Assembly (NCBI GenBank): GCA_000424365.1
Contig: AUJT01000007.1
Coordinates: forward strand, 62,001 to 126,000
DNA length: 64,000 nucleotides
Reading direction: 5' to 3'
Source: Lachnospiraceae bacterium NK4A144
GTDB taxonomy: Bacteria > Bacillota > Clostridia > Lachnospirales > Lachnospiraceae
The position numbers were made by a program, and so were the translations under genes. Each line of letters opens with the position of its first letter. Within the stretch, counting starts at the first letter, position 1. Of this stretch, positions 1 through 64,000 are shown piece after piece. The notes under the pieces are model-generated. The model was not told the DNA's origin, did not search any database, and saw nothing but the letters and a program-made list of their open reading frames with translations.

Positions 1-987
1 TTGTATACGTATATGGCAAAAAAACGTCATCCAAGGGAAATATCAAATATTCAGGATCTTGAGAGCATGAGACCGGTACGCGCTCTGAATGAAATTATAG
101 GCATAGCGAAGGTACAGGGCTTTGATTCGAAAGAATATAGAGATAAGCGGGAACACTATATCTATAAATTTGGTGACCGCTGTCTTGAGGAATTGAAGCT
201 TGAAACCAAGACGTACCGCACAGATCCGGAATTACTTGATGAGTACATTAAAAGCAGGCTGAGTGGTTATGCGGAGCAGGTTTTTAGCGGAAAAGAAACG
301 CATGACAAGTCGTTTTTTGTACGAAGAGCTAAGATCGGAATAGCAAATAGAGAAAGATCCAGGATGAATCGCACGAGAATATTTGGTATCGTGCGTTACA
401 TTTCACTTGAAATCGGAAAGCGTCTCGTAGATAATGGAATGATCGCAGACGAACGGGATGTATTCTATCTGACAATGGATGAACTATGGTCCCTGCGGGA
501 CGGGGGTTGTGGTCCATTTTCGACAGAGACGAAAATACAGGAAACAGTAGCTGAACGTAAGGCGCGATATGCGGCGTTTTCAGATATTCCGTCCTATAGC
601 AGACTGGTATATGCTGATCGCATAGTTGATAAAGCTATTCGTAAGATACGGACTGAAATCTGTGGTGATAATTCTATACTGACCGGCATTCCTTCTTCAC
701 CCGGAAAGGTTACCGGTGAAGTACTTGTGATCGATAAGGCGGATCATACCATTGATACCAAAGATAAGATCCTGGTGACAAAGATGACGGATCCCGGCTG
801 GGTATTTCTTATCCGGCAGTCTGTCGGTATCATTGCTGAAAAAGGTTCTATGCTGAGCCACACGGCTATCATAACGAGAGAATTAAAGAAGCCTTCGGTC
901 GTGAACGTAAAAGATGTAACAAAAATTCTGAAAACGGGAGACAGGGTAGAACTGGATGCCGACAAGGGCACGGTAACTATTCTTTGA
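1..987 (+). CDS. PEP-utilising enzyme, C-terminal part (5' truncated by window edge)
   Basis: The visible 328 residues end in the mobile phosphohistidine domain of the PEP synthase / rifampin phosphotransferase group. Near residues 280-298 the motif GSMLSHTAIITRE carries the His that takes the phosphate in this family. The part before it (about residues 90-220) looks like the helical linker of the same enzymes. The reading frame is open to the first base and whole family members are usually 800 or more residues, so the TTG at base 1 is not taken as the true start and the ATP-grasp domain should lie upstream. The exact substrate (pyruvate or another acceptor) cannot be told from this piece. 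The next gene starts 12 bases downstream and may be co-transcribed. Confidence 0.8.
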   Translation: MYTYMAKKRHPREISNIQDLESMRPVRALNEIIGIAKVQGFDSKEYRDKREHYIYKFGDRCLEELKLETKTYRTDPELLDEYIKSRLSGYAEQVFSGKETHDKSFFVRRAKIGIANRERSRMNRTRIFGIVRYISLEIGKRLVDNGMIADERDVFYLTMDELWSLRDGGCGPFSTETKIQETVAERKARYAAFSDIPSYSRLVYADRIVDKAIRKIRTEICGDNSILTGIPSSPGKVTGEVLVIDKADHTIDTKDKILVTKMTDPGWVFLIRQSVGIIAEKGSMLSHTAIITRELKKPSVVNVKDVTKILKTGDRVELDADKGTVTIL

Positions 988-999
988 TGTGCATAAAAA

Positions 1000-2070
1000 A
1001 TGTACTATAAGTGTTTGAGTGGAAATGAACCGCATATTTGCAAAGAGTTTTTGAATTTTCCTAAAAAACTGTATAATGGGAAAATGTGTCCGCAGGACAT
1101 AGGTGCGGAGAAAAAACTACTCAGCGGCTGTCATCCGTTAAGTGGAGATTTTGAAATCATCCCCTTGCTTGTAAAAGATGAAAAAGGAAAAGCTGCTGCA
1201 AGGGGGATGCTTACGTTTTATCCCGGAGAAGCTGAGGCGTATCTTGGATTCTTTGATTCAATTAACGATATCGAAGCGTGCAGGAGTCTGATACAGGCAG
1301 CGGAAAAAATAGCGTCTGACAGAGGGAAGACAAGCCTTGTCGGTCCGATCGACGCCTCCATTTGGATAGGATACAGATTTAAGACGGATCATTTTGATGT
1401 TCCCTATAGCTGTGAGCCGTGGAATATGGATTATTATCCGCGTCTTTGGGAGCAATGCGGCTTTGAAATATGGAAACGTTACTATTCTTTTAGGATGAAA
1501 CGGATAACAGAAGAGGCGGGGCATCCGAAGTATGAGGCGAGGGTCAAAAAATTCCTGAGTGAAGGACATGAGATTACAAATCTCGATATGAAGAGATTTG
1601 ATGAAGTTTTCCGGGAGATATATGATCTTCTGATAGAACTTTATTCAACATTTCCGGGGTACAAAAGGATAAGCTATGAGGCGTTTTACAGTCTTTTTAG
1701 TAATCTAAGATTGATATTATCACCTGAGGATGTGATCCTGGTCTACAAGGATAATGCGCTTGTAGCTTTTTCTATCTGCATCCCGAATTTCTATGAAAAC
1801 CTTTTCGGGAAAATGACTTTCCTAAAGATAATGCGGGTTTTGCGCTTAAAGAAACATCCGGAGGAATTGATCGCTTTGTATATGGGAGTACATCCGGAGC
1901 ATCTGGGACTCGGCAGTGTGATGGCAGAACTATTAAGAAAACAGATGTACAAAAGCGGCTGCATACCGATAAAGGCGCTCATACAGGAAAATAAGGTGAC
2001 CGGTGCGTATTATAATGATCTTTTGGATGAAAAGTTGGAGTATGTATTGCTTCGAAAAACTCTAAGGTAA
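1000..2070 (+). CDS. YghO-like GNAT-fold protein
   Basis: This 356-residue protein resembles the YghO family of acetyltransferase-fold proteins. It has an N-terminal region of the form FLNFPKKLY, a central GPIDASIWIGYRFK stretch near residues 115-130, and a C-terminal part (about 285-345) with VHPEHLGLGSVMAELL, which looks like an acetyl-CoA-binding turn. The substrate is unknown. The start lacks a good ribosome site, which fits translational coupling to the PEP-utilising gene 12 bases upstream. An acyltransferase role is inference from fold resemblance only. Confidence 0.6.
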   Translation: MYYKCLSGNEPHICKEFLNFPKKLYNGKMCPQDIGAEKKLLSGCHPLSGDFEIIPLLVKDEKGKAAARGMLTFYPGEAEAYLGFFDSINDIEACRSLIQAAEKIASDRGKTSLVGPIDASIWIGYRFKTDHFDVPYSCEPWNMDYYPRLWEQCGFEIWKRYYSFRMKRITEEAGHPKYEARVKKFLSEGHEITNLDMKRFDEVFREIYDLLIELYSTFPGYKRISYEAFYSLFSNLRLILSPEDVILVYKDNALVAFSICIPNFYENLFGKMTFLKIMRVLRLKKHPEELIALYMGVHPEHLGLGSVMAELLRKQMYKSGCIPIKALIQENKVTGAYYNDLLDEKLEYVLLRKTLR

Positions 2071-2168
2071 TTCTTTTTTTGCCGATATAGTTAGTGGTGG
2101 TTTTCGGCTTATGGGAAAACAGAGGGATTATGCAGGGGTACAAAATATTCTGAATAAGGAGCAAGCTG

Positions 2169-3632
2169 ATGAAAGAATGGACAAGAGAAGAGAGATATAG
2201 AACACTGGAGTCACCCGATGACGTCCGGGAGATGTACAGCAGCCGTATAAAAGAATCTGTGTACAGGCAGTCCTATCATATTCAGCCTGTAACGGGACTT
2301 CTGAATGACCCGAATGGATTCCTTCACTATAATGGCGAATGGCATCTTTTCTATCAGTGGTTTCCGCTGGGACCTGTGCATGGACTGAAACATTGGTATC
2401 ATGTGTCATCAAAGGATCTGGTAACATGGAATAACAGAGGTCTGGCAGTTGCACCTGACCGCTGGTATGACAATAAAGGAGCTTATTCCGGGTCTGCGCT
2501 TTTGACAGATGGAAAGCTGTATCTTTACTATACAGGCAATCACCGAAATGATAATTGGGAGAGAATCCCTTACACTTGTCTTGCGGAACTTTTTGAAGGC
2601 AGCTGGCGCATCAAGAAGTGGGATGAACCGCTTTTTGGACCGGCAGAGGGATACACGGAGCATCAGAGAGATCCAAAGATCATAAAGCTCAAGGAAAATC
2701 GTTATGTCATAGTGCTCGGTGCACAGAATGATGCAAAGCAGGGACGCGCGATCGTTTATGAGTCAGATAATCCTACGAGCAACTGGCGTTTTAAGGGTGA
2801 GATAAATGTGCCTGGATTCATGGACTTTGGTGATATGTGGGAGTGTCCGTCTGTTCAGCATATCAGTGGATATGATGTATTGATGTTCTGCCCGCAGCAT
2901 ATCACGCTTAAGTACAGAGGACAGTCTCAGAATCACAATGGATATCTGATCGGTTCTATGGATTGGGACAATCTGGTATTCCAGCCGATAGGTCAGTTCC
3001 ATGAGCTGGATTTTGGATTTGATTCATATGCTGCTGAGTGCGCCGCAAGAAAGCGTACATGGGCTGAGACAAATATGATCGCATGGATGGGAATACCTGA
3101 TGCGGAGTATCCTACAGATGATGAGGGGTGGAGCGGCTGCATGACTCTTCCGAGAACCTTGAGAGTCCGTAATCGTCGACTTATTCAGGAACCGCTTCAG
3201 GAGCTTACACAGCTTCGTATTGATGAGGCTGATCCGGCGATGGGATTTCTGCCGGATGCCTGTGAGATGAACGTCTTTAATCAGGAAGAAGAGCTGGACA
3301 TTGCGCTCTTCACAAAGAAGGATCATACGGGCGGAATTAGGATTTATTTCAACAGTAAATCAAGGATCCTCACAGTTGACCGTTCGGGAATGGACAGACT
3401 TTTCAATACTGATGACGGAAATATCAGGACGAGAAAGCTGGAAAATCCGCTGGATCACCTGCGTATTTATATAGATCACAGCTCAGTTGAGATCTTTGTA
3501 AACAACGGAGATGCGGTGTTTACATCGAGAGTGTTCCCGCACTACACGGAGCATCATTTTGAGATAAATACAAAGGCAGAGGTTCATATCTGGAACCTGA
3601 GACCTGCAGTAGTAGATAACTTTATAATCTAA
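2169..3632 (+). CDS. Glycoside hydrolase family 32 (sucrose / sucrose-6-phosphate hydrolase type)
   Basis: This 487-residue enzyme should hydrolyse beta-fructosidic bonds. The three GH32 signatures are present in order: NDPNG with nucleophile Asp47, RDP with Asp168, and ECP with acid/base Glu225. A C-terminal beta-sandwich follows (about residues 350-487). There is no signal peptide, so it probably acts in the cytoplasm on imported sucrose, sucrose-6-phosphate or short fructans. No sugar transporter adjoins it, so phosphorylated versus free substrate cannot be decided. The ATG at 2169 has an AAGGAG site ahead of it. A strong terminator follows directly, so the gene seems to end its transcript. 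Confidence 0.88.
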   Translation: MKEWTREERYRTLESPDDVREMYSSRIKESVYRQSYHIQPVTGLLNDPNGFLHYNGEWHLFYQWFPLGPVHGLKHWYHVSSKDLVTWNNRGLAVAPDRWYDNKGAYSGSALLTDGKLYLYYTGNHRNDNWERIPYTCLAELFEGSWRIKKWDEPLFGPAEGYTEHQRDPKIIKLKENRYVIVLGAQNDAKQGRAIVYESDNPTSNWRFKGEINVPGFMDFGDMWECPSVQHISGYDVLMFCPQHITLKYRGQSQNHNGYLIGSMDWDNLVFQPIGQFHELDFGFDSYAAECAARKRTWAETNMIAWMGIPDAEYPTDDEGWSGCMTLPRTLRVRNRRLIQEPLQELTQLRIDEADPAMGFLPDACEMNVFNQEEELDIALFTKKDHTGGIRIYFNSKSRILTVDRSGMDRLFNTDDGNIRTRKLENPLDHLRIYIDHSSVEIFVNNGDAVFTSRVFPHYTEHHFEINTKAEVHIWNLRPAVVDNFII

Positions 3633-3640
3633 AATAAGTA

Positions 3641-3674
3641 AAGCCGGACAGTAAATTCAAGCTGTCCGGCTTTT
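3641..3674 (+). terminator. Intrinsic terminator after the GH32 gene
   Basis: A GC-rich perfect stem AGCCGGACAG / CTGTCCGGCT closes a 10-nt loop and is followed by a T run. The same stem recurs at 5270-5303. Confidence 0.9.
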
Positions 3675-3809
3675 GTTGACACTTTTTGTCTCTTTCATAT
3701 TTTTGCTTACTTCCCCCGGTAAAACCAGGATTAGAAAAAGAAAGTTGCAAATGCATGACATTTATTTGTTATACTATACACAAAGACTTTATTCCGAGGT
3801 AGAGACTAT

Positions 3810-5228
3810 ATGGATATAGAAAGCAGCGGTGGATTTACATTTAATTTGTCTGAAATGATGGCAGAGATAAATGTTCCGGAGGAACCGAGCAGCAGTGAAC
3901 AGTATGAGATCGTATCAAAGGTCGCATACCTGATCGGTGTGCCTAAAAGGATCTTTGAGAACGATCACGAAGCCCCCAAGATCGAATTCTATACCAAACT
4001 TGATAGAGAAAAGAAAGCAAGGATCATACGAAATCTATGTATTTTAAGAACGCAGCTCGAAAGGAATTTCCTAAAGATATGTCAGGGGATCCAGCGCGAG
4101 GGCAGAAGTATGATCGGTATGCCTGAATATATTCCGGGCAGTGTTCTTCAGCAGTTGTCGGATGATGGCATAGATATATACAAAAATTTAAAAGAGCCAA
4201 GTCCTTTCCTTTTTAACATTAATGAAAATATCAAGAACCGTATTAATAACTGTCGTGATATTTTTCCGGACTGGCTGAATTGGGACTATTTGTCAGAAAT
4301 ATTTATCATGCCCGGAGGACTCAGCGAGGCCGGTACGAAACGGGCTGCGGAATTTTACTATGCAAACATGAATTACTATCCATACCAGCAGTATATGAAC
4401 TGGCCTGCAAAGGACGAAGGAAATATCCTTTACAGTGACAGAAAATTTGTGACGTTGCTCTATGAATGGAATGGTGATGAATTCACAAACAGAGGGCTTG
4501 TTTCTGATGTAAGTGACAAAACAAAGGGAAATATATATAAATTCATCGAAGAAAGTGACAAGTGTATTTTTATAGTTGACTGCGAAAATTCCGATCCATA
4601 CAGACTTTGTGCGGCGATAAGAAATCTGGATTCGGAGCGTCTGTCAAAAATTGAGAAAATAATCCTCTTTGATGATGTTCATGCAGCATCAGCATGGGAG
4701 ATGCTTGCGTCCTACATAAGCCTGCCTGTTGAGTATATTTTGATAGAGAGACTTAAAGACAATAAGTCCCTTGCTGATGTAAAGGTTGTTGCGCGTACCT
4801 GCAGGGAATTTTACGAAAATAATGTGGATTCATTCGTACTCGTATCCAGTGATTCCGATTATTGGGGACTCATGGAAGAAATGAAAAGTGCAAATTTCCT
4901 TGTAATGGTCGAGCATGAGAAATGTAGCTACGCATTAAAGGAAACGCTCATAAATAACAATATCTTTTACTGCTATATTGATGATTTCTACGTGGGAAGC
5001 GGTGAAGATATAAAGATGGATGCGCTGCAAAAGGAACTTGCGCGGTCCATTAAGGCTTCGATTGATCTGAATCTGTACGCAAAGATGCATGAGGCACTCA
5101 CTCATACACGGATAGATATGACTGAGGCAGAAATTGATAATTTCGTAAAGCGTAAACTGAAAAATCAGCTGCAGTTGGAAATCAGTGATGATGGAGAAGT
5201 AGAGATAGAATATCGGATCAAGAGATGA
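3810..5228 (+). CDS. NYN/PIN-like domain protein, putative RNase
   Basis: The C-terminal half (about residues 235-400) looks like a NYN nuclease domain. It has IFIVDCENSDPYRL, giving an early Asp with the Asn-Ser pair, and later DSFVLVSSDSDYW, the typical SxDSDF/Y acidic motif. A further Asp lies in LADVKVVARTC. These would be metal-binding acidic residues of a PIN-type RNase. The N-terminal 230 residues are not recognised. The ATG at 3810 is preceded by GAGGTAGAG. The gene stands alone between two terminators with identical stems, so it is a monocistronic unit. RNA cleavage is inferred from the domain; no partner is visible. Confidence 0.6.
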   Translation: MDIESSGGFTFNLSEMMAEINVPEEPSSSEQYEIVSKVAYLIGVPKRIFENDHEAPKIEFYTKLDREKKARIIRNLCILRTQLERNFLKICQGIQREGRSMIGMPEYIPGSVLQQLSDDGIDIYKNLKEPSPFLFNINENIKNRINNCRDIFPDWLNWDYLSEIFIMPGGLSEAGTKRAAEFYYANMNYYPYQQYMNWPAKDEGNILYSDRKFVTLLYEWNGDEFTNRGLVSDVSDKTKGNIYKFIEESDKCIFIVDCENSDPYRLCAAIRNLDSERLSKIEKIILFDDVHAASAWEMLASYISLPVEYILIERLKDNKSLADVKVVARTCREFYENNVDSFVLVSSDSDYWGLMEEMKSANFLVMVEHEKCSYALKETLINNNIFYCYIDDFYVGSGEDIKMDALQKELARSIKASIDLNLYAKMHEALTHTRIDMTEAEIDNFVKRKLKNQLQLEISDDGEVEIEYRIKR

Positions 5229-5269
5229 TTAAGTGAACAAGCGAGTATAACATGTGATTAAAAAAGCAA

Positions 5270-5303
5270 AAGCCGGACAGGATTCAAAACTGTCCGGCTT
5301 TTT
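5270..5303 (+). terminator. Intrinsic terminator, probably bidirectional
   Basis: The stem AGCCGGACAG / CTGTCCGGCT is followed by a T run and preceded by an A run. It can therefore serve the NYN gene on the plus strand and the convergent DUF2798 gene on the minus strand. Confidence 0.9.
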
Positions 5304-5324
5304 ATATGTTAACTATTCACTTTA

Positions 5325-5822
5325 TCATTCATTTACAGGAACATCACCGTTTTTCTTAGAAAGAGTTTTTACAAAAAAGCCAAATACATTTCTTACAAGC
5401 GGACCTGCAAAGAAAATCTGCCAGCAGAGTGCCATGGGAAAGTTCATTGCAGTTGTCTGGAACCAGACTGCGATAAACTCACTGCCTGCGTTCTTAAATA
5501 ACAGGGTAGCTGCGAGGCTCATAAGAGGGCACATGAGGCATACAGACATAGCGGATATCGCCAGTATGATCATGATCGCAGGATCTTTTCCGGGAGTTAC
5601 AAATCTGAAAGCAAGTATCTGAGCGAGTTTTCCTACAAATAAAAGCTCTAATACGACAGCTATCGGCCACATGATCAGCATTTCCTTAAATGCACCGAGG
5701 AATACAAAATTTTGCATTCCGCCGACATTTAATGAGATATTGTAGCAGATCATTGCATAAACCATGACAAATGCCATGAAAATAGTGAAAATAACATCCT
5801 GAAACTTATTCTGTGGTAACAC
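5325..5822 (-). CDS. DUF2798-type membrane protein
   Basis: About 165 residues form two repeats of a two-helix DUF2798 unit: hydrophobic segments FTIFMAFVMVYAMICYN and FKEMLIMWPIAVVLELLFVG, then the related IILAISAMSVCLMCPLMSLAA and TTAMNFPMALCWQIFFAGPLV. It should sit in the cytoplasmic membrane; the function of the family is unknown. I chose the GTG at 5822 because AAAGGAG lies 8 nt before it on the minus strand. The in-frame ATG at 5876, 18 codons upstream, has no such site. Confidence 0.75.
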   Translation of the reverse strand: MLPQNKFQDVIFTIFMAFVMVYAMICYNISLNVGGMQNFVFLGAFKEMLIMWPIAVVLELLFVGKLAQILAFRFVTPGKDPAIMIILAISAMSVCLMCPLMSLAATLLFKNAGSEFIAVWFQTTAMNFPMALCWQIFFAGPLVRNVFGFFVKTLSKKNGDVPVNE

Positions 5823-6076
5823 GTGAGTTTCTCCTTTCGTAAACGGGGAAGACTTTAGCGTGTTGTTCGTTATCACTTTTTTAAGTGTGCGTTTCCAATG
5901 AGACCGGCTTCACATCTTCTTTTTATATTCTTATTTGCAACAGTTAGAGATTATAGCAGAAATAATTTTTTCGTGTAATAGTAATTTGCAAATTTGTTTT
6001 TATGGAAAGTTCTAGGTATGTTTGCGTTGTATGATATGATGTAATAGCTAAACACAAAAAATCAAGGAGGTAAATA

Positions 6077-7174
6077 ATGTCAAACATAGATGAATTTTTT
6101 GAGAAAGTCATAACTGTAAGGCTTCCAGAAGACAGAGAAAGCATTGATATTTTGGATCAGACGCTTCTCCCCGGAACACTTAAGAGAATCAACCTTCATA
6201 CCAAGGAAGAGGTATGGGACGCAATAAAGAAGCTTAAGGTCAGAGGGGCACCGGCTATCGGTGTAAGTGCGGCTTACGGAATCGCAGTGCTCGCAAATAA
6301 ATTTGCAACTGATGATTATGACGAGTTCTATAAAGAATTTAAGGAATTAAAGGATTACCTTGCATCCTCACGTCCTACCGCAGTGAATCTTTTCTGGGCA
6401 CTGAACAGAATGGATGACAAGGCAAAGGAATTAAAAGGTGAGCCTGTAAGTAAGATCAAGGAGATTCTTTTTGAGGAAGCACAGAAGATCCGTGATGAGG
6501 ACGTGGCAATAAGCCGTAATATCGGTGAACTCGGTTTCGGACTCTTAAAAGAGCTGAAGAAAGACGGCAAGGAGATTGGTATCCTTACACACTGTAATGC
6601 GGGAACGATCGCCACAGCAAAGTACGGAACTGCTACAGCTCCTATGTATACTGCGCTTGAGCATGGTTGGAAGGGCTCTGATATGCATGTTTACTGCGAC
6701 GAGACCAGACCTCTCCTTCAGGGCGCGCGCCTCACAGCTTTTGAGCTTCATAATGCAGGCATCAAGACCACACTCCAGTGTGACAACATGGCTTCGATGC
6801 TTATGAAGCAGGGCAAGATAGACATTATCTTTGTAGGATGTGACAGAGTTGCAAAGAATGGCGACTCCGCAAATAAAATCGGAACTTCAGGACTTGCGAT
6901 CCTCGCAAAGCACTATGGAATCCCGTTCTATATCTGCGCGCCTTCTTCAACTATCGACTTGAAGACTGCTACAGGAAATGACATTCCGATCGAGATGAGA
7001 GATCCTGAGGAAGTTACCACCATGTGGTACAAGGAAAGAATGGCACCGGAAGGAATAGATGCTTTCAATCCTGCATTTGACTTTGCAGAGCATGAATTGA
7101 TCACAGGTATCATTACTGAAAAGGGTATCGCAAAAGCTCCGTTTGACAAGGCGTTTGAGGAACTTGGAATCTGA
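6077..7174 (+). CDS. mtnA: S-methyl-5-thioribose-1-phosphate isomerase
   Basis: This 365-residue protein has the full length of MtnA, the methionine-salvage isomerase that converts methylthioribose-1-phosphate to the ribulose form. The eIF2B-like fold is shown by RGAPAIGVSAAYG near residue 55, the catalytic-Cys motif HCNAGTIATAKYGT (Cys173) and the catalytic-Asp motif GCDRVAKNGDSANKIGT (Asp256). AAGGAGG precedes the ATG. No other salvage gene adjoins it, so downstream enzymes must be elsewhere or absent. The paralogous ribose-1,5-bisphosphate isomerase is the main alternative and is less likely given the close match of these motifs. Confidence 0.92.
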   Translation: MSNIDEFFEKVITVRLPEDRESIDILDQTLLPGTLKRINLHTKEEVWDAIKKLKVRGAPAIGVSAAYGIAVLANKFATDDYDEFYKEFKELKDYLASSRPTAVNLFWALNRMDDKAKELKGEPVSKIKEILFEEAQKIRDEDVAISRNIGELGFGLLKELKKDGKEIGILTHCNAGTIATAKYGTATAPMYTALEHGWKGSDMHVYCDETRPLLQGARLTAFELHNAGIKTTLQCDNMASMLMKQGKIDIIFVGCDRVAKNGDSANKIGTSGLAILAKHYGIPFYICAPSSTIDLKTATGNDIPIEMRDPEEVTTMWYKERMAPEGIDAFNPAFDFAEHELITGIITEKGIAKAPFDKAFEELGI

Positions 7175-7212
7175 TATAAAAGATTCACTAAAAAACTATA
7201 CAGAATAGGATA

Positions 7213-7258
7213 AAAGAAGGACATTGGATTCATATGGATCTAATGTCCTTCTGCTTTT
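7213..7258. terminator. Bidirectional terminator between mtnA and the HipA-like gene
   Basis: The stem AGAAGGACATT / AATGTCCTTCT has a T-rich tail on the plus side and an A-rich flank that is a T run on the minus side. It lies between two convergent genes. Confidence 0.85.
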
Positions 7259-7270
7259 ATGCGGAACTAT

Positions 7271-8404
7271 TTAGTCTAAGATTAATCTGGCGCGTTTTCG
7301 TACCTGCTGTTCGATCATGTGTCTTTGCTTCGCCGGATAGTTATATCTTCCGGAAGAGACAAGTGTAAACGATAATAGATGCCTCATTCGTTCTTTTAGC
7401 CGGTCATCAATGTATTTACGGGCTTCATCGATAAAGTCTTCGTAAGTCTGAGGAAGAAGCGTATCAATATATGCCTGTAAAAGTTCTTCGGTTTCCCAGT
7501 TTTCGCTACCAGCGAAATTAAAAAGAGAATTTCCGTGGTCGAATAATGGAGCAGGCGCAATGATCTTATTTGTGTGGCTGTCGATCAAAACACCGAAGTT
7601 TCCGAAATGGCGGTCGGTATTGCAGATTATTGCATCAAATACGATCATCTCATTAAGAGCATCGACAAATTTTTGTCCGAGTTCTTCGTAGAACTGCCTC
7701 ACAGCTCTCATTCCGCCTGCTTTTATGATACGTCCAACAGGTACGTAGGAGGTGTCTTTGTCCGTGAAAAGATCACATACGGAGCAAAGCTGACCTTTCC
7801 ATTTAGCCAGACGGTAGGGGATAACATTGAATCCGGCTGCTTGTCCAATGATAGATGCGTACAGTTCAGAATAAGGTTCCATGCCTGCATTGGAGGCACC
7901 GCTTGTTCCGCCCTTATATAGCATTACTTTTCCGTTAGATCTTCGCCAACATTTTGGAAGCATACCGTTTGTGGTAAATTCTGGAGATGAAGCAAAAGTG
8001 CTTCTTACGCTGCTGCCATATCCGGTAAATGCGATCAAACCAAGAATACGGCTTAAGTTGTTTTCATAAAGATTGTATTTATCAAATGTCTCGTCGAATG
8101 TATCCTCCGTTACCCAATACGCATCATTAAGTGATAAACCGCGGCATATGGAGATAATATCCATCGGTCTGTTGGCATTCAGACCGCATTTGGATAAAAA
8201 TGAGTGCACATAAGCTCTGTTTTTCGGGATGCTTCTGTGTGTAAGCCATCGGGAGAGACCTTCTTCACTTACAGTCATTCCGATAGGGAGCAAATTTTTG
8301 CACTGTTCATCTATCCAGTCAATTCTCAAAACCGGATCTGCCAGATTTTCCAATACTTCAAATTTTAATAACGGACGATCGTAGAGTTTTAGGAAATATC
8401 CCAT
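7271..8404 (-). CDS. HipA-like kinase-fold protein
   Basis: This 377-residue protein carries the C-terminal hallmark of HipA-type Ser/Thr kinases: FDAIICNTDRHFGNFGVLID (catalytic Asp-Arg-His with a metal-binding Asn) and then PLFDHGNSLF, which matches the Mg-binding Asp region. The glycine-rich KGGTSGASNAGMEPYSELYAS stretch near residue 165 would be the nucleotide loop and helix. The N-terminal 110 residues do not look like the usual HipA N-domain, and no HipB-like HTH antitoxin lies next to it, so it is not a classic hipBA pair. It ends convergently with mtnA. Its target is unknown. Confidence 0.75.
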   Translation of the reverse strand: MGYFLKLYDRPLLKFEVLENLADPVLRIDWIDEQCKNLLPIGMTVSEEGLSRWLTHRSIPKNRAYVHSFLSKCGLNANRPMDIISICRGLSLNDAYWVTEDTFDETFDKYNLYENNLSRILGLIAFTGYGSSVRSTFASSPEFTTNGMLPKCWRRSNGKVMLYKGGTSGASNAGMEPYSELYASIIGQAAGFNVIPYRLAKWKGQLCSVCDLFTDKDTSYVPVGRIIKAGGMRAVRQFYEELGQKFVDALNEMIVFDAIICNTDRHFGNFGVLIDSHTNKIIAPAPLFDHGNSLFNFAGSENWETEELLQAYIDTLLPQTYEDFIDEARKYIDDRLKERMRHLLSFTLVSSGRYNYPAKQRHMIEQQVRKRARLILD

Positions 8405-8675
8405 AGCATCAAGTTTCCTTTTTAGAATAATATATGTATTATGAAATGTTCGTGTTTTTATGAGGTCGTGATATTTAATAGACTATATTTTGTTTTTGAA
8501 AGCGTCAATACAAATTTGGAGTTCTGATGTTAAGAAATGATTTTTACAAAAATCTGTAGTTTTTTGTAAATTCTAGAAGTAAAAAAACTATTTTATATAT
8601 TACCACATTATTGCTATGTTTACATTTGTAAAAGGATGAATTTATGTGTATATTCCCATAAAAAAGCATATCTAC
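8405..8675. other. AT-rich intergenic region
   Basis: No open frame is convincing here. The stretch is AT-rich and contains poly-T and poly-A runs. It separates the divergent HipA-like and methyltransferase genes, so promoters for both are expected, but no clear -35/-10 pair was fixed. Confidence 0.5.
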
Positions 8676-8711
8676 CCGATTATCAAAAACTTACACATTT
8701 TTGATAATCGG
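8676..8711 (+). promoter_or_regulatory. Perfect hairpin overlapping the ribosome site of the methyltransferase gene
   Basis: CCGATTATCAAAAA (8676-8689) and TTTTTGATAATCGG (8698-8711) form a 14-bp perfect inverted repeat with an 8-nt loop. Its 3' arm ends inside the GGAGG ribosome site of the ATG at 8719. In the mRNA the fold would mask translation initiation. In DNA it could be an operator. Confidence 0.65.
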
Positions 8712-8718
8712 AGGGTAT

Positions 8719-9762
8719 ATGAAAAAAGTAGCAATTTACGGAACGGGTAAAGCGGCGCAGTATTTTGCTGAGCATCATGAGTTTTCGGGTGAAGAATTAC
8801 AGTATTATGTAGAAACGAAAAAGAAAAAAGAGTCGTTTCAAAATCATAATGTTATAGGGATAAGAGAGATAGATTTATCATTAGATGTAGTATATGTTGT
8901 TAATTCATACGTTGACACAGTTTTTGAAGCACTGAATAAAGGAGTTTCAAAGAATAAAATTGTTTTGTGTAATGAACCCTTATGTGACGAGTATATTATG
9001 CGAAATAATGGAATATTAGATATAAGGTATGATAAGCAATTTGCAGATGAATATGAAAAATATGTTGATCAAACAGAAAATCGTCCCAATTATGTTTTGA
9101 TTAGAACAATGAATAACCCTATCGACATTTTCAGATGTGAAAATGTGCAAAATATATTGGATCGGCGAGTTATCCTATCTGATGATTATTGCAGATACGG
9201 TGTTTTAAGACTACTCATTGATGAGATTATTTCCGGAAAAATTGAAGGAGAGATTGCGGAGTTAGGAGTATACCAAGGAGAGTTTGCACAATTCTTAAAT
9301 AAAATGTTTCCAAATAGAAAGTTATATCTCTTTGATACATTTGAAGGTTTTAATAATGATGATGTAGATAAAGAATTGAATTATAATTTTACATCTAAAG
9401 ACTGGTTTGACAGATGGGATAATTTTAAGAATACGAATCTTGAACTTGTTATGGGAAAAATGACTTATCCTGAACAGTGTGTTATCAGAAAGGGATATTT
9501 TCCTAATACGATACCTGATGAAGAATTGGAATTTGCTTTTGTTTCATTAGATTGTGATTTATATGAACCGATACTTGCAGGTCTGAGGTATTTTTATCCA
9601 AGGCTAAAAAAAGGCGGGTATATCATGATCCATGATTATAATCAAACAGCATATTTAAAAGGTGTAAAGCAGGCAGTAATAGATTTTGAAAGTGAAGTAG
9701 GTGAAATAATACCAAAGGTTCCTATAACAGATATTTGTGGATCGCTTGTTTTGTGCAAATAA
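8719..9762 (+). CDS. TylF/MycF-type O-methyltransferase with N-terminal nucleotide-binding-like domain
   Basis: The C-terminal two thirds match the TylF/MycF methyltransferase family: EIAELGVYQGEFAQFL (SAM-binding glycine motif with acidic start), LYLFDTFEGF, AFVSLDCDLYEPILAGL and GGYIMIHDYN. The Asp residues of LDCDLYEP and HDYN are the family's metal ligands. The N-terminal 100 residues begin KKVAIYGTGKAA, a Rossmann-like start seen in surface-polysaccharide modifying enzymes. The ATG at 8719 follows GGAGG; an in-frame TTG at 8701 lies inside the hairpin and is not preferred. Base composition is more AT-rich than flanking core genes, which suggests transfer. The acceptor is unknown, perhaps a glycan. 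Confidence 0.8.
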   Translation: MKKVAIYGTGKAAQYFAEHHEFSGEELQYYVETKKKKESFQNHNVIGIREIDLSLDVVYVVNSYVDTVFEALNKGVSKNKIVLCNEPLCDEYIMRNNGILDIRYDKQFADEYEKYVDQTENRPNYVLIRTMNNPIDIFRCENVQNILDRRVILSDDYCRYGVLRLLIDEIISGKIEGEIAELGVYQGEFAQFLNKMFPNRKLYLFDTFEGFNNDDVDKELNYNFTSKDWFDRWDNFKNTNLELVMGKMTYPEQCVIRKGYFPNTIPDEELEFAFVSLDCDLYEPILAGLRYFYPRLKKGGYIMIHDYNQTAYLKGVKQAVIDFESEVGEIIPKVPITDICGSLVLCK

Positions 9763-9807
9763 GCGTGTAATTATAAACAAAATCTTCGATAAACCAGATA
9801 GATACTT

Positions 9808-9846
9808 AAGGGCGGCAGGTCAATTATGGTCTGCTGCCCTGTTACT
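9808..9846 (+). terminator. Intrinsic terminator after the methyltransferase gene
   Basis: AGGGCGGCAG pairs with CTGCTGCCCT (one G-T pair) and is followed by a T-rich tail. Confidence 0.8.
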
Positions 9847-9884
9847 TTTTGGAGAGAAATGTTTGATGCATAAGGAGGTAAGAC

Positions 9885-10499
9885 GTGAGTGAGATGAAAA
9901 AGATATATGGTTATGGACGGGTTTCTACGCGTTCACAGAATTTAGATAGACAGCTTATTGCATTAAGGGAGTGTGGTGTTCCTGAGAAAAATATTTATCT
10001 TGATAAGTTATCAGGTAAAGATTTTGACAGACCGCAGTATAAAAAATTGTTAAAAAAACTGAATAGTGATTCCGTGCTTTTTGTTTTGTCTGTTGACAGA
10101 TTAGGCCGAAGCTATCGTGACCTTAGTAATCAGTGGAGAATTATCACAAAAGAGAAGGGGGCGGATGTTGTTGTACTGGATATGCCTATTTTGGATACGC
10201 GGCGTGATAAAAATTTGTTTGGGGTATTTATAAGTGACTTGATGTTGTCTCTTTTGTCGTATGTGGCGGAAATGGAATTTCAGGCAATTCATACGAGGCA
10301 GACAGAGGGTATTGCAGCGGCGCGAATTCGAGGTGTGAAATTCGGTCGACCTAAAAAGCCGCTTCCTAACAGTTTTTGTGATGTGTATAAAAAATGGAAA
10401 AGCGGAGAAATAACCGGAACAGAGGCTGCAAAACGGGTGAATATGCCTCTTTCGACCTTTAGATATAGGGCATCAACGTATGAAGAAAGAAATTCCTGA
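9885..10499 (+). CDS. Serine recombinase, resolvase/invertase type
   Basis: This 204-residue protein is a small serine recombinase. GYGRVSTRSQNLDRQ gives catalytic Ser14, VLSVDRLGRSYRDL gives the conserved Asp-Arg-x-x-Arg motif near residues 68-75, and a C-terminal helix-turn-helix (GEITGTEAAKRVNMPLSTFRYR, about 172-193) binds DNA. The GTG start has AAGGAGG ahead of it. The N-domain is complete and no key residue is missing. It sits beside a broken DNA methylase gene, as expected for a recombinase of a transposon or plasmid remnant. No inverted ends were found, so the element's borders are unknown. Confidence 0.88.
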   Translation: MSEMKKIYGYGRVSTRSQNLDRQLIALRECGVPEKNIYLDKLSGKDFDRPQYKKLLKKLNSDSVLFVLSVDRLGRSYRDLSNQWRIITKEKGADVVVLDMPILDTRRDKNLFGVFISDLMLSLLSYVAEMEFQAIHTRQTEGIAAARIRGVKFGRPKKPLPNSFCDVYKKWKSGEITGTEAAKRVNMPLSTFRYRASTYEERNS

Positions 10500-10532
10500 T
10501 ACAAAAAATCAGATGCAAAAAAGTCTACTATT

Positions 10533-11132
10533 TTGATGATTCTTATATATCAATATCATGGTGGCGACTACATTGAGGAAGACACCGGAGAGAAAAAGCA
10601 TTTTAATGGACAACTTTTTGATGCGGTTGTATTTGACGATTCGATAAAGGAGTTTCTGGCTCTTAAGAAGAAACTTGCGGATTATTTTGATGAGAAGAGT
10701 ATTGAAGACATTTTTGACTATATTCCACCGCAGAAGACAAATCAGATTTTTACTCCGAGGGATATAGTTAAAAAGATGGTTGATATGCTGGAAGAAGAAA
10801 ATCCGGGATGCTTTGACGATAAGGACAAGACATTTGTGGATTTGTATATGAAATCAGGTTTGTATATTACGGAGATTGTAAAGAGGCTTTATCAGAGTGC
10901 TGAGATGAAGAAACAGTTTCCGGATGACAAAGAACGTCTTGTACATATTTTTGCAAAGCAGGTTTATGGGCTTGCTCCGACAGAAATCATTTATAAGATC
11001 GCTACAAGTTATATCCTTGGATTTGCGGACGATACGGATGAATTAAAACATAATTTTAAGCAGCTAGATGCTTTGCCGTATGCAAAAGAAAGCACGCTTC
11101 AGAAAAAACTTGATGAAGTATTTGGAAGTTGA
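10533..11132 (+). pseudogene. Remnant of an adenine-specific DNA methylase / restriction enzyme
   Basis: The 199 codons resemble an internal piece of a large N6-adenine methylase-type restriction protein: NQIFTPRDIVKKMVDMLEEENPG is the family's Q-x-FTP motif, and FVDLYMKSGLYITEIVKRL stands where the SAM-binding D-P-x-x-G-x-G motif lies. The catalytic NPPY motif and the whole C-terminal target-recognition part are missing. The frame has no ribosome site and begins just after the recombinase stop. It is therefore read as a fragment cut at both ends. Homology is judged by motif only. Confidence 0.6.
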
Positions 11133-11153
11133 GTTGGAATATTGAATTTTGTT

Positions 11154-11186
11154 AAAGCCAGGCAGAAAAAATCTGTCTGGCTTTTT
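11154..11186 (+). terminator. Intrinsic terminator
   Basis: AGCCAGGCAG pairs with CTGTCTGGCT and is followed by a T run. Confidence 0.88.
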
Positions 11187-11210
11187 AGGTATCGGCATGT
11201 TTGTATACAA

Positions 11211-11226
11211 TGAAAGCGCTTTCTTA
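11211..11226. promoter_or_regulatory. LacI-type / cre-like operator upstream of the maltodextrin operon
   Basis: TGAAAGCGCTTTCTTA contains the perfect palindrome GAAAGCGCTTTC with a central CG, the form bound by LacI-family regulators (CcpA cre sites and MalR-type operators). It lies just ahead of the -35 box. The LacI-type gene at the end of the same operon is the likely ligand; CcpA is the alternative. Confidence 0.75.
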
Positions 11227-11234
11227 AACTTTCG

Positions 11235-11263
11235 TTGACCGTTTTCTTTCGCAGTGAAATAAT
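11235..11263 (+). promoter_or_regulatory. Promoter of the maltodextrin operon
   Basis: TTGACC (11235-11240) and AATAAT (11258-11263) are separated by 17 bp, each matching the sigma-A consensus at five of six positions. The first gene starts about 64 bases downstream. Confidence 0.7.
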
Positions 11264-11326
11264 GACCTCAACAGGGGACCCTAGAACAAAAAAATGACAG
11301 GTGGTAGTTTTAGTGGAGGTATAAAA

Positions 11327-12556
11327 GTGAAGAAGGTATTCTCTGTAGTATTTGCAGGAATTATGGCAGCAAGTCTCTGTGCATGTGGAAATCAGACAGG
11401 TAATGCTACGGCATCCGATGTTGCAGCTAAGGAAAATAATGGAGTGAAAGAACAGATCACACTCAGTGTTTGGGGTGCACAGGCAGATCAGGCGTTATTA
11501 AAAGAACTTTGTGAGAAGTTTGCGTCAGAACATCCTGAAAATGACTGGCAGTTTGATTATGGTGTAGTCGGAGAGGCAGATGCGCAGGCTCGTTATCTCG
11601 AAGATCCTGCTGCGGCAGCGGATGTTTTTTCATATCCGGATGATCAGATGACGACTCTTGTAGAAGCTGATGCGCTGTATGAAGTTACGAGAAATGCAGA
11701 TGAGATAAAGAGCGCAAATGTGCCGGCGTCTGTAGAGGCAGCAAGCTATGGCGGAACTCTTTATGGATATCCCATGACAGCAGACAATGGTTATCTTCTC
11801 TATTATGACAAGTCAGTTCTTTCAGAGAAAGATGTTGAGTCACTGGACGGAATCCTGGCAGCAGCAAATAAAGCAGGAAAAAAGGTACACATGGACGTAT
11901 CAAACGGATGGTATATAGCATCATTTTTCCTTGGAAACGGTTGTAAGCTGACAATCGATGAAAATGGAAAGCAGATCTGTGACTTTAATAATGAAAAAGG
12001 TTTGGAAGCAGCAGAAGCTATCAGGAAATTCTGTGACGATCCCGCATTTGTGACAGGTGATGACAGCGTTCTGCAGGGCGGCATCGGAGATGATATCTGC
12101 TGTGGTATCAGCGGACCGTGGGTTTCAGCAAGCGTAAAAGAAAAACTTGGCGACAACTACGCAGCTGCAAAGCTTCCTACATTTACCTGCGGAGGAAAAC
12201 AGGTACAGATGGGATCTTTCCTTGGATGTAAAGTTCTTGGTGTAAATACTCAGAGCGCACATCCTGTTGAAGCAATGGAACTTGCAGAATATCTTACAAA
12301 TGAAGAGTCTCAGGCACGAAGATTTGAAGTTCTGGGATATGGTCCGTCAAATGTTAAAGTCGCTGAGTCAGATGAAGTAGCAGCGGACGCAACCTTAAAG
12401 GCCCTTGCGGATCAGAGTAAGTATGCGATAAGTCAGCGTGTAAACGGAGCATACTGGACACCGGCAGAAGCATTCGGAGCAGAACTTGAGGGACATACAG
12501 GAAATGATCTTCAGGCAATGCTGGATCAGTTGGTAGAACAGGCAACAGCTGAATAA
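11327..12556 (+). CDS. Maltose/maltodextrin-type ABC substrate-binding lipoprotein
   Basis: This 409-residue protein starts with a lipoprotein signal (KKVFSVVFAGIMAASLCACG; the lipidated Cys is in the lipobox SLCAC). It continues as a family 1 extracellular solute-binding protein: ITLSVWGAQADQALLKEL, YGYPMTADNGYLLYYDK and a C-terminal AYWTPAEAFG stretch typical of MalE-like proteins. It would capture maltodextrins outside the membrane for the two permeases that follow. I chose the GTG at 11327, which follows GGAGG; the ATG at 11294 lies before that site. The maltodextrin assignment rests on the GH13 gene in the operon. Confidence 0.85.
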   Translation: MKKVFSVVFAGIMAASLCACGNQTGNATASDVAAKENNGVKEQITLSVWGAQADQALLKELCEKFASEHPENDWQFDYGVVGEADAQARYLEDPAAAADVFSYPDDQMTTLVEADALYEVTRNADEIKSANVPASVEAASYGGTLYGYPMTADNGYLLYYDKSVLSEKDVESLDGILAAANKAGKKVHMDVSNGWYIASFFLGNGCKLTIDENGKQICDFNNEKGLEAAEAIRKFCDDPAFVTGDDSVLQGGIGDDICCGISGPWVSASVKEKLGDNYAAAKLPTFTCGGKQVQMGSFLGCKVLGVNTQSAHPVEAMELAEYLTNEESQARRFEVLGYGPSNVKVAESDEVAADATLKALADQSKYAISQRVNGAYWTPAEAFGAELEGHTGNDLQAMLDQLVEQATAE

Positions 12557-12567
12557 AGGGCAAAAAA

Positions 12568-13818
12568 ATGATCATTCTTAATCTTATCTATATTTTAGCG
12601 GAAGTATTGATCGCCTGCTTCTTCTTTGGTTTTGGATTTAAGTATTTATCTCATTTCGGCACTTTGGGTGAGAATACGCAGCTTAAAGTCTGGAATGAAG
12701 AACTGCAGATCTACGAGCGTACTACCGGCGACAATTCCATGCTGATCCTTCTTTTTAGCGTTTTTACAATCGCGGCTCTGATACTTTTTATCTACATAAT
12801 GATCTTGCTTATAAAAAATGTACGTGCGATCGTTAAGCTTAGAAAAGAAGGAAAGCATGTAGCAACATTCAGAGAAGTTCTTCTCGATCTTTTGGATAAA
12901 AAATTTCACATAACACTACTTGCGGCACCGATGACAACTCTTGTATTGTTCACGGTCCTGCCGATAGTGTTTATGATACTCATTGCTTTTACAAATTTTG
13001 ACTCTGCTCATCAGCCCCCGGGAGAACTCTTTACATGGACAGGACTGACTAATGTAACAGATGTTTTTCTTGGGAATGTAACGAAGACCCACACCTTTTT
13101 CGGAATACTTGGATGGACCTTTGTATGGGCGATACTTGCGACATTTACGAATTATATTTTGGGAATGCTCCTTGCTATCGTGATAAACCATAAGCTCGTG
13201 AAGTTTAAGAAAATGTGGAGGACTCTTTTCATCATATCCATAGCGATCCCGCAGTTTGTGAGTCTCCTTCTCATTGCGAGAGCACTGGAACCTGCAGGTG
13301 CGATAAATGTGGCACTTATGAAAGCCGGCATCATTTCCGCACCGTTACCGTTCCTGTCAAATACGCTTCTTGCGAGGATATGCGTTGTTATCATAAATAT
13401 GTGGATCGGTATTCCGTATACGATGATGACATTCAGCGGAGTGCTGATGAACATTCCGGCGGAGCTGTATGAGAGCGCGGAAATAGACGGAGCAGGAGTG
13501 TTGCAGAGTTTTGTCAGCATCACGCTTCCGTATATGATATTTGTCACAGCTCCGGCGACCATTACGACTTTTGTTGCGAATATCAATAATTTTAATGTTA
13601 TCTACCTTCTTACCGGAGGCGGTCCGTTTGCCCTTGATTATTATCAGGCAGGAAAGACAGATCTTCTGGTGACATGGCTATATAAACTCACGGTAGACCA
13701 TCATGATTATGCGCTTGCATCCACCATCGGCATATTTATCTTTATGATAGTTTCCACGGTGTCACTTGCAGTATATAACCATACAGGGTCGGTTAAGAGG
13801 GAGGATATGTTTCAATGA
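12568..13818 (+). CDS. MalF-like ABC sugar permease
   Basis: This 416-residue integral membrane protein has an extra N-terminal pair of membrane segments (about residues 3-25 and 50-75), as in MalF, then the transporter core. Near residues 300-325 lies the EAA loop (PAELYESAEIDGAGVLQSFVSITLPYM), which contacts the ATPase. It should pair with the next gene to form the channel. It begins 11 bases after the binding-protein gene and overlaps the next gene by 4 bases, so it is clearly in an operon. No ATPase gene is present in the cluster. Confidence 0.9.
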   Translation: MIILNLIYILAEVLIACFFFGFGFKYLSHFGTLGENTQLKVWNEELQIYERTTGDNSMLILLFSVFTIAALILFIYIMILLIKNVRAIVKLRKEGKHVATFREVLLDLLDKKFHITLLAAPMTTLVLFTVLPIVFMILIAFTNFDSAHQPPGELFTWTGLTNVTDVFLGNVTKTHTFFGILGWTFVWAILATFTNYILGMLLAIVINHKLVKFKKMWRTLFIISIAIPQFVSLLLIARALEPAGAINVALMKAGIISAPLPFLSNTLLARICVVIINMWIGIPYTMMTFSGVLMNIPAELYESAEIDGAGVLQSFVSITLPYMIFVTAPATITTFVANINNFNVIYLLTGGGPFALDYYQAGKTDLLVTWLYKLTVDHHDYALASTIGIFIFMIVSTVSLAVYNHTGSVKREDMFQ

Positions 13819-14657
13819 GCAGGCACAAAAAAATGGTAAGCATTGGCTTACATACACTATTGACAGTCCTCGCAGTTATATGGCTGATCCCCGTTTTCTG
13901 GCTTTTGATATCATCCTTCAGGGCAGAAAAGGGCGCATATACGTCAAATCTGCTGCCGCAGAGGTTTACCTTTGATAACTATATCAGGCTCTTTACAGAC
14001 ACTAGGCTTTTTAACTTTCCCAGATGGTTTATGAATACGCTGTTTGTCGCTGTATGCAGTTGTATTATCACGACGCTCCTGACACTCATGGTCGCGTATG
14101 TGTATTCCAGGCTGCGTTTCAGATCCAGAAAAGGTCTTATGAATCTGTCGCTTATCCTTGGAATGTTTCCGGGATTTATGAGCATGATAGCTATTTATCA
14201 CTTTATGAAAGCGATAGGGCTTGATCAGACGCTGCTGGCACTGATACTGGTTTACTCAGGCGGTGCTGCGCTTAATTATTACATTGCAAAGGGATTTTTT
14301 GATACCATCCCGAAGTCTTTGGATGAGGCTGCGCGCATAGACGGAGCGAGCAGACATGTGATCTTTTGGAAGATAATTTTGCCAAATTCCAAACCTATCG
14401 TGGTCAATACTGCGATAAACGCATTTATCGCGCCATGGGTGGATTTCATCTTTGTATCAGTCATCATGAAGGATAATTACAATAACTATACGGTAGCAAA
14501 GGGTCTGTATACGATGGTTGATAAGGCAAATATATTTGAATACTATACGTCTTTCTGCGCAGGTGCAGTGTTGGTATCTATACCGATCGTATGTCTTTTT
14601 ATAAAAATTCAGAAGTATTATGTAGCCGGAGTGACTGCCGGTGCATCGAAAGGATAA
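13815..14657 (+). CDS. MalG-like ABC sugar permease
   Basis: This 280-residue permease has six predicted membrane segments and an EAA loop (PKSLDEAARIDGASRHVIFWKIILPNSKP, about residues 170-200). Its start overlaps the stop of the MalF-like gene in an ATGA arrangement, so translation is coupled. The two together form the membrane part of the importer. The energising ATPase must come from elsewhere, as with shared MsmK-type ATPases in other Firmicutes. Confidence 0.9.
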   Translation: MSRHKKMVSIGLHTLLTVLAVIWLIPVFWLLISSFRAEKGAYTSNLLPQRFTFDNYIRLFTDTRLFNFPRWFMNTLFVAVCSCIITTLLTLMVAYVYSRLRFRSRKGLMNLSLILGMFPGFMSMIAIYHFMKAIGLDQTLLALILVYSGGAALNYYIAKGFFDTIPKSLDEAARIDGASRHVIFWKIILPNSKPIVVNTAINAFIAPWVDFIFVSVIMKDNYNNYTVAKGLYTMVDKANIFEYYTSFCAGAVLVSIPIVCLFIKIQKYYVAGVTAGASKG

Positions 14658-14661
14658 TGTG

Positions 14662-16365
14662 ATGAATCGTTCAGCAATTTTTCATCGTCCGATGAGTGAA
14701 TATGCTCACGCAATGGATGAAGATCGATATATTTTCCGGCTGAGGGCGGAAAGAGATGATGTGAAAACATGCACATTTTATTTTGCAGACAGGGCGGAAA
14801 TATCTCCTGTACTGCACTTTTCACCTCTTCCGATGAAGAAGGTCAGAAGCGACAAGTACTATGATTACTTTGAAGTATTACTCAAAACCGAGTTTCAAAG
14901 GGTCGCATATTACTTTGAATTAGAGGACGGAAAAGAAAAAATCTATTATTACGGCGACTGTTTCAGTGATTCACCGGAGGCAGATAGTTTTGAATATTTT
15001 CAGCTTCCGTTTAATCTGCGTGCAGACAGGCTGATGATACCGGAATGGGTCAAGAATACCGTAGTCTACAATATTTTTCCGGATAGTTTTGCCAACGGAA
15101 AGCGGAAGATGGAGCCGAATGGCGGCTGCGTAGAATATAAAGGTGAAAAATGCAGTTCCTGGCGTGGCGGTACTATATCTGGTATCAGAGAAAATCTCGA
15201 CTATATAGCAGAGCTAGGATGCAACTGCATTTATCTTAATCCCTTCATGGTCGCAAATTCGTATCATAAGTATGATCTGATTGATTACTTACATGTGGAT
15301 CCTACGAGAGGAACTGATGATGATTTCAGGGATCTTGTGACAGAAGCACACAGAATGGGAATAAAGGTCATAATTGACGGTGTATTTAATCATGTGAGCT
15401 GGCGTCATCCCTTTTTTCAGGATGTTTTGAAGAAGGGGAAGGGTTCAGAATACTACGAATACTTTTATGATCTTCCGGAAAATCCCAAGTTCCCTGATAT
15501 GGGTGAACTTCCGGAATATATGTGCTTTGCATATGTAGCTGATATGCCAAAGACAAATACGGCAAATCAGAGATTGAAGGATTATTTCTGTGAAGTCGGG
15601 GCACATTGGATCAGAGAATATGACATTGATGGGTGGCGCCTTGATGTAGCAAATGAAGTGGACGATGCATTTTTGAGAGCATTCAGAGAGACCGTAAAGA
15701 GAGAAAAGAAGGATGCTCTGGTTATCGGTGAAGTCTGGGAAAACGCAAACCATTATATAAACGGAAATATGATGGACAGCGCCATGAACTATGATCTGCG
15801 ACGTTTTTGTGGACAATTTTTTGCGCACGAAAAGATCGATGCGGAAGAATTTGACGCGAGGATCACGAATCTTCTCATGAGAAATCCGAAGCAGGCCACC
15901 TTTGCCCAGTTAAATCTCCTGGACAGCCATGATGTGAGTCGTTTTATCACGGTGTGCGAGGAAGACAGAGACCGACTGGAACTGGCACTTTTATTCCAGA
16001 TGACTTTTGTTGGCATGCCATGCATTTTTTACGGAGATGAGAAGGGGATATCGGGTCAGAGCGAAGAAGAATACAGAAGCCCGATGGATTTTAACAAGGT
16101 CGATCCGTTAGAAGATATTTATAAGAAGTTTATCTCTCTAAGAAGAGATCATTCGTGTATCATGGACGGAGAATATGAGACAATACTTGCGGATGGAAAA
16201 GCATATGGATACAGGAGAAGCAATGATGACGAAAGCATCTATATTTATATGAATAATGGAGATGATCCGTTTCGTGTTCCGGTAAATGGGCACATACTGA
16301 CAAGTAAAAATCTTAAGGAAGGGGTACTCGGAAAAAAGGGTTACGTTGTTTGGTCAGCCGTGTAA
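14662..16365 (+). CDS. GH13 neopullulanase / cyclomaltodextrinase-type enzyme
   Basis: This 567-residue enzyme has an N-terminal beta domain (about 1-120) and a GH13 barrel. The catalytic residues are visible: Asp328 in DGWRLDVANEV (nucleophile), Glu357 in VIGEVWEN (acid/base) and Asp424 in LLDSHDVSRF. The N-terminal domain plus the missing signal peptide point to the GH13_20 group, cytoplasmic enzymes that cut imported maltodextrins or cyclodextrins. AAAGGA precedes the ATG at 14662; the frame is also open to a GTG at 14641 that lies inside the permease gene and is less likely. The gap to the permease stop is 4 bases. Confidence 0.88.
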   Translation: MNRSAIFHRPMSEYAHAMDEDRYIFRLRAERDDVKTCTFYFADRAEISPVLHFSPLPMKKVRSDKYYDYFEVLLKTEFQRVAYYFELEDGKEKIYYYGDCFSDSPEADSFEYFQLPFNLRADRLMIPEWVKNTVVYNIFPDSFANGKRKMEPNGGCVEYKGEKCSSWRGGTISGIRENLDYIAELGCNCIYLNPFMVANSYHKYDLIDYLHVDPTRGTDDDFRDLVTEAHRMGIKVIIDGVFNHVSWRHPFFQDVLKKGKGSEYYEYFYDLPENPKFPDMGELPEYMCFAYVADMPKTNTANQRLKDYFCEVGAHWIREYDIDGWRLDVANEVDDAFLRAFRETVKREKKDALVIGEVWENANHYINGNMMDSAMNYDLRRFCGQFFAHEKIDAEEFDARITNLLMRNPKQATFAQLNLLDSHDVSRFITVCEEDRDRLELALLFQMTFVGMPCIFYGDEKGISGQSEEEYRSPMDFNKVDPLEDIYKKFISLRRDHSCIMDGEYETILADGKAYGYRRSNDDESIYIYMNNGDDPFRVPVNGHILTSKNLKEGVLGKKGYVVWSAV

Positions 16366-16374
16366 AGGTGAGTT

Positions 16375-17373
16375 ATGTCTGCTACTATATATGATCTCGC
16401 GAAAGAGGCGGGGGTGTCGATATCGACAGTTTCAAAAGCTTTGAATGACAGTTATTCCATATCGGAAAAAACAAAGAAAAGAATACGTGAAATTGCTGAC
16501 AGCATGGGTTATCAGCCAAATGCCAGGGCGAGAAGCTTTGCAAGAAAGAAGAATGGTATAGTTATCTTTGCGGCTAATCTGTCACGTGGGATCGGTTTTG
16601 AAAATCCGCATTTGTTTGAGATTGTGACCGGACTAGACAGATATCTCGATGAGAGAGGATATTCTTTAGTATTAAAGCATGTGACGCGTGAAGATGCTCC
16701 GGTGCAGATAAAGGAACTCATGAACAGTGAGGAAGCGGATGGGATAATCCTGCACGCCGGGATACTTTCAAGACAGCTGGCATTTGTGCTTGGGAAGGAA
16801 GCGTATCCGCATCTGGTCATAGGAAAACCGGATTTTCCTAACACTCTTAGCTGGATCGATGTAAGTCATGAAGCTGCGGGACAGATAGCGGCGGATTATC
16901 TTCTTGATAAAGGATACAGAAGAATAGTATTTCTCATGGGAGACTCAAATGATGATCAGATTTCTTTGAGACGGCTTGACGGGATAAAAATAGCTTTTGA
17001 AGAGGAAGAACTGTCTATAGAGACCATAACCGGGATATGCGATTATGAAAAAAGTCGTGAAATAACGGAAACGATCCTTGAAAGAAAACGTATTCCTGAG
17101 GTGATCCTATGTACGAATAACTACCTTGCTCTTGGCTGCATACAAAGTATAAGAGCGAAAAACTTAAGTATTCCGAAGGATATAGCGCTGATGACCTTTG
17201 ATAATTACCCATTTTCCATGCTGGCGCAGCCTACTCTTACTGCGATAGAAGTGGATATGTATGAGATGGGCAATCAGGCGGCGCGATTTATCGTTCAAAG
17301 GATAAAAAAGCCCAATTTGCAGACCCAGTCCTTCTGTACGACTCCAATCCTCATAGAGAGAGAATCTACATAA
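16375..17373 (+). CDS. LacI-family transcriptional regulator (MalR-like)
   Basis: This 332-residue regulator has an N-terminal helix-turn-helix (ATIYDLAKEAGVSISTVSKALN, residues 3-24), the hinge helix region (MGYQPNARARSFARK) and a periplasmic-binding-protein-like sensor domain (about 60-330). It is the last gene of the maltodextrin operon, 9 bases after the GH13 gene. It most likely binds the palindrome at 11211-11226 and responds to maltose or maltodextrin. Autoregulation through the operon promoter is expected. The effector is inferred from context. Confidence 0.9.
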   Translation: MSATIYDLAKEAGVSISTVSKALNDSYSISEKTKKRIREIADSMGYQPNARARSFARKKNGIVIFAANLSRGIGFENPHLFEIVTGLDRYLDERGYSLVLKHVTREDAPVQIKELMNSEEADGIILHAGILSRQLAFVLGKEAYPHLVIGKPDFPNTLSWIDVSHEAAGQIAADYLLDKGYRRIVFLMGDSNDDQISLRRLDGIKIAFEEEELSIETITGICDYEKSREITETILERKRIPEVILCTNNYLALGCIQSIRAKNLSIPKDIALMTFDNYPFSMLAQPTLTAIEVDMYEMGNQAARFIVQRIKKPNLQTQSFCTTPILIEREST

Positions 17374-17375
17374 AC

Positions 17376-17422
17376 AAAAAGAGTGATATTAGATTTTTAG
17401 AAATCTGATGTCACTCTTTTTT
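17376..17422 (+). terminator. Terminator of the maltodextrin operon
   Basis: A long stem (AAAGAGTGATATTAGATTT with AAATCTGATGTCACTCTTT, containing one G-T pair and a mismatch) ends in a T run. Confidence 0.88.
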
Positions 17423-17525
17423 ATGCAAAAAAGTTTATTAGCAAGTTGAGAAAACGAGGCAAAAATTCCGATATCAGTTTATATAAAACATGACAGGGAA
17501 AAAATGTTTATGAAGGGGATTAACA

Positions 17526-18917
17526 GTGATTAATTTTGGTGTTTCTCGCATGGTGAAGCGGAATGGAGTTTTTCTGCTTGTTTTAGTGCTATGCGTTTTG
17601 TTTATAAGAAATAGTGAATCTGCTTTTGCAGCTTCGACAAAAGTCAGGAGTATTAACCACAGGGGATATAACAGTGTTGCTCCGGAAAATACTCTTCCTG
17701 CATACAGATTGTCTCGGGAAAATGGTTTTGATTATGTCGAAACGGATGTCTGTTTTACTAAAGACGGTGTCCCGGTGCTTCTGCATGATACAACTATTAA
17801 TTACTTGGCAAAAAATGATGATGGCAGTGATATTCCGGATAATATTGAGAGTCACATAAATGAGATGACCTATGAAGAAGTTCTTCAGTTTGACTTTGGA
17901 ATAATAAAAGGTGAGCAATATAGGGGGACCAGGATAGCCAGATTCGATGATTTCCTTGACTTGTGTGTAGAATTGAATCTTCATCCCTATATAGAACTTA
18001 AGAATAACGGAGGTTATAGCAGGGAAAAGGTTAACGAATTGGTCGATATGGTTGATGAAAAGGGATTGAACGGTAAGGTGACCTGGATTTCATTTGAGAG
18101 TGAATTTCTTGAATGGGTACGGGATAAAGATCCTTATGCACGTCTTGGATATGTTTCTTCCACGATACCTGATGCAATAGGACCAGCTCAGGACTTAAAA
18201 AATTCTACAAATGAAGTTTTTATAGACTGCTGTGTTTACTTTGCTACGCGAGAAGAAGTAATGTTGTGTAAAAATGCGAATATTCCATTGGAAGCGTGGA
18301 GCGTGGGTGTTGGATCGGATGATATAGAACTTATGAAATCACTCGATCCTTATATAAAAGGGTTTACATCAAATGTAGTGAAGTACGAGGACTTGATTTC
18401 AGAGGAGGATGACAGGCCTCACAATGATATTCCGGTCATTACTGCGTCTGATAATAAACCTATGAATTATGCGATCGAAGAGAGGGACGAGTGGAAGATC
18501 GCATATAACCATGAAGTTCCATTTTGGGGAAAACAAAAAATTGATGTATCATATTTCGGAAGCGGTTTTTTAGTATATTACGGAGATAAGGCATACAAGG
18601 TGTCTAAGGTCAAGATCAATAAAAAGAAGCACCGTATGCAGATAACCGGATTGGAGAATGCTGATAAGGAAACAATAAAAATCATAAAGAAAGCCACAAG
18701 AGGAAAGAAGGGACTTCCGTTTAAATGCAATCCTTATTACGTGACTGACAAAGATCTGATCGAAATAAAGAAAAATAAGTATGGAATTATACGATCGATA
18801 AAGGTTCAGATCGGCGATAAATTTTACAAGGCAAAAAAGAGAGAATGGATGTATGACGTGGATAAACAAGGCGTAATGTTTATGGGTAAAAATCTTGCCG
18901 GTAGTCATTCGACGTAA
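17526..18917 (+). CDS. Secreted glycerophosphodiester phosphodiesterase
   Basis: This 463-residue protein starts with a signal peptide (hydrophobic FLLVLVLCVLFI, then a probable cut after AFA). The GDPD domain follows at about residues 40-290: NHRGYNSVAPENTLPAY supplies the catalytic His-Arg and Glu, and VETDVCFTKDGVPVLLHD the second Glu, Asp and His. It should release glycerol-3-phosphate from phosphodiesters outside the membrane. The C-terminal 170 residues are basic, rich in Lys and Tyr (KVSKVKINKKKHRMQI) and unrecognised; they may hold the protein at the wall. The GTG at 17526 follows GAAGGGG; an ATG eight codons later is the alternative. Confidence 0.85.
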   Translation: MINFGVSRMVKRNGVFLLVLVLCVLFIRNSESAFAASTKVRSINHRGYNSVAPENTLPAYRLSRENGFDYVETDVCFTKDGVPVLLHDTTINYLAKNDDGSDIPDNIESHINEMTYEEVLQFDFGIIKGEQYRGTRIARFDDFLDLCVELNLHPYIELKNNGGYSREKVNELVDMVDEKGLNGKVTWISFESEFLEWVRDKDPYARLGYVSSTIPDAIGPAQDLKNSTNEVFIDCCVYFATREEVMLCKNANIPLEAWSVGVGSDDIELMKSLDPYIKGFTSNVVKYEDLISEEDDRPHNDIPVITASDNKPMNYAIEERDEWKIAYNHEVPFWGKQKIDVSYFGSGFLVYYGDKAYKVSKVKINKKKHRMQITGLENADKETIKIIKKATRGKKGLPFKCNPYYVTDKDLIEIKKNKYGIIRSIKVQIGDKFYKAKKREWMYDVDKQGVMFMGKNLAGSHST

Positions 18918-19062
18918 ATAATGACAAATCATTTTGCCCTTGATTTTGTTCATTACAATGGATGATTTCAAGGGCATATTATGTTATTATAAGTCGTCGT
19001 AAAAAATCGGACATCGGATAACGATAAACTAACTACAATTGATGTCTATAGAGGAAGGATTT

Positions 19063-20568
19063 ATGGGAATGACAGATACAGGAAATATCCGTAAGGGCTT
19101 CAGCAATGAGAAATATACAGAGCTTCAGTCAAAGAAGATCCGTGAGAGGATCGATCAGTTTGGCGGAAAGCTTTATCTTGAGTTTGGCGGAAAGCTTTTT
19201 GATGATTTTCATGCATCACGTGTACTTCCGGGTTTCAAGCCCGATTCTAAGATCACGATGCTTAAGCATCTCGCAGATAAGACAGAGATCGTGATCGCTA
19301 TTAAGGCAGGTGATATTGAGAAGAACAAGGTCAGAGGTGATATCGGAATCACATATGATATGGATCTTCTCCGTCTGATCGATGCTTTTACAAATAATGG
19401 TCTTTTTGTTGGAAGTGTAGTTCTCACTCAGTTCGCGGATCAGCCTGCTGCAGTTGCTTATGAGAAAAAGCTTAAGGCTCTGGGACTGAAGGTATTCCGT
19501 CATTACATTATTCAGGGTTATCCTTCAAATATTCCGTTCATCGTTAGTGATGAGGGATTTGGAAAGAATGATTACATCGAGACGACTCGTCCGCTTGTAG
19601 TCGTTACTGCTCCCGGGCCGGGAAGCGGAAAGATGGCTACATGTCTTTCACAGCTTTATCATGAGTCAAAGCGCGGCATTAAGGCAGGTTATGCGAAGTT
19701 TGAGACATTCCCTATCTGGAGCATCCCGCTTAATCATCCTGTAAACCTTGCTTATGAGGCTGCTACAGCGGATCTTAATGATATAAATATGATCGATCCG
19801 TTCCATCTGGAGGCTTATAACGAAAAGGCTGTTAATTATAACAGAGACGTAGAGGTTTTCCCTGTTCTCAAGGCTATGTTTGAGAAGATCCAGGGTACTT
19901 CTCCTTATCAGTCTCCTACAGATATGGGCGTAAACATGGCAGGTTTTGCCATTGTTGATGATGAGGCATGCTGCAAGGCTGCTAATCAGGAGATCATCCG
20001 TCGTTACTATGAGGCTCTTTGCCAGAGAAGAAGAGGCGAGGCTGGAGATATGCCTGTTAATAAGCTGGAACTTCTTATGGATAAGGCAGGTATCTCTATA
20101 GCTGACAGACCGGTTGTGGCAGCAGCAAATGTGAGAGATGAGCAGACAGGCAGCCCGGCAGCGGCTATGGAAATGCCGGATGGTACAGTTCTTACAGGAA
20201 AGACTTCTGCTATGCTCGGAGCTTCTTCTGCACTTATTCTTAATGCTTTGAAGTATTTTGCAGGGATCGAGAATGACGTAAAGCTGATTTCTCCTGAAGT
20301 GCTGACACCTATCATGAATCTCAAGGTTAATTACCTCGGAGATCATAATCCGCTCCTGCACTTAAATGAGCTTCTTATCGCGCTTTCTATGGAAGCCATC
20401 AGCAACGAAGCGGCTAAGAAAGCTTATGCATGTCTTCCGAAGCTTGCAGGACTTGAGGCTCATTCTTCTGTAATTCTTTCATCTGTTGATGTGAGAGTGT
20501 TTAAGCAGTTGGGAATTAATCTTACCTGCGAACCCAGATACGAGGGCAATAAGTTATATCATAACTAA
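19063..20568 (+). CDS. DUF1846 family protein
   Basis: This protein of about 501 residues fits the length and sequence character of DUF1846 proteins, a conserved Firmicutes family without an assigned reaction. Recognisable stretches are KGFSNEKYTELQSKKIRERI at the N-terminus, YLEFGGKLFDDFHASRVLPGF, and a glycine-rich TAPGPGSGKMATCLSQLYHE that looks like a phosphate-binding loop. The ATG at 19063 follows GAGGAAGG; the in-frame ATG-containing start near 19039 has no such site. Codon use is the optimised type seen in the flagellin ends, which suggests high expression. Confidence 0.88.
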   Translation: MGMTDTGNIRKGFSNEKYTELQSKKIRERIDQFGGKLYLEFGGKLFDDFHASRVLPGFKPDSKITMLKHLADKTEIVIAIKAGDIEKNKVRGDIGITYDMDLLRLIDAFTNNGLFVGSVVLTQFADQPAAVAYEKKLKALGLKVFRHYIIQGYPSNIPFIVSDEGFGKNDYIETTRPLVVVTAPGPGSGKMATCLSQLYHESKRGIKAGYAKFETFPIWSIPLNHPVNLAYEAATADLNDINMIDPFHLEAYNEKAVNYNRDVEVFPVLKAMFEKIQGTSPYQSPTDMGVNMAGFAIVDDEACCKAANQEIIRRYYEALCQRRRGEAGDMPVNKLELLMDKAGISIADRPVVAAANVRDEQTGSPAAAMEMPDGTVLTGKTSAMLGASSALILNALKYFAGIENDVKLISPEVLTPIMNLKVNYLGDHNPLLHLNELLIALSMEAISNEAAKKAYACLPKLAGLEAHSSVILSSVDVRVFKQLGINLTCEPRYEGNKLYHN

Positions 20569-20576
20569 AGCTATCT

Positions 20577-20613
20577 ATTCCGGTCATGTGAATGATTCGC
20601 ATGGCCGGATTTT
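20577..20613 (+). terminator. Intrinsic terminator after the DUF1846 gene
   Basis: TCCGGTCATG pairs with CATGGCCGGA (one G-T pair) and is followed by a T-rich tail. Confidence 0.8.
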
Positions 20614-20771
20614 ACTGTATAAAAAATACAAAAATAACTAAAGTATTCTGCATACATGACGATATAAAAGGTAAATAAGTTGGGAACAACTACATATAGC
20701 CAAGGCAGGCATCTGTTCTGAGAGGAAAGCGCTCCGGGGCAGGTGTTTTCCATTTTAAAGAAAAGTGATTC
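20614..20771. other. Intergenic stretch without a recognised gene
   Basis: No convincing open frame is present. A short GC-rich stretch around 20700-20750 stands out but fits no RNA family I know. The repeat copy at 20772 is inserted directly after it. Confidence 0.4.
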
Positions 20772-20915
20772 GTTACAGTTCATACGTAAACGGAGCATTT
20801 ACTGCGGAGTTTACGATCAAGAACGTTGAAAAGCATTTGATTTTGCCCATCGCCGAAGGCGATTTAATTGGCAAAATCCGTTACGTGAGCGAGCTGTAAG
20901 CGAGTGAACAGTAAC
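20772..20915 (+). mobile_element. MITE-like repeat, copy 1 (144 bp)
   Basis: The copy runs from GTTACAGTTCA to TGAACAGTAAC, imperfect inverted ends, and holds an inner hairpin (GATTTTGCC / GGCAAAATC enclosing ATCGCC / GGCGAT). It is flanked by AGTGATTC and AGTGATCC, an 8-bp duplication with one difference. It shares its 3' half with copies at 36776 and 37699. It carries no gene. Confidence 0.82.
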
Positions 20916-20919
20916 AGTG

Positions 20920-20953
20920 ATCCAGATCGAAAAAATACCGGTCTGGATTTTTT
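20920..20953 (+). terminator. Terminator next to repeat copy 1
   Basis: TCCAGATC pairs with GGTCTGGA (one G-T pair) followed by seven T. The first bases of the stem form part of the repeat's target duplication, so the element landed at the foot of an existing terminator. Confidence 0.8.
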
Positions 20954-21115
20954 TCTTTCCGCTCAATATAACGTTATAAATAAGATTTATCACTGACGAT
21001 AGAATTACTCAAATTTTCAAATGCCGTTATCAATATTACTATATAAGAAAGTATAGAAGAAAAGTGACAAAAATTTGTCTGCTAAAAATGGTATGTGAAT
21101 TAAGGAGTGAGTTAT

Positions 21116-22219
21116 ATGGGATATGCAGTTGATACTCGATGTATACACGGAGAAGGACATAAAACAGAAGATGGAAATAATGCGATCAGTTTTCCTATTT
21201 ATCAGACAGCGTCTTTCTCGCATTTGACACCAGGACACAACCCGAATGGATTCGATTATTCCAGAGAATCAAATCCGACAAGAACTTATCTCGAGGAAAC
21301 AATAAGTTCTCTTGAGCATGCTTATGACTCAATAGCATTTTCTTCCGGAATGGCTGTGATAGCAACAGCTTTTGAGTACTTTAAGCCAGGTGATCATATC
21401 ATCCTTGGAGATGATCTTTATGGCGGTGTTGTTCGTCTGATTTCTCAGATAAGTACTAAAAACGGATATGAGACGGACTACGTGGAAACATCCGATCTCG
21501 ATGCCTTAAAAGCAGCAATAAAGCCTAATACAAAGGCAATCTATTTTGAAACTCCTACAAATCCCATGATGCACGTGACGAATATAAAAGCAGTTGCGGA
21601 AATTGCTCATTCAGTGGGGGCACTTGTCATTGTTGACAATACATTTATGACTCCTTATTTTCAAAATCCTATATTGGAAGGCGCAGATATAGTCGTTCAG
21701 TCAGGAACAAAGTATCTCTGCGGACATAATGATACGGTGTGCGGATTCTTAAGCAGTGAAAATGAAGAACTGGCAGATAGATTCAGACTCCTTTCAAAAA
21801 CTACAGGCGCTACTCTCGGACCATTTGAGTGCTGGTTGTGTCTAAGGGGATTAAAAACTCTGGCGCTCAGAATGGAAAGGCACAAGAGTAATGCAGAAGC
21901 AGTGAGGGACTGGTTGCTTACAAGAAAAGATGTAGAAAAGGTTTATTATGCAGGAAGCGGTATGATATCATTTTCAGTGAAATCTTCAGAACATGCTGTA
22001 GAGATACTTAAGAAGATAAAGCTTATCACTTTTGCGGAAAGCCTTGGCGGAACAGAAAGCCTGCTCACATATCCTTATATTCAGACGCATCCTGATGTGC
22101 CTGCTGAACAAAAGGAAAAGCTTGGCATTACTGATAAACTTCTGAGATTATCTGTCGGAATAGAAAATCCGGACGACATAATCGCGGATCTGAACAAGGC
22201 CTTCGAAAGTGCATCGTAA
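21116..22219 (+). CDS. PLP-dependent trans-sulfuration enzyme (cystathionine gamma-synthase / lyase family)
   Basis: This 367-residue enzyme belongs to the Cys/Met metabolism PLP family. It shows SFPIYQTASF and YSRESNPTRTYLEE (active-site Tyr and Arg), FSSGMAVIATAF, the cofactor Asp in VIVDNTFMTPYFQ, and the PLP lysine in QSGTKYLCGHND. The C-terminal SLGGTESLLTYP and RLSVGIENPDDI bind the substrate carboxylate. Synthase, lyase or homocysteine-forming activity cannot be told apart by eye. The ATG at 21116 has GGAG at good spacing. The PatB-like gene starts 9 bases downstream, so the pair probably interconverts Cys and homocysteine or liberates thiol. Confidence 0.9.
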   Translation: MGYAVDTRCIHGEGHKTEDGNNAISFPIYQTASFSHLTPGHNPNGFDYSRESNPTRTYLEETISSLEHAYDSIAFSSGMAVIATAFEYFKPGDHIILGDDLYGGVVRLISQISTKNGYETDYVETSDLDALKAAIKPNTKAIYFETPTNPMMHVTNIKAVAEIAHSVGALVIVDNTFMTPYFQNPILEGADIVVQSGTKYLCGHNDTVCGFLSSENEELADRFRLLSKTTGATLGPFECWLCLRGLKTLALRMERHKSNAEAVRDWLLTRKDVEKVYYAGSGMISFSVKSSEHAVEILKKIKLITFAESLGGTESLLTYPYIQTHPDVPAEQKEKLGITDKLLRLSVGIENPDDIIADLNKAFESAS

Positions 22220-22228
22220 GGAGATATT

Positions 22229-23413
22229 ATGTCGGAAAGAAATCTGGATTTTGATGAAGTTGTAAACAGGAAAAATACAAAGTGTTTGAAGTATGATTTT
22301 GCAGTGAGACGCGGATTGCCGGAGGATGTGCTTCCGCTCTGGGTAGCGGATATGGATTTCAGGACATCTTCATATATCGAAGATGCGATCACTGAAGTTG
22401 CCAGACACAATATCTATGGATACACCAATATACAGCGCGGAGACGGATTTTTTGAAGCTGTGAGTGGGTGGATGAAGAGACATCATGATTTTGATGTAGA
22501 ACCTGAATGGCATGTGATCACTCCCGGAGTTTGTTTTGCAATATCAGCAGCAGTCAGGGCTGCATCTGAACAGGGAGAAGCCGTGATAATACAGCAGCCG
22601 GTTTATTATCCGTTCTATAACATCATTCTTCAAAACGGCAGAAAACCGGTCAGCTCAGATCTGGTTCATAATGAAGACGGAAGTTATGATATAGACTTTG
22701 ATGATTTTGAAAGAAAGATCATAGAGAATAATGTAAAGCTGTTTATCCTGTGTAATCCGCATAATCCTGTGGGGCGCGTCTGGACTCGTGAAGAATTGCT
22801 AAAGCTTGGAAATATATGCAAGGCGCATTATGTTACTGTTTTTAGTGATGAGATTCATTTTGACTTTATATGGAATGGCGTACACAGTGTATTTCAGGAG
22901 CTTGATCCGTTGTTCAGAGAATTTACGATAACTGCGACGGCACCAAGTAAGACATTTAATATCGCAGGATTACAGCAGTCAAATATCTTTATACCTGATA
23001 GGACACTGCGGCGTAAATTTAGAGAACAGGTTGGTATAGCAGGTTTTGATGAACCAAATATTTTTGGCATTGCTGCCGCTCAGGCTGCGTATGAGCATGG
23101 CGATGAGTGGTATGGTGCTATGCTTGACTATGTACAAAAAAATATAGAGTTTGCGTATAAATATGTAAATGAAGAACTGCCCGGAGTGAAGATGAGAAAG
23201 CCGGATGCCACATACCTTATCTGGCTTGATTTCAAGGGAACCGGGCTTGATACAGATGGTATAGAAGATCTGATCATCAATAAGGCAAGGTTATGGCTCG
23301 ACAGTGGAAAGATTTTCGGAAAAACAGGCGAAGGTTTCCAGAGAATAAATGCAGCATGTCCGAGAAGTACGCTGGAAGAGGCACTTAACAGAATTAAAAA
23401 GGCTTTGCAATAA
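22229..23413 (+). CDS. PatB/MalY-type PLP enzyme, probable cystathionine beta-lyase
   Basis: This 394-residue fold-type I enzyme matches the PatB/MalY group: LPLWVADMDFRTSSYI near the N-terminus, YGYTN, QQPVYYPFYNII, LCNPHNPVGRVWT (cofactor-contacting Asn), FSDEIHFDF (Asp to the pyridine nitrogen) and APSKTFNIAGLQ with the PLP lysine. Such enzymes cleave cystathionine or cysteine C-S bonds. It follows the trans-sulfuration gene by 9 bases with an AAGGAG site, so the two form an operon. A free-standing role in cysteine desulfhydration is the alternative. Confidence 0.9.
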   Translation: MSERNLDFDEVVNRKNTKCLKYDFAVRRGLPEDVLPLWVADMDFRTSSYIEDAITEVARHNIYGYTNIQRGDGFFEAVSGWMKRHHDFDVEPEWHVITPGVCFAISAAVRAASEQGEAVIIQQPVYYPFYNIILQNGRKPVSSDLVHNEDGSYDIDFDDFERKIIENNVKLFILCNPHNPVGRVWTREELLKLGNICKAHYVTVFSDEIHFDFIWNGVHSVFQELDPLFREFTITATAPSKTFNIAGLQQSNIFIPDRTLRRKFREQVGIAGFDEPNIFGIAAAQAAYEHGDEWYGAMLDYVQKNIEFAYKYVNEELPGVKMRKPDATYLIWLDFKGTGLDTDGIEDLIINKARLWLDSGKIFGKTGEGFQRINAACPRSTLEEALNRIKKALQ

Positions 23414-23503
23414 GACAAAAATTAAAAAAACGTCGATTTCTTGTTAATTGTACTGTATTCAATACAAGAAATGTGATAAAATTATGCAATGAGTATTAGG
23501 TAA

Positions 23504-23541
23504 GAGTCGGAAGGGCGTGCAGCATAGCTGCATGTCGGCTC
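23504..23541 (+). ncRNA. Two-stem leader structure upstream of the FIST-GGDEF gene
   Basis: GAGTCGG pairs with TCGGCTC through G-T pairs, enclosing an inner stem GTGCAGC / GCTGCAT with a 3-nt loop and an asymmetric internal loop AAGGGC. It lies 33 bases before the start codon. It does not show the conserved core of the c-di-GMP-I or -II riboswitches as I know them, so its role is open. Confidence 0.4.
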
Positions 23542-23573
23542 GTAATGTGTTCTTATTATAAAGGTGGTATTGC

Positions 23574-25532
23574 ATGATTTTAGAACATTTTTCCGATATA
23601 GGGGAATTGAGAAGTGCGTTAGAGATGTATCGGAAAGACGGAAGAACGTCTGACGCTGAGTCCGTGATGTTTATCTCGGCAGGGAATGAGATCGAGATAG
23701 TTGCGGATCTTTTACATGAGGCGTTTTTTCCTGCTGTGGTTTTTGGCGTTCATTCCACGATGCTTGTTAAGGGCAAAGTTGACAAAGAAGGTATCATTCT
23801 CACTGTCTTTGACAAGAAACAGAAAGAATTTGAATATACCTTTGGTCTGATAGACCGTGCAAGTACTGACCCTACGAGCAGTATTATTGATATACAGAAA
23901 AAGGTTGATAGTATCCATCCCGGTAATGAGGATACAATCTGTCTGGAATTTTGCACGGGTGGTGAAGAATATTTGGTAACGACTCTGAATTCTGTGATGC
24001 AGAAGCACGGGATACAGGTATTTGGTTCATCTGTGTGGAATATAGATCCTTCTCAGGGGAAATCTGTGATCTACTATGACGGACGAATATATGAGGATGC
24101 CTGTGTTTATGTACTGATCCACAATTGTTGTGGACGTATCAGAACATATTTACAGAATATATATTGTCATCATACAGGTGGACGCGGACACATCGTTACC
24201 AAGGTCGACAGAAAAACAAGAGCGCTGATCGAACTGGATAACAGACCGGCTGCGGATGTTTATTGCGAGGAAATGAATATCACCAGAGACCAGATCATGG
24301 ATAAGTTTGCGTATCATCCGTTTGGTAAAGATGTAGGCGATAAGACCTATACGGTCTCGATGCGAAGCATTGGTGAGGATGGACGCATAAACCTTTATAA
24401 GCAGGTTGAGAGAAATGATCTGCTCTATATCATGGATCTCGGCGATTATAAAAAGATCATCAGAGAACAGCTGCAGGAGATAAAAAAAGAAATACCGGAC
24501 ATGTCGGATGTTATCACGATAGACTGTCTGCATCGATATTATCTGTTTCAGATGGAAGATTATATCGATGAATATCTCCATGAGTTAAATACTAATTTTA
24601 CGAGAACTTTTGGACTTGTCGGCGCCGGAGAGCAGTGTTCGGATCAGGCGGTAAATCAGACAATGATCTGCGCTGTTTTTGAGCGAAGGAGAGCCGAGAG
24701 TAATAAAGAGAAAAAACTGGCGGAGATAAAGAAGTATCCTGAAAAGGGATCGATGGATGCACGGATATATCCTGTTTCTTATCTCTTAAAATATGTATCG
24801 GAAACAAAGGATGAACTTGTAAATCAGGAAACAAGTGTCATGCAGTATCTCCTTGATCTGCAGCGGCTTATAGATGGGCAGATGGATGAAGATGATCCGG
24901 AAAAGCTGAAAGAGTTTCTTAAGTCTATAAAGTATGGAAGCAAGTCTGTTTTTGAACATATAGCCCGTATGAACCTGCATATCGGAGATATAAGCAATAT
25001 GCTCGATCAGGCAGAATATCTTGTCGGAGATGTAATATTCAGAGATGGACTTACAGGTCTCCTTAACCGTTACTTCTATAATGTCAATGGAGAGCGGGCT
25101 TTTAAGGAAGCAGGAAAAACAAACGGCCTGTCCATAGCGTTCTTTGATATAGATGATTTTAAGCACTACAATACAGAATATGGACATGATTTCGGAGATA
25201 GACTCCTTAGCGAACTTGCAGAAGATCTGATGTACTTCTTTAGAAATGATCATAAGGTTTATCCCATCAGAATGGGTGGAGATGAATTTATGATAATGAA
25301 TGTTGGAGATCTTTCCTATAATGAATTTGTTTCAAAAATGGAAGAAGTACGCAATATGGTATCGGACAAGACAATTTCTTACAAGGGAAAGGATATAAGA
25401 TTTTCAATAAGTATAGGAATGTCACATACGATAACAGACAGATTAACGAACCTGCGAGATCTGTATATTAAAGCAGATGAACGGCTTTATGTTGCGAAAA
25501 ATGCAGGAAAAAACAGAAGCTGCAGCGCATGA
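23574..25532 (+). CDS. FIST sensor-domain diguanylate cyclase (GGDEF)
   Basis: The 652-residue protein begins with a FIST N / FIST C sensor pair (about residues 20-380; for example FGSSVWNIDPSQGKSVIYYDG and GLVGAGEQCSDQAVNQTMICAVFERR). A helical linker (about 400-480) follows. The GGDEF domain (about 485-650) has DGLTGLLNR, FDIDDFKHYN and the intact active-site MGGDEF. FIST domains bind small ligands, possibly amino acids, so the protein should make c-di-GMP in response to one. No RxxD inhibitory site was recognised with certainty. It is soluble with no membrane segment. A terminator follows. Confidence 0.88.
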   Translation: MILEHFSDIGELRSALEMYRKDGRTSDAESVMFISAGNEIEIVADLLHEAFFPAVVFGVHSTMLVKGKVDKEGIILTVFDKKQKEFEYTFGLIDRASTDPTSSIIDIQKKVDSIHPGNEDTICLEFCTGGEEYLVTTLNSVMQKHGIQVFGSSVWNIDPSQGKSVIYYDGRIYEDACVYVLIHNCCGRIRTYLQNIYCHHTGGRGHIVTKVDRKTRALIELDNRPAADVYCEEMNITRDQIMDKFAYHPFGKDVGDKTYTVSMRSIGEDGRINLYKQVERNDLLYIMDLGDYKKIIREQLQEIKKEIPDMSDVITIDCLHRYYLFQMEDYIDEYLHELNTNFTRTFGLVGAGEQCSDQAVNQTMICAVFERRRAESNKEKKLAEIKKYPEKGSMDARIYPVSYLLKYVSETKDELVNQETSVMQYLLDLQRLIDGQMDEDDPEKLKEFLKSIKYGSKSVFEHIARMNLHIGDISNMLDQAEYLVGDVIFRDGLTGLLNRYFYNVNGERAFKEAGKTNGLSIAFFDIDDFKHYNTEYGHDFGDRLLSELAEDLMYFFRNDHKVYPIRMGGDEFMIMNVGDLSYNEFVSKMEEVRNMVSDKTISYKGKDIRFSISIGMSHTITDRLTNLRDLYIKADERLYVAKNAGKNRSCSA

Positions 25533-25561
25533 TAATGATTGAAAATACCATATGTGATCAT

Positions 25562-25600
25562 AAAAGACCTCCCGGCATTGATATGCCAGGGAGGTCTTTT
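25562..25600 (+). terminator. Intrinsic terminator after the GGDEF gene
   Basis: AAAAGACCTCCCGGCAT pairs with ATGCCAGGGAGGTCTTTT with one mismatch. The A and T flanks make it usable in both directions. Confidence 0.92.
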
Positions 25601-25795
25601 GACTTATAGGAAATTTCGTTGGAAAAAGTCTTGCGTACATTATGCATAACCATAACGGATTAAATCCATTAAATTAAGATATAAATAACTAAAATTTAAC
25701 AAGGAATTAAAAGTTGTATTGTCCTTCGTGTGCAAAAAATCATAAAAACTAAAGAATTAATGGTGAAACTACCCAAAATCATAAAGTTTAAAGGG

Positions 25796-25918
25796 ATGGA
25801 TTGTTCTCCTAAACATGCAAAAATAGATGCAGATGATACAAATTTTTATAGAGAATGCCAAAGATGTTGTGCCATTCGCTATAAATTTTTGAAGAGTCGT
25901 AGATTTTGTATTAAGTAA
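25796..25918 (+). CDS. Possible small Cys-rich protein, uncertain
   Basis: An ATG at 25796 opens about 40 codons ending in ECQRCCAIRYKFLKSRRFC, a run of basic residues and cysteines that could bind zinc. A CPSC motif can be read shortly upstream in another frame (around 25715), so this may be a frameshifted zinc-ribbon remnant. There is no good ribosome site. It may equally be a chance frame in the leader of the GH43 gene, which begins 10 bases later. The rest of 25601-25928 shows nothing else. Confidence 0.22.
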   Translation: MDCSPKHAKIDADDTNFYRECQRCCAIRYKFLKSRRFCIK

Positions 25919-25928
25919 GGAGAGAATA

Positions 25929-28900
25929 ATGGGAAGGAAGTCTAAGTTAATCGGGCATCGCGTCACGGCGGTCAGTCTGGCACTGATGCTCTCGGCAACC
26001 GGCGCTGTTCCTATGAATGTGCTAGCTGCACCAAGGGACAGTCAGGCAAAAGAAACATTCAGTAATCCGTTCATTTATTCGGATGTTCCGGATATCGACA
26101 TTATCAGGGTCGGCGGCGCTTACTACATGGTAAGTACGACTATGCACCTGTCTCCCGGTGTTCCGGTTATGAAGTCAACAGACCTTGTTAACTGGGAAAC
26201 TGTAAACTATGTGTATGACAGACTTGATGACGGTGATGAGATGAACCTCCGTAACGGTAAGTCCATGTATGGTAAAGGACAGTGGGCATCAAGTATTGTT
26301 TATCACAACGGAACTTATTATGTAGGATTTAATTCCAATACAACAGGAACCGCTTATATTTTCAAAACAGATGATATTGAGCATGGTTCATGGACTCGAA
26401 CAAAATTAAACGCATACATGCACGATATGGCTATCTTCTTTGATGGAGATACTCCGTATGTAGTATGGGGCGGTAAAAATATCCAGTATCAGGAACTCGA
26501 AGCCGATATGTCAGGCCTGAAGAAAGATGGCAAGAGCGGCACACTTTTCACTGATGACACAGCACGCACGATCGTAAATGCAGAGGGTACCCATGTAATG
26601 AAGAAGGGTGACTACTACTATGTATTTAACATCGTATGGCCAAGCGGCGGAGTACGTCAGGAAATCTGTCATAGAAGTAAGACTTTCCCGGGAACAGCTG
26701 AAGACTGGGAGAAGAAAGTTATCCTCGATGCTAATTTCAAGAATAACGGAACAAGTGCCGGAGTTGCACAGGGCGGTATCATTGATACAGAAGATGGTAA
26801 GTGGTACGGATATCTCTTCCAGGATCATGGTGCAGTAGGCCGCGTTCCTGTCCTTACAGACTGCGTATTTAAGGATGGCTGGCCGATGCTTGGTAAGAAT
26901 GGCGATGGAAAGACTGTCGAGCTTACAATGGATATGCCTCTTCCGTCATCAGGAGAGTCATCGCTTACAAAATCAGATGAATTCTATAATGACGCAGAAC
27001 ACAGAGTATTTGAAGAAGGTTATACCGGTTCTGGAAATACCGGTTCAGGATCAGGTACTATTGAAAACAACAAGCCGACACCAACTGTAGGAAAGAGCAT
27101 AGTTGAACTTTTCACAAACGGTGACGTGAGCACAGGAACAACAACTGGCTGGGGCGTAATGGAGCAGGCTGAACTTGATGTTGCGCTTGAGGACGGTTCT
27201 CCTGTAGAAAAGTCAGAGTCTGAAAACGAAGCAGAAGAATCTGATAAGAACTACTGCCTGTGGGTAAAGAACAGACAGGCCTGCGCTGGCGGCGCAATGC
27301 AGGATATCAGCGGAAAGATCGAAGTTGGTAAGGAATATACATTTAAGGGCAGACTTAAGTATGTTGATGGACCGGATGAAAAGACTTTCAGACTTGAGAT
27401 CCAGAACGGTCCGAACTATAAGTGGAGAGATAACATCGTTCAGTTTACCGCAAAGAAGGGTGAATGGACTGAGTTTGAAGGAAAGTATACAGTACCTGCG
27501 AGCGTAAATACTGCAGGTGAGGACTGTGAGTTCCATGATGATCAGAACTATATCTTTATGGAAACACCTTGGACAGGATCGCCTACAAAAGAAAAAGATC
27601 TCATGGACTACTATCTCGATGATTGTTCAATGACAGGTGAAGGCGGAACTATCGTTGACAATGGTGACATGGAGGAAGGAACCCAGGGATGGGGTAAGTA
27701 TCAGCATAAGTCAGGAGACGGCACGATCGATGTTGAAGTAACAGAGGATGCTCATTCAGGTGAGAAGGCTCTGAAAACAAAGAATCGTGAGCATACAAAT
27801 GATGGTCTCGGACAGGTATTTAAGAATGTATTTATTCCTGGATATACCTATGAATTTACAGCATGGGTAAAGCAGGATGAAGTTGAGTCAAAGAAGATCG
27901 CAATGACAGTCCGCAAGGGCGAGGGCGAGAACTTCAGCACGATCGATACACAGGAAGTAAAGAAGGGAGAGTGGACAAAACTTACAGGAACATACAAGTT
28001 CTCAGAGGATGATGATGTGTCCGTAGATACTCTTTTCTTTGAGACAGAGTGGAAGAACGCTTCAGATACAAAGAAAGAAGATCTCGTAGACATCTATGTA
28101 GATGATGTAGCGATCGTTGAAAAGTCCCGTGCTACAGAAGCAGAAAAGGCTGCACAGGGTGAAGATGATTATTACGGATCTAATCTGGATCTCGCATGGC
28201 AGTGGAACCATAATCCGGATAACACAAAGTGGTCTCTTACAGACAGAAATGGCTGGCTCCGACTCACTACAGGTAAGAGATGTGAAAGCATTCTGGATGC
28301 AAGAAATACTCTTACACAGAGAACTTATGGACCGACATGTTCCGGTACTACAAAGCTTGACATCTCACACATGAAGGATGGAGACGTAGCAGGTCTCGCA
28401 GCATTCTCCTATAATTACAGCTATATCGCAGCTAAGAAAGAAAACGGCAAGACTCAGCTCGTAATGGTAGATGCAACTCAGAATGATTCTAAGAAAGCAG
28501 ATTCTCCGAAGGAAATCGCTTCCGTTGAGTGCGAAGGAAATACTGTTTACTTTAAGGATGATTATGATTTCGCCGGCGGTGACAAGGTAAGCTTCTACTA
28601 TAGCTTTGATGGCAAAGAGTGGACACAGCTTGGTGAAACAGTAAAGACCAGCTATGAACTGACCCATTTCATGGGAAGCAGATTTGCTCTGTTTAACTAT
28701 GCGACTAAGTCAAAGGGAGGATATGTTGACTTCGATTACTTCAGAGTTTCGGATGCGATAACCGGTACAGAGAATACACAGAAAGATCTGTCTGCAGGTT
28801 TAAGCTTCTCTAAGTCTGAGATCAGCGGTGTAGTCAACAATGAAGTCGAAGCAACAGTTAAACTCGGCAAGATCGAAAAGGCATCACATAATAAGATCAA

Positions 28901-31250
28901 GGCATCATTTGAAATTCCTGAACTTATGAATGTTGAGGATGTAGAGTTCAATGATGCAGCAATAAATGGGGAGGCAACATATACATTCAGCAAAAATCGT
29001 CTGGTACTTGAGGTTACTGGTGATGATGTATCATTCGATGCTGCTGACGGCGTATTCGCAACTATCAAGCTGAAGCTCAACGGTTACGTAAGGGAGGACA
29101 AGACTGTTGATATCGCTGCTGATTATATCCAGCTTGATGGAGGAAAGACAGAAGTCGATGCATCCGGTGCAAAGGCTTCACTCAAGCTCACATATCTCGA
29201 TACAGGCGCGATCGCAAAGAAGCTCGGCTTCTCTAATCCGCTGGTAACTCAGGAGTATGGAGCAGATCCGTATGCTATTGTTTATAACGACAGAGTATAC
29301 GTATACATGACAGCTGATGCTGCTCAGTATGATTCAAACGGAAATCTCCAGGAGAACGGATATGGATATATCAATACTCTGAGAGTAATCTCATCATCTG
29401 ATATGGTGAACTGGACAGATCATGGTGAGATCAAGGTCGCAGGTAAAGACGGAGCTGCAAAGTGGGCTACAAATTCATGGGCTCCGGCTATTGCGCATAA
29501 GAAGATCGACGGCAAGGATAAGTTCTTCGTTTACTTTGCAAACAACGGAAGCGGAATCGGCGTTATCGAAGGTGATTCACCTCTCGGTCCTTGGAGAGAT
29601 CCTGTAGGAAAGGCTCTCTTAAATCAGGGAACACCTGGATGCAGAGACGTTGTATGGTGCTTCGATCCGGCTGTACTCGTAGATGATGACGGAACAGGCT
29701 ACATCTACTTCGGCGGCGGTGTACCGAGCGGAAAGCAGAATAATCCGAAGACAGCACGTGTTGCACAGCTTGGCGATGATATGATTAGTATCGTAGGAGA
29801 AGCTAAGGAAATCGATGCTCCCTGCATGTTTGAGGACTCCGGTATCTTTAAGTACAATGGCAAGTATTACTACAGCTACTGCTCCAACTTCACAGGACCG
29901 CATAAGGAAGGCTATCCGGGAATGGGAAATATTGCTTACATGGTAAGTGATAACCCGATGGGACCCTTCACCTATGCCGGAGAGATCTTTGACAATCCGG
30001 GAGTTTGGTTCAATACACAGGGTAATAACCACCATGCAACATTCGTATTCAGAGATAAGAGCTACTTTATCTACCATGCACAGACAGTAGCAAAGGAAAA
30101 GAATGAGCAGAAGGGTTATCGTTCAACTCATATCGATACTATCGAGATGACACCTAAGGGCAATATCAAGCCTGTAAAGGGTACCTATGAAGGTATTAGC
30201 CAGCTCGAAACAGTAAATCCTTATGAAACTATCGAAGCTGAGACGATCGCATGGAATAAGGGCATCAAGGTAACAAATATCGATGACTTCCATATGGAAC
30301 TTAGTTCTATCGACAACGGTGACTGGACGAGCGTAGCAGGAGTTGACTTCGGTGAAAAGGGAGCTGATAAGTTCACAGCCAGAGTAAAGTCTGCAAAGGG
30401 AGGAAAAATAGAAGTTCGTCTGGATAGCCCTGAAGGAAGTCTTATCGGAACAGTTAAGGTTCCGGCAGGTACAAAGGAGTACACAGACATCACAACTGAT
30501 GTAACACCTGTTGCAGGTGAGAGAAATGTATTCTTTGTATTCAAGGGTGAAGGCTCAGACATCATGACCGTTGATTCCTATGTATTTACAGAGGGAGAAG
30601 GCGGATCCGAGACACCTGATAAGCCGACTCCGGACACACCGGATAAGCCGACACCGGTTGATCCGACACCTGAGAATCCTTCAAAGGGTGAGACAAAGCC
30701 GGAAGACACCACAAAGCCTGTAAGTGAGCCTGCAGCAAAAGCATCCGCAGGTAACGGAAAGACATCAACTGCAGATCAGATCGCAGCACCCGGTGATACG
30801 ACCACACTCGCGTCCGCAGAGTCCGGAAAGGTAACAGTAAATGCAGGAGCAAAGAAGCTGGCTCTCAAGGGCGACAAGGGTACATTTAAGGTTGTTAAGG
30901 GCAAGAGTGTAAAGGTAAGCCGCACCGGTAAGCTCACATTTAAGAAGGGCGCAGCTGACTGCGAGGTACAGTTCAAGGTTGATGGCAAGGAAGTAACAAA
31001 GTCGATCCATGTTGAAACACCTGCTATGGAAAAGAAGGTAGCAGGAAAGGCTGGTGAAGCTGTAGAACTCGCTCTTACAGGCACAGATATCAAGACTGCT
31101 GTTTGGAGCACAAATAAGAAAAAGGCAGCTAAGGTTTCCGTATCAAAGGACGGTAAGCATGTAAGCGTAAGCTATGGTAAGAAAGGAACCATAAAGGTAT
31201 TTGCAGAAATAAATGGAAAGAAGTACACTACAAAGGTAACTTTTAAGTAA
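25929..31250 (+). CDS. Secreted multidomain enzyme with two GH43 modules
   Basis: The 1773-residue protein has a signal peptide (about residues 1-34, ending VLAAP). In order follow: a first GH43 module (about 45-360; SDVPDIDIIRVGGAYYMVSTT carries the catalytic-base Asp region), a Gly/Ser linker, two CBM4_9-like jelly rolls (about 388-570 and 574-730), a GH43-associated C2 beta-sandwich (740-943), a cohesin-like Ig domain (950-1093), a second GH43 module (1097-1427; YGADPYAI, CFDPAVLVDDDG, MFEDSGIFKYN), a CBM6-like domain (1430-1553), a Pro/Thr linker and Lys-rich Ig-like repeats (1629-1773) that may hold it at the wall. It probably strips xylose and arabinose from arabinoxylan. A two-component system follows. 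Confidence 0.85.
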   Translation: MGRKSKLIGHRVTAVSLALMLSATGAVPMNVLAAPRDSQAKETFSNPFIYSDVPDIDIIRVGGAYYMVSTTMHLSPGVPVMKSTDLVNWETVNYVYDRLDDGDEMNLRNGKSMYGKGQWASSIVYHNGTYYVGFNSNTTGTAYIFKTDDIEHGSWTRTKLNAYMHDMAIFFDGDTPYVVWGGKNIQYQELEADMSGLKKDGKSGTLFTDDTARTIVNAEGTHVMKKGDYYYVFNIVWPSGGVRQEICHRSKTFPGTAEDWEKKVILDANFKNNGTSAGVAQGGIIDTEDGKWYGYLFQDHGAVGRVPVLTDCVFKDGWPMLGKNGDGKTVELTMDMPLPSSGESSLTKSDEFYNDAEHRVFEEGYTGSGNTGSGSGTIENNKPTPTVGKSIVELFTNGDVSTGTTTGWGVMEQAELDVALEDGSPVEKSESENEAEESDKNYCLWVKNRQACAGGAMQDISGKIEVGKEYTFKGRLKYVDGPDEKTFRLEIQNGPNYKWRDNIVQFTAKKGEWTEFEGKYTVPASVNTAGEDCEFHDDQNYIFMETPWTGSPTKEKDLMDYYLDDCSMTGEGGTIVDNGDMEEGTQGWGKYQHKSGDGTIDVEVTEDAHSGEKALKTKNREHTNDGLGQVFKNVFIPGYTYEFTAWVKQDEVESKKIAMTVRKGEGENFSTIDTQEVKKGEWTKLTGTYKFSEDDDVSVDTLFFETEWKNASDTKKEDLVDIYVDDVAIVEKSRATEAEKAAQGEDDYYGSNLDLAWQWNHNPDNTKWSLTDRNGWLRLTTGKRCESILDARNTLTQRTYGPTCSGTTKLDISHMKDGDVAGLAAFSYNYSYIAAKKENGKTQLVMVDATQNDSKKADSPKEIASVECEGNTVYFKDDYDFAGGDKVSFYYSFDGKEWTQLGETVKTSYELTHFMGSRFALFNYATKSKGGYVDFDYFRVSDAITGTENTQKDLSAGLSFSKSEISGVVNNEVEATVKLGKIEKASHNKIKASFEIPELMNVEDVEFNDAAINGEATYTFSKNRLVLEVTGDDVSFDAADGVFATIKLKLNGYVREDKTVDIAADYIQLDGGKTEVDASGAKASLKLTYLDTGAIAKKLGFSNPLVTQEYGADPYAIVYNDRVYVYMTADAAQYDSNGNLQENGYGYINTLRVISSSDMVNWTDHGEIKVAGKDGAAKWATNSWAPAIAHKKIDGKDKFFVYFANNGSGIGVIEGDSPLGPWRDPVGKALLNQGTPGCRDVVWCFDPAVLVDDDGTGYIYFGGGVPSGKQNNPKTARVAQLGDDMISIVGEAKEIDAPCMFEDSGIFKYNGKYYYSYCSNFTGPHKEGYPGMGNIAYMVSDNPMGPFTYAGEIFDNPGVWFNTQGNNHHATFVFRDKSYFIYHAQTVAKEKNEQKGYRSTHIDTIEMTPKGNIKPVKGTYEGISQLETVNPYETIEAETIAWNKGIKVTNIDDFHMELSSIDNGDWTSVAGVDFGEKGADKFTARVKSAKGGKIEVRLDSPEGSLIGTVKVPAGTKEYTDITTDVTPVAGERNVFFVFKGEGSDIMTVDSYVFTEGEGGSETPDKPTPDTPDKPTPVDPTPENPSKGETKPEDTTKPVSEPAAKASAGNGKTSTADQIAAPGDTTTLASAESGKVTVNAGAKKLALKGDKGTFKVVKGKSVKVSRTGKLTFKKGAADCEVQFKVDGKEVTKSIHVETPAMEKKVAGKAGEAVELALTGTDIKTAVWSTNKKKAAKVSVSKDGKHVSVSYGKKGTIKVFAEINGKKYTTKVTFK

Positions 31251-31353
31251 GTGTATAGTGGCATAAAGTCATTAACTCCATAAGATTAAACGCACAGGCC
31301 CTCGCTGGTTGTTCAGTGGGGGCTTATGTGTGTACCCGGATAAAAATAGATTT

Positions 31354-33129
31354 ATGATGAAATGGATCAATAACCTGAAGCTTAGAGAAAAGAGCATGAT
31401 AATACTCGTAGTCAGTATTTTTATACCAATGATCCTGACGAACGTGTTCTTTTTCTGGAGTATCGAAAAAGATGGAAAAAATCAGAGCATAGCTGTCATG
31501 AAAAACTATGCGAATCAGATAGAGTACGACATTAGAAATTCCGTTAGAGAGGCTATTTCCATTGCGGATTATCTGAATCATATGGATAGGCTTTCGGACT
31601 TCCTAAAGGCGGAGTACAGTGACGAAGCTGATTATTACGAAGCCTATAATGAGCTTATGGAAAATGAGACCATTCGTTATTATTACACGGCACAGTCAGC
31701 ATGGAGCATAACCATATGTACAGAAAATCCGACTATCGTGAATGGCACATATTTTGTACAGAAGGACAGAGTTTCATCCACTTCCTGGTACCAGAAGTTC
31801 AGAGAGTCTGGCAGAGACTATATCGTGTACAGTTTTTTTGAAGACGGAGAATCAGGAGGTTATCTCTCAAATGGCCGTCATCTGGTAGTGCTTGAAAAAC
31901 TTGACTACCACGGCGGAAATGATGTGATAATGCTGGATCTTGATTATTCGCAGCTGCAAAAGAATCTGACACGTGTATGCGGGGAAAGGCATGGATATAT
32001 CTATGACGGAAGCGGAGAAGTAATCTTATCTGCAGGGGGAAATGATAATAAAGATAAACCTTTTGAAAAAATCAGTGACATAAATGAGAATGGAGTATCC
32101 ATCGAGAGAGAATGCGTGATCTATGGCAAGGCACTGAATATCTTTATGGTAGATAAGGGAAAACACTGGATCACGATGCTCGGACAGAAAAAGTATATCT
32201 TGTTCCTGATATATTTATTCGACATGATCCTGCCCATCTCAGTCATGTATCTGATCTTTCATTCTATCAATGACAGATTAGTGGCGATAAAGGATAATAT
32301 CGAAGATATAAAAAATGACCGTTATGATGAAATAACCATCGAGCAGTCAAACGACGAGCTGGGTATTATGATCCAGAGCTATAACCTCATGGTAGCGAGG
32401 ATACGTGAACTCATTGAAACGGTATATAAGAATAAAGAGCGGGAACAGGAATTGCAGATCGCCAAAAAACAGGCAGAAATCCATGCGATCCAGAGTCAGA
32501 TAAATCCTCACTTTTTATTTAATGCATTGGAAAGCATCAGAATGCACAGCCTCCTTAAAAAGGAGAATGAAACGGCAAAGATCCTGGAAAACTTTTCGGT
32601 CCTGCTGCGCGAAAACATACAGTGGGACAGTGATAAAGTAACTGTTGAAAGAGAGTGTAAAAATGTACAGAGATATCTGGAACTTCAGCAGTATCGTTTC
32701 GGGGAACGATTGAGCTTTTCTGTTCATGTACAGGATGAATGTAAGGATATCATGATCCCTAAGTTCAGCATAATCACATTTGTGGAAAATTCGTGCATTC
32801 ATGGTATAGAGAATAGTGTAGAAGGAGGTTCGATATCGGTCGTTGTTTCTAAGGATGAGGGGATGCTTTACCTAGAAATCATGGACAGTGGCAGTGGTAT
32901 GAGCGAGGAAGAGCTGGAAACGCTCAGAGATAATATAAAAAATGCGGATATTTCATATCTGAAATCTGCAAAAAAGAGTATAGGGGTAGTGAACACAGTT
33001 ATCCGGCTAAAGCAAATATACGGAGACAGAGTTTTCATCGAGATAAACAGTTCAAGAGGGGGCGGCACGGAAATCTGTATCGTGCTGAAGTGTGAGCAGG
33101 AATATGAATATGAGAGTTATGATCGTTGA
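31354..33129 (+). CDS. YesM-type sensor histidine kinase
   Basis: This kinase has a membrane segment near the N-terminus (IILVVSIFIPMILTNVFFFW), an extracellular domain of roughly 250 residues, a second membrane segment (ILFLIYLFDMILPISVMYLIF), a HAMP linker and the His_kinase core QINPHFLFNALESIRMH with phospho-acceptor His near residue 386. The ATP-binding part includes FVENSCIHGIENSVEGG and MDSGSGMS. Such kinases sense sugars or binding-protein complexes. The start is uncertain: the ATG at 31354 has no clear ribosome site, while a GTG at 31330 follows GGGGG. It overlaps the regulator gene, so the two are coupled. Confidence 0.88.
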   Translation: MMKWINNLKLREKSMIILVVSIFIPMILTNVFFFWSIEKDGKNQSIAVMKNYANQIEYDIRNSVREAISIADYLNHMDRLSDFLKAEYSDEADYYEAYNELMENETIRYYYTAQSAWSITICTENPTIVNGTYFVQKDRVSSTSWYQKFRESGRDYIVYSFFEDGESGGYLSNGRHLVVLEKLDYHGGNDVIMLDLDYSQLQKNLTRVCGERHGYIYDGSGEVILSAGGNDNKDKPFEKISDINENGVSIERECVIYGKALNIFMVDKGKHWITMLGQKKYILFLIYLFDMILPISVMYLIFHSINDRLVAIKDNIEDIKNDRYDEITIEQSNDELGIMIQSYNLMVARIRELIETVYKNKEREQELQIAKKQAEIHAIQSQINPHFLFNALESIRMHSLLKKENETAKILENFSVLLRENIQWDSDKVTVERECKNVQRYLELQQYRFGERLSFSVHVQDECKDIMIPKFSIITFVENSCIHGIENSVEGGSISVVVSKDEGMLYLEIMDSGSGMSEEELETLRDNIKNADISYLKSAKKSIGVVNTVIRLKQIYGDRVFIEINSSRGGGTEICIVLKCEQEYEYESYDR

Positions 33130-33997
33130 TGATGAACCCTTCATAAGAAAGGGTCTGGAACAGTTGATAGAGTTGTCCGGAAGTGATTGTAAGGTCGTAT
33201 CCGAAGCCGGAAACGGTATAGAGGCACTGGATGTATTAAAGCGTGAGAAAGTGGATCTGATATTTGCGGATATAAAAATGCCGGGAATGTCCGGACTCGA
33301 TATGATAGAGCGGATAAAGAAATATGGCCTGTCAGATGCGCATATAGTGATCCTTACCGGTTTTGCAGACTTTGAGCTGGCGCGTCGGGCGATGAGGTAC
33401 GGTATAAAAGATTATTTATTGAAACCCATCCAGACAGAGGAACTCCGGGAGATTCTTACCAAAGCAGAAAAAAGCTATGAGGACAGGATAAGTCAGGTAT
33501 ATAAAGAACAGAAAAAACTCCTTATGGAGCTTTTGGAAGAAAAGGAAAATGAAGAAATATCCGAGAGCGGAGTTGTGTCACAGGTCCTTGAAAAGCAGAA
33601 GGATATTAACACTCTGATCGCAGAAGTGAAGCGAAATGATGATATACGTAAGCAGGAGAAGCGAGAAATCGGATATGAAGTTGATGAATATATAAAACGG
33701 CATTATAAAGAAAATATAAGTCTGAAACAGATCAGTGAAAGATTCCATGTTAATAATGTTTACCTCGGACAATTGTTTAAGAGGCGTCATAATATGCTTT
33801 TTAAGGACTATATATACAGCCTTAGGATCAGTGACGCGGAAAATTATCTCTTAAATACAAATAAAAGGGTATATCAGATCGCTGAGGAACTTGGATTTAC
33901 GAATGTCGATGCCTTTATCAGCAGGTTTGTTCAGCTTAAGGGAATCACACCAAATCAATACAGAATTAAATTCAGAATGAGAAATGAAAATATATGA
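33110..33997 (+). CDS. YesN-type response regulator with AraC DNA-binding domain
   Basis: This 295-residue regulator has a receiver domain (residues 1-120; acidic pair in MIVDDEP, phospho-acceptor Asp54 in FADIKMPGMSG, Lys in YLLKPIQ). It ends in an AraC-type double helix-turn-helix (about 195-292; ISLKQISERFHVNNVYLGQLFK and RVYQIAEELGFTNVDAFISRF). It overlaps the kinase gene and, by four bases, the solute-binding gene. The likely target is the upstream GH43 gene and related arabinoxylan genes. The ATG at 33110 has AGGA at 8 nt; the ATG at 33104 is the alternative. Confidence 0.9.
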   Translation: MRVMIVDDEPFIRKGLEQLIELSGSDCKVVSEAGNGIEALDVLKREKVDLIFADIKMPGMSGLDMIERIKKYGLSDAHIVILTGFADFELARRAMRYGIKDYLLKPIQTEELREILTKAEKSYEDRISQVYKEQKKLLMELLEEKENEEISESGVVSQVLEKQKDINTLIAEVKRNDDIRKQEKREIGYEVDEYIKRHYKENISLKQISERFHVNNVYLGQLFKRRHNMLFKDYIYSLRISDAENYLLNTNKRVYQIAEELGFTNVDAFISRFVQLKGITPNQYRIKFRMRNENI

Positions 33998-35652
33998 TGA
34001 GTAAGAGAAAGATCGCTGTTACGGTCATATCGGTGCTCATAGGAGCGGCAGCACTGGCATTTGCAGCCGGTAAGATCGCAGACAAAGGCGGAGCAAATGA
34101 TACAAAGTATTTCACTGCATTTGTGGCAGTTACGGGACCTTCAGAAAACAGGGACAGCAGGATCAGACGAAAAATAGCCGAACTTACCGGAGCTGTCGTG
34201 GATGTGGAAAGACTCTCCGGACAGACTCCTGAAGAAAAGATAAAGAGTATGATAGCCGGCGACAAGTACCCTGATTTTATCGATGGCAGCGGAGCTACGG
34301 ATCTCTTGATAAAAGCAAATGCGCTGGTGCCGCTTGATGAGTATCTTGATGACTATCCAAATCTAAAAAACTATCTTTCTGATGCACAGTGGGATTCGCT
34401 TCGGAAAGAGGACGGTCACATATACTTCATACCGCCCTTTGGTGTTATCAATGGACATTCAACCAGTACAAAACCATCAGGAGAGGCTTTTTGGATCCAG
34501 AAACGGGTGCTTGTTTGGGCCGGTTATCCGGAGATAAAAACACTGGACGAGTACTTTGATCTGATCGAACGTTATCAAAAGGCAGAACCTATGACAAATG
34601 GGGAACCGACCATAGGATTTGAAATACTGTGTGATGACTGGAGATATTTTTGTCTGGAAAATCCACCAATGTTTCTCGCGGGTTATCCAAATAACGGCTG
34701 TGCGATAGTTGATCCTGATACCGGAAAAACAGGGGTATATGACACTTTACCTGAGGCAAAGCAATATTACAAAAAATTGAACGAGGTATATAATAAAGGA
34801 CTCATTGATAAGGAAACGTTTACACTTTCCTATACACAGTATATACAGCGTTTATCTACCGGAAGAGTACTCGGAATGGTAGATCAGTATTGGGATATTC
34901 TGGATGCGGTTGGAACACTTCACGGTCATGGCATGGATGAGTGCGATTATGTGCCGCTCCCGATTACAGCGGATAAAAGTATAAAGGGAGAATATCTTTG
35001 TACGGAATCAAATCTGAATACTGCCTCCGGAATCGGTATTTCTATAAGTTGTAAAGATGTGGACGGCGCTCTGACTTTCTTGGAAGGACTGCTTTCACAG
35101 GAAGTTATGATACTCAGAAACTGGGGAGAAAAGGGTACAGACTATAATGTAAATGATGATGGCATTTTTTACAGAGATCCTGTACAGAAGGCAAACTGGT
35201 CTAACGGTGAATTTCTGGAGAAAAACAGCTGCCCGTATTCTCAATTTCCGGGATATGAGGGTATGCTCGCTGATAATAAAAATACAGTGAAACCAAGCGA
35301 ACAACCGGGAGAGTTTTATAATGATCTTTCTGAGTACGACAAAAAGATAATGGATGCATATGGAAATAAAACCTGGAATGATTTCCTTGGTGAAGAAATA
35401 GAGGGAAAACCGTGGTATCCGCTTTATTCTGTGACATCAGACTGGGAGAGCGATACGGACTACGGCAGAGCCAAGGATCAGATGGAAAAGATAAAACGAA
35501 AGATGCTTCCGCTTATCATAATGTCACCGGAGGAAGAGTTTGAGGAAAAGTGGGAACAATATATGACGGAATATGATGAAAACGTTGATACTGAGGCATA
35601 TGTTAAGCGTCTGGATGAGGAAGTGCAGAAGCGTATCAAAGCGTCAGAATAG
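33994..35652 (+). CDS. Family 1 extracellular solute-binding protein without permease partners
   Basis: This 552-residue protein resembles large sugar-binding proteins found next to YesMN systems. It has an N-terminal hydrophobic segment (VTVISVLIGAAALAFAAG), then ELTGAVVDVERLSGQTPEEK and PDFIDGSGATDLLIKANALVPLDEYL. The segment has no Cys, so it is not a lipoprotein of the usual kind and may stay membrane-anchored or be released by signal peptidase. Its start overlaps the response-regulator stop (ATGA). No transporter gene follows, so it may work as a sensing partner of the kinase rather than in uptake. That role is inference. Confidence 0.8.
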   Translation: MMSKRKIAVTVISVLIGAAALAFAAGKIADKGGANDTKYFTAFVAVTGPSENRDSRIRRKIAELTGAVVDVERLSGQTPEEKIKSMIAGDKYPDFIDGSGATDLLIKANALVPLDEYLDDYPNLKNYLSDAQWDSLRKEDGHIYFIPPFGVINGHSTSTKPSGEAFWIQKRVLVWAGYPEIKTLDEYFDLIERYQKAEPMTNGEPTIGFEILCDDWRYFCLENPPMFLAGYPNNGCAIVDPDTGKTGVYDTLPEAKQYYKKLNEVYNKGLIDKETFTLSYTQYIQRLSTGRVLGMVDQYWDILDAVGTLHGHGMDECDYVPLPITADKSIKGEYLCTESNLNTASGIGISISCKDVDGALTFLEGLLSQEVMILRNWGEKGTDYNVNDDGIFYRDPVQKANWSNGEFLEKNSCPYSQFPGYEGMLADNKNTVKPSEQPGEFYNDLSEYDKKIMDAYGNKTWNDFLGEEIEGKPWYPLYSVTSDWESDTDYGRAKDQMEKIKRKMLPLIIMSPEEEFEEKWEQYMTEYDENVDTEAYVKRLDEEVQKRIKASE

Positions 35653-35893
35653 TTTTGGGTTATTCTTAAGATTTCTTTAATTTTGATGTATGGATCGGTT
35701 TGATCATGTACAGAAAAATGTTGTATTTATAGGATGTTTTGCTGGTTTATCAAATTTTAAGACTTAAGTGTAAATGGGTAGTCACAGTTTGTTCACTTGT
35801 TTTAGTTCAGGACGTAAATTATAATAATTATGTTTTGCAGGACAAACAAAAGGGGCGTCGTGAAGGGCGCAAAATTCAAAGGAGAAAATAACA

Positions 35894-36595
35894 TTGAAGA
35901 AAGCAATTAAGAAGGCTGTTGCCGGAATCGCAGCAGCAACAATGGTAATGACAATGACAGTTCCGACCATGGCTGCAAATCAGGTTGTAGCAGCATTTAT
36001 TCATGCAGGAACATCCGAGGCAAAGACTGTTGAGCAGGGTTCAAATGTAACAGCTCCGGCAGTTCCGGAAGTTGCAGGTTACACATTCTGCGGATATGAT
36101 AAGTCTCTTAAAAACCTTCAGGTAAATACTGTATTTAATGCAGTTTATGTGCCTACAGCAGTTGGTGATACAGTCATCGCTGCTACAAAGGCATCTCTTC
36201 CTACACCGGCTGTTACAGCTACAACTGTTGCTGATCCTAATGCTGCAACAACAGCAACAGCTACTACAGATGCTGCAACACAGCAGCTGCTTCAGATCCT
36301 TGCAGCTCAGGCAGCAAGTGCACAGCAGACAGCTCAGACTGCACTTACACAGCAGAATACAGAGACACCTACAGCAACAACAGGTCCGGCTCTCACAGCT
36401 CCGGTTTCAGCTGCGGTTTATTCAGTTGCTGGCGTACCCAGCTGGGTTGTTGGTCTTGAGGGCGTAAGCGCATCAGGCGCAGCAACAGCTTACAACTACC
36501 TTAAGAATACAAAGGGTCTTGATGATGCTACTATTCAGGCAAACTGGGCTTCATTCATGCACCACTATGCTGAGTACGGCACACAGGGCTGGTAA
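35894..36595 (+). CDS. Secreted Thr/Ala/Gln-rich protein with InlB-B-repeat-like domain
   Basis: The 233-residue product has a signal peptide (KAVAGIAAATMVMTMTVPTMAA). A short beta domain of the InlB B-repeat type follows (PEVAGYTFCGYDKSLKNLQV and TVFNAVYVP), then a low-complexity Thr/Ala/Gln stretch (about 95-155). A conserved-looking C-terminus ends YNYLKNTKGLDDATIQANW and YGTQGW. The start is a TTG at 35894 with AAAGGAG at good spacing. It is probably a small exported or wall-associated protein; its function is unknown. It is monocistronic with its own terminator. Confidence 0.75.
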   Translation: MKKAIKKAVAGIAAATMVMTMTVPTMAANQVVAAFIHAGTSEAKTVEQGSNVTAPAVPEVAGYTFCGYDKSLKNLQVNTVFNAVYVPTAVGDTVIAATKASLPTPAVTATTVADPNAATTATATTDAATQQLLQILAAQAASAQQTAQTALTQQNTETPTATTGPALTAPVSAAVYSVAGVPSWVVGLEGVSASGAATAYNYLKNTKGLDDATIQANWASFMHHYAEYGTQGW

Positions 36596-36621
36596 GAAAC
36601 AATAAGTTAATAGTCAGAAAT

Positions 36622-36664
36622 GAAAGAGGTACATTTTCGAAAAAATTGAAAATGCACCTCTTTT
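36622..36664 (+). terminator. Intrinsic terminator
   Basis: AAAGAGGTACATTTTC pairs with GAAAATGCACCTCTTT (one mismatch) and runs into T. It ends the secreted-protein transcript. Confidence 0.88.
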
Positions 36665-36775
36665 CTTGTTGCTCTGCTGCTTACAAAATATAGGTAATTC
36701 TAAAATGCTCGCAAATTTTTTAACATGGAATTATAATAGAAGTTAAAAAAGATATAGGGTTAAAGGTGAAAGATC

Positions 36776-36976
36776 GTTACAGTTCAGACGTAAACGGAGC
36801 ACTACGCTGCGGATGCTACGAACACTTAGCGAACGAATGTGAGCTTAGTGAGAGTGTATGCTTTAGCTGTTTACGACCAAAAAAGATGAAAAGCCATTGG
36901 ATTTTGCCCATCGCCGGAGGCGATTTAATTGGCAAAATCCGTTACGTGAGTGAGCTGGAAGCGAGTGAACAGTAAC
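36776..36976 (+). mobile_element. MITE-like repeat, copy 2 (201 bp)
   Basis: This is the longest copy, from GTTACAGTTCA to TGAACAGTAAC, flanked on both sides by the identical 8-bp sequence GAAAGATC. It keeps the inner hairpin and has about 60 extra bases in its 5' half. It ends 30 bases before the HD-domain gene, so the promoter or leader of that gene has been displaced or replaced. The open frame across it is a by-product of the repeat. Confidence 0.88.
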
Positions 36977-37006
36977 GAAAGATCGATCAGGGGGAGAGAG
37001 ATTATT

Positions 37007-37654
37007 ATGATGGAAGACAAGATCATCGAGGATGCGATTGAGTATATAAAAGATTTTTTTGTGGACGAGTACAGCGGCCATGATTACTGGCATACGATGC
37101 GTGTTTATCGCATGGCAGTGAAACTTGCGGAAATTGAAAATGCGGACCTTTTTATCGTTAAACTGGCAGCTCTTCTGCATGATATAGATGATATAAAGAT
37201 TTCACCTCTTACGGCAGCCGGAAAGCTGAATGCGATGGTGTTTATGGCAGAGCATGAGGTTGATAAGGATGTGATCGATAAGGTCTGTGAGATAATAGAT
37301 GAAAACTCTTTCAGAGGACTTGATTCAGTAGTACCGGCGACTATAGAAGGTAAGTGCGTGCAGGATGCAGATCGTCTCGATGCGATAGGTGCCATAGGTA
37401 TTGCGAGAGCATTTACTTATGGAGGCAGCCGCAGAAGGATCCTGTATGATCCTGAACAGAAACCGTTAATGGATATGAATGCTGCAGAGTACAGGAGACA
37501 TATGTCGACAACGGTGAACCACTTCTATGAGAAGCTCTTTAAGCTCAAGGATATGATGAATACGGACGCAGCGAAGAAACTTGCAGAACACCGCGAAAAG
37601 ATAATGAAAGATTATCTGGACGAATTTATGCTTGAGTGGGAGGGTGAAAAATAA
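37007..37654 (+). CDS. HD-domain phosphohydrolase
   Basis: This 215-residue protein is a small HD superfamily hydrolase. HDYWHTMRVYRMA supplies the first His, AALLHDIDDIK the His-Asp pair, and VQDADRLDAIGAIGIARAFTYGG a further metal-binding Asp. Proteins of this YedJ-like type cleave phosphate monoesters or nucleotides; the substrate is unknown. The ATG at 37007 follows GGGGGAG. A repeat copy sits directly upstream and another directly downstream, so the gene is bracketed by mobile repeats. Confidence 0.85.
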   Translation: MMEDKIIEDAIEYIKDFFVDEYSGHDYWHTMRVYRMAVKLAEIENADLFIVKLAALLHDIDDIKISPLTAAGKLNAMVFMAEHEVDKDVIDKVCEIIDENSFRGLDSVVPATIEGKCVQDADRLDAIGAIGIARAFTYGGSRRRILYDPEQKPLMDMNAAEYRRHMSTTVNHFYEKLFKLKDMMNTDAAKKLAEHREKIMKDYLDEFMLEWEGEK

Positions 37655-37698
37655 GTTATTATAAGGCTTTTTCAAAATAATACAATGGTTCTTAAGAA

Positions 37699-37812
37699 GT
37701 TACAGTTTACGACCAATAACGCTGAATAGCCATTGGATTTTGCTCATCGCCGTAGGCGATTTAATTGGCAAAATCCGTTACGTGAGCGAGCTGTAAGCGA
37801 GTGAACAGTAAC
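37699..37812 (+). mobile_element. MITE-like repeat, copy 3 (114 bp)
   Basis: The shortest copy runs from GTTACAGTTTA to TGAACAGTAAC and is flanked on both sides by the identical 8-bp sequence CTTAAGAA. It has lost much of the 5' half but keeps the hairpin GATTTTGC / GCAAAATC with ATCGCC / GGCGAT inside. Confidence 0.88.
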
Positions 37813-37919
37813 CTTAAGAAAATCATGTGCAGAAATTTGGACAATTTTTCTTCGCAAAATCCCCAATGTGTTTTATAATGCATACAGACATGTTAGTGAG
37901 ACAATATAGTGGAGGGATC

Positions 37920-38615
37920 ATGAAGAAAATACTAGCAGGTTTATTTATCGTATTTACTGCACTCGCGGTAATGCATACAGAGGGGTATGCTAAGAGTGAC
38001 AGAGAGTCGCTGTCGGAAGGTGCGATTTTTGATGACGGGGATTTGAAATACGAGGTAACGAAGCAGAGTACACTGGAAGTGATAGGCTTTTCGGATGCAG
38101 TAAAAAATAAAGAAAGCCTGATCATAAGCAGCTTCGAAGTTTCTAAAAATGGAAAGATGTTACATGTTACGGGGATAAGAGAAGCCGCATTTCAGTGGAA
38201 TCAGAGTATTACCGGTGTATATATCGGTACTATTGGCAATAAGTATGATGATAGGATATTTTCTATTGGCAGGAACGCATTTAGGGGATGCAAGTCACTG
38301 AATACCGTCAGTATATTTAAGACTAACACAGGTATAAGTGAAAATGCTTTTGCTGACTGTCGCAGCAAGAACAATAATGAGCTTACATTAAAAATAGCGG
38401 CGGAGAATGTTTCGGTTGGAGCAGGAGTTTTTACAGGCTTTAATAACCTGGAGTTTAGCTGTAAGACAATTGGAACGATCGGAAAAGCAGCATTTGACAA
38501 TAGTATTTCCAATCTTGGAGTATGGTCTGATTATGAAAGATCGATAACGGATAAGCTCACAAAGAGCGGCGTTTCCGTTATTCAAAATACATATGAAGCT
38601 ACAAGGTATAAGTGA
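37920..38615 (+). CDS. Secreted protein with BspA-type leucine-rich repeats
   Basis: The 231-residue product has a signal peptide (KKILAGLFIVFTALAVMHTEGYA) and then repeats of the LRR_5 type, such as HVTGIREAAF, IFSIGRNAFRGCKSLNTVSI, ISENAFADCRS and VSVGAGVFTGFNNLEF. Such proteins bind surfaces or partners outside the cell. The ATG at 37920 follows GGAGG. The stop overlaps the open frame of the isochorismatase-type gene, which starts 38 bases further on, so they are probably co-transcribed. Confidence 0.75.
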   Translation: MKKILAGLFIVFTALAVMHTEGYAKSDRESLSEGAIFDDGDLKYEVTKQSTLEVIGFSDAVKNKESLIISSFEVSKNGKMLHVTGIREAAFQWNQSITGVYIGTIGNKYDDRIFSIGRNAFRGCKSLNTVSIFKTNTGISENAFADCRSKNNNELTLKIAAENVSVGAGVFTGFNNLEFSCKTIGTIGKAAFDNSISNLGVWSDYERSITDKLTKSGVSVIQNTYEATRYK

Positions 38616-38653
38616 ATAAATCGCGATCTTTTATCTTTAAGGGGGAGAAAGGG

Positions 38654-39181
38654 ATGATCGTTCTTTCTATTGATATTCAGAAGGGTATAACGGATAACAG
38701 GTTATACGCTTGTGAGTCGTTTATCAGGAATGTTACGAGGATAATCAGCGTTGCCAGACAGAATAATATCGAGGTCATACATGTCAAACATGATGATGGA
38801 CCGGGCAGCGGCTTTTCTGACGGAGACGAAGCATTTGAAATAGATGACAGGGTAGCACCTCATCCGGACGAAAAGGTCTTTGTGAAAAACATCAATAGTT
38901 GTTTTGGAAACAGGGAACTGACGGAATATCTGAAAGATAAAGAAGAGGGAACACTGGTCATCGTAGGGCTCATGACGAATTACTGCATCGATGCATCTGT
39001 GAAATCTGCATTTGAGAGAGGCTACAAAGTAATTATTCCGGAGCTTACAAATTCTACTTTTGATAATGACTACATGAATCGGGAAAGAACTTATAAATAC
39101 TATAACGATATGATGTGGCCGGAGCGCTTTGCTCAGTGTATTTCAGTGGAAGAGACCATAGCACTGATGGAGAGCAGATAA
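38654..39181 (+). CDS. Isochorismatase-family cysteine hydrolase
   Basis: This 175-residue protein is a small member of the isochorismatase / nicotinamidase fold. The catalytic triad is visible: Asp7 in LSIDIQKG, Lys78 in VFVKNINSCF and Cys111 in LMTNYCIDASVKSAFERGY. It would hydrolyse an amide or related bond; the substrate cannot be told. GGGGGAGAAAGGG precedes the ATG at 38654, so this start is preferred to the GTG at 38612. A strong terminator follows. Confidence 0.88.
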   Translation: MIVLSIDIQKGITDNRLYACESFIRNVTRIISVARQNNIEVIHVKHDDGPGSGFSDGDEAFEIDDRVAPHPDEKVFVKNINSCFGNRELTEYLKDKEEGTLVIVGLMTNYCIDASVKSAFERGYKVIIPELTNSTFDNDYMNRERTYKYYNDMMWPERFAQCISVEETIALMESR

Positions 39182-39199
39182 AGGCAGGATAATAAAGAG

Positions 39200-39247
39200 T
39201 AAAAAGGCAAAGACGCCGTTATAATGCGAGCGTTCTTTGCCTTTTTG
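39200..39247. terminator. Bidirectional terminator
   Basis: AAAAAGGCAAAGACGC pairs with GCGTTCTTTGCCTTTTT with a small bulge. A and T flanks allow use by the plus gene and by the convergent minus gene. Confidence 0.9.
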
Positions 39248-39326
39248 CGTGGTAATAGAATGAAAAAAATGGAGAAATCTGATGATAGCGTTAAATGATT
39301 ATTTGTATTTACATTTCTTGATCTGG

Positions 39327-39869
39327 CTATTGATTAAATTCATAAAGGTCGGTCAGATGCTCGATCTGTGTTCCGTTCATATCGTAATAAATAGTCTTAC
39401 CGTCATCAGTTTCATTAACGCCAGCTAACGTAAATATTTCTTTGGATCCTGCTACGAATACATTCTTGTATTCGTAGTAGTCGATCCATTTATCAATAAA
39501 ATCTGTCTCATATCCAACAAATGTCTGACCGTCTATGGTGTCTACTCTTTCTTTGCGCAGGACAGCAGTACCGATGACCAGCAACGGAAAGCGTGCAAGC
39601 CATAAAACGATCAGGAGTCCGAATAAAGCGAGGAGCATTTTCATTCTTTTCCAACGATCCTTTTGAGTTATTATCTTGTAAATAACCCATATAGTCGTTA
39701 AGAAAAAACTGATCGCGATAAGGCTGTTTGTTACCCAGGCTCTATACTGTAGTCCTATTACGCTTAGAAACAAATTGCTTGCGCACCAGAAAACACCTGT
39801 CCAAAAGCCGATTATTATAGAGTTATTTAGTATATTAAGGAATGTGTCTTTTGACGATATCTGATTCAT
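39327..39869 (-). CDS. Hypothetical membrane protein, three helices plus extracytoplasmic domain
   Basis: About 180 residues. Three hydrophobic segments are visible (IIIGFWTGVFWCASNLFL, SLIAISFFLTTIWVIYKI and LLALFGLLIVLWLARFPLL). A C-terminal domain of about 75 residues follows, beginning VIGTAVLRKERVDTIDG. I do not recognise the family. AAAAGGA precedes the start chosen at 39869 on the minus strand; the longer frame to 39905 has no such site. It follows a broken gene by 13 bases, probably once in an operon. Confidence 0.6.
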   Translation of the reverse strand: MNQISSKDTFLNILNNSIIIGFWTGVFWCASNLFLSVIGLQYRAWVTNSLIAISFFLTTIWVIYKIITQKDRWKRMKMLLALFGLLIVLWLARFPLLVIGTAVLRKERVDTIDGQTFVGYETDFIDKWIDYYEYKNVFVAGSKEIFTLAGVNETDDGKTIYYDMNGTQIEHLTDLYEFNQ

Positions 39870-39882
39870 ATCTGTCCTTTTA

Positions 39883-40267
39883 TTAATCATCTTTGTGATT
39901 TTCATACTGTTCTTTATAGTATGAACCGTCTTTACCCTTAAATGTTACTTCATACATATCAGAAAAGTAAGCATCACTTTCGCCGACACCCGTATCGGAT
40001 GCGATGCAATGCTTCTCTATATAATTAACATCCTTATAACTATTATACCAATCTGCATGAAATTGATTTTCTACTGCAAAAGAATATATATCCGGATTTT
40101 CAGTTGTAATTAGTAGTAAAGCGTTCTTTTCATCTTCTGTGTGATTATCTGGATATTGGATAATTATTGTATTTGTTTTTTTGTCATAAATACCCTTGTA
40201 TCTGTATTTTTTGATACAAACTCAAAATTTTTTTGAACATGTCATTATTCATATTTTCAGGCACCAT
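39883..40267 (-). pseudogene. Frameshifted small protein gene
   Basis: On the minus strand an ATG at 40267 opens MVPENMNNDMFKKILSLYQK, which soon hits a stop. Removing one A from the run of six near 40214 joins it to a continuous downstream frame (for example KGIYDKKTNTIIIQYPDNH, then EKHCIASDTGVGESDAYFSD) that ends at 39883. The product would be about 127 residues, acidic and without a known family. A homopolymer indel is the simplest cause, either a true mutation, phase variation or a sequencing error. No start codon exists inside the downstream frame for most of its length. Confidence 0.45.
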
Positions 40268-40417
40268 GCTGTATGTGCATTAACCATAGTACAACTTTTT
40301 GTGCATTAGTTCATTTGTAAATTCTTAATTTTTTTTTGAATATTTATTAAACCTTAAAAGACAGCAGGGGAATGCGAATCGTATCTGTGAAGGTACTGAA
40401 CAGATACATTATTTTTA

Positions 40418-40489
40418 TAATCGAAAGTGACTCATCGAGAGTCACCATATAACCCGGGAAAGGGGCTCCGTCTTCGGACGGGGTCACTA
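40418..40489 (+). ncRNA. Structured 71-nt RNA-like element, copy 1
   Basis: Two hairpins are joined by the conserved linker ATATAACCCGGGAAAGGGG: GTGACTC / GAGTCAC with a 5-nt loop, and CTCCGTC / GACGGGG with a TTCG loop. It aligns without gaps to copy 2 at 45430. Differences in the stems keep pairing, including T-A to G-C at the first stem and C-G to T-A at the second. A further hairpin (GTATCTGT / ACAGATAC) lies at 40381-40407. The bases from 40268 to 40380 show nothing else. Confidence 0.7.
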
Positions 40490-40501
40490 TTTAAGTGTGA
40501 A

Positions 40502-40586
40502 TTGACAAACTAATTAAAACTAATTAAAATAACAGAAACTAATTAAAACTAATTAAAACGTGGAAAAGTAATTAAAACTAATTAAT
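40502..40586 (+). promoter_or_regulatory. Promoter filled with AACTAATTAAA direct repeats
   Basis: TTGACA (40502-40507) and TAAAAT (40525-40530) are separated by 17 bp. The unit ACTAATTAAA, itself built on the palindrome TTAATTAA/TAATTA, recurs five to six times between 40509 and 40586. Repeats cover the spacer, the -10 box and the transcribed leader, so a bound protein should block transcription of the ATPase gene. Confidence 0.7.
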
Positions 40587-40604
40587 AGATGTGGAGGCTG
40601 GACT

Positions 40605-41645
40605 ATGGGCAACAATCCATATAGTTTAACTTTTGGAAAGATTCCATATGAGTTGATATCAAGAAGTAATGAAATTGGTGAAATGATCGATAATTTTAAT
40701 TCAGAAACACCCAATACTTCTGTTTATATAATAACCGGAGTAAGAGGCTCCGGTAAGACCGTAACGATGTCAGCAATCATAGAAAAACTGAAAAAAGATA
40801 AAAAATGGATCGTAATATCGTTAAATGCGAATAGGGATATATTGCAGTCTTTTGCATCCAGTCTTTACGAAGAGACTATGATGAAGCCTTTGTTTGTGGA
40901 AGCGGGAATTGGAATAAATACTCCGATTGGAGTTTCATTTTCAAGTAATGGTCCGGTACCTGATGTGGAAGTACAAATAAAAAAGATGCTGAATGTGGCT
41001 AAGAAACATAAGAAACGAGTAATGATCGCGATTGATGAAGCTACAAATGATATGAATTTCAAAGTGTTTGCAAGTTCGTATCAGATGATGCTTATAGAGG
41101 GACTGCCGGTATATCTTATCATGACCGGTTTGTATAAAAATATTAACTCGCTTCAAAATGAAAAAAATCTGACATTTTTATACAGAGCTCCGAAATATGA
41201 ACTTAAACCATTGAGTATAATAGCTATGTCGAATAATTATAAAAAAAATATCGACATTACAGAAGAAGAAGCAGTACAAATGGCGAGGCTTACCAAGGGT
41301 TATTCCTATGCATTTCAGGTCCTTGGTTTTCTAAAGTGTAAGACAGGTAAGCCTATTGATGAGATTATTCCTGAATATGATGAGATGCTCGAAAGATATT
41401 GCTATGAGAAAATCTGGTCGGAGCTGACAGAGCGGGAAAAGGAGATAATGCGCCTTCTTGTCATGAGTAAAGACGGAAGGATGAAGGCTAAAGATATTAA
41501 GAAAAAAACCGGACTTACAGATCAGTCGTATCCGACATATAGAAAGTCATTAAGTATGAGCGGAGTTATTGATACCAGTGATTACGGGTATTGTGAAATA
41601 GCACTACCCCGCTTCAAGGAAATAATTAAGCGTACTGAATTATAA
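40605..41645 (+). CDS. P-loop ATPase with C-terminal winged helix
   Basis: This 346-residue protein has Walker A at ITGVRGSGKT (about residues 43-52) and Walker B at RVMIAIDEA (about 141-149). A sensor-like YLIMTGLY follows, then a C-terminal winged-helix part (about 275-340; TEREKEIMRLLVM, AKDIKKKTGLTDQSYPTYRKSLSM). It resembles the archaeal-type / MNS clade of STAND-like ATPases, often found in mobile or regulatory contexts. The winged helix makes it a candidate to bind the AT-rich repeats of its own promoter. GGAGG precedes the ATG. Confidence 0.75.
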   Translation: MGNNPYSLTFGKIPYELISRSNEIGEMIDNFNSETPNTSVYIITGVRGSGKTVTMSAIIEKLKKDKKWIVISLNANRDILQSFASSLYEETMMKPLFVEAGIGINTPIGVSFSSNGPVPDVEVQIKKMLNVAKKHKKRVMIAIDEATNDMNFKVFASSYQMMLIEGLPVYLIMTGLYKNINSLQNEKNLTFLYRAPKYELKPLSIIAMSNNYKKNIDITEEEAVQMARLTKGYSYAFQVLGFLKCKTGKPIDEIIPEYDEMLERYCYEKIWSELTEREKEIMRLLVMSKDGRMKAKDIKKKTGLTDQSYPTYRKSLSMSGVIDTSDYGYCEIALPRFKEIIKRTEL

Positions 41646-41662
41646 ATAAAGGCACTTGCAAA

Positions 41663-41848
41663 ATGGAAGAATTTTTATCTGACCTTTTAAAAAAGTTCAA
41701 TGAAATGGATGACGGATTAGAGGAAGCATTCAGGCAAATTAAAGAAAAGAGATACGAAGACGGCATATTGGATGATGGCTATATAGGTTCTGTATCCTAT
41801 GGAATCTGTTTTTGTAAAAAGACCTGTATTGTCGGGTTGATGAAATAA
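41663..41848 (+). pseudogene. C-terminal remnant of an AAA-ATPase-like / PDDEXK_9 protein
   Basis: The 61 codons end EEAFRQIKEKRYEDGILDDGYIGSVSYGICFCKK, split here as EEAFRQIKEKRYEDG and then YIGSVSYGICFCKK. They match the last part of proteins that join an AAA-ATPase-like domain to a PD-(D/E)XK domain, where QI-x-E-K-x-Y and G-I-x-F are conserved. The ATPase part and the nuclease Asp and Glu are missing. There is no strong ribosome site. It is read as a remnant left by recombination next to the intact ATPase gene. Confidence 0.6.
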
Positions 41849-41919
41849 TGTTTACAAATAATGGCAGGAGAATTGTTGGTTACAGCTGTTCCCCTGTCGT
41901 TTAACTTTAAAATAAAAAA

Positions 41920-41942
41920 TCGCAGAAGAACATCTTCTGCGA
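41920..41942 (-). repeat. Left 23-bp inverted repeat of the recombinase cassette / outward terminator
   Basis: The sequence (TCGCAGAAGA, loop ACA, TCTTCTGCGA) is a perfect hairpin. On the minus strand it is followed by a T run, so it terminates leftward transcripts. It matches the reverse complement of 43144-43166 at 22 of 23 positions, including the asymmetric loop. Confidence 0.8.
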
Positions 41943-42172
41943 CTAAAATTTAATCCTGTATTAAGTATACAACTGCAAAAACATAAATGTCAATACAAAA
42001 TAATAAAAATTATAATTAAGACTGACAAATATATGCTTGTAAACATCACATCCTTCTTTCACTTCTTATATCGTCATGTTCTTTCATTTCCAATAGGGGT
42101 AATTTCATTTTTTATTTTTCTGTGCATACTAAGTTTTGTTGATCAAATTTGAAGTACACAGAGGAGGAGAAG
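41943..42172. other. AT-rich region ahead of the tyrosine recombinase
   Basis: No gene is visible. AT-rich runs and T tracts prevail, and a GAGGAGGAG ribosome site ends the stretch. A promoter for the recombinase is expected here but was not fixed. Confidence 0.4.
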
Positions 42173-43135
42173 ATGAATAAAGAAGTAATATCCGGCAATG
42201 AACGAAAAGCAGGAAAGGTGTCAGAGGTAAGCAATGCATGGCTTAATGAGGCGGCACTTACACTAAAAGAATCATCAATAATAAAGTATGAAGACATATT
42301 GAAAAATTACATTTTGCCGGTATACGGAGAAATGGATTTTTCGATGATAACAAATATGGATCTGGTGAATTTTGTCGACGAACTTCGCAGAACAGGAGGA
42401 ATAAAAAAGCAAGGACTTTCTCCGGCTACAATATCAGAAGTTATTACGACAATGAATTTACTGAGAAGCTATGTACAGAGGAAAAACTTGATAGTTTTAT
42501 TTAATCCGCATTGCGTTAATATCAAGCATGATCGTCATGATATAAGGGTTTTTAGTATTTATGAGGAGAATAAGCTGATCAAGTATCTGAAAAAGAAGGA
42601 TGATCTGACATCAGTGGGTATCTTGATATGTCTTTATACCGGAATACGTATTGGGGAATTGTGTGCACTTAAGTGGAACGATGTTAATTTAAGTGAAAGA
42701 ACTATGAAGATAGGTAAAACGATGCAAAGATTGAGAGTTTATGGTAAGGAACATAAGACTGAAGTGAAAATACTGGATCCCAAGAGTGACCATTCTGTTC
42801 GAATCATTCCAATACCTAAGGTTTTAGTAAGAATTCTAAAACCACATTTTACAAAAGATGCATTTGTATTAACAGGTGATACAGAAAAGTTCGTTGAGCC
42901 AAGAGTGATGCAAAACAGATTTAAGAAAATACTTCAAACATGCGGGATAAAGGATGCAAATTTTCATTCAACGCGACATACATTTGCAACGCGATGTGTG
43001 GAATTGGATTTTGATATCAAATCATTGTCAGAAATATTGGGGCACTCCAGTGTGACAATAACATTAAACAGGTATGTTCATCCAACGATGAAATTGAAAC
43101 GTGAAAATATGAATAAGCTTAAAGAATTGTTTTAA
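42173..43135 (+). CDS. Tyrosine site-specific recombinase
   Basis: This 320-residue integrase has an N-terminal SAM-like core-binding domain (about residues 15-110) and a catalytic domain with all expected residues: Arg in YTGIRIGELCAL, the Lys region after KWNDVN, HSTRHTFAT (His and Arg), LGHSSVTITLNRYVH (His and nucleophile Tyr). The ATG at 42173 has GAGGAGGAG ahead; the frame also opens at 42149. It lies between two 23-bp inverted repeats that read as outward terminators, and directly upstream of csrA and flagellin. It may move or invert its own segment. Confidence 0.9.
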   Translation: MNKEVISGNERKAGKVSEVSNAWLNEAALTLKESSIIKYEDILKNYILPVYGEMDFSMITNMDLVNFVDELRRTGGIKKQGLSPATISEVITTMNLLRSYVQRKNLIVLFNPHCVNIKHDRHDIRVFSIYEENKLIKYLKKKDDLTSVGILICLYTGIRIGELCALKWNDVNLSERTMKIGKTMQRLRVYGKEHKTEVKILDPKSDHSVRIIPIPKVLVRILKPHFTKDAFVLTGDTEKFVEPRVMQNRFKKILQTCGIKDANFHSTRHTFATRCVELDFDIKSLSEILGHSSVTITLNRYVHPTMKLKRENMNKLKELF

Positions 43136-43143
43136 GTAAGGAT

Positions 43144-43166
43144 TCGCAGAAGATGTTCTTCTACGA
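43144..43166 (+). repeat. Right 23-bp inverted repeat of the recombinase cassette / outward terminator
   Basis: TCGCAGAAGA, loop TGT, TCTTCTACGA forms a hairpin that extends further with AAGTAAGGAT / ATCCTTACTT and ends in a long T run (to about 43181). It is the inverted partner of 41920-41942 and terminates recombinase transcription. Confidence 0.82.
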
Positions 43167-43221
43167 ATCCTTACTTTTTTTGAATGGATTTAAATTTGGA
43201 ATCATGCAGGAGGCAGAGGAT

Positions 43222-43476
43222 ATGTTGAAGCTCAAGTTGAAACCGACAGAATGTGTTGCAATTGGAGAAAACATAAAAGTGATCTACACGGGTGGGTCTA
43301 AAGAAAATATTTGTTTACTGATAGACGCTCCGAGGGAAATCCGGATATCGCGTGAGATCGACATCAATCGCGGTGATTCATCTCCATATAAAAAGGATGA
43401 AATATCGGAAGAAGCACATAACGAAATCAGACAGATTCTCAAGAGGGAGCGGGCAAAGAGAAAACAAAATGCTTGA
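43222..43476 (+). CDS. csrA: CsrA-type RNA-binding translational regulator
   Basis: This 84-residue protein has the CsrA core of five strands and a helix: MLKLKLKPTECVAIGENIKV, then ICLLIDAPREIRISREIDI with the RNA-contacting PREIRISRE-like edge, and a long basic helix (EEAHNEIRQILKRERAKRK). In flagellated Firmicutes CsrA represses flagellin translation. The ATG at 43222 follows AGGAGG at 9 nt; earlier in-frame starts (43153, 43204) lie in or before the ribosome site. It is placed 134 bases before flagellin. No fliW gene is next to it. Confidence 0.85.
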   Translation: MLKLKLKPTECVAIGENIKVIYTGGSKENICLLIDAPREIRISREIDINRGDSSPYKKDEISEEAHNEIRQILKRERAKRKQNA

Positions 43477-43621
43477 TCAGATAATAGCACTGGCAGCCAT
43501 GGAGTCAGCGTTTATTATACATACTTTCAATCAAATCACTCTCTACGCAAGGAAGTGTAGGGAACGGGTACTGACAAAAGGAATTGAAGTACCAAACAAG
43601 GAGGTTAAATATGGCAAATAG
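43470..43621 (+). CDS. Possible 50-residue ORF between csrA and flagellin, doubtful
   Basis: An ATG overlapping the csrA stop (AATGCTTGA) opens [20 protein letters not shown] and ends 11 bases inside flagellin. It has no ribosome site of its own, so only coupling could translate it. The same bases form the flagellin leader, which is the more likely role. Confidence 0.2.
43567..43604 (+). promoter_or_regulatory. Candidate CsrA-binding hairpin and ribosome site of flagellin
   Basis: GGTAC (43567-43571) and GTACC (43589-43593) close a loop that displays AAAAGGAAT, with the GGA that CsrA favours. Sixteen bases further a second GGA is inside the AAGGAGG ribosome site (43598-43604). Two GGA sites, one in a hairpin loop and one on the ribosome site, match the arrangement known for the Bacillus hag leader. 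Confidence 0.55.
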
Positions 43622-45392
43622 CGTACAGCACAACATTACAGCACTTAATGCAAACAGAAACTTTGGTATCACACAGGCAACAGTAGCTAAGTCAACAGAG
43701 AAGCTTTCATCCGGTTACAAGATCAACCGAGCAGCAGATGATGCAGCAGGTCTTGCAATTTCTGAAAAGATGAGAAAGCAGATCAAGGGTCTTACCCAGG
43801 CATCCGCTAATGCACAGGACGGTATCTCCGCTGTACAGACAGCTGAAGGTGCACTGACAGAAGTGCATGAAATGCTGCAGAGAATGAATGAGCTTGCAGT
43901 AAAGGCTTCCAACGGAACAATGTCCGAGAATGACAGAGCATCCGTACAGCAGGAAGTTGACCAGCTCATCACAGAAATTGATCGTGTTGCCGAGACAACA
44001 AAGTTCAACGAGACCTATCTCCTGAAAGGCGCCGGTGACAAGAGCAAGTATGTTAAGGGTGAGGCTACACTTAACGGAACAACGGCAGATGCTGTAAAAC
44101 TTTCAGCAAAAGGTAATGTATTCGCTGCTAATATTACTTCGCAGCTTGGTACTGATACAGAAGATACAGCCACAATCACTTATAAAGATGCAGAAGGAAA
44201 GACCAGGACAAAGGACATTACGTTTAAGATTGGGGCTGATGATGAAAGGTCTGCAAAGAATTTTGCGGATGCAATTGCAAAAGATGAGGATTTGAGTAAA
44301 ATTTTCAATTCTTCATCCAAGGGTTCCAAGCTTATTGTGGAGTCTAAGTTGAACGGAAATAAGACAGACTCCGCTGCAAATGCGATTACAGGTATTACTT
44401 TCAATACGGATGCAGCAAGGGTTACAACTATAACGAAGGACTCTTCTTTAAGTTCGGATGCTACAGGCGAAGGAGTAGCTATCGCATTGGCAAAAGCGTC
44501 TGTCTCCAGTGGTACAACACAGCTTACGGATGGAAGTACCATTACTATTGATGGGAAAACGTATACTTACGATTCAGGATATGACTCTAGTGCCGCTACT
44601 GGAGATACTAACAGGTTTAAGACCCTTGATGATTTACAGAAACTTTTAGGTGATGAGTATGATGTTTCTGTAAATGTGACAGCTACTCAAACAAAGACAA
44701 CATATTCACGAAGTGACGAAGGTGCAACAAAGGCAGATAACGATAAGCCTATAGCTGGAAAGACTGTAGCTTCTGAGGTGTCGTATAAGCTGGATGACCT
44801 GACAAAAACAGCGGTGTTAGCTACATTAACTGATGCTGGTGCACCTGCTGAGGTTGCTGCGCCGACTAAGAATTCTGAAGTTAATACTGCTAATAATATA
44901 AAGGCTACAAAGGATTCTCTTTCTTATAGTGATATAACGGTTTCGCTGAATATTTCGCGCAAGTCAAATCTGCAGATTGATGATGCATTGGAGCTTAAAC
45001 TTCACGTTGGTGCTGATTCCACTGAAGAGAACAAGATTGGTCTGAAGATTGATGCAATGCACGCAAAGGGACTTGGAATTGATGGCCTGAAGGTTGATGG
45101 TTCTACAAGTGCTAATGCTGATAATGCTATTGACACTATTGCAAACGCAATTCAGAAGGTATCAAATCAGAGGTCTGATCTCGGTGCTATCCAGAACAGA
45201 CTTGAGCACACAATCAAGAACCTCGACAATGTAGTTGAGAACACAACAGCTGCTGAGCAGGCAATCCGTGATACAGATATGGCAACAGAGATGGTTAAGT
45301 TCTCCAGTGCTAATATCCTTTCACAGGCAGGTACATCAATGCTTGCGCAGGCAAACCAGAGCAATCAGGGTATTCTGTCACTTCTCGGCTAA
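43611..45392 (+). CDS. Flagellin
   Basis: The 593-residue protein has the conserved flagellin ends. N-terminal D0/D1 covers about residues 1-145 ([41 protein letters not shown]). C-terminal D1/D0 covers about 505-593 ([37 protein letters not shown]). The middle 350 residues, Thr/Asp/Lys-rich, form the variable surface domain and use a less optimised codon set than the ends, as if exchanged. AAGGAGG precedes the ATG at 43611. Export is by the flagellar type III route, so no signal peptide is expected. It follows csrA and a recombinase. Confidence 0.95.
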
Positions 45393-45429
45393 TTGCAGTA
45401 TTTTCGCTAACGAATAGTAGATTATTTAA

Positions 45430-45502
45430 TAATCGAAAGTGACGCGTCAGGCGTCACAATATAACCTGGGAAAGGGGTTCTGTCTTCGGACGGAATCCCT
45501 TT
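45430..45502 (+). ncRNA. Structured 71-nt RNA-like element, copy 2, in the flagellin 3' region
   Basis: GTGACGC / GCGTCAC and GGGGTTCTGTC / GACGGAATCCC (TTCG loop) are joined by ATATAACCTGGGAAAGGGG. It begins 37 bases after the flagellin stop. The second hairpin with its TTT tail can act as the flagellin terminator, but the conserved first hairpin and linker go beyond a simple terminator. Gap-free alignment with copy 1 gives 12 differences in 71, and those in the stems preserve pairing. Confidence 0.75.
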
Positions 45503-45523
45503 AAACTTTAGATAAAATAATGT

Positions 45524-45532
45524 TGATATAAT
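45524..45532 (+). promoter_or_regulatory. Extended -10 promoter of the ncRNA gene
   Basis: TGATATAAT is a TGn extended -10 element with a perfect TATAAT. No good -35 box lies at the usual distance. Its expected start point, about 7 bases downstream, falls at the first base of the long stem at 45541. Confidence 0.65.
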
Positions 45533-45540
45533 CGCTATCA

Positions 45541-45740
45541 GGAAATGGGCAGCATTGATTTCCATAAGTGCCCCCAATAAGGAACCGCATAGAAGAGATC
45601 CACTGCATACGAAGACTAGGCACGCAGGGCAAGAGCGATACCGAAAGCAAATGTCCTGCGTGCTTTAGTCGAAGTAAGCAGTTAGCTCTTCGTAATGTCG
45701 GTTCTCCGGGACGCGTTGGAAACAATGCTGCCCATTTCCG
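45541..45740 (+). ncRNA. Rod-like ncRNA of about 200 nt, 6S RNA candidate
   Basis: The ends pair over 17 bp without mismatch (GGAAATGGGCAGCATTG with CAATGCTGCCCATTTCC), then TTTCC / GGAAA after one bulged base. Inside, GGAACCG / CGGTTCT, AAGAG / CTCTT, CTGC / GCAG, GACTA / TAGTC and the distal stem GCACGCAGG / CCTGCGTGC continue a long rod with internal loops. Length, rod shape, large internal loop after the closing stem and a private promoter suit 6S RNA (ssrS). I could not confirm the family from sequence alone; no SRP or tmRNA signature is present. Confidence 0.6.
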
Positions 45741-45757
45741 TCATGCCTTCAAATAAT

Positions 45758-45947
45758 GATGTAAGGGTCAAAAGTAAATTTTGCCCCTTACTGATGTCAC
45801 GGATTGCTTTATTGCTACGCAATTCCCGCAATCCTAAAACACTCGCATTCCGCGTAATAACGCTATATGTTCGTGTTTTGCGGGTCCCAAGGTCTCAATC
45901 CTCTTTGTGCAAGCACAATCGGATTTTGACCTTTTGACCCTGACATC
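45758..45947. mobile_element. Second inverted-repeat element (190 bp) with 7-bp target duplication
   Basis: Ends GATGTAAGGGTCAAAAG and CTTTTGACCCTGACATC are inverted repeats with one difference, and the 7-bp sequence AAATAAT flanks both sides directly. Inside are hairpins such as GTAAGGGTCAAAA / TTTTGCCCCTTAC. There is no gene. It differs from the repeat family at 20772. Confidence 0.7.
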
Positions 45948-45967
45948 AAATAATTATAAACTAGTAC

Positions 45968-47332
45968 TTATTTCGCCATATCACTGTGAAGCTTTGATGC
46001 GAGTAACTCTGTGAGACCGTCTGTCTGTGTGGGGAATGCCCAGATCGTTCCCATCATCTGCTCCATTGTCATGCGGGCATTGACGATGAGTGTGACAGTA
46101 TTGATCATTTCTGCTGCCATATCACCGTAAAGCTCTGCTCCGACAAGGTAATTATCTTTGTCCAGAACGATAGTTGCCTCAGCGTCTGTCTCATTTCTAA
46201 ACTCAAATGAGAGCATCTGACCGTACGCGATCTTTTCGATGTGATACATCTCAGGGTCTTTCAACGCCTGATTTACGGAAACGCCAACTGCAGCGATACG
46301 AGGCAGAGTGAATACCACATTTGGAACCGCCGGATATTTAATAGGCTGCGGATTTCCGAGGATCGCAAGAGCGATGTAGTTTGATTCAAACGTAGCTGTA
46401 GGAGTGAGACGAGGGATCATCTTATCAACTACGTCACCACTTGCGTAGATATTAGGCACGTTTGTACGCATATGATCGTCAACCTTCACACTGCGAGGAC
46501 TGAATTCTACGCCGACATTCTCAAGGCCAAGACCTTCAACATTTGCGCGGCGGCCTGTTGCAGCGAGGATATAGTCTGTTTCAACTGTGAGGCCGGAAGC
46601 AGTTTTAGCGATATACTTATCACCGGATTTTTCAACGGATGCTAAGGATTCACCAAAGTGGAAATCAACACCGGCTCCCTTCAGCTTATCAACGATCCTC
46701 ATAGCATATTCTTCACTGTAAGCGAGGAGTGCTCTGTCTGCGAATTCGATGACTGTAGCTTTAACTCCAAACTGTGTAAGGAGTGAAGCGAATTCCATGG
46801 AGATGATACCTGCGCCGATGAAGGTGATGTGCTTCGGAAGTTCGGGCAGATCAAGGATCTCACGGCTGGTATGCATATATTCCTTGCCCGGTATATCGAG
46901 CTTAAAATCATTCTGACCTGTGCAGATGACAATGTTTTCTGCAGTAACAGTCTGATCCCCAACCTTTACGGTGTGCTTATCAACAAATTCTGCGCTGCCT
47001 CTGATAATGGGGAATCCGGCATTATTAAGCATACCTGTCATCACGTTTGCAAGAGGATCGATCACCTGATGCTTGTAGGACATAAACTTCGGCCAGTCCA
47101 TCTTTATATCAGCGGTAAGACCGAGATCCTTGTATCTTTCCAGTGCAGAGACAAGTTCTGCAGGTCCGTCAAGGAGAGCTTTGGCATCGCATCCATAGTT
47201 TGTGCAGGTTCCACCTGTCAGATCCCTCTCGGCAAAAGCAACTTTCTTACCTGCTCTTGCAAGGATAAGTGCGCCATGCCATGCAGCATGTCCGGAACCA
47301 ATGTAGAGTACGTCGTAATCAAAATTTGCCAT
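45968..47332 (-). CDS. FAD-dependent pyridine nucleotide-disulfide oxidoreductase family protein
   Basis: The 454-residue protein has an FAD-binding start (YDVLYIGSGHAAWHGALILARAG), the redox pair in GGTCTNYGCDAK (C-x4-C), a NAD(P)-binding GAGIISMEFASLLTQFG and the second FAD motif NIYASGDV. The C-terminal interface reads WAFPTQTDGL where classic glutathione- or lipoamide-type reductases have HPTxxE, so the His-Glu base pair is absent. It is probably a reductase with an unusual acceptor. AAAGGAAG precedes the start at 47332. The gene stands alone on the minus strand. Confidence 0.85.
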   Translation of the reverse strand: MANFDYDVLYIGSGHAAWHGALILARAGKKVAFAERDLTGGTCTNYGCDAKALLDGPAELVSALERYKDLGLTADIKMDWPKFMSYKHQVIDPLANVMTGMLNNAGFPIIRGSAEFVDKHTVKVGDQTVTAENIVICTGQNDFKLDIPGKEYMHTSREILDLPELPKHITFIGAGIISMEFASLLTQFGVKATVIEFADRALLAYSEEYAMRIVDKLKGAGVDFHFGESLASVEKSGDKYIAKTASGLTVETDYILAATGRRANVEGLGLENVGVEFSPRSVKVDDHMRTNVPNIYASGDVVDKMIPRLTPTATFESNYIALAILGNPQPIKYPAVPNVVFTLPRIAAVGVSVNQALKDPEMYHIEKIAYGQMLSFEFRNETDAEATIVLDKDNYLVGAELYGDMAAEMINTVTLIVNARMTMEQMMGTIWAFPTQTDGLTELLASKLHSDMAK

Positions 47333-47400
47333 GATAGTATCTTCCTTTCTGTAAAAGCTTTGTATTTTGTTGTTATGTATAAGTTCTAAAAAGCGATTCA

Positions 47401-47443
47401 ATTGTATGCAATATAAAATACATTGTGTGCAATCTATTGTCAA
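47401..47443 (-). promoter_or_regulatory. Promoter with two 12-bp operator repeats for the oxidoreductase gene
   Basis: ATTGTATGCAAT (47401-47412) and ATTGTGTGCAAT (47422-47433) are direct repeats 21 bp apart, two helix turns, and each is a partial palindrome (ATTG...CAAT). On the minus strand TTGACA (47443-47438) lies 17 bp ahead of TATTTT, and the repeats cover the spacer and the region beyond the -10. A MarR- or GntR-type repressor is likely; none is encoded next to it. Confidence 0.65.
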
Positions 47444-47629
47444 TAGTGAAAAAGTATTTTGCTTAATACATATCGGCAGAACGGTAATATGTGTTCAGTT
47501 TTTTGCAGGCTTTTTTATAAAAAATCTTAGATGAAATGGTAAAATGGACTTTAAGAGTTGCTTCACCAGTGATCAGTGGCACCCTAAGTTTAGGAGTAAA
47601 AAGTAAGGTGACAGGATAAAGGGGACAGT

Positions 47630-50600
47630 ATGGAGAATAAAAAATTAGAACGATGGGCTCAAAATCTTCTTGATACCGGTAAGCGGAATAATCTGATAAA
47701 TTTCAAAGATACCAAGTCATCAACGGTGGAAATAGTATTTCCTGATGGAGAGACATTTTACGAAAAGTGTCTCAGTGCGTCATCTTTTGAAATCTATGAT
47801 CCAAAGATCATGGACGAAGAAGACGAGGGAAGTGAAAATGTTGAGACGCCTGATACAGGTGAAAATGATGTATTGAGAAAAGAGGAGTATATCGACTTGT
47901 ACTCTCCAAAGATACGTAAGGGCAATCAAGTACTGGCATTTGCAAAGATACCGAACCCGATAAGTGCTGTCAAAAATATCGATAAAAAAGCGAGAGACTT
48001 TTTGGAGGAAACCGGGGTCAATGTGGCATATCTCGCTTTCGGATTTGTGCACTGGAAGGAGAAAGAAACTTCTGAAATTGTAAACAGAGCACCTCTGCTA
48101 CTGGTCCCGATCACGCTGAAAAATGAATCGTCCATAACACCGTACTTCATAGAATTAACAGAGGATGATGTTGTTGTAAATCCTACGTTCAATTTTTTGT
48201 TAGAAGCGCAGTACGGTATCAAACTGCCGGAATATGAGGACGATGAGTCCTTAACAGCGTACCTTGATAAAGTGAGAGCAATCGTATCAAAACTGCACTG
48301 GGAAGTGTCATCAGAGTGTAAGCTGGGCATTTTTTCTTTCTTAAAAATAAATATGTACTACGATCTCGTGAATAACGAAGAAACAATATTAAAGAATAAA
48401 AATGTCCGTTTTTTACTTGGTGAAGAGGAAAATCATCAAGAGGCAGTGATGCAGGATGATGTCAGATTTGTTGACAATGAGATCATAGATCTGCACACGG
48501 TTGTGGATGCAGATTCCAGTCAGATAGATGCGATAGAAATGGCAAAGTCCGGCAAGAGCTTTGTGCTTCAGGGACCTCCCGGAACAGGAAAGAGCCAGAC
48601 GATCACCAATATTATTTCAGAATGTTTGCATGACGGAAAAAAGGTTCTGTTTGTATCTGAGAAGCAGGCAGCGCTGAATGTTGTATATGATAAGCTTAAA
48701 AGGGTCGGTCTGGAAGAATTCTGTCTGGAGCTTCACAGCCATAAATCTAGTAAAAAAGAAGTGATCGCTGAACTGTGCAGGACATTAAAGGCTGACAGAA
48801 GCGCGGTTTCTTCGAGAGCATATGCAGAGGTAGAAGAAAAAGCCAGGCTGCAGGAACAGCTGGATTCCTATGCGGAGGAATTGCATAAGAGCGTTGATGG
48901 GATAAATAAATCCATGTATCAGCTGTATGAGGCATATGCGGCAAATAGAAAGGCTCCGGATCTGGATCTCATAATAAATGATATTTCGCATAAGGGTGAG
49001 GGATATCTTGCCGAAGCAAAAAATCTGCTTTCAGAATATGCAGAGTATGTGCCGACTATCGGTGAGGATTACAGAAAGAACGAATGGTACGGGTACAAGA
49101 GCCGTAATGGGTCGCTCGAAGCGCAGAATAATCTTAGGCAAAATTTGCAGGTGATCATTTCGGGGTTAGAGAGTCTGATAATAAAGGCAGGAGAATGTGA
49201 GACAGAGTATGCGGTAAGGATAAACACTATGTCTGATGTGGAAAAATATGCACATCTTTTATCAGTGCTCTCAAATACTTTGTTTTTAAGAACAGGTGCT
49301 CTTTTTCCGTATAAGATAGAGATGCTTAGTGATTCTGTAAAGAAGCTCTCAGAACTTAGCGGGCAGATCTTGACTAACAGGTCGAAGATAAGCGAAACGT
49401 TTGAAGAAAGCGTCAACAATATAGATGGTCAGGATTACTACAATAAGCTTGCAAAATTATATTCCGGATTTTTCTCAAGGCTTTTTAATTCGGAATATAA
49501 AAAGATAATTTCGGATATCCGTCTGGCATCTAAAACAGGGAAGAAACCGGGCTACAATGATGCGAAGGAATATATGAAGAAACTCGCGGATCTTCAGATA
49601 CTTTTGGGACAGTTTGATGCAGAAAAAAGCAGGACTGATGGTTTGCTAAATGCAAATGCTGTAACTCCTGAAACAAACTGGAATCAGCTTAGCCGGGAGC
49701 TGGAAATCGCAAAGGCATTTTTTGATAAAGGTCTGAGTGTCGGTAACATAGTAAAAATGCAGGATGATGTGTTTACTTCTTCAAAACCTGTTTTTGGGGA
49801 TTACGCAGGACAGTTGGGAAAGATACTCGGATCCTTTAGGCAATCGGCAGCAGATCTTCAAAATGATTTTGATGAAAAGATCGTTGTCTTTGAAGAGCTT
49901 TCTATCACGGCTTTACTAGGAAAGATGCAGGCGTGCATGGATTCCATAGGAAAAGCGGAAAACTGGGTGAGATTCAATAATCTACTTGACCGGCTTGCAG
50001 GACATGATCTGATATCCTTTGTTGATGGCGCAATTGAGGCACATATCGAAAGGGAGCAGATAGTGTCTGCATATCAGAAGCTTTTCTATAAACACTGGAT
50101 TAATCATGTGATGTATGAAAAACCTGTATTTGCGGGCTTTACAAGGATTTCTCATGACAAAGCAGTTGAGCAGTTTTCTGAGAAAGACAGGCTGCAGTTT
50201 GAGATCAGTAAGGCACAGATCAGAGCGGAACTGTCTGCGAAGCGTCCGTCTCTGGATATGATGGCAGGCGGAAGTGCTGTTTCTGTATTGCTTCGTGAGG
50301 GTGAGAAAAAACGTAAGCAAAAGAGCATAAGGAAGCTGTTGGAAGAGACCGGAGAACTGGTTCAGGTACTGAAACCGTGTTTTCTTATGTCTCCGCTTAG
50401 TGTGAGTACATTTTTAAGTGAAAACAGTATCTCCTTTGATACGGTAGTATTTGATGAGGCATCGCAGATCTTTCCACAGGATGCGATAGGAGCGATATAC
50501 AGAGCGTCTCAGCTCATCGTAGTAGGAGATTCAAAACAGATGCCTCCCAGCAATTTCTTTAACACCTCAGTTGAGGTTGATGACGAAGATGAGGAAACAG

Positions 50601-52249
50601 GAGATGTGACGGATTTTGAATCGATCCTTGATCTGTGTTCTGCTACATTTCCACAGCTTCGGCTTAAGTGGCATTACAGAAGCCGTTATGAGCAGCTGAT
50701 ATCATTTTCAAATAAGAATTTCTATGATAATTCGCTGGTCACCTTCCCTTCATCGACTATCGACCATGAGGGTGTGGGCGTGGATTATTATCATGTGGAC
50801 GGCTTATTTGACAGGAAGAGTCACACCAATCGGATAGAAGCTGAGTTTATAGTTGATCTGATCTACAAAAATATCGATAAGTATCCGGACAGGAGTCTCG
50901 GAGTAGTGGCATTTAGCGTGGCACAGCAGGAGCTGATAGAAAAACTTCTTTCAAAAAAACGTCAGGAAGATACTTCAAAAGAATGGTTTTTCAAACGGGA
51001 TGATTCAAAGAGAGAGCCTTTCTTTGTGAAAAATCTGGAAACCGTACAGGGTGATGAGAGAGACACCATCATATTCAGTGTCGCGTATGGAATGGATAGT
51101 CAGGGCAAACTCCTGCACAATTTCGGTCCGTTGAACCGTGTCGGAGGAGAGAGGCGTCTGAACGTTGCCGTTACCCGTGCAAAGGAAAATGTGCAGTTGG
51201 TTTCTTCCATGCACAGCACGGATATAGATCTGAGCCGTACATCTGCAGAGGGAGCGAGGTTACTCAGAGAATATCTGGACTATGCAGAAAATGGCAATAT
51301 TGCGCTTCAGAGAACAATGTCTGTCAATCAGTTTGAGCAGTTTGATTCTGATTTTGAAATGGAAGTATGCGAATTTCTCAGGGATAACGGATTTACTGTT
51401 GATACTCAGGTTGGGTGCAGCGGTTTCCGGATCGATCTGGGACTTAAGAAGCCTGACAGTTCGGACTATGTACTTGCGATAGAGTGTGATGGTGCGACAT
51501 ATCATTCGTCTAAGAATGCGAGAGATAGGGACAGACTGCGTCAGGAGATTCTTGAGCGTATGGGATGGAGATTTTATCGTATCTGGTCGACGGATTGGTT
51601 CAGAAATAATGAAGTTGAAAAGGAAAATCTGCTGAAAGCTGCTGCAGAAGCTATAGAACTAGGCGGATTTGTAATGAATGAGGTGACGGAGTCGGAAGTT
51701 GAAAATATTGATTTTGAAAAGGCAGCAGAGCCGGTTCATATGGCATTCCCTGAGTATACGGAAGCAGATGTTGAGAGCTTAAGGAATAGTCATTTGTCAG
51801 ATACAAAGGGATATATAAAGAGCATCCTTGAGACAGAAGCGCCTGTATCAGAGGAGTATTTGCTGAAACGGATCTGCTTTATTTACGGACGTGAAAAAGT
51901 GACAAGCGTTGTAAAGGATCAGTTTGAGGCTGATATGAGAGGCTGTGAAAAGAACGGGATTATTAGGAAAAACGGTTTCCTGTATCTGGCAGGTCAGGAT
52001 GATTTCGTGATGCGTGTGCCCGGAATAAAGCGGGACATAAAGTATATCGCACCGGAAGAACTGGCAGCGGGACTGCACGTACTTCTCATGCAGAACATAA
52101 CGGCTGAAAAAGATGGACTATACAGAACTCTCGCAAATCAGCTGGGCTTCACACGTTTGGGAGATGCTATTTATGCAAAGTTTGATGAGGCACTGGCTCT
52201 GCTTGATGATGTTGTGGTCGATGGGGAAAGTGTTTCGATAAGAAAGTGA
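47630..52249 (+). CDS. DUF4011-type SF1 helicase fused to a Vsr-like nuclease and DUF3320
   Basis: The 1539-residue protein has an N-terminal DUF4011-like region (about 1-260). A split SF1 helicase follows: Walker A GPPGTGKSQT (about 314-323), Walker B VFDEASQ (about 940), then VVGDSKQMPP and LNVAVTRAKENVQLV. A REase_MTES_1575 / Vsr-like nuclease fold comes next (about 1241-1340; FRIDLGL, IECDGATYHSSKNARDRDR), and a DUF3320-like tail ends it (about 1365-1539). Large proteins of this layout occur in phage-defence islands, so a role in clearing foreign nucleic acid is likely. AAAGGGG precedes the ATG. A broken partial copy lies at 53283. Confidence 0.85.
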   Translation: MENKKLERWAQNLLDTGKRNNLINFKDTKSSTVEIVFPDGETFYEKCLSASSFEIYDPKIMDEEDEGSENVETPDTGENDVLRKEEYIDLYSPKIRKGNQVLAFAKIPNPISAVKNIDKKARDFLEETGVNVAYLAFGFVHWKEKETSEIVNRAPLLLVPITLKNESSITPYFIELTEDDVVVNPTFNFLLEAQYGIKLPEYEDDESLTAYLDKVRAIVSKLHWEVSSECKLGIFSFLKINMYYDLVNNEETILKNKNVRFLLGEEENHQEAVMQDDVRFVDNEIIDLHTVVDADSSQIDAIEMAKSGKSFVLQGPPGTGKSQTITNIISECLHDGKKVLFVSEKQAALNVVYDKLKRVGLEEFCLELHSHKSSKKEVIAELCRTLKADRSAVSSRAYAEVEEKARLQEQLDSYAEELHKSVDGINKSMYQLYEAYAANRKAPDLDLIINDISHKGEGYLAEAKNLLSEYAEYVPTIGEDYRKNEWYGYKSRNGSLEAQNNLRQNLQVIISGLESLIIKAGECETEYAVRINTMSDVEKYAHLLSVLSNTLFLRTGALFPYKIEMLSDSVKKLSELSGQILTNRSKISETFEESVNNIDGQDYYNKLAKLYSGFFSRLFNSEYKKIISDIRLASKTGKKPGYNDAKEYMKKLADLQILLGQFDAEKSRTDGLLNANAVTPETNWNQLSRELEIAKAFFDKGLSVGNIVKMQDDVFTSSKPVFGDYAGQLGKILGSFRQSAADLQNDFDEKIVVFEELSITALLGKMQACMDSIGKAENWVRFNNLLDRLAGHDLISFVDGAIEAHIEREQIVSAYQKLFYKHWINHVMYEKPVFAGFTRISHDKAVEQFSEKDRLQFEISKAQIRAELSAKRPSLDMMAGGSAVSVLLREGEKKRKQKSIRKLLEETGELVQVLKPCFLMSPLSVSTFLSENSISFDTVVFDEASQIFPQDAIGAIYRASQLIVVGDSKQMPPSNFFNTSVEVDDEDEETGDVTDFESILDLCSATFPQLRLKWHYRSRYEQLISFSNKNFYDNSLVTFPSSTIDHEGVGVDYYHVDGLFDRKSHTNRIEAEFIVDLIYKNIDKYPDRSLGVVAFSVAQQELIEKLLSKKRQEDTSKEWFFKRDDSKREPFFVKNLETVQGDERDTIIFSVAYGMDSQGKLLHNFGPLNRVGGERRLNVAVTRAKENVQLVSSMHSTDIDLSRTSAEGARLLREYLDYAENGNIALQRTMSVNQFEQFDSDFEMEVCEFLRDNGFTVDTQVGCSGFRIDLGLKKPDSSDYVLAIECDGATYHSSKNARDRDRLRQEILERMGWRFYRIWSTDWFRNNEVEKENLLKAAAEAIELGGFVMNEVTESEVENIDFEKAAEPVHMAFPEYTEADVESLRNSHLSDTKGYIKSILETEAPVSEEYLLKRICFIYGREKVTSVVKDQFEADMRGCEKNGIIRKNGFLYLAGQDDFVMRVPGIKRDIKYIAPEELAAGLHVLLMQNITAEKDGLYRTLANQLGFTRLGDAIYAKFDEALALLDDVVVDGESVSIRK

Positions 52250-52395
52250 AATAAGGAAGCTTGCTTTGGAATATATACAGATGTAATCCTTTGTTTTTTC
52301 ATAGCGAAACCTGGTATAAGTGTCGATATATATACGAAGGTTTGTGTCTTGAGAAAGTGGTAAAAAGATAGCCAAGTGGCTCGGAGGAAAAACAG

Positions 52396-53130
52396 ATGAG
52401 TGCGATGAAAATGTATCAGGTGTCAACTTTGCAGGCCTTGATGCTCGGATATTCGAGGGCTGTCATATCCGTATCGGAGCTGCTTGACCACGGCGATATC
52501 GGACTCGGTACATTCACTGATGTTGATGGTGAAATGATCGTTCTTGATGGTTTCTGTTACAGAGCCATGGAGAATGGTGATGTCGTAGCGGCTGAACCGG
52601 ATCGGGGCGTTCCTTTTTCTACTGTTTGTACGATGAATGACAGCACTCCTGTGGAATTTCTCTATACAAGTAATATAGAGAAACTTAAGACAGATCTCAA
52701 TAATATCATTGATTCCCACTTTGGCCTTAACAGTATGCATATGGCACGTATCGACGGGGAATTTGAAATGATCGACGCCAGATCTGAATCAGGCTATGAG
52801 TCTGTGCATGTGGATTTAAAAACCATACTTGGAAAAACTCAGAAGGCTTTCAAATTTGAGAAGACTAAGGGAACTCTTGTCTGTGTTTATTTCCCTGATT
52901 ATATGGATGGGATAAATGCCTCCGGCTGGCATCTGCATTTTATTTCAGATGACAAAAAACATGGAGGGCACGTATTTGATATTGTCATGAAGTCCGGAAA
53001 GGGACAGATTTCCAAGATAAACTCGATAGAGCTTAAGCTTCCGGATGAGCCGATATTTGACACATATTCCTTAAAACAGGCTTCGAAAGATGAAGTGAAA
53101 GCTGTTGAGCAGGGTAAGAATCGCTCATAG
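52396..53130 (+). CDS. budA: Alpha-acetolactate decarboxylase
   Basis: This 244-residue protein matches acetolactate decarboxylase (AlsD/BudA), which turns acetolactate into acetoin. It shows YQVSTLQALMLGYSRAVISV, HGDIGLGTFTDVDGEMIVLDG, the catalytic-region DGEFEMIDARSES, and the zinc-binding GWHLHFISDDKKHGGHV with its three His residues. It is cytoplasmic, without a signal peptide. GGAGG precedes the ATG. No acetolactate synthase gene adjoins it, and it stands between the helicase and its decayed copy, so the duplication seems to have occurred around it. Confidence 0.93.
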   Translation: MSAMKMYQVSTLQALMLGYSRAVISVSELLDHGDIGLGTFTDVDGEMIVLDGFCYRAMENGDVVAAEPDRGVPFSTVCTMNDSTPVEFLYTSNIEKLKTDLNNIIDSHFGLNSMHMARIDGEFEMIDARSESGYESVHVDLKTILGKTQKAFKFEKTKGTLVCVYFPDYMDGINASGWHLHFISDDKKHGGHVFDIVMKSGKGQISKINSIELKLPDEPIFDTYSLKQASKDEVKAVEQGKNRS

Positions 53131-53147
53131 CATCTAGATATTTAAGG

Positions 53148-53177
53148 GTGCCAGCAGTATGATCATGCTGCTGGCAC
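53148..53177 (+). terminator. Hairpin terminator after budA
   Basis: GTGCCAGCAG pairs perfectly with CTGCTGGCAC around a 10-nt loop. The T tail is weak (TGTTAAT), so termination may be partial. Confidence 0.6.
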
Positions 53178-53230
53178 TGTTAATAGTGATGTGACGTCTA
53201 ATAAAGTTAAGATCTTGTGGCAGTGACGAT

Positions 53231-53299
53231 TATGAGATACTGTATTTCAGTGGGGGCTTAATAAAGTGGGATAACGGTTACAGTGTTCATCTTTGAAAT
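53231..53299 (+). repeat. Shared upstream repeat, copy 1
   Basis: About 69 bases beginning TATGAGATACTGTATTTCAG align to 60951-61019 with one single-base gap and roughly a dozen differences. The shared core is GTGGGATAA, CGGTTA and AGTG. Here it leads into the decayed helicase copy. Confidence 0.65.
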
Positions 53300-53965
53300 G
53301 GAAGTATGCGAATTTCTCAGGGATAAGGGATTTACTGTTGATACTCAGGTTGGGTGCAGCGGTTTCCGGATGGATCTGGGGTTAAGAAAAGCAGACAGCT
53401 CGGACTATGTGCTGGCGATAGAGTGTGCTGGCGCGACATATCATTCTTCTAAGAATGCGAGAGACAGGGATAGACTCCGTCAGGAAATTCTTGAGCGGAT
53501 GGGCTGGAGATTTTATCGCATATGGTCTACGGATTGGTTCAGAAATAACGAAGTTGAAAAGGAAAATCTTCTAAAGGGGATATGCTTTATATATGGACGC
53601 GAGAAAGTGACGAGTGTTGTTAAGGATCAGTTTGATGCGGATATGAGAGGCTGTGAAAAAACGGGATTATTAGGAAAAACGGTTTCCTGTATCTGGCAGG
53701 TCAGGAGGATTTCGTGATGCGTGTGCCCGGAATAAAGCGGGACATAAAGTATATCGCACCGGAAGAACTGGCAGCGGGACTGCACGTACTTCTTATGCAG
53801 AACATAACAGCAGAGAAGGACGGTCTGTAAAGAACCCTCGCAAATCAGCTGGGTTTCACACGTTTGGGAGATGCAATTAATACAAAGCTTGATGAAGCAC
53901 TGGCTCTGCTTAATGATGTTGTGGTTGAGGGGGAGAGTGTGTCGATGAGACATTTATCTAATTGA
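53283..53965 (+). pseudogene. Decayed partial duplicate of the helicase-nuclease C-terminus
   Basis: From 53292 the DNA closely follows 51353-51640 of the intact gene (nuclease module), jumps over about 230 bases, and resumes with the DUF3320 end (from 51868). The nuclease motif reads IECAGATYHSS instead of IECDGATYHSS, so a likely metal-binding Asp is lost. A single-base deletion in the run after GGCTGTGAAAA shifts the frame, and a TAA stops it at 53827 (GGTCTGTAAAG against GGACTATACAG). Homology continues to about 53950. The first 144 codons still read open, from an ATT/GTG-type start with no helicase. Confidence 0.85.
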
Positions 53966-54078
53966 CAAAAGCATTTATGTATGCCACTATTAATATACAA
54001 AAGCGTGTTGCGTGCAATACGGGGTGGTCTAACACCTGACTTATCAGGCTTAATAGCTGGGAGATGAGTCCAATCCGA

Positions 54079-54175
54079 AACAATGCCGGGCTTGAACCGG
54101 AGGGCTGGCCCCACAGCAGAAAAAGGGGGAACAATGCCGGGCTTGGACCGGAGGGTTGATCGGACAACAGAAAAA
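54079..54175. repeat. Tandem repeat of two 51-bp units
   Basis: Two units each begin AACAATGCCGGGCTT, then GACCGGAGGG or GAACCGGAGGG, and end CAGAAAAA. They differ mainly in the middle (CTGGCCCCACAG against TTGATCGGACAACAG). The CCGG...CCGG parts can form small hairpins. No open frame uses them convincingly. Confidence 0.65.
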
Positions 54176-54189
54176 TTAGACAAAAAGAA

Positions 54190-54236
54190 GTGGAGAGTTA
54201 GTTACACTGCGGTGTATCAGCTCTCCGCTTTTTTGT
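54190..54236 (+). terminator. Intrinsic terminator ahead of the PBECR4 gene
   Basis: GTGGAGAG...TTACAC pairs with GTGTAT...CTCTCCGC with interior mismatches and runs into six T. Confidence 0.75.
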
Positions 54237-54252
54237 CGGAATAAGGATTAGA

Positions 54253-54909
54253 ATGAATACTTTTACAAAAGCAAATGCCATAGCTAAAACAATAAGCAGT
54301 GCTGTGGACTATGATAGATATCTTAAAGATAATAAGTTTCTGATAATATTCAGAAAAAAGGATGCAACCATACAATGTTTTGAAATCAGATTTCCCGAAT
54401 ATGCCTTTATGCATCTGACAGGATTGAAGCTTGATAATGATTCTGAATTACATTCTTCAAAGGATTTTTATGATGCCTGTTGTAAGAAAAAATTGTCTCC
54501 AAAAGACATAAAGGATCCGGATGGTACAGATGCTGAGCGAAAGCTAGCTATACTACCAACACTTATAAATTTTATCCATTATAGTAAAATGACTCTCATT
54601 TTTAGTAATGGAAGGCCTGTTCTCAGATGTGACAGGGTTGTTGGTACAACAAACTATTGCCTTGCGCTTAATTCCACCAAAGATGGATATTATGTTCCGG
54701 TATCGTGTCTTAATGAAGATATAAGAAATTTTGGCAACGATATATCACAGGTAGTGGCTATATTTCAGGCAGAACTGAAAGAAACAGTTTATTCGAATAT
54801 TCGGAATGTTGCTAAGGGTGTTAATCTTAAAAAGCTTAGTATTCCAGCTCAGTATATGGATATAATTGATCTGAGTAATTACAGAGAGCCAAAAAAGAAA
54901 GTTAAATAA
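54253..54909 (+). CDS. PBECR4-domain protein
   Basis: The 218-residue protein matches the PBECR4 family (Barnase-EndoU-ColicinE5/D-RelE-like nuclease fold 4): IRFPEYAFMHLTGLKL, SSKDFYDACCKKKLSPKDI, AILPTLINFIHYSKM, VGTTNYCLAL and DGYYVPVSCLNEDIR. Relatives occur on phages and mobile elements and are predicted RNases, although the catalytic residues are not agreed. It has its own terminators on both sides. AAGGA precedes the ATG. No dedicated antitoxin is adjacent in the same direction; the convergent small gene is a possible partner by position only. Confidence 0.72.
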   Translation: MNTFTKANAIAKTISSAVDYDRYLKDNKFLIIFRKKDATIQCFEIRFPEYAFMHLTGLKLDNDSELHSSKDFYDACCKKKLSPKDIKDPDGTDAERKLAILPTLINFIHYSKMTLIFSNGRPVLRCDRVVGTTNYCLALNSTKDGYYVPVSCLNEDIRNFGNDISQVVAIFQAELKETVYSNIRNVAKGVNLKKLSIPAQYMDIIDLSNYREPKKKVK

Positions 54910-54941
54910 TTGTAGTGTTTGTTGGTCAAATAATCAATGAA

Positions 54942-54990
54942 ATGAAAAATGCCGTAGATTATCAATTGAATTCGATAATCTGCTGCATTT
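54942..54990. terminator. Bidirectional terminator between PBECR4 and the minus-strand operon
   Basis: AAATGC, TAGATTATC pairs with GATAATCT, GCATTT with one short mismatch. A and T flanks serve both directions. Confidence 0.82.
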
Positions 54991-54992
54991 CT

Positions 54993-55211
54993 TCAATAGA
55001 ATGTATAAGATCTTGCGGCAGTTTCGATGATTTCGTCTACTGCGTCTGATATTTCGTAATAAAGTTGCCCTTCCGGATATTTTTCAAGTGCTCTCATAAA
55101 TCCGGGTTCCTCTATAATCCTTGGAATCTCATCAGCCTGAAACCCACGGTTTTTCATTTCAGTATAGATATCTTTTAAATAAGCATCAATTTTTTCCTGT
55201 GATATAACCAA
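54993..55211 (-). CDS. Small acidic hypothetical protein
   Basis: About 72 residues, acidic and helical (YLKDIYTEMKNRGFQADEIP, YPEGQLYYEISDAVDEIIETA). I do not recognise it. The start chosen is a TTG at 55211, with GGAGG 8 nt ahead on the minus strand; the frame also opens at 55226 inside that site. It is the last gene after the ImmA/IrrE and XRE genes on the same strand, 83 bases downstream, so it may belong with them. Confidence 0.55.
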   Translation of the reverse strand: MVISQEKIDAYLKDIYTEMKNRGFQADEIPRIIEEPGFMRALEKYPEGQLYYEISDAVDEIIETAARSYTFY

Positions 55212-55293
55212 AACAATTACCTCCAAATACTTTGATATGAGTATTTCTTTATGTACGTTAGAGTTCGTACGTAGGAAAAGAGCCTGTAATCGG

Positions 55294-55722
55294 TTATGAA
55301 TCAGTACGGAGATTATAATCCAAGATTTGCTTTAACGTATAGTTAGACATCTGATTTATGGGATAACGAAAATCAGATTCATTAAAGAGAAGTGCCACAG
55401 CAAAAAGATTTGCTTCGTATTCTTCTTCATTGATAAGCGTATTATAGGTGCCGGTATACCGAGATAAATCTCTGTCAGTTAGAAGGAAGTGTCCTAACTC
55501 GTGAGCACACAGTACAATTTGACCTCGTTCTGATGGACAACCTGAAATAAAAATCGTGGCAGGATAGTTACTCAATTTTAAAAGTCTGGCAGATGGTCCA
55601 TTTCCGGGACGTGAAATAATGTTGATCCCGTAACGCTTAGCCAGATAAAAAGGATTGTTTCCCCATGTATCCTTTATATCATTTGCATGTTTTATTATTT
55701 CATTAATTCGTTTGCGATTCAT
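55294..55722 (-). CDS. ImmA/IrrE-family metallopeptidase
   Basis: The 142-residue protein has the zinc-peptidase motif in VLCAHELGHFLL (HELGH) followed by an acidic NEEEYEANLFAVALL, which supplies the third ligand, as in ImmA and IrrE. Such peptidases cleave an XRE-type repressor, often in mobile elements, in response to stress. The XRE gene lies 17 bases upstream on the same strand, so the two form the standard pair. The ribosome site is weak, fitting coupled translation. Confidence 0.88.
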   Translation of the reverse strand: MNRKRINEIIKHANDIKDTWGNNPFYLAKRYGINIISRPGNGPSARLLKLSNYPATIFISGCPSERGQIVLCAHELGHFLLTDRDLSRYTGTYNTLINEEEYEANLFAVALLFNESDFRYPINQMSNYTLKQILDYNLRTDS

Positions 55723-55739
55723 GATAACCCCATATAGTT

Positions 55740-56138
55740 TTATTTTTTATATTTATAACTCACTAATTTGAGTTGTCCCAGAATTTCGTTAGCAAATTGT
55801 ATTATAGTCTCTTCATCCATGGATTCCAGATCATAGCCGCCGTATGCTGCTAATACCGGCATTTTTAAGATAAATGTCATTGCTTCTTCGGCATTGGCAA
55901 AGGACGCCGGTAGTTCAGGCATCACACTATCATTTTTTATGGAATTTCCCATTAATTCTTGAGTAGTGGTGCCAAGAATGGTACATAGCTTATCGATTAT
56001 ATTTACTGGTATTTTTGTTATAGATGAATTTTCGTAACGATAAAGTGTGGATACAGATACGCCCAGATCATCGGCCACTTGTTCAGCAGACATTTTTCTT
56101 TCTTTTCTTATCTCTTTTATTCTTTCACCAATTTTCAT
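55740..56138 (-). CDS. XRE-family HTH repressor
   Basis: The 132-residue protein begins MKIGERIKEIRKERKMSAEQ and carries a helix-turn-helix (AEQVADDLGVSVSTLYRYENSS, about residues 18-40). A C-terminal part (about 85-130) could bind the peptidase or oligomerise. AGGAG precedes the start at 56138. It is divergent from the FtsZ-type gene, with the palindrome at 56156 between them, and probably represses both. Cleavage by the neighbouring ImmA/IrrE protein would relieve this; that is inference from known pairs. Confidence 0.88.
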   Translation of the reverse strand: MKIGERIKEIRKERKMSAEQVADDLGVSVSTLYRYENSSITKIPVNIIDKLCTILGTTTQELMGNSIKNDSVMPELPASFANAEEAMTFILKMPVLAAYGGYDLESMDEETIIQFANEILGQLKLVSYKYKK

Positions 56139-56155
56139 ATGCTTTAGCTCCTGAC

Positions 56156-56169
56156 TCGCATTAATGCGA
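56156..56169. promoter_or_regulatory. Palindromic operator of the XRE regulator
   Basis: TCGCATTAATGCGA is a perfect 14-bp palindrome 18 bases before the XRE start. A partial copy, AGCATAAATGCGA, lies at 56241-56253 close to the divergent ftsZ-like start. Two sites on a divergent region suit a phage-type repressor controlling both sides. Confidence 0.65.
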
Positions 56170-56291
56170 AAAATGATGTGCAAAAACGCAAAAAACTATT
56201 GACTGCTAAGAGTGCAGTAGCTATTCTAGTATTAAATATTAGCATAAATGCGAGAAAAATAAAAGCAGATTTGCGAATAATGGGAGGGCGT

Positions 56292-57389
56292 ATGATCGAA
56301 GTTACAGATAAGGAGAGAAACTGGCATATTCCAAACATCTATGTTGTTGGTATAGGTGGAGGCGGAAATAATGCTGTTAATAGGATGATAGAAGCAGAGG
56401 TAGAAAATGTAAATTTTTTATGCGTTAATACGGATTATCAGATTTTGGAAAGTTGCAAAACTGAGAATATCCTTCAAATAGGAGCGAAGCTTACCGGTGG
56501 ATATGGAGCCGGAACAGATCCGTCTATTGGTGAAGCTGCGGCACGTGAGAATGAAGAAGAAATCAAAAACTGCTTAAAGGATGCGAATATGGTTCTACTG
56601 ACATGTGGAATGGGAGGTGGAACCGGAACAGGTGCGATTTCTGTAATAGCAAAAATATGCAAAGAGATGGGGATTCTTACTATCGCTGTGGTTACACTTC
56701 CTTTTGAGTTTGAAGGAAAACCGAGATCCTTAGTTGCGAAAAACGGTATAGAAACACTAAAAGGACAAGTGGATACGCTTTTGATCATTCCAAATGATAA
56801 GCTTCTAAAATTGTCCGATAAACCGTTTTTTATAGATGAAGCTTTTGTTATGGCGGACAACGTACTCAAATGGACGATACAAGGAATTACAAATATCGTT
56901 ATAAATAAAGGAATAATCAATCTTGATTTTAACGATCTGCGTAAACTTTTTAGAGATAAAGGAATCGCTTACCTTGGAATTGGTATTGCAGATGATGGAT
57001 GTTCGATCCAAAATGCCGTTATGCAGGCTATTGATTCACCGCTTCTTGATACAAATATTGAGGGAGCATCAACGGTACTGATCAATACTAGTGGTCGGAT
57101 AAATATTGCAGAATTACATGAAGCAATTTCTTACGTCAGAAGTATTACCGGAGAAAATAGTGATATAAACTGGGGAACGGTTACTGATCCGAAACAGATT
57201 AGCGATGAAAAAGTAATTGTGACACTGATAGCAACAGGACTTCCGGAAAAGAAGGTTAGTACAGTAGTATCTGATGAATCAATAAAGATACTAGAGATGA
57301 CCAATGATTCCAAGCAGATGCTCCGAAAACCGCAAATGCTGAAGAAGAGTTTAGAGGTTCCGGAATTCTTGAAAAGATATAATCCTTAA
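56292..57389 (+). CDS. Accessory FtsZ-family GTPase
   Basis: The 365-residue protein is a clear FtsZ: NIYVVGIGGGGNNAVNRMI, the tubulin signature GMGGGTGTGAISVIAKI (about 105-121), VDTLLIIPNDKLL, and a T7-loop-like NLDFNDLRKLF where the family has NLDFADV. It ends LEVPEFLKRYNP, like the conserved tail that binds FtsA and other partners, after an unusually short linker (about 40 residues). It is not in a division-gene cluster but divergent from an XRE/ImmA pair, so it is probably an extra, regulated copy. GGGAGG precedes the ATG at 56292. Confidence 0.88.
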   Translation: MIEVTDKERNWHIPNIYVVGIGGGGNNAVNRMIEAEVENVNFLCVNTDYQILESCKTENILQIGAKLTGGYGAGTDPSIGEAAARENEEEIKNCLKDANMVLLTCGMGGGTGTGAISVIAKICKEMGILTIAVVTLPFEFEGKPRSLVAKNGIETLKGQVDTLLIIPNDKLLKLSDKPFFIDEAFVMADNVLKWTIQGITNIVINKGIINLDFNDLRKLFRDKGIAYLGIGIADDGCSIQNAVMQAIDSPLLDTNIEGASTVLINTSGRINIAELHEAISYVRSITGENSDINWGTVTDPKQISDEKVIVTLIATGLPEKKVSTVVSDESIKILEMTNDSKQMLRKPQMLKKSLEVPEFLKRYNP

Positions 57390-57528
57390 TATCGATAATT
57401 TAATTTTGGGGGGAGAGGATATAGCCTGTTTTACGAGTGTATATCAGCGTCATAGAAACGAAATTAGGTAAAATTTGATTTCGATGGAGTATTGTTTTTT
57501 ATAAAGCACACGAGAGCTTCACGAACAA

Positions 57529-57569
57529 ATAAGTCTATATGTTATCATAGTGAAAACATATAGACTTAT
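57529..57569. other. Perfect 15-bp inverted repeat
   Basis: ATAAGTCTATATGTT (57529-57543) and AACATATAGACTTAT (57555-57569) pair without mismatch around an 11-nt loop. There is no T run, so it is not a standard terminator. It lies between the ftsZ-like gene and the phosphoesterase gene and may be an operator or an mRNA hairpin. The rest of 57390-57647 shows no other gene beyond a doubtful 25-codon frame at 57583. Confidence 0.6.
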
Positions 57570-57647
57570 CTGTATTAGGATTTATGAGTATGAGCAATAG
57601 TAAAAAAAACATCAATTCTAAGTGCGTTAAAATCGATTTATCACAAA

Positions 57648-60600
57648 ATGGTTCCTGTTAATAGTAAGGATGATGAAGCAGTGATAAGTTCTGAAAGTGA
57701 AAGCAATCAAATTACAAACGAGCCAACAAAAAGAGAATTAGTCGAAAGTGAGCTAGTAGAGGAGCTAATTGAAAGAGAGTTAATAGAAATAAAACCAATA
57801 GAAAGATGCTACAGGGGGTTTGATGTTATTAGCCAAAAGTTTTTTGTCCGGGAACGTAGCCTTGAAAAAGAAACAAAAGGTGTAATAACTACAAAAGAAT
57901 TTGATAATTTTGAGGACTATTACGATTACTTAAATGGGGATATATATGATAAGGCCTGCTATTATCAGTGTGATTTTAGTAAGGTGAAAAGGGAGATTGA
58001 TAGAGATAAGATTTATAAACTTGATGCGTTTGCTGAAGAATGCATTGATGATTATAAAAATAAAACAGTAGAAAACTTTAATGATTCAAATTATGAGAAA
58101 GGTGAGTGTACAAAAAAAGTACTAAAAGAATGGGTTGCAAAGTTTTTGGAATGTAATTCATTTGAAGAATTATTAAAAACAGCAGAAGATTTTCTTTCAA
58201 CAGGAATTTGTAGGGGTACATATAATCCGATAGGTTTTTTTATTTGGCAATATATTTTTTATGATGTAAATGACAAGCAGCGTTTTGAGATAGTAATGCG
58301 CTATGTTAATAGTGTGCGGGGACCAGCAACAGCAGGAATATCCTGGCAAACATTATGTCATATTTATAATCCAAATGATGTATTTGAAGCGGCAGATTTT
58401 TCAAATTATGCAAAATCATCAAGAGGAAGAGCTGTAGGAAGCTTAAAGAGATATATTGAAGAGTTGGATAGTTATAACGCAAAACGAACCTCATATGTGG
58501 TCTTTGACTATAATACACATTACTATGTCGAAACAGACTCAAATGGCGTAAACCGATATTTTGAGACTTTTGAGGAATTACTAGAATACAGGAATAATGA
58601 TTTAAGAAATGCTCATTTACAAAATGCTATAAAGCTAAAATATGATTTTTCAAAGTGCATAATAGACGAAACGACGCAGTTACCGAAGGTAAATGAAGGA
58701 GAGTTAAAGTTCCGCACAAAAAAAGAATATTCAAATGGCAGCTTTTTTGTTCATATGGCATGGTTTAATACGAATAATGTATGCGTAAATCAAACGTCAA
58801 AAAAATTTACGTGGTTCTTTGATTTTGTCAAATTTTTGAAGCATGATTTATCAAATGCAGATCTGTTATCATGTGACGGATTAAAATATCTTACGGACGT
58901 TTCGGATATAAATTTTACAAATACGTTGATAAAAAGTTCAATTTGTGACCAAATAGGGATTAGTTATGAAAGAATCAAATTTGATGAAAAAATGATTGGA
59001 TCATTTAAAAGTACTGAAGAGAATGAAAATTCAACATCTCTCGAAGTATATGACGCCTCAAGAGAAATGGCGCTAAATGATCGTAACACCGGAATTATGG
59101 TTCATACGCTTGATAATAGCCAAGATAGAATCATGTACATTTCAGATTTGCATCTTATTCATAAGTTCGACTGGACAACTATTAGATCAAGAGCTGATAG
59201 GATATATGTAATTAGGAATATTGTAAGTGTCCTAATTCAAGATATTCTAAGAGAAAAAGGCAATTATTTGTTGATTGGTGGGGATACGTCATCTGTTTTT
59301 GATGTTTTTGAGCTGTTCGTAAAAATATTAAGTATGGAACTGAGAAAGATAAGACCAATGCCGGAAGTAATATTTGTGTTGGGAAATCATGAACTATGGC
59401 AGTTTCCAGGGCTTCAATTACATGAAATAGTTAACATATATGAGAGTCTGCTTGCAAAACATGGAATGTATCTTCTTCAAAACGAAATACTATACAAAGA
59501 TTCGCATAAACTATACAAAATAAAAAATTCGCAGTTAGATGAGCTTTCTGCATTAGAATTAAAAAAGAAACTTTCAACGGCTCAAAGTATTTTTTTTGGC
59601 GGAATTGGCTTTTCAAAGTATAATTCAGATTTTAATGCAACTAATGGGATATACAGGGGTACGATAAGCAGAAATGAAGAAATTAAGGAGGGAAGTATAT
59701 TTGAACGTTTGTATGATAAAGTCGTCGAAGTATTTCCTGAACGAAAAATAGTTATTTGTACGCATACTCCTATGGATTGCTGGAAGGAAAAAGAGAGTTA
59801 TCATAAAAATTATGTGTATTTAAGTGGGCACACTCATAGGAATTTCTTTTTTGATGATGGTGAAACAAGAGTATATGCGGATAATCAAGTTGGTTATAAG
59901 AAAAATACTCCGCATTTGAAATGGCTGGATATAGACTTGTCGTATGATTACTTCTCTGCTTATGAGGACGGAATACACAAGATTACATCTGAAGATTATA
60001 TCCAGTTTAATAGAAGTAAAAATATCCATATTAGCTTTAATAGAAAAATAAATATTCTTTATATGTTAAAGAAGAGAGGATATTACTGCTTTATTCATGA
60101 ATCCACTGGCGGGTCGTTAACGATATTGAATGGCGGTTCGCTAAAAAAACTGACGGATAGTGATCAAATTGAATATTATTATGATAACATGGATTTTGTT
60201 ATTTCAATGCTAAAGGACCCATTAGACAAATACACAGAGGTTCAAGAACAAATAGCAATGGAGATAAAAAAAATAGGTGGAATAGGTATTATTCATGGCT
60301 GTATTATCGATATTGATTTCTATAACCATGTATATGTTAATCCAATTGATTTGAAGATAACGGGGTATTGGGCAGAAAACATTTTTGATAAAAAGATATA
60401 TCAAAACATCCCTATGCTTTTACAAAATGAATGTCCGGCGTTGTATTCAAACTATCTGAAGTTGATTGGGGATAATAAGGCTAATTCAGTATCTATATTT
60501 TCTGGAGATACAGATACTGATGTATCAGTATTACCACAAGAATATTTGGAAACGGATATTTATAAGGCCTCCAGAGAAATTAATAAAATACAAAGGTTGC

Positions 60601-60659
60601 ATTCAAATGTTCTTACAACATGGTTCACTCCCAATAGGAACAAAAAAATGATTGAGTAA
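57648..60659 (+). CDS. Large calcineurin-like metallophosphoesterase
   Basis: The 1003-residue protein carries a phosphoesterase core in the second half: SDLHLIHKF (about 499-507), GGDTS (about 546), LGNHELW (about 580), CTHTPMD (about 706) and SGHTHRN (about 728), the full metal-ligand set. The N-terminal 490 residues are unrecognised and contain three repeats of a short module (RCYRGFDVISQKFFVRE, TSYVVFDYNTHYYVET, GSFFVHMAWFNT, each followed by an EDYYDYLN-like stretch). The C-terminus (about 760-1003) is also unknown. No signal peptide is seen. AT-rich composition suggests transfer. The ribosome site at 57648 is weak. Confidence 0.72.
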   Translation: MVPVNSKDDEAVISSESESNQITNEPTKRELVESELVEELIERELIEIKPIERCYRGFDVISQKFFVRERSLEKETKGVITTKEFDNFEDYYDYLNGDIYDKACYYQCDFSKVKREIDRDKIYKLDAFAEECIDDYKNKTVENFNDSNYEKGECTKKVLKEWVAKFLECNSFEELLKTAEDFLSTGICRGTYNPIGFFIWQYIFYDVNDKQRFEIVMRYVNSVRGPATAGISWQTLCHIYNPNDVFEAADFSNYAKSSRGRAVGSLKRYIEELDSYNAKRTSYVVFDYNTHYYVETDSNGVNRYFETFEELLEYRNNDLRNAHLQNAIKLKYDFSKCIIDETTQLPKVNEGELKFRTKKEYSNGSFFVHMAWFNTNNVCVNQTSKKFTWFFDFVKFLKHDLSNADLLSCDGLKYLTDVSDINFTNTLIKSSICDQIGISYERIKFDEKMIGSFKSTEENENSTSLEVYDASREMALNDRNTGIMVHTLDNSQDRIMYISDLHLIHKFDWTTIRSRADRIYVIRNIVSVLIQDILREKGNYLLIGGDTSSVFDVFELFVKILSMELRKIRPMPEVIFVLGNHELWQFPGLQLHEIVNIYESLLAKHGMYLLQNEILYKDSHKLYKIKNSQLDELSALELKKKLSTAQSIFFGGIGFSKYNSDFNATNGIYRGTISRNEEIKEGSIFERLYDKVVEVFPERKIVICTHTPMDCWKEKESYHKNYVYLSGHTHRNFFFDDGETRVYADNQVGYKKNTPHLKWLDIDLSYDYFSAYEDGIHKITSEDYIQFNRSKNIHISFNRKINILYMLKKRGYYCFIHESTGGSLTILNGGSLKKLTDSDQIEYYYDNMDFVISMLKDPLDKYTEVQEQIAMEIKKIGGIGIIHGCIIDIDFYNHVYVNPIDLKITGYWAENIFDKKIYQNIPMLLQNECPALYSNYLKLIGDNKANSVSIFSGDTDTDVSVLPQEYLETDIYKASREINKIQRLHSNVLTTWFTPNRNKKMIE

Positions 60660-60665
60660 CATTTA

Positions 60666-60700
60666 CAGGAACTTATCTAATCAGGATGGGTTCCTGTTTT
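60666..60700 (+). terminator. Intrinsic terminator after the phosphoesterase gene
   Basis: CAGGAAC pairs with GTTCCTG around a 17-nt loop and is followed by five T. Confidence 0.75.
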
Positions 60701-60950
60701 TATAATTTCACGATTGGACAAAGATGATTGAAGGGATAACATGAGTTAAGTTTGTTTTTTGAGGTGATTGTTTTAGCTATAAGCATCACTCAGCTATACA
60801 ATAGCAAGTTTTTATTATGAAAAGACCGTTTTTCATATACTTTAATTATTTCAAATATAGAGTAAAATACGGATAATTCCTCTGACTTCAGACATTTTTA
60901 TGTACTATGAGCAGACATTAAATTAAACAATACTTTCGTACGATAAACAG
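60701..60950. other. Intergenic stretch without a recognised gene
   Basis: AT-rich, no convincing frame or known RNA. It precedes the shared upstream repeat of the macro-domain gene. Confidence 0.4.
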
Positions 60951-61019
60951 TATGAGATAAAGTATTTCGGTGGGGAATTAATATAGTGGGATAATCGGTT
61001 ATAGTGCTTATTTTTAAAA
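60951..61019 (+). repeat. Shared upstream repeat, copy 2
   Basis: TATGAGATAAAGTATTTCGG starts the copy that aligns to 53231-53299. It ends about 20 bases before the macro-domain gene and includes GATAAT, a possible -10 box. It may be a common promoter or 5' leader. Confidence 0.65.
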
Positions 61020-61038
61020 TTATACGAAGGAAAGAGTT

Positions 61039-62094
61039 ATGCCATTTCAGATAATAAGGAACGATATCACTAAGGTAAAAGCAGATGCTATCGTAAATAC
61101 AGCCAACCCGGATGTTGCAGTTGGAAGCGGTGTTGATTCTGCCATATATAAAGCTGCCGGAGAGGACAGACTTCTTCGTGAGCGTCAGAAAATTGGAAAA
61201 CTGGAACCGGGAGAAGTTGCGATCACTCCGGCATTTGATCTGGATGCAAAATATATTATCCATGCGAGCGGTCCTTGGTGGTGGGGCGGCGATCAGGGAG
61301 AGGCAGAAATCTTAAGACAGTGTTATGATAAGTCGCTGCAGCTTGCCGCTGATAATAACTGTAAATCAATAGCGTTTCCGCTTCTTGCCACAGGAACCTA
61401 TGGCTTTCCTAAAAAACTTGGGATTGAGATTGCCGTAGATGCGTTTACAAGATTTCTACAGGAATATGATATTGAGATTTATCTTGTTGTATTCGGTCAG
61501 GAATCGGTAACAATATCGGGTGAACTTGGAGAAGAGGTTCTAAGCTACATAGATGATGACTATGTCTCTGATACGCTTGCTGAGGAATATCAGAGTAAAA
61601 GTTCTGATGAGGACAGCGAGCGTTTTACTTCGGATAGTTCATCTGATAGATGCGGAAATACCAGTTTCTCATTCACCGGAAGTGTGGCTCGAACAGCAGA
61701 AAAAACCTTTTTAAAGGCAACCACTTCTCTGGACGATGCTATAAAAGGTATTTATAAGGAGTCATTTGAAAAACATCTCCAAATGCTGATAAACAAAAAA
61801 GGGTTAAAGAATTCAGAAGTTTATGCATCGGCCAACATTTCAAAGCAGTATTTTTCAAAGCTCTTAAAGGGTCAGGTAAAACCTTCAAAGGGAAAGGTCC
61901 TTTCTCTTGCAGTGGGATTACGGCTCAATATGGATGAAACTGTCGATTTCCTAAGACTTGCCGGTTATGCTCTGTCACCTATTTCGCAGACAGATGTTGT
62001 TGTAGAGTATTTTATAGAGCATGAAGACTACAGCGTAATAAAAATAGATATGGTATTGTTTGATTACGGACTGGATCCGCTTTCAAACGGTTGA
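61039..62094 (+). CDS. Macro-domain protein with C-terminal helix-turn-helix domain
   Basis: The 351-residue protein has an N-terminal macro domain (about 1-165): QIIRNDITKVKADAIVNTAN (adenine-contacting Asp and Asn), then VGSGVDSAIYKAAG and LLATGTYGFPKKLG for the ADP-ribose phosphates. A Ser/Asp-rich linker (about 185-225) leads to an XRE-like helix-turn-helix region (about 245-330; SEVYASANISKQYFSKLLKG). It should bind or remove ADP-ribose and may also bind DNA or a partner. GAAGGAAAG precedes the ATG. It starts the ADP-ribose cluster. Confidence 0.85.
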   Translation: MPFQIIRNDITKVKADAIVNTANPDVAVGSGVDSAIYKAAGEDRLLRERQKIGKLEPGEVAITPAFDLDAKYIIHASGPWWWGGDQGEAEILRQCYDKSLQLAADNNCKSIAFPLLATGTYGFPKKLGIEIAVDAFTRFLQEYDIEIYLVVFGQESVTISGELGEEVLSYIDDDYVSDTLAEEYQSKSSDEDSERFTSDSSSDRCGNTSFSFTGSVARTAEKTFLKATTSLDDAIKGIYKESFEKHLQMLINKKGLKNSEVYASANISKQYFSKLLKGQVKPSKGKVLSLAVGLRLNMDETVDFLRLAGYALSPISQTDVVVEYFIEHEDYSVIKIDMVLFDYGLDPLSNG

Positions 62095-62098
62095 TTAT

Positions 62099-62127
62099 AA
62101 AGGTCGCCTTCGGGTTGACCTTTTTTC
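62099..62127 (+). terminator. Intrinsic terminator after the macro-domain gene
   Basis: AAAGGTCGCC pairs with GGTTGACCTTT around a TTCG loop and runs into T. Confidence 0.82.
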
Positions 62128-62219
62128 TTTGCTCAGTTGGTATCATATGATCATCAAAACAAGAAGCGCTTCGAGTAAAGGATATCCGGATGATTTATAT
62201 TAAGTCGGAGGTAATGACA

Positions 62220-62903
62220 ATGGGTAAAGGTTTAACAGAAATAATATATATCTTGGACAGAAGTGGATCAATGAGTGGACTTGAAGCAGATACGATCGGG
62301 GGATTCAACTCCATGATGGAGAAGCAGAAGAAAACTGGAGAAAAGGCAATCGTATCCACAGTTCTTTTTGATGATGAATGTGAAGTTATTCATGACAGGG
62401 TTCCGATTGAAAAGATCGAGAAGATGACAGATGAACAGTATTTTGTTAGAGGTTGTACAGCTCTTCTCGATGCTGTCGGAGGCGCGATCCATCATATCAA
62501 AAATGTTCACAAGTACGCGAGAGAGGAGGATAGACCAGAAAAAACAATTTTTGTGATAACTACTGACGGCATGGAAAATGCGAGCAGAAAGTATTCTCGT
62601 GAAAAGATTGCAAGGATGATCAAGAAGCAGCAGAAGAAATATGGATGGGAATTCATTTTCATTGGAGCAAATATAGATGCTTATGCAGAAGCGCAGAAAT
62701 ATGGAATCCGCAAGGACAGGGCTGTTAACTACATATGTGATGGGATTGGAACAGCCGGTGTCTTTGCAGGTGTGACACGTGCTGTATGCTCCGTAATGAA
62801 GTCTGAAAGTGCGGAGACTGTTGCTAGAGATCTTGCTGATAGTGAATGGTGTGATGAAATTAACGAAGATTACCGCAGACGTGGAAACAGAGGAAGGAGA
62901 TAA
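62220..62903 (+). CDS. VWA-domain protein
   Basis: The 227-residue protein is a von Willebrand A domain over almost its whole length. YILDRSGSMSGLEADT gives the DxSxS metal site, GCTALLDAVGGAI the Thr, and FVITTDGMENAS the Asp of the MIDAS. It is cytoplasmic, without a signal peptide. GGAGG lies 8 nt ahead of the ATG at 62220; earlier in-frame starts (62190, 62214) fit worse. It stands 5 bases ahead of the ADP-ribosylglycohydrolase gene, so they are co-transcribed. Confidence 0.88.
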   Translation: MGKGLTEIIYILDRSGSMSGLEADTIGGFNSMMEKQKKTGEKAIVSTVLFDDECEVIHDRVPIEKIEKMTDEQYFVRGCTALLDAVGGAIHHIKNVHKYAREEDRPEKTIFVITTDGMENASRKYSREKIARMIKKQQKKYGWEFIFIGANIDAYAEAQKYGIRKDRAVNYICDGIGTAGVFAGVTRAVCSVMKSESAETVARDLADSEWCDEINEDYRRRGNRGRR

Positions 62904-62908
62904 TTGAT

Positions 62909-63694
62909 ATGGCAGTTAAAGGAGCGATTTTAGGAGATATTTTAGGCTCTCAGTATGAGTTTACCAGACCTGAAGATCTGGACTGGAGGAATGTGCCGCT
63001 GATCAGTGGCCTTCCTATCGGATTTACGGATGATACTGTAATGACACTAGCTGTTAAGAAAGCGTTTGTGGAAGGAAAAGATCTTGTTGAAACCATGGTT
63101 GAAGTGGGACGGAAATATCCTAACTGCGGATATGGCGGAACATTTTACAGATGGATAATGGAACCGATCCATGAGCCGTATAACAGTTGGGGAAACGGAA
63201 GTGCGATGAGAACAGCATACATTGGCGAGGCATTTGAGGATTACGAAACGATGCAGAAAACAGCTGCTGATGTTGCTTCAGTTTCGCATAATCATCCGGA
63301 AGGAATAAAAGGAGCTGTAGTCACATCTACATGTATTTGGATGGCTAAGCACGGAAGAAGCAAAGAAGAAATTTTTGATTATGTTTTGAAAGAATATCCG
63401 GTAAATGACTATGAGTACAGCATAGGGTATTCGCTTGATGAAATGCGTCCGATGTACGAATGGGATGTTAGCTGTCAGGGATCAGTTCCGGCTGCGATGA
63501 GGTGTTTCTATGAAAGCACCGATTACGAATCTTTCATCAGAAATATTTTCAGTCTTCCATGCGACAGTGATACTTTAGGCGCAATCGCCGGAGGCGTCGC
63601 AGAAGAGTTTTATCATGGCTTTGGAAATGTGGATGCTGATAGGATATTGCAGGAATATTTGAACGATGAATTGATGGCGATATTGATGATGTGA
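62909..63694 (+). CDS. ADP-ribosylglycohydrolase (DraG family)
   Basis: The 261-residue enzyme has the DraG metal-binding motifs: GAILGDILGSQYEF, GFTDDTVMTLAV (paired Asp), WGNGSAMR, SVSHNHPEGIKGA and the C-terminal CDSDTLGAIAG with the last Asp. It should remove ADP-ribose from protein or nucleic acid. It follows the VWA gene by 5 bases. Together with the macro-domain gene upstream it gives the locus two different ADP-ribose-handling enzymes, but no ADP-ribosyltransferase is seen in the window. Confidence 0.92.
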   Translation: MAVKGAILGDILGSQYEFTRPEDLDWRNVPLISGLPIGFTDDTVMTLAVKKAFVEGKDLVETMVEVGRKYPNCGYGGTFYRWIMEPIHEPYNSWGNGSAMRTAYIGEAFEDYETMQKTAADVASVSHNHPEGIKGAVVTSTCIWMAKHGRSKEEIFDYVLKEYPVNDYEYSIGYSLDEMRPMYEWDVSCQGSVPAAMRCFYESTDYESFIRNIFSLPCDSDTLGAIAGGVAEEFYHGFGNVDADRILQEYLNDELMAILMM

Positions 63695-63720
63695 CATATG
63701 TGTGAAAAAGAAATCAACGT

Positions 63721-63755
63721 AAAAAAACGGGATGACGGTTCGAGACCGTCATCCT
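63721..63755 (-). terminator. Terminator of the minus-strand gene at the right edge
   Basis: GGATGACGGT pairs perfectly with ACCGTCATCC around TCGAG. The A run on the left is a T run on the minus strand, so it mainly serves the leftward gene. It may also stop the plus-strand ADP-ribosylglycohydrolase transcript. Confidence 0.8.
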
Positions 63756-63823
63756 GATCATATAATTCATTTCATTTTCACATAAATATGATTATAAGGT
63801 ATCTCGTTCCACTTTAAGAAAGA

Positions 63824-64000
63824 TCAATCGCATTCAGTTTCTGATATTACATAGTCTGCTATGTCTTCGTCGTCCCAATCCGGATACTTTTCGATAGCTT
63901 CACGGGCGCAGTGAAGGAACTCGGGAGTGATCTTTAGGAATTTGATCAAAGTATCATCGGACAATAAACCGTTATTGTCACGTATCAGCTCTACCTTGTC
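63824..64000 (-). CDS. Hypothetical acidic protein, 3' end only
   Basis: An open frame enters from the right edge on the minus strand and ends at a stop at 63824. The last 58 residues are acidic (ITPEFLHCAREAIEKYPDWD, then DEDIADYVISETECD). No family is recognised. A perfect terminator lies downstream at 63721-63755, which supports a real gene. The start lies outside the window. Confidence 0.55.
   Translation of the reverse strand, partial: DKVELIRDNNGLLSDDTLIKFLKITPEFLHCAREAIEKYPDWDDEDIADYVISETECD

Follow-up and report, generated by a model that had tools for sequence, protein, structure and literature searches.

Results

Position of the element and neighbouring genes

The window analysed here, a stretch of 64,000 nucleotides from Lachnospiraceae bacterium NK4A144, carries on its plus strand an ORF (43584-45392) in which Flagellin_N and Flagellin_C were found by domain search. 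An element of two predicted hairpins (copy 2; 45430-45502, plus strand) lies in the 3' UTR of this flagellin gene and starts 38 nt past the stop codon. Copy 1 is located 5012 nt upstream at 40418-40490, likewise on the plus strand, and unlike copy 2 it is not immediately preceded by a gene. A convergent ORF on the minus strand (45968-47443), assigned by domain search to a pyridine nucleotide-disulphide oxidoreductase, would be faced by hairpin 1 of copy 2. The stop of this ORF is about 510 nt away and two repeat elements intervene.

Directly 5' of the flagellin gene, within 43222-43612, an ORF of the CsrA family was detected (Pfam 44.4 bits, cut-off 27). The flagellin 5' leader contains five ANGGA sites (P = 0.0006 with single-base shuffles), two of them in predicted hairpin loops. 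As judged from the sequence, the CsrA-family ORF and the flagellin gene likely form a CsrA-controlled unit. Another CsrA match of this genome is situated on contig C3. Near the flagellin gene, a tyrosine integrase ORF (42149-43135) was found, which is kept in Lachnospiraceae bacterium MC2017 (hereafter MC2017). Palindromes with a similar core bracket the integrase at 41920-41942 (seen by eye) and 43134-43176, the whole region spanning 41920-43176. Integrase, palindromes and flagellin gene possibly constitute a flagellin variation unit.

Between the flagellin and the oxidoreductase ORF, a match to RF01699 (Clostridiales-1 RNA) was identified on the minus strand (45792-45948). This family has at least 52 matches in the same genome (52 of 136 candidates scored) and was found in 22 of the 41 relatives searched, in 20 over the cut-off. 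Inverted repeats lie at its borders. In MC2017 the left border is present at the same place and about 166 nt that span almost the entire match are absent, by insertion in one genome or deletion in the other. In its behaviour RF01699 is closer to a small mobile element than to an ncRNA gene present in one copy. The second neighbour is an imperfect inverted repeat of 199 nt (45541-45739) with no Rfam match at gathering score. Its family occupies four places in this genome, at least seven in MC2017 and at least 16 in genome G262, and occurs in 3 of 48 genus genomes; possibly it is an undescribed repeat or structured element. A further repeat of 108 bp is present in three copies of about 92% identity (20808-20915, 36869-36976 and 37704-37812), which are missing at the corresponding places of MC2017.

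Architecture of the two copies

The copies could be aligned over 82 columns without gaps, in agreement with the original prediction. Nucleotide similarity between them (84%) covers 40405-40481 and 45418-45493. The linker pattern ATATAACCNGGGAAAGGGG matched twice in the window, each time with zero mismatches; 0.04 matches were expected by chance with up to three mismatches. In both copies hairpin 1, with 7 predicted pairs, is joined to hairpin 2 by a linker of 13 nt. In copy 2, hairpin 1 (45439-45457), GTGACGC-GTCAG-GCGTCAC, has no wobble pair in the predicted fold and can form on either strand. It is followed on the plus strand by the linker AATATAACCTGGG (45458-45470) and by hairpin 2 (45471-45502), for which 14 pairs including G-U pairs, a UUCG loop and a subsequent imperfect U-tract are predicted. 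A weak A/T hairpin, GATTAT-TTA-ATAATC, is predicted 5' of hairpin 1 (45420-45434, plus strand).

In copy 1, alignment and folding place hairpin 1, GTGACTC-ATCGA-GAGTCAC, at 40427-40445 (either strand). The linker CATATAACCCGGG at 40446-40458 (plus strand) was located by pattern match and alignment. Hairpin 2 of this copy (40459-40490, plus strand) retains 12 of the 14 pairs, the two outer ones being broken, and free folding returned its inner portion only. It was not called as a terminator in the scan and is a probable decayed terminator. The folding z-scores of 86-nt stretches were -5.9 for copy 2 and -3.4 for copy 1. The linker had been described as nearly invariant. Indeed, 18 of 19 bases are identical, but seven of these 19 (AAAGGGG) form the 5' arm of stem 2.

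Changes between the copies

From hairpin 1 through hairpin 2 the copies differ at 13 of 64 columns, 8 of 42 paired and 5 of 22 unpaired. The two double changes reported earlier, T-A to G-C in stem 1 and C-G to T-A in stem 2, were both verified, and they are the only ones. Pairing was also said to be kept elsewhere. This applies to two one-sided, wobble-type changes in stem 2, but not to its two outer pairs, whose loss in copy 1 had gone unmentioned. A further one-sided change preserving a pair of stem 2 was seen only between this genome and MC2017.

With random placement of the same substitutions, two or more double changes arose with P = 0.045 in both directions. The probability of keeping at least as many pairs was 0.0002 or 0.023 for both stems, depending on the starting copy. 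For stem 1 alone it was 0.004 or 0.017 and for stem 2 alone 0.011 or 0.507 by direction; thus, with copy 2 as the start, no constraint is visible for stem 2. Under random placement a single stem often acquired one or more double changes (0.12 to 0.37). A column-shuffle control with all three sequences, the two copies and that of MC2017, was not significant (50 of 500). Pairing was probably maintained during the divergence of the copies, with modest to thin support from the compared sequences. Compensatory changes are expected in the stem of a plain terminator as well.

Copy 2 is identical to its MC2017 counterpart at 83 of 84 positions, and the only difference replaces a G-U pair by G-C. Similarity is about as high in the adjoining block, where 198 of 199 positions are identical in the 199-nt repeat and 1253 of 1333 in the oxidoreductase part; the 26 nt immediately upstream of copy 2 are less similar (20 of 26). 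Special conservation of the element was therefore rejected and no special selection on it is claimed. Of the proposed selection on RNA structure with a fixed linker, a modestly supported structure and a recurrent linker core remain.

Strand asymmetry and terminator scan

G-U pairs occur in stem 2 of both copies, and the corresponding folds of the minus strand are interrupted or shorter. Since these wobble pairs cannot form on the opposite strand, stem 2 is built for a plus-strand transcript. Hairpin 1 with its Watson-Crick pairs is strand-neutral. By the simple scan rule neither copy's hairpin 2 was called as a terminator on the plus strand. In copy 2 the tail, TTTAAACTTT, is T-poor and gives a weak and interrupted U-tract, and copy 1 is without a T-run.

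On the minus strand, hairpin 1 of copy 2 has the sequence GTGACGC-CTGAC-GCGTCAC with TTTCGATTAT as its tail and scored as terminator-like, a result no better than in shuffles (one found, 0.7 expected). No minus-strand call was obtained with this simple scan for hairpin 1 of copy 1. The T-rich tail TTTCGATTAT is identical there; in copy 2 the 3' half of the weak A/T hairpin overlaps it. A role of hairpin 1 as minus-strand terminator would account for the invariance of ATAATCGAAA 5' of it.

Surroundings of copy 1

No plus-strand ORF of at least 60 aa is present between 39182 and 40604, which includes 1.2 kb upstream of copy 1. Thus, the place where copy 1 now lies does not account for its kept stems. 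The search for a flagellin remnant in 39001-42200 gave a best match of only E 3.4. Just past copy 1 an ATPase module begins (40502-41645, plus strand), composed of a promoter-like site TTGACA-17-TAAAAT, repeats of CTAATTAAAA and an ATPase ORF (40605-41645). The promoter-like site at 40502 agrees with 11 of 12 consensus bases; shuffled sequences contained 3.0 such sites on average. DNA homology of the module to genome G264 starts at 40502, the same base as the promoter-like site. In G264 a hairpin with T-rich tail also directly precedes the ATPase module (seen by eye). Of 48 genus genomes, 29 contain relatives of the ATPase (E up to 1e-10), frequently more than one in the same genome. MC2017 lacks the segment 39621-41891, copy 1 included, at the corresponding place and possesses the integrase, the flagellin gene and a single copy of the element.

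Distribution of the element

A DNA search (BLAST) in 61 relatives found the element only in its own genome and in MC2017. From the three copies, two of this genome and one of MC2017, a covariance model (R1) was built. Among 48 genus genomes (E up to 0.1) it matched twice in this genome and once in MC2017, the only two genomes with clear matches. Eight weak matches in seven genomes were obtained in addition (best E 1.2e-4). In the search of 397 family genomes, with E limited to 0.001 and no more than 11 candidates per genome scored, only this genome had clear matches, two in number. Four matches were weak, with E from 2.1e-5 to 9.4e-4 per genome, and MC2017 is not among the matches listed. Both searches covered more than 40 genomes and were run with stricter filters, by which weak matches can be lost.

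Nine of the twelve weak matches were examined in sequence and none was judged homologous, several being plain terminators. The match L089 (E 1.2e-4) consists, by eye, of terminator-like hairpins next to tRNA-like sequence. L092 and L097 resemble coding sequence, and in L090 and L091 hairpin 2 is matched in part only. Of the four weak family matches, three are a hairpin with T-run, and the fourth, L195, is a hairpin that has no T-run on the strand matched. The linker ATATAACCNGGG is present in none of the four. Two of them sit between ORFs that we take, from their protein sequences, to be gap and pgk. Thus, the covariance search proposed earlier recovered clear matches in this genome and MC2017, and the other matches examined did not extend the distribution.

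No match of Rfam 15 at gathering score overlaps either copy in the whole window, in line with the original view that no known family can be assigned. Around copy 2 (45380-45800) the search with E up to 10 gave only chance-level matches far below gathering. The exact linker core was present in three of 200 family genomes, this one and two others whose flanks are unlike the element (by eye). A pattern scan of 84,980 named species returned MC2017 and one Prevotella contig. The latter is without GGGAAAGGGG of the linker and without hairpin 2 and was taken as chance (about three expected by our own estimate). In viral contigs, six matches to the linker alone with surroundings unlike the element were found, and the hairpin-1 pattern had no match. 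Four of the viral contigs (L101, L102, L103 and L105) carry repeated stretches of the GGGGGGACCCATTTTTT type. One of these adjoins ATATAACCTGGGAAAGGGG, whose 19 letters are identical to those in copy 2; this was taken as chance. Plasmids and phages gave no match to the element, and no title among the papers listed by the literature search names such an element.

Linker core in flagellin 3' UTRs

In the 3' UTRs of many other flagellin genes of the genus, a GC-rich hairpin with T-run is seen by eye in the same stretch. The sample for the linker core comprised 70 loci fetched for 143 matches, plus 29 more. Of 63 distinct 3' UTRs of flagellin genes from the genus, 9 contain CCTGGGA. These are copy 2, its MC2017 counterpart and seven others from six genomes. 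A GC-rich hairpin follows in six of the seven, and the seventh is interrupted by Ns. The motif lies 31-43 nt past the stop in the seven UTRs versus 75 nt in copy 2, where hairpin 1 intervenes. It was absent from the first 150 nt of 36 further flagellin UTRs, 35 of them from other genera, and the total stays at 9 of 99. The linker core thus is found without hairpin 1 in flagellin 3' UTRs of the genus. Since it precedes ordinary terminators of these genes, it goes with flagellin 3' ends.

Within this genome WWCCTGGGAAA has nine sites. Two precede a terminator hairpin, copy 2 and a flagellin gene on contig C16. Six are inside open frames of at least 211 codons, and the ninth is L192.

Discussion

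Intrinsic (Rho-independent) terminators include bidirectional ones between convergent genes. The element resembles them in several respects. Downstream of the flagellin gene copy 2 provides a stable hairpin with UUCG loop (14 pairs in hairpin 2, element z of -5.9), the A-rich 5' side pairs with the U-rich 3' side, and two hairpins are placed between convergent genes as in bidirectional terminators. In contrast to a typical intrinsic terminator, the U-tract after hairpin 2 is weak, interrupted and uncalled by the simple scan, and the element has an additional, separate hairpin as well as a recurrent linker. We consider the best explanation, with a probability of roughly 0.7, to be an intrinsic terminator or mRNA 3' end of the flagellin gene that comprises two hairpins, may be bidirectional and was duplicated once. 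On the plus strand hairpin 2 would end the flagellin mRNA and cap its 3' end. Minus-strand transcripts arriving from the convergent gene would be ended by hairpin 1 with TTTCGATTAT as U-tract. Hairpin 1 may also protect the flagellin mRNA from 3' exonucleases on the plus strand. Given a terminator, the chances that the hairpin pair acts in both directions are about even. The two copies would result from a flagellin 3' flank that was duplicated or brought in once, and copy 1 would be the terminator left at the junction where the ATPase module now sits.

The original prediction of a functional RNA beyond a terminator was not supported. A widespread structured RNA family would show homologues in several species, a conserved linker and covariation; here, clear matches are limited to two genomes of two species with two double changes, and CCTGGGA precedes ordinary flagellin terminators. 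The neighbouring RF01699 is separate DNA and the element does not match this family. The flagellin 3' UTRs L049, L052, L034, L023, L025 and L030 are alike in having CCTGGGA shortly 5' of a GC-rich hairpin. They differ from the element in the absence of hairpin 1, the closer position of the motif to the stop and other stem sequences, and most have better T-runs (by eye).

A regulatory 3' UTR RNA, in which the linker CCUGGGAA and the hairpins bind a protein, such as the CsrA-like protein encoded upstream, or an sRNA and so set stability or termination of the flagellin mRNA, appears unlikely. The recurrence of CCTGGGA in nine of the genus UTRs, the excess of WWCCTGGGAAA over the reversed pattern in this genome (nine sites versus two) and the CsrA-family ORF upstream of the flagellin gene would fit such an RNA, but exposed ANGGA sites for CsrA are missing. 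Copy 1 has none, the one of copy 2 is inside stem 2, and the clear sites belong to the 5' leader. Moreover, CCTGGGA is missing from 54 of the 63 genus UTRs and from all 36 further ones, no genome other than this one and MC2017 yielded hairpin 1, and common descent of flagellin paralogues would yield the same linker. A genus-specific variant is slightly less probable still. In this variant CCUGGGAA would be a putative protein or sRNA site, hairpin 1 would have been added in the species pair, and formation or decay of the mRNA 3' end would be coupled to flagellum assembly.

Action at the DNA level, as core site of a tyrosine recombinase or as cassette boundary, seems quite improbable. The copies do flank a 5-kb segment with ATPase, integrase and flagellin genes, the integrase lies between them, hairpin 1 forms a 7-bp inverted repeat with a 5-bp centre, and the segment carrying copy 1 (39621-41891) is missing at this place in MC2017. 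However, recombining core sites require matching centres, and those of the copies are GTCAG and ATCGA. The G-U pairing of stem 2 is characteristic of RNA, and MC2017 has integrase and flagellin gene but one copy only. Least probable, and very much so, is a REP- or MITE-like small mobile repeat. Two copies occur within one window, and two multi-copy repeat families, RF01699 and the 199-nt inverted repeat, are situated within 520 nt of copy 2. Against the at least 52 RF01699 matches of this genome, the element amounts to two copies in the whole genome and one in MC2017, and this low copy number disfavours a mobile repeat.

If the element is a duplicated flagellin terminator, it illustrates that such a terminator can mimic a structured RNA family, and that compensatory changes and a shared linker alone are not evidence for a riboswitch or ncRNA. 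If instead the 3' UTR control applied, flagellum assembly and the formation or decay of the flagellin mRNA 3' end would be linked. The recurrence of CCTGGGA in front of some flagellin terminators is a small, testable lead on the control of flagellin mRNA 3' ends in this genus.
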